Shown: in pieces, positions 1-34,283 of the stretch | How the letters are laid out: the number at the start of each line of letters is the position of its first letter | Numbering within the stretch: position 1 is the first letter of the stretch | Assembly (NCBI GenBank): GCA_947452985.1 | Contig: CANGEU010000003.1 | Coordinates: 1-34,283 of the forward strand | Direction of reading: 5' to 3' | Origin: Micrococcales bacterium | Lineage (GTDB): Bacteria; Actinomycetota; Actinomycetes; Actinomycetales; Microbacteriaceae | Length of the DNA: 34,283 bases | The notes under the pieces: generated by a model | Told to the model about the DNA's origin: nothing | The model's database searches: none | What the model saw: only the letters and a program-made list of their open reading frames with translations | Position numbers and translations under genes: made by a program

Positions 1-713
1 CGCAGTTCACCTTTTTCGATCCAGATCACGCGCGTGCAGGTGTCGATGATCGACTTCATGCTGTGAGATACCAGGAACACGGTTCCGGCGTTTTCACGCA
101 TTTCGCGCATACGTGCTTCCGAGCGGTTGCGGAACTCTTGGTCACCAACTGCAAGTGCTTCGTCGATGATCAGGATGTCGTGGTCTTTCGAAGCTGCAAT
201 TGCAAAGCGAAGACGTGCCGACATTCCTTGAGAGTAAGTGCGCATTGGTAAGCCAACGAACTCTTGAAGACCAGCGAATTCGGTAATTTCGTCTACCTTG
301 GCAGCGATTTCCTTCTTGGTGAAGCCCATTGCCAAGCCACCTAGCAGAATGTTCTTTTCACCGGAAAGGTTTGGAAGTAGAAGGCCACCAACCCCGAGCA
401 GGTTTGGGCGAGCGTTAGCAAAAATGGCACCACCGGTTAGCGGGGTAAGTCCGGCTAGTGCGCTCATCAGAGAAGATTTTCCAGAACCGTTGCTTCCAAT
501 GATTCCGATTGATTCACCCTCGTAAACGGTGAACGAAACACCCTTTACGGCATGAACTTCCTGAAGCTTCATCTTCTTGGAAAGAAGACCTCCACCCGAG
601 TTACCGCGGGTAGCGCGTCGCCCAGATGCGAAAACCTTGTAGGTGATTTCAGCGTTGTCGATTACAACGACCGGAACACGGGTTTCCTGTTTGGTCTTAG
701 TCGTCGCGGCCAT
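1..713 (-). CDS. Polysaccharide ABC transporter ATP-binding protein (partial, 3' end cut)
   Basis: This is the ATPase of a polysaccharide or teichoic-acid type exporter (Wzt/TagH family), which powers export of an undecaprenyl-linked polymer through the permease encoded just upstream. About 237 residues are visible; the C-terminus lies beyond the window. Walker A (GSNGSGKS) is at about residues 73-80, followed by the signature YSQGMSARL, the Walker B segment ILIIDEALAVGD and the switch histidine in LVSHSMKS. An N-terminal extension of about 50 residues before the ABC core is normal for this family. The ATG start at 713 has a strong ribosome binding site (GGAGGAG) and overlaps the end of the permease gene by 17 bp, so the two are translationally linked. 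The polymer exported cannot be named from the sequence. Confidence 0.9.
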   Translation of the reverse strand, partial: MAATTKTKQETRVPVVVIDNAEITYKVFASGRRATRGNSGGGLLSKKMKLQEVHAVKGVSFTVYEGESIGIIGSNGSGKSSLMSALAGLTPLTGGAIFANARPNLLGVGGLLLPNLSGEKNILLGGLAMGFTKKEIAAKVDEITEFAGLQEFVGLPMRTYSQGMSARLRFAIAASKDHDILIIDEALAVGDQEFRNRSEARMREMRENAGTVFLVSHSMKSIIDTCTRVIWIEKGEL

Positions 714-1545
714 AGCGCTCCTCCGCACTCCAGAAGAAAATCAAACCGACGATGGCAATACCAAACGACCAAATGGATACGGTGATCCACTCTTCCGGGT
801 GCTGCGGATAACCCTCAACGAGGAAACTGCGAGCCAGGTTAAGGAAGTCAAAAATTGGGTTCAACTTAATTAGCTGGGAAAAAATACTGTCCGAGGTGAA
901 AATCTTTTCAACCGAGAAGAAAACGCCGGAGACATAAAACAAGATTCGCGAGATGAACGGAACTAACTTGTTTAGGTCGCGAACGTGAACCGTGATTCGG
1001 GCCATGATCATTGCCAAACCAAAGTTGAAAATGAACAACAAGGCGATCAGTGGAATTAGCAGAAGCCAGCTGAAGCTAATGGTGTGCTGGACGCCAATCA
1101 GAATGACCGCAAGCACCAAAAGTTGTGGGAAAAGGGTGAGGGTCTGCGACATCACAATCGAGAGCGGCAAAAGAACGCGTGGGAATGAGAGGCTCTTTAC
1201 CAAACCGTTGTTGGAGATGATGGCTCCGGCACCGAGGCTGAATGAGCCAGAAATATAGCTGAACAAAAATACGCCGGTAAACAAAAACGGTAGGAAGTTA
1301 TCTGGTTTGTTTTGGCCCAGGATCAGACCGAAAATTAGGCCATAGGTTCCAGCCTGGATGGTTGGAAGAAGCACGTTCCACCAACTACCCAAACGACTCT
1401 TCGCGTTTCCAGCTTCGAGTGTGTAACTGGCCAAGGTGTAGGCAAAATCGACTCGCTTAAAAGCGTCTTTTACGTATTGAAGTAGCGGCGGACGGGCGCC
1501 TACCTTCTTCAACCCGTTCTCGAGTGCGTACTCTTCAGTACTCAT
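697..1545 (-). CDS. Polysaccharide ABC transporter permease (Wzm/TagG family)
   Basis: This is the membrane half of the exporter whose ATPase is encoded immediately downstream. The protein has about 282 residues with six hydrophobic segments, the usual ABC-2 topology, and a cytosolic N-terminal stretch of about 40 residues that enters the family-typical region at 'FAYTLASYTLEAGNAKSRLGSWW'-like sequence. I place the start at the ATG at 1545 because it has GGAG about 10 nt upstream. A TTG at 1581 in the same frame would add 12 residues and cannot be excluded. The gene follows the LCP-family gene by about 50 bp, so exporter and ligase are probably one wall-polymer unit. Confidence 0.88.
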   Translation of the reverse strand: MSTEEYALENGLKKVGARPPLLQYVKDAFKRVDFAYTLASYTLEAGNAKSRLGSWWNVLLPTIQAGTYGLIFGLILGQNKPDNFLPFLFTGVFLFSYISGSFSLGAGAIISNNGLVKSLSFPRVLLPLSIVMSQTLTLFPQLLVLAVILIGVQHTISFSWLLLIPLIALLFIFNFGLAMIMARITVHVRDLNKLVPFISRILFYVSGVFFSVEKIFTSDSIFSQLIKLNPIFDFLNLARSFLVEGYPQHPEEWITVSIWSFGIAIVGLIFFWSAEERYGRDD

Positions 1546-1593
1546 GCTCGTGCGCTCCGCTCGTGTCGTTTGGTTCTTCAAGAAGTTTAGTTG

Positions 1594-2874
1594 TTACTTG
1601 TTTTTAGCGATGATTTTGGCGACATCGGCTTTGATTTTTGCATAATCCGGACGCCCTGGGTGATAGCCGTTTTCCGGAACTAGATCGAGCACCTTCATGC
1701 CGTGCTTCTTCACCTTGTTCGCGAGGTCCAAATAGGTGGAGAGCATATCTTTCGGGATGTCGGTTTTTACCAGGCTGGCTCCTGCCGAAGCAATTTCTTG
1801 GAAGCGAGTGAAGATGGTGGCTGGGTTCATTTGCTTGAGAACGGCCTGCTCAACTTCTTTCTGGCGACGCATGCGGTCGAAATCTGAGGTGGTGTGGCGT
1901 GAACGGGCGTACCAAAGAGCGGTGTAACCGTTCATGCTCTGCTTGCCCGGCTCAATCCATGCCTTGGCATCGGAACCGTCATCGGCCTGTCCGCCAATTG
2001 GCAAACGCTGCTTTACGTCGATGGTGACGCCACCTAGGGCATCGATCAGCTTGCTGACCGCGTGCATTTCGATCATCACGTAGCTGGTGATTTTCAGCCC
2101 GGTCACGCCCTCCACGGCGTCCTTGGTGGCCTCAACACCGGCAGTTGAACCGTGCTTCTCGGCGTCTGGGTAAAGATCTGAATGTTTGTCGGTCACGTTC
2201 TTGTAAATGGCGTTGATCAAACACTCATTTAGGCAATCCCAACCATTTGGGTAGACCTTCCAAAGTGGGGAGTCGGCGCTGAACGGAACATGCTCAAGAC
2301 CACGCGGAATACCAATCACGGCTACGCGGCCGGTTTCGGCACTGACACTGAAAACCGAGATTGAGTCCGGACGAATTCCGAAGCGGTCGCGGCCGGCATC
2401 GGAACCCAAGACCAAAATGTTGTAACGACCATCGACCGGCTGGGTGCCGCCACCCTGGTTGAAGATGGAACCAATTGCCGAGGCACTCGAGTTGCTGATG
2501 GTTCCGGCATAGACGATGGAACCGGTGCCGAGCACACCAACCAACAGGAACGAAATCAAAAGAACCAGACGCGGACGGCCGTCGACGCGGCCGAGTTGCG
2601 CCAATCTAAGTGCGTCAAAGATGAGAAGCGCAAACAAGGCGCCAAAGAACCAGAGATACCAGCCCAGCACAGTGGTGATAAAGGGAACTGTGACCAGACC
2701 GACCAACCAAGACTTATTGACCAGCAGCAACAATCCGGCAATCAGCAGGAGCGCCACGTTAACCAGCGTGAAGCGCAGCGCGAAACTGCCGAGCTTGCGA
2801 TTGCCGCCTACCAGTTGCGCGGTTCCAGGGAAGATTGCGCTAAGTGCGAGCAACCACCAGGCGCGCTTGCGCAT
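1594..2874 (-). CDS. LytR-CpsA-Psr (LCP) family cell-wall polymer ligase
   Basis: LCP proteins move undecaprenyl-pyrophosphate-linked glycopolymers onto peptidoglycan or other wall acceptors at the outer face of the membrane. The 426-residue protein begins with about 120 residues rich in membrane segments (roughly four or five), then a linker and the extracellular LCP domain starting near 'YNILVLGSDAGRDRFGIRPD'. Family hallmarks are seen: the RPDSI arginine-aspartate motif, the IPRG motif, and a late YARSRHTTSDFDRMRRQ motif carrying the conserved arginines. The multi-pass N-terminus is longer than the single anchor of Bacillus TagU-type proteins, but such forms are common in Actinobacteria. 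Lying beside an ABC polymer exporter fits a role in attaching that polymer. Confidence 0.9.
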   Translation of the reverse strand: MRKRAWWLLALSAIFPGTAQLVGGNRKLGSFALRFTLVNVALLLIAGLLLLVNKSWLVGLVTVPFITTVLGWYLWFFGALFALLIFDALRLAQLGRVDGRPRLVLLISFLLVGVLGTGSIVYAGTISNSSASAIGSIFNQGGGTQPVDGRYNILVLGSDAGRDRFGIRPDSISVFSVSAETGRVAVIGIPRGLEHVPFSADSPLWKVYPNGWDCLNECLINAIYKNVTDKHSDLYPDAEKHGSTAGVEATKDAVEGVTGLKITSYVMIEMHAVSKLIDALGGVTIDVKQRLPIGGQADDGSDAKAWIEPGKQSMNGYTALWYARSRHTTSDFDRMRRQKEVEQAVLKQMNPATIFTRFQEIASAGASLVKTDIPKDMLSTYLDLANKVKKHGMKVLDLVPENGYHPGRPDYAKIKADVAKIIAKNK

Positions 2875-2924
2875 CTGGTTGGAATCGGCTCGTTCTAGAT
2901 CGCGAAACGGGCTGCGGCGTTGTC

Positions 2925-3419
2925 CTAGATTTGAGATTTTAGTTTCTCGTTCTTCTCAGCTACAGCCACTTTGAGCGACTCGGTGAAGGCTTCAAGTTTC
3001 GTAGCTAGTGCGGTGTCGGTCGTGCCGATAATTCGAGCAGCCAAAATTCCTGCGTTACGAGCCCCGTTGATAGAAACGGTTGCCACTGGAATTCCGGCCG
3101 GCATTTGCACGATGGAAAGTAGCGAGTCCATGCCATCCAGCTTGGCCAGGGCAACTGGAACACCAACTACGGGAAGAGTTGTGACCGAGGCAAGCATTCC
3201 CGGAAGGTGAGCTGCTCCTCCAGCGCCGGCGATGATCACTTTGAGTCCTCGACCAGCAGCGGCTTTACCCCACTCGATCATGCGTTCTGGGGTTCGGTGA
3301 GCCGAAAGCACTTCGACCTCAAAGTCGATGCCAAATTCTTTTAGCGCTTGGGCTGCATCGGACATTACCGACCAATCGGAATCCGAACCCATTACTACGC
3401 CTACAACTGGAGTGCTCAT
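2925..3419 (-). CDS. purE: N5-carboxyaminoimidazole ribonucleotide mutase
   Basis: PurE converts N5-CAIR to CAIR in de novo purine synthesis, using the product of PurK encoded upstream. The 164-residue length is typical of class I PurE. Signature segments are GSDSDW near the N-terminus, SAHRTPERM around residue 41 with the catalytic histidine, and [11 protein letters not shown] around residue 66. The gene lies 27 bp behind purK, so read-through is likely. A TAGACT box ends 6 nt before the ATG, which suggests an additional internal leaderless promoter. The start is unambiguous because the family begins just before the GSDSD loop. Confidence 0.96.
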
Positions 3420-3425
3420 GGGAAA

Positions 3426-3431
3426 AGTCTA
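3426..3431 (-). promoter_or_regulatory. Candidate -10 box of leaderless purE promoter
   Basis: On the minus strand the hexamer TAGACT is separated from the purE ATG by 6 nt, which would put the transcription start at or next to the A of the ATG. No ribosome binding site is seen and no clear -35 box. It recurs with the same spacing at several other genes in this window. Confidence 0.45.
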
Positions 3432-3446
3432 GGCGCGCAAGGGTTT

Positions 3447-4580
3447 CTAGCCCTGTAGGCACACGCTAGCGGCGGCCCTAGCCTCCGCCAGAACTGCTAT
3501 GGAATCATCGCCAATCACCGTGATGTGGCCCATTTTGCGACCCTTGCGAGCGGCCTTCCCGTAGGTGTGAAATTTGGCTGAAGGATGCGCAGCTAGTGCC
3601 CGCGGATAGGTGTTCACAAAATCGTTGGCGTCGTCGACTCCGAGCAAATTCACCATGACGGAGTGCGCGGAGACCGATGCTGTGCTTCCCAGTGGCAGGT
3701 CCAACACCGCACGCAGGTGCTGCTCAAATTGGCTGGTGACCGAACCTTCAATGCTGAAGTGGCCGGAGTTGTGTGGGCGCATGGCTAACTCGTTAATGAA
3801 GAACTGGCCGTCGGCCGTCTCAAACATCTCGACCGCCAACACTCCGGTCACTCCAAGCCCACTCGCGACAGTCTCGGCAATTTTTGCCGCACGAGCCAAG
3901 TCGTCGTCTGAAGCCTTTGGCGCCGGCACCAAAACTTCCGCACATACGCCATCGCGCTGAACGGTTTGAACCAAAGGCCAGTGGGCAATTTCACCGTTTG
4001 GCCTTCGGGCCACCAATTGGGCAAGTTCGCGAACGAAATCAACTTTTTGTTCGGCGAGCAAGCTTCCGCCAAAATCTGAAATGTTGGCAAGCCACTCGGC
4101 TGCGTCTGAGGCGCTACGAACGACCGCTACGCCCTTGCCGTCATAGCCGCCGATTGGAGTTTTCAAAATTGCTACCCCGCCATTGGCAGAAATGAATTCT
4201 TCGAGTTGGTCGGCGGTTTTAATCTCAGCCCAGGCCGGCATTGGAAGACCCAGCTCGGTGAGGCGAGTGCGCATGTGCAATTTGTTCTGTGCAAACTTCA
4301 ACGCCTTCGACGGTGGTTGAACCGAAATACCTTCAGCCTCCAAAGCTTCAAGCACAGTCAACGGAACGTGTTCGTGATCGAAGGTGATTACGTCCACCGT
4401 CTTTGCGAACTCGCGAACTTCGGAAACCTTCGTGTAGTCGCCAACCTGGGTGGTTGCCAGTGCTGCCGATGAACCTTCGTTCTCTGCAAAAACTTTGATT
4501 TCAAGCCCCATGGCCAGCGCCGGTTCAATCATCATGCGAGCCAACTGCCCACCACCGATTACGCCTACCCTAAACTTCAT
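3447..4580 (-). CDS. purK: N5-carboxyaminoimidazole ribonucleotide synthase
   Basis: PurK is an ATP-grasp enzyme that carboxylates AIR with bicarbonate to N5-CAIR, the PurE substrate. The N-terminus shows the nucleotide-fold loop GVIGGGQLARMM. The central ATP-grasp part includes 'LKTPIGGYDGKGV', and the later segment FFINELAMRPHNSGHFSIEG contains the metal-binding acidic residue and the family motif. The length of about 377 residues is typical. I chose the ATG at 4580 rather than the in-frame GTG at 4598: the GGGGGA between them is a good ribosome binding site and the protein begins right at the dinucleotide fold. It lies 4 bp after the PH-domain gene. Confidence 0.95.
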   Translation of the reverse strand: MKFRVGVIGGGQLARMMIEPALAMGLEIKVFAENEGSSAALATTQVGDYTKVSEVREFAKTVDVITFDHEHVPLTVLEALEAEGISVQPPSKALKFAQNKLHMRTRLTELGLPMPAWAEIKTADQLEEFISANGGVAILKTPIGGYDGKGVAVVRSASDAAEWLANISDFGGSLLAEQKVDFVRELAQLVARRPNGEIAHWPLVQTVQRDGVCAEVLVPAPKASDDDLARAAKIAETVASGLGVTGVLAVEMFETADGQFFINELAMRPHNSGHFSIEGSVTSQFEQHLRAVLDLPLGSTASVSAHSVMVNLLGVDDANDFVNTYPRALAAHPSAKFHTYGKAARKGRKMGHITVIGDDSIAVLAEARAAASVCLQG

Positions 4581-4584
4581 AAGA

Positions 4585-4998
4585 CTATTTTCCCCCACGC
4601 ACGCGGTTCAGTTCGGCCACGATTGCTTTCTGGTTGGCGTAGCCGCGAAGGAGGTATTCGTTTTCTTCTTTGGTGCGAATCGAAATTCCTTTGAGCGCGG
4701 TTGACGAAATGCTTGAAATCGAAGCCCATTCAACTTCAACTCGCTTAGACGAACCCAAACCCAGACGAAGTGAGAGCCCACCGGCATGAACGTCGAAATA
4801 GGTAGCCGAATATCGCAAAGCGGGAAGGAAGAAGAGAATGAAAATCACAACGGCGGCCGTGACCCAAATTGTGTAGGTTAGCCAATCGCCAAGTTTGAAA
4901 GTTGAGGCGTAGCTTATTCCGGCACAGGTTAGCCCAAGCCAAACCCAAGCCATGGTGAGTTTGGTGAGCCTTGGTCGAAAGCGCGCGTAGTGAAGCAT
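4585..4998 (-). CDS. PH-domain membrane protein
   Basis: This is a small protein of about 137 residues with two hydrophobic segments (around residues 15-32 and 43-62) followed by a bacterial PH-like domain with sequence such as 'YFDVHAGGLSLRLG' and 'VEWASISSI'. Proteins of this kind regularly sit between birA and purK in Actinobacteria; their role is unknown, probably at the inner membrane. The ATG at 4998 is preferred; a TTG directly before it overlaps the birA stop region. Gene spacing implies co-transcription with birA and purK. No enzymatic motif is visible. Confidence 0.75.
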   Translation of the reverse strand: MLHYARFRPRLTKLTMAWVWLGLTCAGISYASTFKLGDWLTYTIWVTAAVVIFILFFLPALRYSATYFDVHAGGLSLRLGLGSSKRVEVEWASISSISSTALKGISIRTKEENEYLLRGYANQKAIVAELNRVRGGK

Positions 4999-5001
4999 CA
5001 A

Positions 5002-5757
5002 CTAATTGTGTCGCAGGTGTTGAATGTCGGCGGCCGACACAGCCAAAAGTTGGTTCTCACCGGGCGCGGAAATGAGTAACCGACCCAAGTCATCGATTCC
5101 TGAAGCCAAACCGATCCGCTCTGAGCCGTCTGGGAAAATGGCTCGAACCGTTTGACCGATTGTCGAACACTCGGCTCGAACCATTGCCGGCACGTCGTCG
5201 AAGTTTTGAACCAACGCGGCGAGCTCGCTCAAATAGCTGACCAGAAAGTCATCTGGCGAAATTTCTGAGCCTTCAAGTTTTAGCGATGTGGCAGCTTCTA
5301 TTGGAAGCTCATCCTTTTCGAGCGTTAGATTCACCCCAGCACCGACCACGACACCGGTTGCGCCTGGCAAAAGCTCACTCAGGATTCCGGAAATTTTTAG
5401 CCCTTCGACCTGCACATCGTTAGGCCACTTCAAACCAACACTCTTGTGGGGTAGAGCTGCCTGAACCGCGCGACGCATGGCCACACCGGCTACCAGCGGA
5501 AGCCAACCAAAATTTTCAGTCGCCCAACCTTCCGGGCGAACCAAAACCGAAATCGAGAGTGATTTGCCAGCTGGAGAAACCCAGGCGCGGCCGGTGCGAC
5601 CTCTACCGGCAGTTTGAGAACCAGCCACCAAAACGCTGAGGTGTGGATATTGGCTCGGATCGGCTGCAGCGGCAGCCACCAAATCGGTGTTGGTTGAGCC
5701 GGTTTGGTCTACATATTCGAAGCGATTTACCGCCTGCGCGCTTTTGAAAAAGTCCAT
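5002..5757 (-). CDS. birA: Biotin--[acetyl-CoA-carboxylase] ligase (class I)
   Basis: BirA activates biotin to biotinyl-AMP and attaches it to the lysine of biotin carrier domains, here most likely the one at the end of the carboxylase alpha subunit at 12501-14267. Visible motifs are STNTDL, the biotin-binding loop [15 protein letters not shown], then KWPNDV with the catalytic lysine, KISGILSE and the VVVGAGVNL segment. There is no N-terminal helix-turn-helix, so this is a class I, non-repressor enzyme. An open frame extends to 5814, but I chose the ATG at 5757. A TACGAT box ends 7 nt before it, the extra upstream residues look unlike the family, and a longer form would overlap the divergent carboxylase gene. 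Confidence 0.93.
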
Positions 5758-5764
5758 TCCCACA

Positions 5765-5770
5765 ATCGTA
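5765..5770 (-). promoter_or_regulatory. Candidate leaderless -10 box for birA
   Basis: On the minus strand TACGAT is followed by 7 nt and then the ATG at 5757. There is no convincing ribosome binding site, so a leaderless mRNA is likely. It helps decide the start of birA. Confidence 0.5.
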
Positions 5771-5787
5771 ATCAGCGTTACAGGTTG

Positions 5788-5793
5788 TATCGT
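5788..5793 (+). promoter_or_regulatory. Candidate leaderless -10 box for carboxylase beta subunit
   Basis: TATCGT (four of six consensus positions) lies 7 nt before the ATG at 5801, the same spacing as at other leaderless genes in this window. No ribosome binding site is seen. This is the weakest member of the set. Confidence 0.3.
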
Positions 5794-5800
5794 TGCTTTC

Positions 5801-7393
5801 ATGACTGCCGACAAGCCAGACTATTCAACCACCGCGGGGAAACTTGCCGATTTGCGCGAGCGCTACCACCAGGCGGTTCACGCCAGTGGCGACGCCGCAA
5901 TCGAGAAGCAGCACGCTAAGGGTAAGAAGACCGCCCGCGAGCGCATTGAGATGCTGCTGGACCCGGGTTCATTCGTTGAACTAGACGAGTTCGTTCGCCA
6001 CCGCTCAACCGCATTCGGCATGGAGAAGAACCGACCTTACGGCGATGCCGTGGTTACCGGCGTTGGCACCATTCAGGGTCGCCAAGTTGCCCTGTTCTCT
6101 CAAGACTTCACCATCTTCGGTGGTTCACTCGGTGAGGCTGCCGGAAACAAGATCATCAAGGTGATGGACCTAGCCATCGCGACCGGTGTTCCCCTGATCG
6201 GAATTTTGGACTCGGGCGGCGCTCGCATCCAAGAGGGTGTTATCGCTCTCGGTAAGTACGGCGAAATCTTTAAGCGCAACACCATGGCTTCTGGTGTAAT
6301 CCCTCAGATTTCACTAATCATGGGTCCGGCAGCTGGTGGAGCCGTTTACTCTCCTGCCCTGACCGACTTCGTGATCATGGTCGACAAAACGTCGAACATG
6401 TTCGTAACCGGCCCAGACGTAATCAAGACCGTGACCGGCGAAGACGTTGGCATGGAAGAACTTGGTGGCGCGCTAACTCACAACAAGACTTCTGGTGTAG
6501 CTCACTATCTAGCGTCCGATGAAGAAGACGCAATTGACTACTGCCGCAATCTTCTTAGCTACCTTCCTGAGAACAACCTCAGTGAGACCGTGGTCTACGA
6601 CGGCGCTGGCGAGCTAGAAATCACCGAAGCCGACCGCGCTCTCGACGTGGTCATCCCTGACTCACCTAACCAGCCTTACAACATGCAGGAAATCATTGAG
6701 TCGATTGTCGATGGGAATGAATTCCTAGAGGTTCAGCCGCTGTTCGCTCCGAACATCCTGATCGGGTTCGCCCGAGTCGATGGCCGCAGCGTTGGTATCG
6801 TCGCCAACCAGCCTTCACAGATGGCCGGAACTCTAAACATTGAGGCCGGTGAAAAGGCTGCCCGCTTTGTTCGATTCTGCGACGCCTTCTCGATTCCTAT
6901 CCTGACTCTCGTCGACGTACCCGGTTACCTACCTGGCACCGACCAGGAATGGGCGGGAGTTATTCGTCGTGGTGCCAAGTTGCTTTACGCCTACGCCGAA
7001 GCAACCGTGCCACTGGTAACCGTGATTACCCGCAAGGCTTACGGTGGCGCCTACATCGTGATGGGCTCTAAGCAGCTCGGCGCCGACATCAACCTCGCTT
7101 GGCCAACCGCCGAGATCGCGGTTATGGGTGGTCAGGGTGCGGTGAACATTTTGTTCCGCAACGAAATCAAGGCCGCTGAAGAGTCTGGCCAAGATGTTGC
7201 AGCCGTGCGCGCAAAACTTGCTGCCGAGTACACCTACAACGTGGCTAGCCCTTTCCTCGCTGCCGAACGTGGTGAACTCGACGGCATCATCGAGCCAGCC
7301 GCTACCCGCATTGAGGTAATCAAGTCGCTGCGTGCACTTCGCACCAAGCGCGCAAGCATTCCGCCAAAGAAGCACGGAAACATTCCGCTGTAA
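5801..7393 (+). CDS. Acyl-CoA (acetyl/propionyl-CoA) carboxylase beta subunit
   Basis: This is the carboxyltransferase subunit of an actinobacterial acyl-CoA carboxylase (AccD5/PccB type). It moves CO2 from carboxybiotin to acetyl- or propionyl-CoA to make malonyl- or methylmalonyl-CoA for lipid synthesis. The 530-residue length fits. Family segments are seen: [17 protein letters not shown] near the N-terminus, [12 protein letters not shown] and [15 protein letters not shown] in the first crotonase-like domain, and [12 protein letters not shown] and [13 protein letters not shown] in the second. The two glycine-rich oxyanion-hole regions are intact. The frame is open further upstream to 5687, but that part is antisense to birA and unlike the family, so the ATG at 5801 is chosen. 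The epsilon subunit follows with an overlapping TAATG. Confidence 0.95.
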
Positions 7394-7632
7394 TGAGTGA
7401 ACAAGCAGAAGTTCAAGCGGCGCTGAAGGTAGTGCGCGGGAACCCTACCGATGCCGAGCTAGCAACAGTGATTGCGGTCCTAAACGCTGCAATCAACGAT
7501 GCCGAGGCAGCCAAAGCCCGTGCACCCAAACAGTTTCGCTCCAGCTGGGGTCGCAATAACGCAATTCTTCGAGGCAGCCTAACCCCCGGTTTTGGGCAAT
7601 GGTCGGCCAGCACCCGCCCAGGTTTGGACTAA
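7393..7632 (+). CDS. Acyl-CoA carboxylase epsilon subunit (AccE-like)
   Basis: This is a 79-residue protein whose start codon overlaps the stop of the beta subunit (TAATG). It matches the small actinobacterial epsilon subunits that bind and stimulate the carboxyltransferase. The N-terminal part reads VVRGNPTDAELATVIAVL, the typical 'G-x-P-t-x-E-E/L-A-A' helix. The tail includes SSWGRNNAILRG and a tryptophan-rich end. These subunits diverge strongly, and assignment rests on the short motif plus position. It is translationally coupled to the beta subunit. Confidence 0.85.
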   Translation: MSEQAEVQAALKVVRGNPTDAELATVIAVLNAAINDAEAAKARAPKQFRSSWGRNNAILRGSLTPGFGQWSASTRPGLD

Positions 7633-7768
7633 CGGTCTATCCCCTAAAGTGAGGACACCGTTTTGTTAGGCGTCCTCATCTTCCACGGTCATACTTGTGT
7701 CAAGGAATCAAAAACGACACAGGGGATCGTGATTCTGGGGAGGCTTGCTTAGGTAAGTTGGGGGATGA
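7633..7768 (+). other. Structured non-coding interval, possible small RNA or 3' UTR
   Basis: There is no reading frame here. Two hairpins can be drawn: GAGGAC (7651-7656) with GTCCTC (7672-7677), and CTTGTGTC (7694-7701) with GACACAGG (7716-7723, one G-U pair). A weak promoter-like pair, TTGGAC (7624-7629) and TAAAGT (7645-7650) with a 15-nt spacer, precedes them, and the strong terminator follows. It could be a transcript of roughly 145 nt or simply the 3' UTR of the carboxylase genes. It matches no RNA family I can recognise. Confidence 0.25.
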
Positions 7769-7803
7769 AACCGGTGGAGAAATCCACCGGTTCTCTTTTT
7801 TTA
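7769..7803 (+). terminator. Rho-independent terminator after the carboxylase genes
   Basis: This is a perfect 10-bp stem (AACCGGTGGA paired with TCCACCGGTT) with a GAAA tetraloop, followed by CTC and a run of seven T. It is the clearest terminator in the window. It is oriented for plus-strand transcription and lies just before the end of the convergent sensor gene. Confidence 0.92.
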
Positions 7804-8766
7804 AAACTTAAGCCAAAGGTCTGGGGCATTAGTGCCTGGCCGTGTGGCCATCACAGTCACGAGCCATTGTTCGCCTCGTGGTGAACGAATCACAACCTTG
7901 CCAACGGTCACCGAATTCAACGCGCTCACAACTTTTTCAAGAATGTGGGAATGTTGCGACTCCGACACTTCACTTAATCCGCCCTCGTCGAGAATAAGGA
8001 CATCTACCCCGCGGGCTCTAGCCGCTGCGGCCGCTTCACGAACTCCTTCGTTCAGTAGCGCACGTCCGCGGATGTCATCGCGAAGGCTGGCCTCTAGTTG
8101 AATAAGTTTGCTTCTCTGCTCCTGGCCAAGATTGCCCTTGCTTGCAGCAATGAAGCTCAGCGAAGGCAAAGCGAGTTGCAAGACATTTTGGAGTCGGTTT
8201 CGCCTCTCGTCGGAACTTGCTTTGGAACTAATGATTGATGACTCGGCAAGCATCTCCGCCTCTTGCAGTTCTAGCACCTCGGCGTCGGCACGTTTGAGCG
8301 CGTAGGCAGTTGCAGAAGCCGCTCCGATTAGGATGAACATGCCCTCCAAGCCAACCTCGGCAAGACCCGAGAGACCAAGCTTGAGGTAAACCTGCCAAGT
8401 AACTAGCGCTGCCGCCATCCAGGCTAGAGACGCCTGACCTCTAGCAGCCAAAACCCCAAGTAACGCACCCATTCCACCCACGTACCAAGTTGCGTAAGGG
8501 TCAGAAAATGTTGAGCCAAGACCCAAATTTGCAACAATTACGGTTGAAACCGCGCCAATTGCCACGAGGGAGCCGTAAAAGGTGCTGATGATGAGCCCCT
8601 GGCTTGCCATCACTGCGACAATAAATGCGCCAACAAAGATGGTCAGCGAGAACCAGAGCGACAAGTCGTCTTCATAACTTCGCCACGAAAGAGCTCCAAG
8701 CAAAGCGTGATAGAAGCCAAAGGAAATCGAAACCAAAGCGAGTAACCACCGAGGGGCTTTAAGCAT
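7801..8766 (-). CDS. Membrane protein with degenerate histidine-kinase-like C-terminus
   Basis: This is a 321-residue protein encoded directly behind a histidine kinase, its ATG overlapping the kinase stop. The first half holds about five or six hydrophobic segments. The second half starts with a coiled-coil-like helix (about residues 165-215) and ends in a domain resembling the ATP-binding half of NarL-type kinases (LLNEGVREAAAAARARGV, then VVSALNSVTVGKVVI). I see no phospho-accepting histidine in the helix (RNRLQNVLQL is where it would be), no asparagine N-box and no DxGxG box, so it should not be an active kinase. I infer an accessory or regulatory partner of the neighbouring kinase; this is not a family with a known role to me. 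Confidence 0.6.
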   Translation of the reverse strand: MLKAPRWLLALVSISFGFYHALLGALSWRSYEDDLSLWFSLTIFVGAFIVAVMASQGLIISTFYGSLVAIGAVSTVIVANLGLGSTFSDPYATWYVGGMGALLGVLAARGQASLAWMAAALVTWQVYLKLGLSGLAEVGLEGMFILIGAASATAYALKRADAEVLELQEAEMLAESSIISSKASSDERRNRLQNVLQLALPSLSFIAASKGNLGQEQRSKLIQLEASLRDDIRGRALLNEGVREAAAAARARGVDVLILDEGGLSEVSESQHSHILEKVVSALNSVTVGKVVIRSPRGEQWLVTVMATRPGTNAPDLWLKF

Positions 8767-9949
8767 TTGGGCTCCACTTCAAGATTACGGTCGCGCCTTT
8801 TCTAGGTGAAGATGCAATTCGCACATCGGCTCCTACGGCAGCCGCCCTTCGCCGAATTGAATTTCGGATACCAAGGCGGTCCTTAGGGATTTTTGATTCC
8901 CAGAAACCCTTTCCATCATCTTTCACTACGATCTTTAGACCATGGCGGTCAGATTTAAGGTGAACCTGCCGAGTGGCTTTAGCACCAGCATGTTGAATCG
9001 AATTAGTCACCGCTTGAACCGCAGCGTCTGCGAGAGCTATGCCAACTGCGAGAGGTAGCTGAAAGTCCAATTCTTTTGAAATCGAAATCTCAACGTCGGT
9101 ATTGCCACGCCTCAGGCTAAGAGCCAAGGAATCAATGAACGACCCGACCGAAATTTGTTCAAGGTCGTTCACGTCCTCAGTCGCCGTTGCGTGAAGCCTT
9201 TCCACTGCAACAGCAGCGCTCGCCGCAGCCATTTCCTGACGCTCAGGGGTATCCGCGTTGGCAGCCAAAATTAAGGTGTTCAGCACCTGATCGTGAACCA
9301 ACTCATCCAATTTCTGACGTTCACGTTCGGTTGCGTCCAACTGTGCTCGCCTTGCGGAAGTTTCGGCAACCGCATCATTGCTTGCATCAACTTCAATCGC
9401 GGCAGTTCTTAGCATTCCGACCAACGCTTGAATGGCCAGGGCGTAGAGCAGGATATAGGTAGCATCCAAGATCGCCGAGCCAAGGCCAACCCCGCCACCA
9501 ATCGGTTGAAGTCTGAGGAACAAATAACTCACTGGCATGAAGCCAAGGTAAAGAAATGACCACCACTTAGGTAGATACATGGTCATGGCAATGGCTGCAG
9601 TTCCAGTCCACCACCAGAGCCAGGCGCGGTAGTCGCTCGGAAAACTTTCAACATCAGAAACTGAAAACGGATAGGCGATAAAGGCAATAACGTAGGCCAG
9701 TCCGTGCCAAAGATAGACCCTAGTGTTTGCCGAGCCCAACCAAAACGTGTAGAGGGCCGCTAGCTGGGCCAGCAGGATTAAGCCAAGAGTTACCACTAGG
9801 TACAGCGGATTACCGAATTTGGAGTGAGAAATACCAACCAAGAAAATTTGAGCGACCGACATGCTGGTTGCGGCGACCGAGAATACTCGCCCAATAACGC
9901 GCTCAATTCGCGTCTTGGCAAAAGTTGAAGGGTTTCGCGTACTACTCAC
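8759..9949 (-). CDS. Sensor histidine kinase (NarL/LuxR-type, HisKA_3-like)
   Basis: This is a two-component sensor of about 396 residues. Several membrane segments occupy residues from about 25 to 190. They are followed by a coiled segment, the phospho-acceptor motif LDELVHDQVLNTLI with the conserved histidine, the N-box region DAAVQAVTNSIQHAG, the VVKDDGKGF ATP-lid motif and LGIRNSIRRRAAAVGA. No separate sensory domain is seen, so the membrane part probably senses the signal. The GTG at 9949 overlaps the response-regulator stop; a TTG at 9973 is an alternative that would add eight residues. The gene order regulator, kinase, degenerate partner suggests one operon and one pathway. The signal is unknown. 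Confidence 0.87.
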   Translation of the reverse strand: MSSTRNPSTFAKTRIERVIGRVFSVAATSMSVAQIFLVGISHSKFGNPLYLVVTLGLILLAQLAALYTFWLGSANTRVYLWHGLAYVIAFIAYPFSVSDVESFPSDYRAWLWWWTGTAAIAMTMYLPKWWSFLYLGFMPVSYLFLRLQPIGGGVGLGSAILDATYILLYALAIQALVGMLRTAAIEVDASNDAVAETSARRAQLDATERERQKLDELVHDQVLNTLILAANADTPERQEMAAASAAVAVERLHATATEDVNDLEQISVGSFIDSLALSLRRGNTDVEISISKELDFQLPLAVGIALADAAVQAVTNSIQHAGAKATRQVHLKSDRHGLKIVVKDDGKGFWESKIPKDRLGIRNSIRRRAAAVGADVRIASSPRKGATVILKWSPNA

Positions 9950-10607
9950 TGTCGTCGACAAGTCCGTCTTCAATGGCTCGCTTGAGAAAGTCGGTTTTAT
10001 CGGTGACTGGGCGACCGACGTCGGCGTATTTAAATCGAACTCGGTCGATGTGCTCTTTTACCGTACTCTGGGCAATGCTCAGTTCAAAAGCGATTTGCTT
10101 CTGGGTGTAGCCAGAAGCGTAAAGAGACAGTACTTCTCGTTCTCTTGGAGAAAGCTTTGCATCCTTGAACTCCACGTCCGAGTCGATGGCCGCAGTGGTT
10201 TGAACGTTATTAATGAGAACACCGTGAGCCACGTAATAAATGGTCTGGGCAAGCTTTTCCAAGCCTGCGGACTTTGTGACCAGAGCGGCAGCTCCTGCCA
10301 ACAGTGCGTCCTGGTTTCTTTTTGCCTTGTCACCAATCGAGAAAACCAAAACCTGGATGTCGCGCTCAACAAAAGCACGAACGTTGTCGAAGACACTTGA
10401 GCCGTCCGCTAAGGAAAGATCCAACACCGCAACTTGAGGAACACGATTTTCAAGTGCTTCTAAACATTCTGTGACCGTTGGCGCCTGGGCCAAAAGTTCG
10501 AAGTTAAAGCGCTGACAAATTGCCTCAAAGCCAAATCGAATGGCATCGTGATCGTCGACGATGCTGACAGTCACGGTGTCTTCAAATAGGGCGGGCATCT
10601 CGGTCAT
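9942..10607 (-). CDS. LuxR/NarL-family response regulator
   Basis: This is a 221-residue DNA-binding response regulator, partner of the kinase encoded next. The receiver domain (about residues 11-130) shows the acidic pair in SIVDDHDA, the phosphorylated aspartate in VAVLDLSLADGS and a lysine in FSIGDKAK. The C-terminal LuxR helix-turn-helix reads LSPREREVLSLYASGYTQKQIA followed by STVKEHIDRVRFKY. Its ATG overlaps the stop of the upstream RNA methyltransferase gene by 4 bp (ATGA), so the methyltransferase, regulator, kinase and partner are likely co-transcribed. Targets cannot be inferred; no obvious direct repeat upstream of the operon suggests autoregulation. Confidence 0.9.
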   Translation of the reverse strand: MTEMPALFEDTVTVSIVDDHDAIRFGFEAICQRFNFELLAQAPTVTECLEALENRVPQVAVLDLSLADGSSVFDNVRAFVERDIQVLVFSIGDKAKRNQDALLAGAAALVTKSAGLEKLAQTIYYVAHGVLINNVQTTAAIDSDVEFKDAKLSPREREVLSLYASGYTQKQIAFELSIAQSTVKEHIDRVRFKYADVGRPVTDKTDFLKRAIEDGLVDDSE

Positions 10608-11812
10608 TTGCGGATAAGGCTCGCAATCGTTTCCACGTGGTGAGTGTGCGGGAAGAGGTCGAAGGCGCGAATGCCAGCAAGGTCGTAGTGCTCGAGCAGA
10701 GTCTTGAGGTCACGAGCCAGTGCCACTGGGTCGCAGGCAACATAGACGATGTGCTTTGGAGAAATCTTTAGAAGCTGACCGACCACCTTTGCGCCAGCAC
10801 CAGAACGTGGAGGGTCAAGAATTACGGTGGCCTCACCAGTTTCGTCCTTGTGAGGAGCAAGGAAGCGTTCAACCGGTTCGCAAACCGCCTTCACGTTTGG
10901 TAGGTCCTTTAGGTTCAACGTGGCGTCGGCAGTTGCCTGCTTGAACGATTCCACAGTGGTCATGCGAAGCGATTCACCGAACTTGGCGGCAATGGTTCCG
11001 GTAAACAATCCGACACCTCCGTAGAGGTCAAGGTTGTCGGCTCCAAGCTTTAGAACGCCTGCCTTTTCAATGAAGTCGTTTACAGCCGAGGTTAGAACGT
11101 CTGGTGCTTTCTTGTGAACCTGCCAGAAACCGCCACCAGTGATTCGGAAAGTTCGGCCGCCAGCACGTTCGATTAGTCGTTCGTCGCCCTGAAGTTTTTT
11201 GTCGATGAGCCACTGCAGCTGGCCGGTGCTCGAAGCCATAACTTCGATCTTTTCAACGCTCTGGTAATTCTTGTGGTGGAACTCCATCTCCTGAATGTCG
11301 TCCACGGCCAAAGGCAAAGACTTAACACGCACAACCTCGTGGCTGCGCTCGCGGTAAGGACCAACAAAGCCCTGTTCATCGACGTGCAGCTGAATACGGG
11401 TTCGGTAACCGAGACCGTTGTTTTCGTCGTCGCCAGGAGCTGCCTCAACTGCGACGCGCTGCTTCAAACCGGCAAAGCGATCCAGAGCCTCTTCAAGAAC
11501 GTCGGCCTTGAGTTCGCGCTGGCGAGCTAGTTTGATGTGACCAAACTCGGCTCCACCAGCACCGCCAACTCCGGCTTCTTTCCAGAAGTGAGTTACGCGG
11601 TCCTGCGAGAACTTGATGATTTCCATTGGCTCGGCACGGCAAAAACCCTTGCCGGCGTCTTCAAAGACTCGAACCTTTACCCTCTCACCAGGTAGCACGT
11701 GAGAGACAAACACCACGCGACCCTCGTGGCGTGCCACAAAGATTCCGCCGTGAGCCACCTTCTCAATATCTACTTCGAAGGAACGGCCTACCCATGATTC
11801 AGTCTTATTCAC
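10604..11812 (-). CDS. TRAM-domain class I SAM-dependent RNA 5-methyluridine methyltransferase (TrmA/RlmD family)
   Basis: This is a 402-residue member of the family that methylates C5 of uridine in rRNA or tRNA. A TRAM RNA-binding domain occupies about residues 7-66. The Rossmann part carries LDLYGGVGLFTG for SAM binding, the motif DPPRSGAG, and YVACDPVALARDL with the catalytic cysteine. The four cysteines that hold an iron-sulphur cluster in RlmD are absent: where the cluster would sit, the sequence is AGVGGAGGAEFGHI. Such cluster-free forms are common in Actinobacteria. The GTG at 11812 directly follows GAGAGG, an unusually close spacing, and a TAGATT box lies about 16 nt upstream, giving a very short leader. 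The exact target base cannot be told. Confidence 0.88.
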   Translation of the reverse strand: MNKTESWVGRSFEVDIEKVAHGGIFVARHEGRVVFVSHVLPGERVKVRVFEDAGKGFCRAEPMEIIKFSQDRVTHFWKEAGVGGAGGAEFGHIKLARQRELKADVLEEALDRFAGLKQRVAVEAAPGDDENNGLGYRTRIQLHVDEQGFVGPYRERSHEVVRVKSLPLAVDDIQEMEFHHKNYQSVEKIEVMASSTGQLQWLIDKKLQGDERLIERAGGRTFRITGGGFWQVHKKAPDVLTSAVNDFIEKAGVLKLGADNLDLYGGVGLFTGTIAAKFGESLRMTTVESFKQATADATLNLKDLPNVKAVCEPVERFLAPHKDETGEATVILDPPRSGAGAKVVGQLLKISPKHIVYVACDPVALARDLKTLLEHYDLAGIRAFDLFPHTHHVETIASLIRK

Positions 11813-11825
11813 CTCTCAAGTGTGC

Positions 11826-11834
11826 CAGAATCTA
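11826..11834. promoter_or_regulatory. Overlapping divergent -10 boxes (methyltransferase / maf)
   Basis: The plus strand reads CAGAAT 6 nt before the maf GTG at 11838. The minus strand reads TAGATT (11834-11829) 16 nt before the methyltransferase GTG. The two hexamers share three base pairs, so both promoters are built around AGAATCTA. No -35 element is obvious on either side. Confidence 0.5.
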
Positions 11835-11837
11835 GGC

Positions 11838-12470
11838 GTGACTCGCCTCGTTCTCGCATCAACTTCTCCAGCACGACTATCTTTGCTTCGAGCGGGCGGC
11901 ATTGAACCCATCACAATTTCTCCGGAAGTCGATGAAGAAGCAGTTGGTGCCAGAGCCGAAGCCATGGGTTTGATTGGTTCATCGCAAGACTTGGTCCTAC
12001 TTTTAGCAAAGGCCAAAGCCGAAGCTGTGGTTGCTCACCCAGACGCTCAAAATGCAATCATCATCGGCTGTGACTCAGCGCTGGAATTCGAAGGCGAGAC
12101 CCTAGGTAAGCCTCACGAACCAGAAGTTGCCACCGCCCGCTGGAAGCGACTTCGCGGAAATTCGGGAACCCTGCACTCGGGTCACTGGCTGATCGACAAC
12201 CGAACTGGCGCAACCATGCCGCCAGCCACCGGTAAGACTTCTTCTACTGTCGTGCACTTTGCCGACATCACCGATGCCGAAATCGACGCCTACGTGGCAA
12301 CCGGCGAGCCGCTGAAGGTGGCCGGCGCTTTCACCGTGGACAGCCTCGGAGGTGCGTTTATTTCACGCATCGAAGGCGACACCCACACCGTCATCGGCCT
12401 GTCATTACCTACCCTGCGCGACTTAGCCCGAGTTCTGGGCGTTGAATACACAAGTTTTTGGAACCGCTAA
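11838..12470 (+). CDS. Maf-family nucleotide pyrophosphatase
   Basis: Maf proteins hydrolyse non-canonical or modified nucleoside triphosphates (such as dTTP/UTP or methylated forms) to monophosphates and have been linked to septum control. The 210-residue protein starts with the family P-loop-like motif LVLASTSPARLSLLR and carries GCDSALEFEGETLGKP, then SGHWLIDNRTG and the C-terminal AGAFTVDSLGGAFISRIEGD. I chose the GTG at 11838: it is 6 nt from a -10-like box and the family begins right at this residue. A GTG at 11820 in frame would add six residues that include no family sequence. Confidence 0.9.
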   Translation: MTRLVLASTSPARLSLLRAGGIEPITISPEVDEEAVGARAEAMGLIGSSQDLVLLLAKAKAEAVVAHPDAQNAIIIGCDSALEFEGETLGKPHEPEVATARWKRLRGNSGTLHSGHWLIDNRTGATMPPATGKTSSTVVHFADITDAEIDAYVATGEPLKVAGAFTVDSLGGAFISRIEGDTHTVIGLSLPTLRDLARVLGVEYTSFWNR

Positions 12471-12487
12471 AAACCTTCACTAACGAA

Positions 12488-12493
12488 TAGGCT
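12488..12493 (+). promoter_or_regulatory. Leaderless -10 box for carboxylase alpha subunit
   Basis: TAGGCT ends 7 nt before the ATG at 12501, putting the expected transcription start on the start codon. No Shine-Dalgarno sequence is seen. Confidence 0.5.
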
Positions 12494-12500
12494 TGTCTGC

Positions 12501-14267
12501 ATGACTGAACGCAAGATTACGAAGGTACTCATTGCCAACCGTGGCGAGATTGCTGTGCGCATTGCGCGCGCTGCCAAGGATGCTGGCATCGGCTCGGTGG
12601 CGGTTTACGCCGACCAAGACCGTGACGCCCTTCACGTAAAGGTCGCCGACGAAGCGTATGCCCTAAATGGCACCACCTCGGCTGAGACCTACCTCGTCAT
12701 CGACAAGATTTTGAAGATCGCCAAGGAGTCTGGCGCCAACGCCATTCACCCTGGCTATGGATTCCTGGCTGAAAATGCCGAGTTCGCTCGCGAAGTAATT
12801 AAAGCCGGAATCATTTGGATTGGCCCAAGCCCAGAAGCAATTGAGCGCCTCGGCGACAAGGTTTCGGCACGTCACGTTGCTGAAAAGGTTGGCGCCCCGC
12901 TTGCACCTGGAACCATCAACCCGGTTGAAGGCGCTCAGGAAGTTTTAGATTTCGTAAAGATTCACGGCTTGCCGGTTGCCATCAAGGCAGCTTTCGGTGG
13001 CGGTGGCCGCGGTATCAAGGTGGCTTACCAGCAAGAAGAAGTTGCCGAACTTTTTGAGTCTGCTACTCGTGAAGCCATCGCAGCCTTCGGCCGCGGCGAG
13101 TGCTTCGTTGAAAAGTACCTTGAAAAGCCTCGTCACGTTGAGACCCAGTGTCTCGCCGACGAACACGGCAACGTCGTCGTGGTTTCTACTCGCGACTGCT
13201 CGCTGCAGCGTCGTCACCAGAAACTGGTTGAAGAAGCTCCAGCTCCTTTCCTAACCGACGACCAGGTGAAGCGACTTTACGAATCGTCGAAAGCAATCTT
13301 GAAAGAGGTGGGCTATGTTGGCGCCGGAACCTGTGAGTTCCTAGTTGCCCAAGACGGCACTATCTCCTTCCTTGAAGTAAACACGCGCCTTCAGGTTGAG
13401 CACCCGGTTTCCGAAGAGGTAACCGGCCTAGACCTAGTTCGCGAACAGTTCCGTTTGGCTGAGGGTGGCGTGCTCGACTACGCCGACCCAGAGGTTCGCG
13501 GCCACTCATTCGAATTCCGCATCAACGGCGAAGACGCTGGCAAGAACTTCATGCCTGCACCTGGCTCGGTTCACGTATTCAAAGCTCCTGGTGGTCCTGG
13601 TGTGCGCGTTGACACTGGAATTCAGTCGGGTGACGTGGTCTCTGGCTCATTCGACTCAATGATCGCCAAGCTAATCGTTACCGGCAAGAACCGTGAAGAA
13701 GCACTGGCTCGCTCACGTCGTGCACTTGCCGAAATGGAAGTACACGGTATGCCAACCGTTCTTCCCTTCCACCAAAAGATTGTCAACGACCCTGCCTTCA
13801 TTGGCGGAAACGGCAAGTTCGGCATCTACACCCGCTGGATCGAAACCGAATTCGTAAACGACATTCCTGCATGGACCGGCATCGCCGACCTTCCTGGCGA
13901 AGGCCATTCCCGCAACAACGTTGTAGTTGAGGTCAACGGCAAGCGCATCGAAGTTTCACTTCCATCACACTTAGGCGGAGCAGCACCAACCGCTAGCGCC
14001 GGAGCAGCACCAAAGCGCAAGAGCCATGCCGCCGCCGGCACCGGCAAGAGTGGCAAGTCGGTCGTTGCCGACATGCAGTCGAGCGTGGTGAAGATTGCAG
14101 TAGCCGAAGGCGACGTTGTCGAAATCGGTCAGACCATCATTGTTCTCGAAGCAATGAAAATGGAACAGCCAATCAAGGCACATAAGGCTGGAACCATCAA
14201 GAACATCACAGCCGAAATCGGAACCACTGTTCCGGCCGGCACTCACCTGATGGACATCGAAGACTAA
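12501..14267 (+). CDS. Acyl-CoA carboxylase alpha subunit (biotin carboxylase with biotin carrier domain)
   Basis: The 588-residue protein joins biotin carboxylase to its carrier domain, as in actinobacterial AccA3. It uses ATP and bicarbonate to carboxylate its own biotin and passes the carboxyl to the beta subunit at 5801-7393. Motifs in order: [14 protein letters not shown] at the N-terminus, [14 protein letters not shown] near residue 85, [13 protein letters not shown] near 165, [14 protein letters not shown] near 240, [15 protein letters not shown] near 300, an alanine-rich linker near 490-515, and the biotinyl site EAMKMEQP with the lysine at about residue 553. BirA in this window is the likely modifying enzyme. 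It probably has its own leaderless promoter. Confidence 0.95.
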
Positions 14268-14292
14268 CTAGAAATCTGGAACGGGGAACCAA

Positions 14293-15273
14293 ATGGATTC
14301 ATCAATGACCGACCTACTATCACTAATCGGTTACGGGGTTTTAGCTGTAATCGCTATAGCAGTCGTTCTCGGCTCCTTCCGAATTGTGAACCAGGCAACC
14401 GTCGCCGTGGTCACACTTTTCGGTAAATATCGTCGCGTTTTGCGTCCGGGCCTTAACCTGCTAATCCCATTCATCGAGCAGATCAACCGCACCGTTCAAA
14501 TTCAGAACCGAACCGAACAGCTGCAGTTCAAAACCATCACCAGTGACCAGGCAGTGGTTTATTTCACCGCGACGGTTATCTTCACGGTGAGCGATCACGA
14601 GCCTGAAACGGTAAAGACCGTTGCATTCAAGTTCATCGACGAAGCCTCGTTCGACATCGCGCTGCTCAGCGCAGTTGAAGCTTCGGTCCGCGAATACGTT
14701 GCCACCCGCAAGCAGTCTGAGGTTCTTGGCCTTCGCGCCGAAATCGTGAACCACGCCAAGTCAACCCTCGACGAACAGCTTTCAAGCTGGGGTTACACCG
14801 TGATTGACCTTCAAATCACCGAGCTTGCCTTCGACAAGGAAGTTACCGACTCGATGGCCCGCATTGTGGCTGCCACCAACCTCAAGATTGCTGCCGAGGC
14901 CGAAGGCCAGGCACTTCTAATCACCCGCACCAAGGCCGCTGAAGCCGAGGGTGCCGCAATTCGTATCGCCGCTGAGAACGAAGCTACTGCTGCTCGCCTG
15001 CGCGGTGAAGGTCTAGCAGCATTCCGCAAGGCACTGGCTCAGGGCTTCGGAGAGTCTGCCGAAATGTTGAACGAGCACGGACTCGACCCAGCGCTTTTGG
15101 CATTCTCGATGTGGACCGAAACCATTCGCGATGCAGCCAAGGAAGGCGCTGGAAACACCATCTTCATTGACGGAAACATTTCTACCAGTGAAGAGGCACT
15201 TCGTCGCCTTCAAGCGTTTACAGTATCCAAGAACGAAAAGGCAGCTCCCAAAAAGGCTGACCCTAAAAAGTAA
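14293..15273 (+). CDS. SPFH-domain (stomatin/prohibitin-like) membrane protein
   Basis: This is a 326-residue protein with one N-terminal membrane segment (about residues 10-28). The SPFH domain follows (VNQATVAVVTLFGKYRRVL; LNLLIPFIEQINRTVQIQ), then a long alanine- and glutamate-rich helical stretch around residues 190-250, as in QmcA/stomatin proteins that form membrane-microdomain scaffolds. The C-terminus is lysine-rich. The start at 14293 follows a GGGGA site; an ATG four codons later is an alternative. No NfeD partner gene is adjacent, unlike in many genomes. The OsmC-like gene overlaps its stop (TAATG), so the two are co-transcribed. Confidence 0.88.
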   Translation: MDSSMTDLLSLIGYGVLAVIAIAVVLGSFRIVNQATVAVVTLFGKYRRVLRPGLNLLIPFIEQINRTVQIQNRTEQLQFKTITSDQAVVYFTATVIFTVSDHEPETVKTVAFKFIDEASFDIALLSAVEASVREYVATRKQSEVLGLRAEIVNHAKSTLDEQLSSWGYTVIDLQITELAFDKEVTDSMARIVAATNLKIAAEAEGQALLITRTKAAEAEGAAIRIAAENEATAARLRGEGLAAFRKALAQGFGESAEMLNEHGLDPALLAFSMWTETIRDAAKEGAGNTIFIDGNISTSEEALRRLQAFTVSKNEKAAPKKADPKK

Positions 15274-15674
15274 TGATGACCTTCGAAGTCACCGCGAATC
15301 GCGTTGACGCAGCTGGTTCGGTAGTTCGGGCCAAGCAAACTGAGCTTGTTATCGACACTGGAATGGCTGGTCGACCTGACGCACTGAATCCGGTCGAGCT
15401 ATTACTTGCCGCTCTGTCCGCTTGCATCATCAAGGGAATTGAACGAGTGGCTGGCACCCTTGGAATTGAATATGATTCGGTGCACGTGGCTCTAACCGCG
15501 CATCGCCCTGATGACGAAGCGCGCATCGACGACATTACCTATGTGATCACGGTAGGGACTTCAGCCGACCAGGGAAAGCTTGAACTACTGCACAAGAACT
15601 TGATGAAGTTCGGAACGATTTACAACACCGTCAAAGCTGGCACTCGCCTGAGTGGCGAAATTAGAGCCCTTTAG
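15273..15674 (+). CDS. OsmC-family protein with a single cysteine
   Basis: This is a 133-residue OsmC/Ohr-fold protein. OsmC and Ohr reduce organic hydroperoxides with two cysteines. Here the first cysteine is present in LLAALSACIIKGIE on the central helix, but the place of the second reads KFGTIYNTVKAG with no cysteine. It therefore resembles the YhfA-like branch, for which peroxidase activity is not established. The ATG overlaps the stop of the SPFH gene; a second ATG follows at once. Its end overlaps the convergent flavoprotein gene by 4 bp, with no terminator between them. Confidence 0.83.
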   Translation: MMTFEVTANRVDAAGSVVRAKQTELVIDTGMAGRPDALNPVELLLAALSACIIKGIERVAGTLGIEYDSVHVALTAHRPDDEARIDDITYVITVGTSADQGKLELLHKNLMKFGTIYNTVKAGTRLSGEIRAL

Positions 15675-17089
15675 ACATTTGGTCGGTGTAGCGCCCTGGC
15701 AGCTTCGGTAACCGAAGCCGACATCGATGGGTAAACCGCAAACGTCTTGGCTACCTGATCAACATTTAGTCGGTTTTCTACCGCGAGCGCGATTGGGTAA
15801 ATCAATTCACTGGCACGTGGTGCCACAACAACGCCGCCGATAACAGTTCCGGAACCTGCCGAACAAAACAGCTTGATGAATCCGTCGTGGATTCCGGCAA
15901 TCTTGGCGCGAGGGTTGGCGTCAACCATCACTTTAAAAATCGAACCGTCGACGAGGCCTTCTTCGATGGCTTTCTGCGACCAACCAACCGAAGCGATTTC
16001 CGGGTTGGTGAAAACGTTGGCTGCCACGTTTCGAAGCTCGGCCGGCATTGCCACGTCTCCCATGGTGTGGAAGACGGCCGTGCGTCCTTGCATTGCGCTT
16101 ACCGATGCCAGTGGGAAGAAGTTTGTGCAGTCGCCCACGCCGTAAACGTTGGCGCGGCTGGTTCGGGCAACCTTATTGACCACAACGTGGCCGGTTTCGT
16201 TTAGTTCGATTCCGGCTTCTTCAAGGCCAAGACCAGCGGTGTTCGGAATTGAACCAACTGCGATTAGACAGTGTGAGCCCTTGACCACGGTGCCATCGGA
16301 AAGAGTTACCTCTACCCCGCTGCCGGTGTTGACTGCCGATTCGGCGCGTGACTTGCTGAGCACCTGCATGCCGTTTCTAAGGAAGACTTCTTCGATTAGC
16401 TGGGCTGCGTCTTGGTCTTCACCAGGTAGCACGGTGTCGCGCGAAGAAATCAGGGTTACTTGCGAACCTAGACCGCGGTAGGCCGAGGCAAACTCGGCAC
16501 CGGTGACACCGGAACCAACCACGATCATGTGTTCTGGAAGTTCTTTCAGGTTGTAAAGATCAACCCAGGTGAGAATGCGCTCACCATCGGGCTTGGCGGT
16601 GTCGAGGGTTCTTGGGTGAGCTCCTACGGCCAGGATTATGGTCTTGGCTTCGAGGCGTTCTTCTTTGCCATCGGCGTGAGTGGCAATGACGAAGTGGTTG
16701 CCGTCTAGACGACCCATTCCGGCAATAACTCGAACCCCGTGAGCGGTCAGGTTGTTGAGCATGTCCTCCGACTGCTCTTTAGCGATTTCGAGCAGGCGCT
16801 CGTTGATGGCGCCGAGGTCTAGGTCAACCTTTGGGTCAACCTCTTTGCCGTCTTGGTGGAAACGAATTCCAAGTTCTTTAGCGTGACGAACCGAGTTGGC
16901 GGCTTCTGCGGTAGCAATTAGCGCCTTCGATGGAACTACGTCGGTTAGTACTGCTGAACCGCCTACTCCGTTGCGTTCAATCAGGGTAACTTCGGCTCCG
17001 AGCTGGATACCGGCAAGTGCTGCTTCGTATCCCCCGGGACCGCCACCAATAATTACGATGTGATGTTTCTTTTTCGACACTGTGCTCAC
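15671..17089 (-). CDS. LpdA-like NAD(P)H-quinone dehydrogenase (flavoprotein disulfide reductase fold, no redox cysteines)
   Basis: This 472-residue protein has the two-dinucleotide-domain fold of dihydrolipoamide dehydrogenase: HIVIIGGGPGGYEAALAG binds FAD, MIVVGSGVTGAEFASAY binds NAD(P), and GVGDCTNFFPLAS and a dimerisation domain follow. The redox disulfide normally in GGTCLNVGCIPSK is gone: the segment reads GGSAVLTDVVPSK. This is the pattern of mycobacterial LpdA, which acts on quinones rather than lipoamide, so I follow that reading. The GTG start at 17089 lies 6 nt behind a TAGATT box and would be leaderless; the promoter overlaps that of the divergent PNP gene. Confidence 0.88.
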   Translation of the reverse strand: MSTVSKKKHHIVIIGGGPGGYEAALAGIQLGAEVTLIERNGVGGSAVLTDVVPSKALIATAEAANSVRHAKELGIRFHQDGKEVDPKVDLDLGAINERLLEIAKEQSEDMLNNLTAHGVRVIAGMGRLDGNHFVIATHADGKEERLEAKTIILAVGAHPRTLDTAKPDGERILTWVDLYNLKELPEHMIVVGSGVTGAEFASAYRGLGSQVTLISSRDTVLPGEDQDAAQLIEEVFLRNGMQVLSKSRAESAVNTGSGVEVTLSDGTVVKGSHCLIAVGSIPNTAGLGLEEAGIELNETGHVVVNKVARTSRANVYGVGDCTNFFPLASVSAMQGRTAVFHTMGDVAMPAELRNVAANVFTNPEIASVGWSQKAIEEGLVDGSIFKVMVDANPRAKIAGIHDGFIKLFCSAGSGTVIGGVVVAPRASELIYPIALAVENRLNVDQVAKTFAVYPSMSASVTEAARALHRPNV

Positions 17090-17092
17090 CCA

Positions 17093-17101
17093 TAGAATCT
17101 A
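17093..17101. promoter_or_regulatory. Overlapping divergent leaderless promoters (flavoprotein / PNP)
   Basis: The 9-mer TAGAATCTA holds TAGAAT on the plus strand (17093-17098), 7 nt before the PNP ATG, and TAGATT on the minus strand (17101-17096), 6 nt before the flavoprotein GTG. Both mRNAs would start on their start codons, and the two -10 boxes share three base pairs, so only one polymerase can open this site at a time. Confidence 0.6.
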
Positions 17102-17105
17102 ACCC

Positions 17106-17927
17106 ATGACCAATCTTTTAGATGATCCAAAGGCTGACCCATTTGAGGTTGCCGCAATTGCTGCCGCCAAAATTGCTGAACTTACCGGTGTTGCTAAACA
17201 TGACATCGCGCTGACCCTAGGCTCCGGCTGGGCGAAGGCTGCCGATCTGATTGGCGAAACCGTGGCCACCATTGACGCCACCGAGGTTCCTGGTTTTTCG
17301 AAGCCGGTAGTTGAGGGTCACGTTGCCACCATTCGCTCAATCCTTTTGCCGAGCGGTAAGCACGCTCTCGTGCTCGGTGCTCGCACCCACTATTACGAAG
17401 GTCACGGCGTTCGTCGCGTTGTGCACGGTGTTCGCACCGCTGCTGCTGCTGGCGTTTCCGTCATGGTTCTAACCAACGGTGCCGGTGGCATTAAGGAGTC
17501 TTGGAAACCAGGCACCCCAGTGCTAATCAGCGACCACATCAATTTCACGTCTACGTCTTCAATCGAAGGCGCCAACTTCGTTGACCTCACCGACGCCTAC
17601 AGCCCAAGACTTCGTGACCTAGCCCGCAGTGTTGACTCGACCCTGGACGAGGGCGTTTACATGCAGTTCCGCGGACCTCACTACGAGACACCGGCCGAGG
17701 TTCAGATGGCTAAGGGAATGGGCGCTCACTTGGTTGGAATGTCGACCGCGTTGGAAACCATCGCGGCTCGCGAGGCCGGCATGGAGGTGCTGGGCTTTTC
17801 ACTTATGACCAACTTGGCTGCCGGAATTCAGGACCACCCACTTTCACACCTAGAGGTTTTGGAAGCTGGCCGTGAAGCGGAACCTCGCATTAGCGCCCTG
17901 CTTGCCGAGATTGTTGGACGCATCTAA
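17106..17927 (+). CDS. Purine-nucleoside phosphorylase (trimeric class)
   Basis: The enzyme splits purine nucleosides with phosphate to free base and (deoxy)ribose-1-phosphate in salvage. At 273 residues it is of normal trimeric PNP size. Motifs: LGSGWAKAADLI for phosphate, YYEGHGVRRVVHGVR, the signature region LTNGAGGIKESWKPG, SDHINFT, GPHYETPAEVQMAKGMGAHLVGMS-like sequence with the base-binding glutamate, and FSLMTNLAAG with the base-binding asparagine. The phosphosugar mutase starts right after its stop and may handle the sugar phosphate made here. A leaderless promoter fits the ATG. Confidence 0.94.
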   Translation: MTNLLDDPKADPFEVAAIAAAKIAELTGVAKHDIALTLGSGWAKAADLIGETVATIDATEVPGFSKPVVEGHVATIRSILLPSGKHALVLGARTHYYEGHGVRRVVHGVRTAAAAGVSVMVLTNGAGGIKESWKPGTPVLISDHINFTSTSSIEGANFVDLTDAYSPRLRDLARSVDSTLDEGVYMQFRGPHYETPAEVQMAKGMGAHLVGMSTALETIAAREAGMEVLGFSLMTNLAAGIQDHPLSHLEVLEAGREAEPRISALLAEIVGRI

Positions 17928-19520
17928 ATGTCTTTTCTGGAACAGGCAAAGTCCTGGCTTGCTCAGGACCCTGATCCGATTACTCGCGCGCAGCTTGAGA
18001 AACTGATTGATTCTGCAAACGAAGACGAATTGCAAAAGGCATTCGAGCCGCGTATCGCTTTTGGCACTGCCGGTTTGCGCGGTGAACTTGGCGCGGGTTC
18101 GGCCAGAATGAACCGCGTGCTGGTGGCCCAGGCCGCCAGGGGAATTGCCGACTACCTGCTCGAGCGCGAAGATTTCCCTTCGGTGGTAATTGGCTACGAC
18201 GGTCGAATTAACTCCGACGTTTTTGCCACCGACAGTGCCGAAATCTTGGCCGGCGCCGGAGTTCGCGTGACCCTATTTGATACCTTCGTGCCAACACCGG
18301 TGCTTTCGCACTCGGTAAAGTTTGGTGGTTTTTCGGCCGGCATCATGGTTACCGCCAGCCACAACCCGCCGAACGATAACGGCTACAAGGTTTACCTCGG
18401 CGGCGACTTTGGCGGCAGCCAAATCATTTCGCCGATTGACCGCGACATCGAGGCCAAGATTTCTGCGGTTGCCGAAACTTTCACGTTTGCGGAGCTACCA
18501 AAGTCTTCGAATTTCACGGTTGGGGGTAACGATCTTCGTGAGGGTTACTACGCGTCGACTTTGAAACTTGTTGAAAGCCACACCTTCAATAACCGTCTCA
18601 AAGTGGTTTACACCGCGATGCACGGAGTTGGCCTGGACACCTTGAACGAAATCCTGCGACGCGCGGAAGCTAACATTCCGGTTCCGGTCACCGAACAGGT
18701 TCAGCCAGATGGAACTTTCCCAACCACTCCGTTCCCAAACCCTGAAGAGCCAGGTGCAATGGATTTGGCATTCGCAAAGGCTCGCGCGGTTGGCGCCGAT
18801 CTGATTATTGCCACCGACCCAGACGCCGACCGACTGGCGATTGGCATTCCAAGCCCTAGCGGTTTCACCCGCCTGGCCGGCGACGAAGTTGGGCTGATTT
18901 TGGCTCACGAAATCGCAAGTCGCTCCGGGGCTCACGGCGTGATGGCGAACTCGATTGTGTCTTCGAGTTGTCTGGCTCGAGTAGCCAAGGCCCACAACCT
19001 GAGATACCAGCAAACGCTGACCGGCTTCAAATGGATCATGCAGGTGCCAGAGTTACTCTTTGGTTATGAGGAAGCACTTGGCTACGCGGTTGACCCGAGC
19101 CACACCCCCGACAAAGACGGCATCTCGGCGGCGCTCATGGCTCTTTACATCGCCGATCGCCTAAGCATTCAGGGAAAGTCCTTGGGTGCCCACCTTGCCG
19201 AGCTGAAGGCTAAATACGACTATCGCCCAACCGCTCAGGTGAGTGTTCGCGTGGAGAGCAAGGCAGCGGTTCGCGAGATTCTGGACCGACTTATCGCTTC
19301 CCCACCAACCGAGCTTCAGGGAAATGCCATCGTTGTTGAAGATCTCTCCAAGCCAACCGGAACTCTTCCTCCAACGGACGGTCTGAAATTGCACGTTGCT
19401 AATGGCGACTGGGTTATTTTGAGACCTTCGGGAACCGAAGCCAAGTTCAAGGCCTATATCGAAACTTCTGAACAAAACCTCGAAGCCCTAAAGGCTGAGG
19501 TCGGAAAACTTCTCGTTTAG
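17928..19520 (+). CDS. Phosphosugar mutase (phosphoglucomutase/phosphomannomutase family)
   Basis: This is a 530-residue alpha-D-phosphohexomutase family enzyme that moves phosphate between C1 and C6 (or C5 of pentoses). Four domains are indicated by the substrate-entry segment AFGTAGLRGELGAG, the phosphoserine loop VTASHNPPNDNGYK, the magnesium loop ATDPDADRLAIG, the sugar-specificity loop GYEEALGYAVD and the phosphate-binding loop RPSGTEAKFKAY. It directly follows PNP without a gap. In this long subgroup the enzyme may act on ribose-1-phosphate (phosphopentomutase-like), which the PNP neighbour supports, but hexose activity is equally possible. Its end overlaps the convergent PTS IIB gene by 4 bp. 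Confidence 0.9.
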   Translation: MSFLEQAKSWLAQDPDPITRAQLEKLIDSANEDELQKAFEPRIAFGTAGLRGELGAGSARMNRVLVAQAARGIADYLLEREDFPSVVIGYDGRINSDVFATDSAEILAGAGVRVTLFDTFVPTPVLSHSVKFGGFSAGIMVTASHNPPNDNGYKVYLGGDFGGSQIISPIDRDIEAKISAVAETFTFAELPKSSNFTVGGNDLREGYYASTLKLVESHTFNNRLKVVYTAMHGVGLDTLNEILRRAEANIPVPVTEQVQPDGTFPTTPFPNPEEPGAMDLAFAKARAVGADLIIATDPDADRLAIGIPSPSGFTRLAGDEVGLILAHEIASRSGAHGVMANSIVSSSCLARVAKAHNLRYQQTLTGFKWIMQVPELLFGYEEALGYAVDPSHTPDKDGISAALMALYIADRLSIQGKSLGAHLAELKAKYDYRPTAQVSVRVESKAAVREILDRLIASPPTELQGNAIVVEDLSKPTGTLPPTDGLKLHVANGDWVILRPSGTEAKFKAYIETSEQNLEALKAEVGKLLV

Positions 19521-19792
19521 AGCAGAGCCTTGGCTAAAGCCTTTTTGATTTCGTCGATGTCAATCACGTGGCGAATTGGAATGATTTCGGCGTTAATTCC
19601 ACCAAGAATTGGAACCAACTCTTCGGTGGTCATCACAATGTTTGCAAGCGCCCCAATTTGGCGAGCCTCGGCAACACCCACGGCCTCAACAGTGGCACCC
19701 TCGTAATCGAGAGCCACTAGGGCTTTCTCGATGTTGTTTTTTAGGATGACACTGGTTCCGTAGCCGAGACCACACACTGCAACGATTCGCAT
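19517..19792 (-). CDS. PTS system IIB component (ascorbate/lactose-like)
   Basis: This is a 91-residue single-domain IIB protein. The phosphorylated cysteine sits in the N-terminal loop VAVCGLGYGTS, as in UlaB-like IIB proteins, followed by the usual four-strand alpha/beta fold. It accepts phosphate from a IIA and passes it to the sugar at the IIC membrane channel. I set the start at the ATG at 19792, which has GGGAGA upstream; the open frame reaches 19852 but only by running into the IIA gene. No IIC gene is present here: the next gene is the convergent phosphosugar mutase. Confidence 0.86.
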   Translation of the reverse strand: MRIVAVCGLGYGTSVILKNNIEKALVALDYEGATVEAVGVAEARQIGALANIVMTTEELVPILGGINAEIIPIRHVIDIDEIKKALAKALL

Positions 19793-19796
19793 CAGG

Positions 19797-20222
19797 CTAT
19801 TCTCCCAGAACCCCGGAGAGCAATTGTTCGATTTGGGCGCTATTGCGCGCATTTAGCAGGGTGTTCCTAGTTTGTTCATCGGAAAGCAACTCGGCTAGAC
19901 GTCCAAGCGATTCAATATGGCTTTCGTGTTCTTTGGCTGCCATTGCAAAAACGCAGGTAACCATTTTCCCCGAACCGAAATCGACCGGATTTTCTAGGAC
20001 AACCAGCGAGATTGAATTTTCTAGGACGATTTCACCCGGCGCCGCGTGAGCCAACGCGAATCCATCGATGAGCACAATGTACGGGCCTAGCTCTTCGACG
20101 ACGCGAACCATGGCGTCGATGTATTCGACTCTTACGTGACCGGCTTCAACCAGCAGACCACCGGCTGCGGCAATTGCTTCTTGCCAAGTTTCTGCGGAAA
20201 CCCCAACCCGAACTAGGGTCAC
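19797..20222 (-). CDS. PTS system IIA component (mannitol/fructose-type fold)
   Basis: This is a 141-residue IIA protein with the active-site histidine in FALAHAAPGEIV and the family segment YIDAMVRVVEELGPYIVL. It would receive phosphate from HPr and donate it to the IIB encoded next, 4 bp downstream. The GTG start overlaps the last base of the adenosine deaminase stop. The link to a deaminase rather than a sugar operon is of note; similar clusters in related bacteria usually carry a IIC too, which is not seen here. Confidence 0.88.
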   Translation of the reverse strand: MTLVRVGVSAETWQEAIAAAGGLLVEAGHVRVEYIDAMVRVVEELGPYIVLIDGFALAHAAPGEIVLENSISLVVLENPVDFGSGKMVTCVFAMAAKEHESHIESLGRLAELLSDEQTRNTLLNARNSAQIEQLLSGVLGE

Positions 20223-21304
20223 TACTTGCGAGCCTTCGCGAAGCCTTCTTGGATCAGTTCCATGAGTTCTTCTCGTGCATCCAGCGTTTGGAAACAGGCT
20301 TCGGCTGCGTTTAGCTGAAGCTGCTCTAGGTCGTCTAGGTCGAACTCGAAGTGTTCCACCAGTTGCTCTAGTTCGTGGGTTACCGAGGTGCCGCTCATAA
20401 GACGGTTGTCTGGGCTGATGGTCACGCGGAAGCCGAGGTCGAACAGGATTGCTACAGGGTGATCAACATACTCGTCGCCGAGGTCGGCAATTGCACCGGT
20501 CTGCATGTTCGAAGTTGGGCAAAGTTCCAACGCAATCTGGCGGAAGTGAACCCACTCGGCAACTTCACCGAGTTGCACGTAGTCGCGGCCATCTTCTTCG
20601 CGCATCAGGAGGTCTTGATAAATGCGAACACCGTGACCTAGGCGAAGAGTGCGGCCTGCCACAATCGCGTCGCGAATGCTCTCAACGCCGTCTGCTTCAC
20701 CGGCGTGAACCGTGGTTGGGAACATGTTCTCGGCGAGATAGTCGAAAGCTTCCTTGTGGTTGCTGGCTGGGAAACCCGCCTCGGCTCCGGCAATGTCGAA
20801 ACCAACCACACCGTTGTCGCGGTGGCGGACCGCAAGTTCGGCAATCTCTAGTCCGCGGTTATTGTGACGCATCGCGGTAACGAGCTGACCGGTGCGAATG
20901 TAACCGCCTGCAGCCTCGACCGCTTCGACACCTTCGTCGAGGCCATCTTGGACAGCGTCCACGACCTCGTCGAGCGAAAGACCGCGCGCCAGGTGCTGCT
21001 CTGGTGCCCAACGAATTTCGCCGTAAATCACGCCGTCCTTGTGAAGGTCTTCCACGAATTCGCGAGCCACACGGGTTAGACCGTGCTTGGTCTGCATGAC
21101 CGCGGTGGTGATGTCAAAGGTCTTTAGGTACTCAACCAGTGAGCCAGAGTTAGCCGACTCCAGGAACCACTGGTTTAGGTCGCGAGCGTTGGTAGCAGGA
21201 AGCTCAAGACCAATCTCTTCTGCCAACTCGATGATGGTCTGCGGGCGCAAACCACCGTCTAGGTGATCGTGCAATGAGATCTTTGGAAGTTTTCTGATGT
21301 CCAT
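20222..21304 (-). CDS. Adenosine deaminase
   Basis: The enzyme converts adenosine or deoxyadenosine to inosine and ammonia, feeding PNP. The 360-residue protein shows the zinc ligands in LHDHLDGGLRP near the N-terminus, then GFDIAGAEAGFP, the third zinc histidine and catalytic glutamate region TVHAGEADG, LGHGVRIYQD, ELCPTSNMQTGA and SPDNRLMSGTSVTHE with the last zinc aspartate. I chose the ATG at 21304 because AGGAGC lies 5-6 nt upstream and the family begins here. The open frame runs upstream to 21631, but that part overlaps the lipoprotein gene in another frame and is non-coding. The gene is in line with the lipoprotein and PTS genes. Confidence 0.94.
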   Translation of the reverse strand: MDIRKLPKISLHDHLDGGLRPQTIIELAEEIGLELPATNARDLNQWFLESANSGSLVEYLKTFDITTAVMQTKHGLTRVAREFVEDLHKDGVIYGEIRWAPEQHLARGLSLDEVVDAVQDGLDEGVEAVEAAGGYIRTGQLVTAMRHNNRGLEIAELAVRHRDNGVVGFDIAGAEAGFPASNHKEAFDYLAENMFPTTVHAGEADGVESIRDAIVAGRTLRLGHGVRIYQDLLMREEDGRDYVQLGEVAEWVHFRQIALELCPTSNMQTGAIADLGDEYVDHPVAILFDLGFRVTISPDNRLMSGTSVTHELEQLVEHFEFDLDDLEQLQLNAAEACFQTLDAREELMELIQEGFAKARK

Positions 21305-21312
21305 GTTTGCTC

Positions 21313-22299
21313 CTACTTGAGAGTTGCCTCGTAGTCGGCGACTACGGTTTGAAGTTTCGTGAGGGTTTGCGCGTTGATGCCAATTTCGCGTTCTGGGGAA
21401 AGTGCAAGTAAACCGTTTCCATAGGTTGCGGTCACCGAGCCGAGATTTCCACCAATGAAGTCGCCCTCCAAATCGGAAGCCACAACTTCCATGATTTTGG
21501 TTCCCAGCTGCGGAACGACGGTGGTTGCAATTTTGCTTTTCACGCTCTCGAAGCGAGAGTCGAGGTAGTTGTCTCGGCCGTAACCGATGTAGGCACTTAC
21601 CGAATCGGTGGCGGCAAATATATTGGCACAACCACCAATTAGCTGCACGTCTGGCAATTCAGTTTCAGAAGTGACCAAACTCCCAACGCGCGCGTCCACC
21701 TTGGTGGTGACCTCATTTTCAGCGTCGAAACGGGAGACACCAAGCTTGGCTCCACTCAGGAGAGTTTCCCCGATTTCCGAACCGCAGCCCAACGAAACAT
21801 AGTGAAGCTTTGAAAGATCGGCGGCGAGGTAGCCAGAAATGATTCCCACTTCGTAAAGGTCAACGCCATACGAAACCAGGTTGTCCAAGTTGGCTGCCGA
21901 AATTTTTGGCTCGGCTTTCTCAGAAACGTAAATGAAGTTCACGGTTGGGTTGGCGTAAGCCACTCCCGCCATACCAGGGCCAAATCCGGATCCTGCGACC
22001 ACAACTAAATTGCAGCCAGCCTTTGAGAGTTTCTTGACTCCGGTGGTCAACTTAGTTGCCGGCACTTCTAGGTCGGTGCGCTGAATTCCGTAGGTCACTG
22101 CCGCTTGGTTCAACGAGTACTGAGAAACATCAGCCAAAGTGGCGTCAGTCGATGCGCTTTGCGAGAGCACGCAACCGCGGTAATCGACTTGAGAGATGGG
22201 AGCGGCATTTGGCAATTCGGCACATCCCGCGAGCGCAAACGTGGCAACAGAAATCCAAGCGATTAGAGACGCTTTGCGGCGGGAGGAATTTTCTGGCAC
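21313..22299 (-). CDS. BMP-family substrate-binding lipoprotein (diverged)
   Basis: This is a 328-residue lipoprotein: a signal peptide with the lipobox LAGC (cysteine near residue 26) anchors it outside the membrane. The body resembles Bmp/PnrA periplasmic-binding proteins, which deliver nucleosides to ABC importers. The conserved segments are weak (VVVAGSGFGPGMAGVAYANP; GIISGYLAADLSKLHYVSLG; LLSGAKLG). No ABC ATPase or permease gene follows; the adenosine deaminase comes next after 8 bp. The GTG start at 22299 lies 7 nt after a TAAACT box, a leaderless arrangement. Nucleoside binding is an inference from family and neighbours. Confidence 0.72.
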   Translation of the reverse strand: MPENSSRRKASLIAWISVATFALAGCAELPNAAPISQVDYRGCVLSQSASTDATLADVSQYSLNQAAVTYGIQRTDLEVPATKLTTGVKKLSKAGCNLVVVAGSGFGPGMAGVAYANPTVNFIYVSEKAEPKISAANLDNLVSYGVDLYEVGIISGYLAADLSKLHYVSLGCGSEIGETLLSGAKLGVSRFDAENEVTTKVDARVGSLVTSETELPDVQLIGGCANIFAATDSVSAYIGYGRDNYLDSRFESVKSKIATTVVPQLGTKIMEVVASDLEGDFIGGNLGSVTATYGNGLLALSPEREIGINAQTLTKLQTVVADYEATLK

Positions 22300-22306
22300 A
22301 GTGCCA
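22294..22306. promoter_or_regulatory. 13-bp palindrome at the lipoprotein start, possible operator
   Basis: TGGCAC-A-GTGCCA is a perfect inverted repeat centred on 22300, which is the predicted transcription start of the lipoprotein gene, between its -10 box (22307-22312) and its GTG. A repressor bound here would block the leaderless promoter. It may also be a chance palindrome. Confidence 0.3.
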
Positions 22307-22312
22307 AGTTTA
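22307..22312 (-). promoter_or_regulatory. Leaderless -10 box for the lipoprotein gene
   Basis: TAAACT on the minus strand lies 7 nt before the GTG at 22299. No ribosome binding site is visible. Confidence 0.5.
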
Positions 22313-22348
22313 AGCCCAAGCAGACCCAGTTCGCTTTCCTTACAGGGT

Positions 22349-22394
22349 TAGAATTAGAACCGTCGCTTCAGAGTTGAAACATCAGGAGGCATCG
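22349..22394 (+). promoter_or_regulatory. sdh promoter -10 box and ribosome binding site
   Basis: TAGAAT at 22349-22354 is a good -10 box without a clear -35. It gives a leader of about 33 nt that ends in a strong AGGAGG (22384-22389) four bases before the sdhC GTG. Unlike most promoters in this window, it makes a leadered mRNA. Confidence 0.55.
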
Positions 22395-22786
22395 TGCCAA
22401 CCAAGCCAACCGGAACCCTCTATAGAGGAAAGACCGGCATGTGGTCGTGGGTTTTACACCGCATCACAGGTTTATCCATCTTCTTTTTCCTACTTGTACA
22501 CACCCTAGACACCGCGCTGGTACGTCTAGACCCTGCTGCGTACAACGAGGTAATCGCCACCTACAAGACCCCAATTATCGGTGTAGCCGAGCTTGGTCTA
22601 GTTGTGGCTATCTTGTTCCACGCCCTAAACGGTGTGCGCATCATCCTGATCGACTTCTGGCGCAAGGGTGCCAAGTACCAGAACGTCATGTTCTGGATTG
22701 TGGTTGCAGTCGCCTTCGTGCTGTTCCTAGGTTTCGCGCCGCGTCACATCATGCACATTCTTGAATACATCCAGGCAGGTAAGTAA
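22394..22786 (+). CDS. sdhC: Succinate dehydrogenase cytochrome b556 subunit
   Basis: This is a membrane anchor of complex II; with SdhD it binds quinone and haem. The 130-residue protein has three membrane helices. The first follows RGKTGMWSWVLHRITGLSIF, where the serine, arginine and histidine are typical of the quinone/haem site, and the last is preceded by LFHALNGVRIILIDF with the haem-ligand-type histidine. The GTG start has a strong AGGAGG. The stop overlaps the sdhD ATG (TAATG). It is the first gene of sdhCDAB. Confidence 0.94.
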   Translation: MPTKPTGTLYRGKTGMWSWVLHRITGLSIFFFLLVHTLDTALVRLDPAAYNEVIATYKTPIIGVAELGLVVAILFHALNGVRIILIDFWRKGAKYQNVMFWIVVAVAFVLFLGFAPRHIMHILEYIQAGK

Positions 22787-23220
22787 TGGTTACCATCGAA
22801 ACTCCTCGTAGCCCACGCAACCGCAAGTCGGCTAACCGCGAAAAGTGGGCTTGGCTGTTCATGCGTGCTTCAGGTGTGGTCCTGATCGTTCTGATTTTCG
22901 GCCACCTGTTCATCAACCTGTTTACCGGTGATGGAATCAAGGCAATCGACTTCGCTTTCGTTGCTGGAAAGTGGGCCAACCCGTTCTGGCAGGTTTGGGA
23001 CACCCTGATGCTCTGGCTCGCCCTAATCCACGGCACCAACGGTATGCGTACCCTGGTCAACGACTACGCCGAGCGCGAAGGATGGCGAAAGAGCTTGAAC
23101 TTCTCACTCTGGACGATTTGCATTTTGCTAATCGTGCTCGGAACCCTGGTCACCACCACCTTCGATCCATGTCCAGACACCAGCGTTGTTTCGGCATTGC
23201 CACAGTTCTGCAGCAAGTAA
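22786..23220 (+). CDS. sdhD: Succinate dehydrogenase hydrophobic membrane anchor subunit
   Basis: This is the second membrane anchor of complex II, 144 residues, with three helices. The N-terminal tail is basic (RSPRNRKSANREKWAWLFMR), the first helix carries FGHLFINLFTG with a conserved histidine, and the region LALIHGTNGMRTLVNDY matches the family haem and quinone segment. It is coupled to sdhC by the TAATG overlap. SdhA starts 15 bp after its stop. Confidence 0.92.
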   Translation: MVTIETPRSPRNRKSANREKWAWLFMRASGVVLIVLIFGHLFINLFTGDGIKAIDFAFVAGKWANPFWQVWDTLMLWLALIHGTNGMRTLVNDYAEREGWRKSLNFSLWTICILLIVLGTLVTTTFDPCPDTSVVSALPQFCSK

Positions 23221-23235
23221 ATAGAAGAGAAAAAA

Positions 23236-24990
23236 TTGAGCAAACCTAAGGTTCACAACCACCAGTACGACGTAGTAATCGTGGGAGCCGGTGGCGCAGG
23301 TATGCGTGCCGCCATTGAGGCTGGCCCACACGCCAAAACTGCGGTTATCTCCAAGCTTTTCCCAACCCGTTCACACACCGGTGCTGCTCAGGGTGGTATG
23401 GCTGCCGCTTTGGCCAACGTTGAAGAAGACAGCTGGGAATGGCACACCTTCGACACCGTTAAGGGTGGCGACTACCTTGTCGACCAGGACGCAGCCGAAA
23501 TCCTTGCCAAGGAATCGGTTCAGGCGGTAATCGACCTAGAGAACATGGGTCTACCGTTCAACCGCACCCCAGACGGCAAGATTGACCAGCGACGCTTCGG
23601 TGGCCACACCCGCGACCACGGTAAGGCTCCGGTTCGTCGCAGTTGCTACGCAGCCGACCGCACCGGTCACATGATTCTTCAGACCCTTTACCAAAACTGT
23701 GTAAAGCTCGGCATCGAGTTCTACAACGAGTTCTACGTGCTCGACCTAGTAATGAACACTGTCGACGGCGAAGAGCGTCCTAGTGCCGTTGTTGCTTACG
23801 AACTAGCCACCGGCGAGATTCACATCTTCCAGGGCAAGTCGATCATCTTTGCAACCGGCGGTTTCGGAAAGATCTTCAAGACCACCTCAAACGCGCACAC
23901 CCTTACTGGCGACGGCGTTGGCATCATCTGGCGCAAGGGTCTTCCTCTCGAAGACATGGAGTTCTACCAGTTCCACCCAACCGGTCTAGCCGGTCTAGGC
24001 ATCCTGCTTTCTGAGGCTGCTCGCGGTGAGGGTGGAATCTTGCGTAACGCTTCTGGCGAGCGCTTCATGGAACGTTACGCACCAACCATCAAGGACCTGG
24101 CTCCTCGAGACATGGTTGCCCGAGCAATGGCCAACGAGGTTCGTGAAGGTCGCGGCGCTGGTCCGCACAAAGACTATGTTCTGCTTGACCTAACCCACCT
24201 TCCACCAGAGGTCATCGACGCCAAGCTTCCAGACATCACCGAGTTCGCTCGCACCTACCTTGGTGTTGAGCCTTACACCGAGCCAGTACCGGTTTTCCCA
24301 ACCGCGCACTACGCTATGGGTGGTATCCCAACCAACATCAAGGCCGAGGTTCTTCGCAACAACAAGAAGGTTGTTCCAGGCCTTTACGCCGCTGGCGAGT
24401 GTGCCTGTGTGAGTGTTCACGGCGCCAACCGTCTCGGTACCAACTCGCTGCTAGACATCAACGTCTTCGGTAAGCGTGCCGGTATCGCAGCCGTTGAATA
24501 CGCCAAGACTGCAAAGCACGTTCCAGTTCCTAAAGACGCCGCTAAGGGTGTTCTCGACCTACTAGAAGAGATGCAAAACTCAACCGGTACCGAGAAGATA
24601 GCCGTGCTTCGCAAGGAACTTCAGGACACCATGGACAAGAACGCTCAGGTATACCGCACCGAAGAGTCACTCGATGAGGCCCTAGCCGTTATCGCGAACC
24701 TTCGTAAGCGTTACAAGAACATCCAGGTTCAAGACAAGGGCTCGCGTTTCAACACCGACCTACTAGAAGCCATCGAGCTTGGCTTCCTGTTCGACCTTGC
24801 CGAAGTTCTCGTAGTCACCTCGAAGGAGCGTCGCGAAAGCCGCGGCGGTCACTTCCGCGAAGACTACCCAACCCGTAACGACGAGAAGTTCATGGTTCAC
24901 TCCATGGCTTACAAGAACGGTTCCAAGATCAAGATCGACTGGAAACCAGTTGTCATCACCAACTACCCACCGATGGAGCGTAAGTACTAA
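23236..24990 (+). CDS. sdhA: Succinate dehydrogenase flavoprotein subunit
   Basis: This is the catalytic subunit that oxidises succinate to fumarate in the TCA cycle. The 584-residue protein shows the FAD fold [17 protein letters not shown], the covalent-FAD histidine in [16 protein letters not shown], the substrate region [19 protein letters not shown], the active-site arginine segment [12 protein letters not shown], and [11 protein letters not shown]. The start is a TTG preceded by AGAAGAG; the first residues [16 protein letters not shown] lead straight into the family. The stop overlaps the sdhB ATG. Confidence 0.96.
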
Positions 24991-25739
24991 TGTCTACCGC
25001 TGTAGCTGAAAACACTGAGATTGGCGTAGTTCCAAGTTTCACCGTCACCCTGTTCGTTCGCCGCTTCAACAAGGAAGACGGACTGGAAGCACGTTGGGAA
25101 GACTTCGACGTCACCGTTCACGGCACCGACCGAGTTCTAGACGCCCTTCACAAGATCAAGTGGGAAGTCGATGGGTCCTTAAGTTTCCGTCGTAGCTGTG
25201 CTCACGGTGTTTGTGGCTCGGATGCCATGCGCATCAATGGCCGTAACCGCCTTGCCTGCAAGACCCTGATCAAAGACCTCGACATCACTCAGCCAATCTA
25301 CGTTGAGCCAATCAAGGGTCTTGAAGTTGAGAAGGACCTCATCGTCAACATGGAGCCGTTCTACCAGGCTTTCCGCGACGTCAAGCCGTTCCTAATTGCT
25401 AGCGACAAGCCTGAGAAAGAACGCCTTCAGAGCCCTGAAGACCGCGAGCGCTTCGACATGGGCACCAAGTGCATCCTTTGCGCTGCCTGTACCTCAAGTT
25501 GCCCAGTCTTCTGGACCGACGGTCAGTACTTCGGCCCAGCCGCGATCGTCAACGCTCACCGCTTCATCTTTGACTCCCGCGACGAAGGCAGCGAAGTTCG
25601 CCTAGACATTCTGAACGACAAAGAGGGTGTGTGGCGCTGCCGCACCACCTTCAACTGCACCGAGGCTTGCCCTCGAGGCATTGAAGTTACCCGTCTAATC
25701 GCAGAGGTAAAGCAAGCCATTCTTCGCGGCAAGCCGTAA
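24990..25739 (+). CDS. sdhB: Succinate dehydrogenase iron-sulphur subunit
   Basis: This subunit carries electrons from FAD to quinone through three clusters. In the 249-residue protein the [2Fe-2S] ligands are in RRSCAHGVCGSDAMRINGRN followed by LACKTL; the third ligand position is an aspartate, as in E. coli SdhB. The [4Fe-4S] cluster is in CILCAACTSSCPVFW and the [3Fe-4S] cluster in CRTTFNCTEACPRGIEVTR. The ATG overlaps the sdhA stop. The first CotH gene begins only 3 bp after its stop, so the sdh transcript may continue into it. Confidence 0.96.
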   Translation: MSTAVAENTEIGVVPSFTVTLFVRRFNKEDGLEARWEDFDVTVHGTDRVLDALHKIKWEVDGSLSFRRSCAHGVCGSDAMRINGRNRLACKTLIKDLDITQPIYVEPIKGLEVEKDLIVNMEPFYQAFRDVKPFLIASDKPEKERLQSPEDRERFDMGTKCILCAACTSSCPVFWTDGQYFGPAAIVNAHRFIFDSRDEGSEVRLDILNDKEGVWRCRTTFNCTEACPRGIEVTRLIAEVKQAILRGKP

Positions 25740-25742
25740 CCC

Positions 25743-27230
25743 ATGCTGAAGCGCGCAAAGGCTTTACTTTTAGCTTTTGCACTAACCCTCGGGCTGTTCA
25801 CCGGTATCACGCCAGCCGATGCCGCTACACCTACTCTCAAAGAAGGCACCGATGCTGCGGCGGTCTTATTCGACCCACTCGCTGTCAGCAAGATTGAACT
25901 TTCGCGCGTTGCCGGCGGACCTGCCCTAACCTTCGAATACCTAAACGTTGCCGACTACCAGCGCGCCGACATCAAGATCACCCTCGCTGGAAAAAAAGCG
26001 GTCACCCTCAAGAACATCGGCGTTCGCCTTAAGGGTCAGGCCTCTCGGTACGACGTCAAGTTCCCGATGAAAATAAAGTTCGACGCATTCGTCCCCGGCC
26101 AAAAGTTTCTGGGGCTCAAGCGCCTAACTCTAAACAACATGGTTCAAGACTCTTCGTTCATCCACGAGGTCACCGCCTACAAGCTTTATCGTTCTGCCGG
26201 CGTTCCGGCACCTAGAGCCAGCTACTCGCAGGTTTCTGTTGATGGCACTTACTTTGGCGTTTACCTGAACCTCGAATCGATTGACACGGTGTTCGGTGCG
26301 CGCTGGTACAAATCGACCAAGCACATCTATTCTGGCCCTTACAACTGCGACATCGTGCCGGGTAACACCTGCTACGAAGCCAGCATTGGAAACACCGACC
26401 GCACCGATTTGGCTGTGGCCGGAGCAGCCGCCGACCTTCATGGTGAAGCCTGGTGGAACACCATCAACCAGGTAGCCGACATGCCTCGCGTAATCAAATT
26501 GATGGCAACCGACATCTTCTTGAGCAACTGGGATGGCTACACCGACGCCGTGCAGAACAACCACTTCGTTCACTTCGACGACAAGGGCAAGTTCACAATC
26601 ATCCCTTGGGGTCTTGATCAAACTTTCACTCAAGATCAGAATGCCGAACTGCGCTGGGATGCCTCGCAGCCGGTTTTCCGTAACTGGTCAGATCATCGCA
26701 GCACTCTGCTTGATCACTGCATCGAATATGTTCCCTGCCACACCGCTCTAATTCGCGAAGGCGTAAATATTTCCAAAATTGCTACTTCGGTGAAATTGGT
26801 AAATTACAAAAACTTGGTCGCGGCTAAAATCAATCCGATCATTAGCGGTAACCCCGACTTCCACTGGCAAGCTCAAGAATCCCTTCAAAACCAGCAGGCT
26901 TGGGTTGACACCTTCATCCCGCAGCGCCAGGCGGCACTAACCAATTACCTAATCGCACACTCTCCACGGCCGATTACCATCAGCTTGCCAGCCACAATTC
27001 GCGCAGGGCAAACCATCAAAGCCACAGTGGAGAAAATTTGGGAGCCAGGCGTCACGGCTTCTTACCAATGGAAACTTGATGGCAATCCAATTGCTCGTGG
27101 AACCGCGCTTACACACCGAGTCGTCACCGCTGAGGTCGGCCACGCGCTGACTTTCACACTAACTTTGAACAAAGCCAACGTGCAATCTACCTCTATGGAA
27201 GTTACTAAGACCGTTCTTAGAAGAAAATAG
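25743..27230 (+). CDS. Secreted CotH-kinase family protein (copy 1)
   Basis: CotH proteins are secreted or coat-associated atypical protein kinases with a kinase-like fold. This 495-residue protein has a signal peptide cut near TPADA-AT (about residue 28). The kinase domain runs from about residue 35 to 395, with GVRLKGQASRYDVKFPMKIKF, GNTDRTDLAVAG, LSNWDGYTDAVQNNHFVHF and FTIIPWGLDQTF, where the aspartate is the metal-binding residue. The C-terminus holds one Ig-like repeat (SYQWKLDGNPIARGT). It is a tandem paralogue of the next gene. The role in a non-sporulating actinobacterium is unknown; phosphorylation of surface proteins is a family-based guess. Confidence 0.85.
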   Translation: MLKRAKALLLAFALTLGLFTGITPADAATPTLKEGTDAAAVLFDPLAVSKIELSRVAGGPALTFEYLNVADYQRADIKITLAGKKAVTLKNIGVRLKGQASRYDVKFPMKIKFDAFVPGQKFLGLKRLTLNNMVQDSSFIHEVTAYKLYRSAGVPAPRASYSQVSVDGTYFGVYLNLESIDTVFGARWYKSTKHIYSGPYNCDIVPGNTCYEASIGNTDRTDLAVAGAAADLHGEAWWNTINQVADMPRVIKLMATDIFLSNWDGYTDAVQNNHFVHFDDKGKFTIIPWGLDQTFTQDQNAELRWDASQPVFRNWSDHRSTLLDHCIEYVPCHTALIREGVNISKIATSVKLVNYKNLVAAKINPIISGNPDFHWQAQESLQNQQAWVDTFIPQRQAALTNYLIAHSPRPITISLPATIRAGQTIKATVEKIWEPGVTASYQWKLDGNPIARGTALTHRVVTAEVGHALTFTLTLNKANVQSTSMEVTKTVLRRK

Positions 27231-27234
27231 TTAA

Positions 27235-28989
27235 ATGGCTAAACGCATCGGTCTTCTGATCGTTGCCGTTGCAATTCTTTTGGGAAACTTCGGCACCGTG
27301 GCGTTCGCCGACACCAAGACTTCGGTCCTTCAGGAAGGCACCGACGAAGCCGCCGTACTTTTCGACCCACTAAAGCCGTTTACGGTTTCGGTCATTCACC
27401 AAATCGGCGAACCGGCTCTCACCCACAAATTCTTGAACAGCCCGGTTTACCGCCACGCCACAGTGAAAATCACGATGTCGGGTTCCAAAAAATACACCGT
27501 CCTCTACAACGTCGGAGTAAGACTCAAAGGCACCTACACTCGCAAGTTTGAAAAGATGTCGCTCAAAATCAGGTTCGACGCCTTCGTCAAAGACCAAACC
27601 TTTATGGGCTTACATCGACTGACCCTCAACGCCATGATGCAAGACGAATCTCAGGTTCGTGAAGTGACTGCGTACCGATTGTTCCGTGCGATGGGTGTCC
27701 CCGCGTCGAGAGCCGGTTTCGCCAGGGTAAGAATCGACGGCGCCTACCAGGGGCTTTACCTAAACCTTGAGTCAGTTGATTCAACGATGCTTAAGAAATG
27801 GTTCGACTCAACCGAACACCTCTACTCGGGCAAGCGCCCCTGCGACCTCACGCCCACCAACTCGTGTTACGTGACCAGCCTTGGTAACTCGGACCGAACC
27901 GATGTGCTCACCGCCGGCAAACTTCACCTGCTCTCCGGAGAAGAGTGGTGGAAAGCCTTCCAGAAAGCTTCCGATTCGGAACGAGTGTTGCGCTTCTTAG
28001 CCACGGAAATCTTCCTCAGCCACTGGGATGGCTACGGCGACTACATGCGCAATAACCACTACGTTCACTTCGACAAAGATGGCCGCTTCACCCTTATTCC
28101 TTGGGGAATGGATCAAACCTTCCCGGCCGAACTAAAACACCAACTCACCTGGGATGCCTCCAAGCCGGTCTATCTTGGCAGCGCCACCGAACGTAGCAGC
28201 CTAATCACCCACTGCCTCGACTACCGACCATGCCACGACCGCCTGCTCTACTTCGGCTATCTGGCATCTCAAACTGCTGACAAAATCGACCTAACCGGTT
28301 TCAAAGATCAGATTGTCGCCAAAATTTCTCAGCGACGCTTCGCCATCAATGACACGTCAAAGATCGCACCAAAAATTCGCCAGGTTCAGCGCAAATGGGT
28401 CACCGACTACCTGCCGGTCAGTCGCAAAGGTTTACTCAACTTCCTGCTACTAAGGAGCCCTGCCCAACTTCAGGTGATCATGCCGGAAACCCTGAACATC
28501 GGGAAAACCGCTAGGCCTCTAGTTCAAACGGTCTGGGAGCCAGGTGTGAAAGCCAGCTACCAATGGATCCTCGATGGCAAACCAATCCCCGAAGCTACAA
28601 AAACCACCTATACGGTCTTGAATGAACAGCTTGGTCACAAGATCAAGTTGCGCGTCACACTCAAAAAAGCCGCCGTCAACGACACCGTCTACTTCTCCTC
28701 AACGAAGAAGGTCCTCGCCAAAGCACTAGCCAAGACTCCGATCCCAACCATCAATGGCAAGGCCATCATCGGCAAAACGCTAAAGGCCATCACCGGCACC
28801 TGGGATAGCCAAGTAACACTCAAGCTGCAGTGGCTGCGAAACGGCAACCCAATTCCAAATGCCACCAAAACTTCCTACAAAATCTCCAAACTCGACTTCG
28901 ACCAAAAAATCACAGTCAAAGTCACCGGAACTAAACCTGGTTTCGCCACGGTTTCGAGAACCAGCGAATCAACCAAAAAGGTTTCCTAA
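27235..28989 (+). CDS. Secreted CotH-kinase family protein (copy 2)
   Basis: This 584-residue paralogue of the preceding gene begins 5 bp after its stop. The signal peptide ends near VAFA-DT. The kinase domain is preserved: GVRLKGTYTRKFEKMSLKIRF, LGNSDRTDVLTAG, LSHWDGYGDYMRNNHYVHF and FTLIPWGMDQTFPAEL. It carries two C-terminal Ig-like repeats (SYQWILDGKPIPEATKTTY and LQWLRNGNPIPNATKTSY) instead of one, of a type common in secreted Microbacteriaceae proteins and likely used for wall or surface binding. Start site: the ATG lies shortly after the previous stop with only a weak ribosome binding site, suggesting coupled translation. Confidence 0.85.
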   Translation: MAKRIGLLIVAVAILLGNFGTVAFADTKTSVLQEGTDEAAVLFDPLKPFTVSVIHQIGEPALTHKFLNSPVYRHATVKITMSGSKKYTVLYNVGVRLKGTYTRKFEKMSLKIRFDAFVKDQTFMGLHRLTLNAMMQDESQVREVTAYRLFRAMGVPASRAGFARVRIDGAYQGLYLNLESVDSTMLKKWFDSTEHLYSGKRPCDLTPTNSCYVTSLGNSDRTDVLTAGKLHLLSGEEWWKAFQKASDSERVLRFLATEIFLSHWDGYGDYMRNNHYVHFDKDGRFTLIPWGMDQTFPAELKHQLTWDASKPVYLGSATERSSLITHCLDYRPCHDRLLYFGYLASQTADKIDLTGFKDQIVAKISQRRFAINDTSKIAPKIRQVQRKWVTDYLPVSRKGLLNFLLLRSPAQLQVIMPETLNIGKTARPLVQTVWEPGVKASYQWILDGKPIPEATKTTYTVLNEQLGHKIKLRVTLKKAAVNDTVYFSSTKKVLAKALAKTPIPTINGKAIIGKTLKAITGTWDSQVTLKLQWLRNGNPIPNATKTSYKISKLDFDQKITVKVTGTKPGFATVSRTSESTKKVS

Positions 28990-28992
28990 ACT
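28987..28992 (+). promoter_or_regulatory. Leaderless -10 box for the Rieske gene
   Basis: TAAACT lies 6 nt before the ATG at 28999. Its first bases overlap the stop codon of the upstream CotH gene. No ribosome binding site is seen. Confidence 0.45.
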
Positions 28993-28998
28993 AAACGC

Positions 28999-29427
28999 AT
29001 GGACAATTGCGAGAACCACAACCACCAAGAACTTAGCCGCAAGGCACTCCTAGGGGGAATGGCAGCAGTGCTAACCGGCATCGGCCTCACCACACTCGGC
29101 ACCACCGCGGCCGAAGCCGCCACCAAATACAAGGTTGCCCTTGCCACAAAAATCCCGGTGGGCAGTGCCAAGACGTTCTCAGTTAAAGGCCGCCCAGTTC
29201 TCATCACCCAACCTAGAAAAGGCGTCTTCCGTGCCTTCAAAGGTCAGTGCACTCACGAAACCGTGAGCCTTCAAAGCCAGGCCATTAACGGCGGCAACGT
29301 GATGTGTTACCAACACGGAGCAACCTTCAACGCCGACAACGGCAGCGTCCAAAGCGGCCCAGCCAGCCGATCGCTCACCAAATACAAAGCAGTGAAGACC
29401 GGGAACTACATCTACGTAACCATCTAG
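28999..29427 (+). CDS. Secreted Rieske [2Fe-2S] protein
   Basis: This 142-residue protein has an N-terminal export signal (SRKALLGGMAAVLTGIGL then AAEA near residue 36; the RK pair and cofactor suggest Tat export, though not a perfect twin arginine). A Rieske domain binds a [2Fe-2S] cluster by CTH (about residue 76) and CYQHGATF (about residue 98). Such small soluble Rieske proteins act as electron carriers or as small subunits of exported oxidoreductases; no partner oxidoreductase is adjacent. It lies behind two secreted CotH proteins. Confidence 0.87.
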   Translation: MDNCENHNHQELSRKALLGGMAAVLTGIGLTTLGTTAAEAATKYKVALATKIPVGSAKTFSVKGRPVLITQPRKGVFRAFKGQCTHETVSLQSQAINGGNVMCYQHGATFNADNGSVQSGPASRSLTKYKAVKTGNYIYVTI

Positions 29428-29433
29428 CAAAAG

Positions 29434-29439
29434 TAAACT
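29434..29439 (+). promoter_or_regulatory. Leaderless -10 box for exonuclease III gene
   Basis: TAAACT lies 6 nt before the ATG at 29446, with no ribosome binding site. Sequence and spacing are the same as at the Rieske gene. Confidence 0.5.
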
Positions 29440-29445
29440 TGGGTT

Positions 29446-30249
29446 ATGCCTAAGACCCTGAACATCGCAACCATTAACGTCAACGGCATTCGCGCCGCCC
29501 ACCGCAACGGTTTCGGCGACTGGTTAAAAGAACACAAGCCAGACATCATCACTATTCAAGAAGTTAGAGCAGAACTAAAAGATGTTGAAACCGTGTTCGC
29601 CGAACTCTGGCCAGAAGCCAACATCTACCTAGATGAAGCCACAGCCAAGGGTCGCGCCGGCGTTGCCATCATCACCGAGCTAACCCCAACCCGAATCAGT
29701 ACCGAATTCGGAAGCCCTGAATTTGACTCCAAAGGCCGTTGGCTAGAAGCCGACTTCAACATCGACGGCGAAACCGTAACTGTTGTCTCCACCTATGTTC
29801 ACGCTGGCGAAGTGGGAACCCCAAAGCAAATCGAGAAATACAAATTCCTCGACGCCATGCTCGAAAGACTTGCAGAACTAAAAGACACCAAGGCCGTTAT
29901 CACCGGCGACCTAAACGTTGGTCACACCGAACTTGACATCAAAAACTGGAAGGGCAACCTGAAAAACTCGGGCTTCCTCCCTGAAGAGCGTGCCTACTTC
30001 GACAAGTTCATGAACGAGATCGGCTACATCGATATCGGTCGAAGAGAACACCCAGAAGAGCCAGGCCCTTACACCTGGTGGTCGCAGCGCGGCCAAGCTT
30101 TCGACACCAACACCGGCTGGCGCATCGACTACCACCTAGCCACCCCGAAGCTCGCAGAGAAGGCCAGCAACTATCTAGTTCACCGCGCCAAGAGCTATGA
30201 CACCCGCTGGACCGACCACTCTCCAGTCACCGTCGACTACTCCATCTAG
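29446..30249 (+). CDS. xth: Exodeoxyribonuclease III (AP endonuclease)
   Basis: The enzyme cuts DNA at abasic sites and trims 3' ends in base-excision repair. The 267-residue protein shows the family core: TINVNGIRAAH with the first metal-binding asparagine, IITIQEVRAE with the metal-binding glutamate, VVSTYVHAG, the catalytic TGDLNVGHTELDIKN, WRIDYHLAT and TDHSPVTVDY with the last Asp-His pair. The length is typical. It has its own leaderless promoter and lies 9 bp before trpS. Confidence 0.94.
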   Translation: MPKTLNIATINVNGIRAAHRNGFGDWLKEHKPDIITIQEVRAELKDVETVFAELWPEANIYLDEATAKGRAGVAIITELTPTRISTEFGSPEFDSKGRWLEADFNIDGETVTVVSTYVHAGEVGTPKQIEKYKFLDAMLERLAELKDTKAVITGDLNVGHTELDIKNWKGNLKNSGFLPEERAYFDKFMNEIGYIDIGRREHPEEPGPYTWWSQRGQAFDTNTGWRIDYHLATPKLAEKASNYLVHRAKSYDTRWTDHSPVTVDYSI

Positions 30250-30252
30250 GAT
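30247..30252 (+). promoter_or_regulatory. Leaderless -10 box for trpS
   Basis: TAGGAT begins in the stop codon of the exonuclease gene and ends 6 nt before the trpS ATG. No ribosome binding site is seen. Confidence 0.5.
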
Positions 30253-30258
30253 TAACCC

Positions 30259-31266
30259 ATGACTAAGCCAAACCTGCTCTCCGGCATGCAACCTTCTGCC
30301 GGCTCCCTTCACCTCGGCAACTATCTAGGCGCCTTGGTCAACTGGGCAGACATGCAGGATGACTACAACGCTTACTACGTCATCGTTGACCTTCACGCCA
30401 TCACCGTTCCTCAAGACCCTGAAGAACTCCGCACCAACTCACGCCGAACCGCCGCTCAATACATCGCAGCTGGCATCGACGTCAGCAAATCAGCACTCTT
30501 CGTACAAAGTCACGTTCCAGCTCACGCCCAGCTAGCCTGGGTCCTCAACTGCATCACCGGCTTCGGCGAAGCCAGCCGCATGACCCAGTTCAAAGACAAG
30601 AGCCAGAAAGCCGGCGCCGATTCAGCGTCAGTTGGTCTCTTCACCTACCCAATCCTTCAGGCTGCCGACATCCTCCTCTACCAACCAAAGGCCGTTCCGG
30701 TTGGTGAAGACCAGCGCCAGCACATCGAACTAACCCGCGACCTTGCAACCCGTTTCAACGCTCGTTTCGGCGAAACTTTTGTAATTCCAGAAGCAGTAAT
30801 CCTCAAGGAAACCGCCAAGATCTACGACCTTCAAAATCCAACAGCCAAGATGTCGAAATCCGCCGCCGACCCTAAGGGTCTGGTAAACATCATGGACGAC
30901 AACGCGGTCATCCTAAAGAAGATCAAGAGCGCAGTTACCGACACCGATGGCATCATCAAGTTCGACCGCGAAGCCAAGCCAGGCGTCTCTAACCTGCTCG
31001 GAATCCACTCAGCAATCTCCGGCCGCTCCATCGCATCACTGGAGGAGCAGTTCGCCGGCGAAGGCTATGGCGCTCTGAAAGCTGAAGTAGCCGACGTGGT
31101 CATCGCTGCCATCGAACCAATCCGCGAGCGCACCCAAGAACTAATGGCCGACCAAAACGAGCTTGACCGACTTCTTGCAGACGGCGCGGACAAAGCTAAC
31201 GAGCTAGCCGAGGCAACCCTCGCTAAGGTCTACGACGCTATCGGTTTCCTAAAAGCAAAGAACTAA
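30259..31266 (+). CDS. trpS: Tryptophanyl-tRNA synthetase
   Basis: This enzyme charges tRNA-Trp. The 335-residue class I synthetase has the HIGH-like motif in [12 protein letters not shown], the segment [18 protein letters not shown], and the KMSKS motif in [10 protein letters not shown]. It is complete and in frame. Its last 350 bp (from 30914) recur at 32744-33093 as a separate fragment; the resident version here differs in five residues from that copy. The stop codon overlaps the stop of the convergent DUF4417-like gene, and its terminator hairpin lies inside that gene. I infer that the 3' third of this gene was replaced when the downstream cassette was inserted. Confidence 0.96.
30914..31010 (+). 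repeat. 97-bp direct repeat, copy 1 (inside trpS)
   Basis: This copy matches 32744-32840 at 96 of 97 positions (difference at 30936). It starts abruptly: the base before it differs and upstream sequence is unrelated. After it, homology continues to the trpS stop but with 44 differences in 253 bp. Confidence 0.93.
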
Positions 31267-31898
31267 AACAAAAAGACTTTCGTCTTTTTCTTTATCTCTC
31301 TCACAAAGTTCGGCGAAACTCGACCGTAAATAATCACGCCTTCCGGCTCAATTATGTCGACCATTGCAGTCAGACCCTTCTCGAATTCGATGTTCGAATT
31401 GAGATCTTTGTATCCGGAATCTACAGTTACTGCGAATACGCTACCCTTTTCAATTCCGCTGGAAACAAGCTCGTAATCCGACTCGTCACACCATCTGATT
31501 GACGGAATAACTGTAAGTCCTCGATATTGCCAAACGGCTCCGGCTGCGCGAGCCAAAACGGTATTTCTTGCTCGTTGCCAGGGAGCAAGGTTTGGTGACA
31601 AGTATGAATCGGGGCTAATCACACACCTAAAGTCTGCAAACTTGTGAATCCAAGTCATTGGACGAGTAAGGGCAGTCATGTTTTTCGGTCCGTGATCAAA
31701 TGAGTGCAGACCAGTGGTCGCTGGGGATTCAAATCGTTTCGGACTGTTGAAAATAAGCAATTTCTCTGGGATATCCTCAAGACCGGCCTTGTAAATGATT
31801 GGGACTTTCTGAAGACCGTCGGTTTCATGCCAAAATCCGAGCCCTTCGGGCGACTCTCCGAAAAGTATCCGTTCTTTTTCAGTAGGTAGGTCGAACAC
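31263..31898 (-). CDS. DUF4417-like protein, module 1
   Basis: This is a 211-residue protein without membrane segments. The core matches my recollection of the DUF4417 family known from phages, plasmids and genomic islands: [10 protein letters not shown] near residue 90, [20 protein letters not shown] near 110, [13 protein letters not shown] near 130, then [12 protein letters not shown] and a late IIYGRVSP. The biochemical function is unknown. It is a diverged paralogue of the gene at 33142 (about 45% identity over the core by hand alignment). The GTG start has GGAGG 8 nt upstream and overlaps the partner's stop by one base, so translation is coupled. The end is also peculiar: the last ten codons (KKKTKVFLF) contain the trpS terminator and the stop overlaps the trpS stop. 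Confidence 0.7.
31270..31289. terminator. Bidirectional terminator after trpS, inside the DUF4417-like gene
   Basis: AAAAAGAC-TTTC-GTCTTTTT forms a perfect 8-bp stem with a T tract on either strand. It begins 4 bp after the trpS stop. On the minus strand it lies within the last codons of the convergent gene, so that transcript would end close to its own stop codon. Confidence 0.75.
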
Positions 31899-32452
31899 TA
31901 TTTTTCCTCCAGCAGATCGTCGATGGCTACAAGTTGATACTCGAAATCTATATCGGGTTCTTCATCGAAAACATCCTGACGGCTGGGCACTTCCAACTCC
32001 TCAAGCGAGTTCAAATATTTGACGTCAAAAAGAAAGAAGAATGGTTGGTACAGGTGGAAATATATGTAGCTACATTCCAGTTCCAAGATGATTCCGCGTT
32101 CACAGCAGTGCTCGAATCGGTTCCCTTCATTGTCCAACCTATTTTTATAGGTAGTTCTCACCACAAAAATATTCTTGATTAATTGATGGCGTTTCTGGAG
32201 AAAAACCCAACCGGCTGCTAAACATTTTCTCTGGTAATTCAAATCTGAAATTCGAACCTCAAAACAGCCGGCATCTAGGTCGTTATAGTCATCTGAAACC
32301 ATTTGAATTGAGGGGCCGTCAGTCGCTATATGAACGCTGTCAATATTGTCTAAGCTGCGCCAGTCCATTTCATAGAGAAATTCAAATCGATGGCCTTTGA
32401 GTAGTCGCAAATTTGCCAATGAGTCTCGGCTCATTATGGTTTCGATAATCAT
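31898..32452 (-). CDS. Hypothetical protein, partner of DUF4417-like gene, module 1
   Basis: I do not recognise this 184-residue protein. It is acidic toward the C-terminus (EELEVPSRQDVFDEEPDIDFE; DDLLEEK) and rich in aromatic residues in the middle (YIYFHLYQPFFFLFDVKYL), probably beta strands of a soluble protein rather than a membrane segment. A block VKYLNSLEELEVP recurs as VEYLYDLETLTNVP in the partial gene at the window end, so both partners are probably homologous. The ATG at 32452 has a good GGGGAAG site and a promoter just upstream. It is the first gene of a two-gene unit with the DUF4417-like gene. AT content is higher than in the chromosomal genes. A regulator, antitoxin-like or immunity role would be guesswork. 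Confidence 0.65.
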   Translation of the reverse strand: MIIETIMSRDSLANLRLLKGHRFEFLYEMDWRSLDNIDSVHIATDGPSIQMVSDDYNDLDAGCFEVRISDLNYQRKCLAAGWVFLQKRHQLIKNIFVVRTTYKNRLDNEGNRFEHCCERGIILELECSYIYFHLYQPFFFLFDVKYLNSLEELEVPSRQDVFDEEPDIDFEYQLVAIDDLLEEK

Positions 32453-32469
32453 TTCTTCCCCTTTTCGAA

Positions 32470-32497
32470 AATCTAACCACCGGGCTCAGACATTCAA
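32470..32497 (-). promoter_or_regulatory. Promoter of DUF4417 module 1
   Basis: On the minus strand TTGAAT (32497-32492) and TAGATT (32475-32470) are separated by 16 bp and lie 17 bp before the partner-gene ATG. This is the only promoter in the window where both -35 and -10 are convincing, and its mRNA would carry a short leader with a Shine-Dalgarno sequence. Confidence 0.6.
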
Positions 32498-32567
32498 AGC
32501 AGGCGGGAAATCAGGAATAGATGGGTCAACCCACAGGTTTATCTGTAATGCTTGTCAAACTAACAAA

Positions 32568-32618
32568 GTTCTTCGGGGTCAGTGAAAATCTGAGCCGGCG
32601 GTTATAGTCCGCGACCCG
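32568..32618 (+). promoter_or_regulatory. Truncated FMN riboswitch (RFN element), 5' half
   Basis: The sequence carries the front half of an actinobacterial FMN riboswitch: CTTCGGGGTC, the stem-loop TCAG-TGAAAA-TCTGA, and CCGGCGGTTATAGTCCGCGA with the P3 stem GCGG/CCGC, then ACCCG. The second half (the GGTGAAATTCC and CCGACGGT..AGTCCGGATG parts) is not found, so it cannot fold into the full FMN pocket. It is a remnant, followed within a few bases by a ribD fragment, the gene such a riboswitch normally controls. Confidence 0.75.
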
Positions 32619-32622
32619 ACAG

Positions 32623-32743
32623 GTGGTAACACTTGGCGGTTCAGCCTTGTAATCACACCGGTCGCACTGGTCCTTGTGCTCAAGCGTTGATTGCTGCTGG
32701 TATTTCCCGAGTTGTTTATGCTTCCGCTGATCCTGGTGTTGAG
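32623..32743 (+). pseudogene. ribD: ribD fragment (riboflavin deaminase/reductase), broken
   Basis: From 32648 to 32743 the plus strand encodes 32 residues that match the zinc-binding core of the RibD deaminase: CNHTGRTGPCAQALIAAG then ISRVVYASADPGVE. Just before it, VVTL fits the family's VTLEPC but in another frame, with about seven extra bases between, so a frameshift is present. The gene start, the first 60 or so codons and the entire reductase domain are missing. The frame hits the TAA that opens the trpS repeat at 32744, so the break lies exactly on that junction. Confidence 0.78.
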
Positions 32744-32840
32744 TAAAGAAGATCAAGAGCGCAGTCACCGACACCGATGGCATCATCAAGTTCGACCGCG
32801 AAGCCAAGCCAGGCGTCTCTAACCTGCTCGGAATCCACTC
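32744..32840 (+). repeat. 97-bp direct repeat, copy 2 (start of the trpS fragment)
   Basis: This is the second copy of 30914-31010 with a single mismatch, offset by exactly 1,830 bp. It begins right at the end of the ribD fragment. Confidence 0.93.
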
Positions 32841-33096
32841 GGCAATCTCAGGCCGTTCAATCGAATCACTCGAAGAGCAATTCGCTGGCGAAGGCTACGG
32901 CTCCCTAAAGGCTGAAGTTGCCGACGTAGTAATCGCCACCATCGAACCAATCCGAGAGCGCACTCAGGAACTCATGAGCGATCAAAACGAACTCGACCGC
33001 CTACTCGCCGACGGTGCTGACAAGGCTAACGAGCTTGCCGAGGCAACACTGGCTAAGGTCTATGACGCAATCGGTTTCCTCAAAGCCAAGAGGTGA
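32744..33096 (+). pseudogene. trpS: Displaced 3' fragment of trpS
   Basis: The fragment encodes the last 116 codons of tryptophanyl-tRNA synthetase from [12 protein letters not shown] to the stop, with no indel against the resident trpS and only five amino-acid changes (A to E, A to S, A to T, A to S, and the final N to R). It has no promoter, start codon or upstream part. Of 45 nucleotide differences, 44 lie after the first 97 bp. The intact frame and mostly silent changes say it was part of a working trpS until recently. Confidence 0.93.
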
Positions 33097-33141
33097 TGTC
33101 TCTCTTGGTGAAAACATTCGCAGCTACTCAAATCTCAACTA

Positions 33142-33858
33142 TCAATCAAAGAGCGTGAAATCCGTTTCGCTTGACTCATGCGGCTTAGCCGGCGTGGTCC
33201 GAAAGGTCGAAGTTATTGGAGGGCGTGGAAAAAGCTGAGTCCTATCTTGAACTATGTCAGTTAATCGGGGGTAAAGCTTTCCGAACAGAATTATTCCTTT
33301 AGGTTCCAGCGTGGAAATGAGCGCATCAAGACCTTGTTCAAAAATTATTTTTGCTTCTGGTTCAAGATAAGAACCGTAGTTGCTGACAGCAACGACGCTG
33401 CCCATTTCAATTCCCGCAAAGACAAAGTCATAATCTTCCTGAGAGACCCAGCGTAGAGAAGGAATCACTTTGAGCCCATGGTGTGACCAGACAGCCCCCG
33501 CATCTCGAGAGTGAACCGTGTTAGAAATTCTTAGATACTCCGGCATTCCCTTAGCTATGGTCACATCCGGCGTGAGTGTGCATTTAAACGAGGCGAAGCG
33601 ATCGACCCACTTAACCGGTTCGATTAGGGGCCCTGCAAACTTTCGATCGTCTCTATAAAAATGAAGCCCCGTTTGCGATGGCGATGCAGCGCGGCGGCGA
33701 TCATCAAAAGCAATTAACGCCTCCGGAATGTCACTCAACGAAACTTTTGGAAGTAGCGGAATTTGGTATTTAGAGACGACCGGGAAGTCTTTTGGATACC
33801 CTTCAGGCGTGGCATGAAATAACAGGCGCTCAACCATACTCTTGGCGTCCAGACCCAT
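33142..33858 (-). CDS. DUF4417-like protein, module 2
   Basis: This 238-residue paralogue of the gene at 31263 has the same core: FKCTLTPDVTI near residue 98, RISNTVHSRDAGAVWSHHGL, VIPSLRWVSQEDY, GIEMGSVVAVS and ILFGKLYP. It has a C-terminal tail of about 30 extra residues (PRPPITSTFRTTPAKPHESS). The shared residues point to the conserved surface: the proline-aspartate pair, the R-x-x-NTV..R stretch, IPS-RW and GIE-GS. Its ATG follows the partner's stop directly (TAAATG). The gene lies behind the displaced trpS end in the same way that module 1 lies behind trpS. No enzyme activity can be assigned from sequence. Confidence 0.7.
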   Translation of the reverse strand: MGLDAKSMVERLLFHATPEGYPKDFPVVSKYQIPLLPKVSLSDIPEALIAFDDRRRAASPSQTGLHFYRDDRKFAGPLIEPVKWVDRFASFKCTLTPDVTIAKGMPEYLRISNTVHSRDAGAVWSHHGLKVIPSLRWVSQEDYDFVFAGIEMGSVVAVSNYGSYLEPEAKIIFEQGLDALISTLEPKGIILFGKLYPRLTDIVQDRTQLFPRPPITSTFRTTPAKPHESSETDFTLFD

Positions 33859-34283
33859 TTAGTTCAGTTCTTCCAAGGAATCAGAGAAAGAAACCTTAGA
33901 CCTGGAAATTGTGTGGGTCACAAATAAATTATCGCTATACAGGTTCGGAACATTTGTTAAGGTTTCGAGGTCGTATAGATACTCAACCTGCAGCACGCCA
34001 TTATTGTGTGTGTCCTTCGAAACGGAAATGAAGCCCGACTTCAATTGAAAAACGACCGCAACATCGGACTCGTAGGTCCAATTTTCAACGTCGTTTTCGT
34101 ATTCAGTAATTGTTTCGCGAAACACATACCCTTGGATAATTTCTTCGTTAGAAAACTTATAGAAACGATCTTGAGAGTTTCGATTGCCAGATAGAACACC
34201 ACTCTCGAGGCTGCTAACGGTCAGCACGGTATATTCTTCGTCAATACCTTCGAAATTGAGAACTACGACGCGACTGCCAATTT
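33859..34283 (-). CDS. Hypothetical protein, partner of DUF4417-like gene, module 2 (partial, 5' end cut)
   Basis: The reading frame is open to the window edge, so the start lies outside; 141 codons are visible. A GTG at 34227 is an internal alternative but upstream codons (VVVLNFEGIDEEYTV) look equally coding. The protein is acidic and beta-rich. The C-terminal part shares V-x-Y-L-x-x-L-E-x-L..VP and the ending DSLEEL with the partner in module 1 (DDLLEE), which suggests distant homology. It sits directly upstream of its DUF4417-like gene without a gap. Function unknown. Confidence 0.6.
   Translation of the reverse strand, partial: IGSRVVVLNFEGIDEEYTVLTVSSLESGVLSGNRNSQDRFYKFSNEEIIQGYVFRETITEYENDVENWTYESDVAVVFQLKSGFISVSKDTHNNGVLQVEYLYDLETLTNVPNLYSDNLFVTHTISRSKVSFSDSLEELN

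Follow-up and report, generated by a model that had tools for sequence, protein, structure and literature searches.

Stacked gene cassettes and hybrid ribD-trpS scars between trpS and the riboflavin operon of a Rhodoluna genome

The window (34,283 nucleotides) is the start of contig C3 (110 kb) of a 1.42-Mb assembly, referred to as G000, which comprises 39 contigs and is 92.26% complete; C3 coordinates given below reach past the window. Rhodoluna is among the named relatives that its TrpS matches best (94% identity to a Rhodoluna limnophila assembly over residues 1-251), and the host is a Rhodoluna. An array known from this single assembly is flanked by core genes, trpS on one side and the riboflavin operon on the other, and reads trpS, cassette 1, J1, cassette 2, J2, cassette 3, FMN riboswitch and ribD. 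J1 and J2 denote the first and second junctions (scars), each with an extra trpS 3' end, and R denotes the resident trpS. The names A125 and B190 are labels coined here for cassette proteins.

The resident trpS (30259..31266, forward strand) is complete and encodes 335 aa (PF00579, E-value 2e-75). It is followed by cassette 1, composed of a gene for a DUF4417 protein of 211 aa (31263..31898, reverse strand; PF14386, E-value 2e-21), which is convergent with trpS and overlaps its stop, and of a B190 partner of 184 aa without family match (31898..32452, reverse strand). J1 consists, on the forward strand, of the 5' part of an FMN riboswitch (81 nt, 32565..32645), an internal ribD fragment of 105 bp with 9 differences from the resident ribD (32640..32744), and a trpS 3' end that runs from codon 219 to the stop without the 5' part of the gene (32744..33096). 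Cassette 2 contains a second DUF4417 gene (238 aa, 33142..33858, reverse strand; PF14386, E-value 5e-35), a B190 gene (188 aa) that occupies 33859..34283 on the reverse strand and crosses the window end to reach C3:34425, and, outside the window, A125 (150 aa, C3:34428-34880). The remaining features also lie past the window: J2 (C3:35250-35825), built like J1 and including the third trpS 3' end (G000:C3:35479-35826, 98% at protein level), the 191-aa gene of cassette 3 (C3:35829-36404), a complete FMN riboswitch (C3:36471-36601, 100 bits with Rfam) and ribD (from C3:36669). Two tandem CotH-kinase-like genes (PF08757) are located in the window at 25743-27230 and 27235-28989.

The first-pass annotation had described a duplication of the trpS 3' end, and the comparison of the two window copies confirmed it: 30914..31010 and 32744-32840 on the forward strand form a 97-bp tract with a single mismatch, the next 253 sites (31011-31263 and their partner) differ at 44 positions without any gap, and the 29 bases upstream of 30914 do not align with their counterpart. 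Both copies are in the trpS frame, the second with its own stop at 33094-33096, and the repeat is far beyond chance (a 300-nt pair at 88%, E-value ~1e-105). Over 352 sites, the number of differences is 46 for R-J1, 41 for R-J2 and 43 for J1-J2 (12-13%), and the copies are 14-17% apart in codons 251-334. Most of these differences (39/46, 38/41 and 36/43, in the same order; binomial p < 1e-10) fall at third codon positions, which indicates that the trpS copies mostly diverged while they were working genes. The proposal that the ends come from different lineages is borne out by this mostly synonymous divergence and by the riboswitch leader of J2, which is nearest to that of another species, G018 (about 4 differences in 132 positions, 97.0%, vs about 8 with the resident leader, 93.9%).

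Breakpoints were located by the maximum chi-square method, with p values uncorrected for multiple comparisons. The best break was at codon 251 for R-J1 (p 0.016), codon 304 for R-J2 (p 0.007), codon 264 for J1-J2 (p 0.003), and again codon 251 for R against the congener G032 (p 0.0002). Recombination within trpS, as had been suggested from the R-J1 pair, thus finds support in breaks at pair-specific codons among the G000 copies. Unevenness of rate along trpS may add to this signal, since 8 of 12 pairs gave p < 0.05 and one of these, G007-G032 (codon 323), involves no G000 sequence.

The origin of the 97-bp tract was addressed by codon matching, counting only codons that code for the same residue in both sequences. 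Codons 220-250 (30916-31008, forward strand) are common to the J copies and G032: in this interval R matches G032 at 26/28 codons, G005 at 22/31, G033 at 18/28 and G001 at 12/28. Outside the tract, the match of R with G032 falls to 110/195 in codons 1-218 and 23/60 in codons 251-334, and J1 shows 27/28 matches with G032 in the tract and 27/59 in the tail (Fisher p 1e-4 for R, tract vs codons 1-218, and 3e-6 for J1, tract vs tail). The possibility that the block is simply ultraconserved, which the first-pass annotation had named as an objection to its own reading, is ruled out, given that the distant congener G032 matches it and the nearer G005 and G033 match less well. From these comparisons we infer that the tract arose by crossover or conversion between a scar and the resident gene. 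Because the homology between R and the scar begins at the start of the trpS part of the scar, conversion from the scar into R would be the simplest reading; a crossover would account for the sequences equally well. In G005, the closest relative, contig C145 stops at trpS codon 251, one base past the first R-J1 difference downstream of the tract; this coincidence with the onset of R-J1 divergence is only suggestive.

The two scars are identical in build: 81 nt of FMN riboswitch, a 346-nt deletion, 105 nt of ribD, and trpS from codon 219 to the stop. The riboswitch and ribD parts join at TTCAGC in J1; the corresponding hexamer is TTGAGC in J2 as well as in the riboswitch and ribD themselves. The ribD/trpS joint reads GTTGAGT / AAAGAAG, leading into trpS codon 219. 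The truncated riboswitches score about 21 bits each (20.7 bits in J1), under the Rfam gathering score of 66.2. Among 67 Rhodoluna genomes, a search whose filters lose weak matches returned one FMN riboswitch per genome in 52 and none in the other 15. Compared with the resident ribD, 8 of the 9 differences in the J1 fragment and 6 of 6 in that of J2 are at codon position 3. The scar core is much alike in J1 and J2 (7/288 sites differ), whereas the trpS tail (34/240) and the stretch ahead of the riboswitch (8/48) are more divergent. A similar core with divergent tails is what would be expected if crossovers hit the core and the tails travel with the cassettes. The ribD-trpS joint has 1 base in common with resident codon 219 and 2 with GTA, which G032 and G007 have at this place; with a microhomology this short, the illegitimate joining step is putative. 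No match across the joint was obtained in the other 66 Rhodoluna genomes (at most nine candidates scored per genome) or in a search of viral contigs, so that stepwise growth of the array was not seen among them.

The same site was surveyed across the genus. A match was obtained in 57 of the 67 Rhodoluna genomes, and 60 congener regions were read together with that of G000 (61 in all). The claim that the site is variable held: in the 46 genomes, counting G000, where a single stretch covers both trpS and the riboswitch, the gap is short (17-171 bp) in 32 and occupied by more than 300 bp of cargo in 14. The cargo is of several kinds, including a three-gene DUF4417 module and, from reading of the translations, sugar ABC transporters in G047, G048, G065 and G066. 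In G032, G054 and G023, cargo precedes the riboswitch and the trpS end is outside the analysed stretch. G018 carries the 191-aa gene directly behind a trpS end, as in unit 3 of the array (80.6% over 860 columns); a candidate riboswitch remnant between its genes was dropped, as the alignment disagreed. Among the 32 short-gap genomes, a contig edge truncates trpS in G016, G041 and G051, each of which has a further trpS piece on a different contig; these may be the ends of longer arrays. Contig edges cut trpS in eleven congeners; the idea that such edges hide arrays was dropped, about 10 being expected by chance on a rough estimate. On contig C69 of G041, trpS is normal to about codon 248 and then gives way to other sequence, no more than about 40 bases from the contig end. 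Across the family, a search with the TrpS C-terminus gave matches in 192 of 199 genomes, nine of them outside Rhodoluna with 2 or 3.

DUF4417 proteins scored above the cut-off in 14 of 67 Rhodoluna genomes, at the trpS site or just before the riboswitch in 9 of them. The A125 protein is encoded by 14 of 67 Rhodoluna genomes; of 199 genomes sampled across the family, 3 have it, G000 included. Neither A125 nor B190 has an ncbifam or padloc match or a Pfam match beyond chance level, and a single weak PHROG match of unknown function was recorded for them (E-value 0.007). The cargo was not assigned to any known toxin, immunity or defence family in Pfam, ncbifam, padloc or PHROG, DUF4417 being listed without function in Pfam. 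Among solved structures, the DUF4417 protein had no match and A125 a single one, at chance level. Searching viral contigs for DUF4417 relatives gave 6 candidates, none of which was confirmed. Phages commonly encode DUF4417 relatives (473 records, of which a few carry a nuclease annotation), and fusions of phage relatives to ParB-CTPase folds are described (PMC12704722).

Copies of gene ends also accompany cargo in other genomes. In G055, a second trpS end that begins at about codon 237 and continues to a stop (92.9% over 312 columns) lies between other cargo. In G051 (C11, 3503-9526), a 3'-end copy of the adjoining DEAD-box helicase gene (the last ~32 codons, 108 columns at 76.9%) stands between two tandem DUF4417 modules, with an IrrE-like gene on the opposite side; the second trpS piece of this genome, on a separate contig, extends back to codon 175 and is cut there. 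In another genus, copies of an MFS gene end enclose a DUF4417 module in G232 (92 bp at 98.9%) and in G103 (168 columns at 90.5%, neither copy being complete within the contig), and HipA genes occupy the far side. A further module of G232 is bracketed by 34-bp copies located where an rlmN-like gene starts. A clear repeat was present in 4 of 17 module flank pairs (G051, G232 twice, G103); the other 13 gave no clear one, and 5 of these had little flank (L176a, L179, L038, L074 and L040). Five single cassettes at trpS have no flanking repeat, which indicates that the additive step is not the rule.

These copies could be read as the trace of the DUF4417 module itself, taken as an integrase-free mobile unit that settles at host gene ends and leaves the end of its target directly repeated, with trpS (G000), the DEAD-box helicase (G051), MFS genes (G232, G103) and the start of an rlmN-like gene (G232) as its targets. 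Either a module protein would cut the target and repair would copy the gene end, or competence alone would spread the module, in which case host gene ends would be its sole mobility sequence. We regard such a unit as doubtful.

What lies at the G000 locus is three cassettes, two scars with the same joint, and trpS ends that are mosaic and differ mostly at synonymous sites, at a position that is short or otherwise filled in congeners. The array is probably the product of additive cassette capture through natural transformation, with one homologous and one illegitimate end, followed by recombination between scars. A cell would have imported DNA of a relative spanning trpS, a cassette, the riboswitch and part of ribD. 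One end of this DNA would have paired and recombined with the resident trpS, and the other, broken within ribD, would have been joined to codon 219 of the resident trpS via 1-2 common bases. This joining step, a homology-facilitated illegitimate recombination, would have made the first scar, leaving an intact trpS, the former 3' end and cassette shifted downstream, and a ribD-trpS scar between the units. The scar could then have served as homology for later DNA or for sister chromosomes, by which the second scar would have been added, and recombination between scars would exchange cassettes, bringing in trpS tails and riboswitch leaders of donor type with them. The trpS tract with its breakpoints represents the homologous anchor at one end, G000 has a ComEC-family match, and Rhodoluna lacicola is described as taking up and recombining linear DNA (PMC11577799).

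A tandem duplication in place, reaching from trpS codon 219 into ribD and arising by chance or through microhomology, with later decay and replacement of the cargo, would directly give the geometry observed (trpS, cargo, ribD'/trpS', cargo, ribD) and the identical joint found twice. We consider it unlikely in this simple form, as the trpS ends are 12-13% apart and mostly at third positions, which is the divergence of working genes and not decay after duplication, and the cargo differs among units. If DNA from relatives later overwrote the ends of such a duplication, this reading merges with the additive capture favoured here.

In E. coli, the e14 element gives the housekeeping gene icd a new 3' end, and the array resembles it in supplying trpS with new 3' ends; it differs in that no integrase and no fixed core were found. 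The first-pass annotation had left open two readings of the 97 bp, a crossover zone or an attachment-site-like core. On the second reading, two site-specific integrative elements or satellites without their own integrase would have inserted in tandem at the trpS 3' end. Every cassette does start right behind a trpS stop and bring its own 3' end, the resident trpS is intact while the extra copies run to the stop, a near-identical tract followed by divergence would suit an attachment core, and a phage-type integrase elsewhere in the genome could act in trans. The copies, on the other hand, begin at no fixed point (codon 219 in G000, about codon 237 in G055), the breaks vary among the G000 pairs, and each junction holds ribD and riboswitch pieces; the presence of pieces of the other flanking gene, ribD, is what recombination between flanking genes would leave. 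The three PF00589 matches of G000 are on C1 and C2 and none is on C3, the phage-type integrase (401 aa) adjoins a tRNA-Arg gene, and no integrase or transposase appeared in the Pfam results for the six array proteins scanned, nor any tyrosine integrase on C3. The crossover (or conversion) part of the claim was therefore retained and the attachment-site core set aside, insertion of this kind being quite improbable. The phage-type integrase gene beside tRNA-Arg(tct), at G000:C1:133887-135092, is probably part of a separate integrated element.

A misjoining of sequences from mixed strains was judged very improbable: many congener assemblies are fragmented, including the eleven in which trpS is cut, but the array lies on one 110-kb contig of an assembly with a contamination estimate of 0.08, the exact joint occurs twice with different neighbours, the 191-aa gene follows the trpS end in G018 as in unit 3, and similar scars are present in G055, G051, G232 and G103.

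In the literature searched, no description of the trpS-ribD site or of this pattern was found. The closest printed precedent found there is the orphan immunity array of type VI secretion in Vibrio cholerae, in which modules from different lineages are stacked (Kirchberger 2017, PMC5361080); its authors propose a homologous anchor with an illegitimate joint, older modules and the gene 3' end being pushed downstream. The Rhodoluna array shares with it the stacked modules of mixed lineage and this combination of ends, and differs in that the anchor and fragment come from housekeeping genes, trpS and ribD, instead of secretion and effector genes, and in that the cargo is no known effector-immunity pair. 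Homology-facilitated illegitimate recombination, with one homologous and one illegitimate end, is described in naturally competent species (PMC3240628); here it is deduced from a scar that ordinary recombination seems to have used again. In aquatic bacteria, additive and replacement flexible genomic islands carry variable cargo between core genes (PMC4033161), and resemble the array in their exchange by homologous recombination and in mostly synonymous border changes; additive islands are tied in that account to integrases or transposases, unlike the array, where none was found. Merodiploids of Streptococcus pneumoniae arise by tandem duplication through transformation (PMC3784515), as reported there over about 100-900 kb between pre-existing repeats, whereas the present units measure a few kb or less and have a new joint.

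If additive capture is the correct reading, a streamlined lake bacterium would collect cassettes without integrases, using core genes as landing pads, and the first scar would itself turn into a landing pad for later cassettes. With a genetically tractable Rhodoluna at hand (PMC11577799), it would be possible to measure directly how often replacement and additive capture occur at trpS-ribD.
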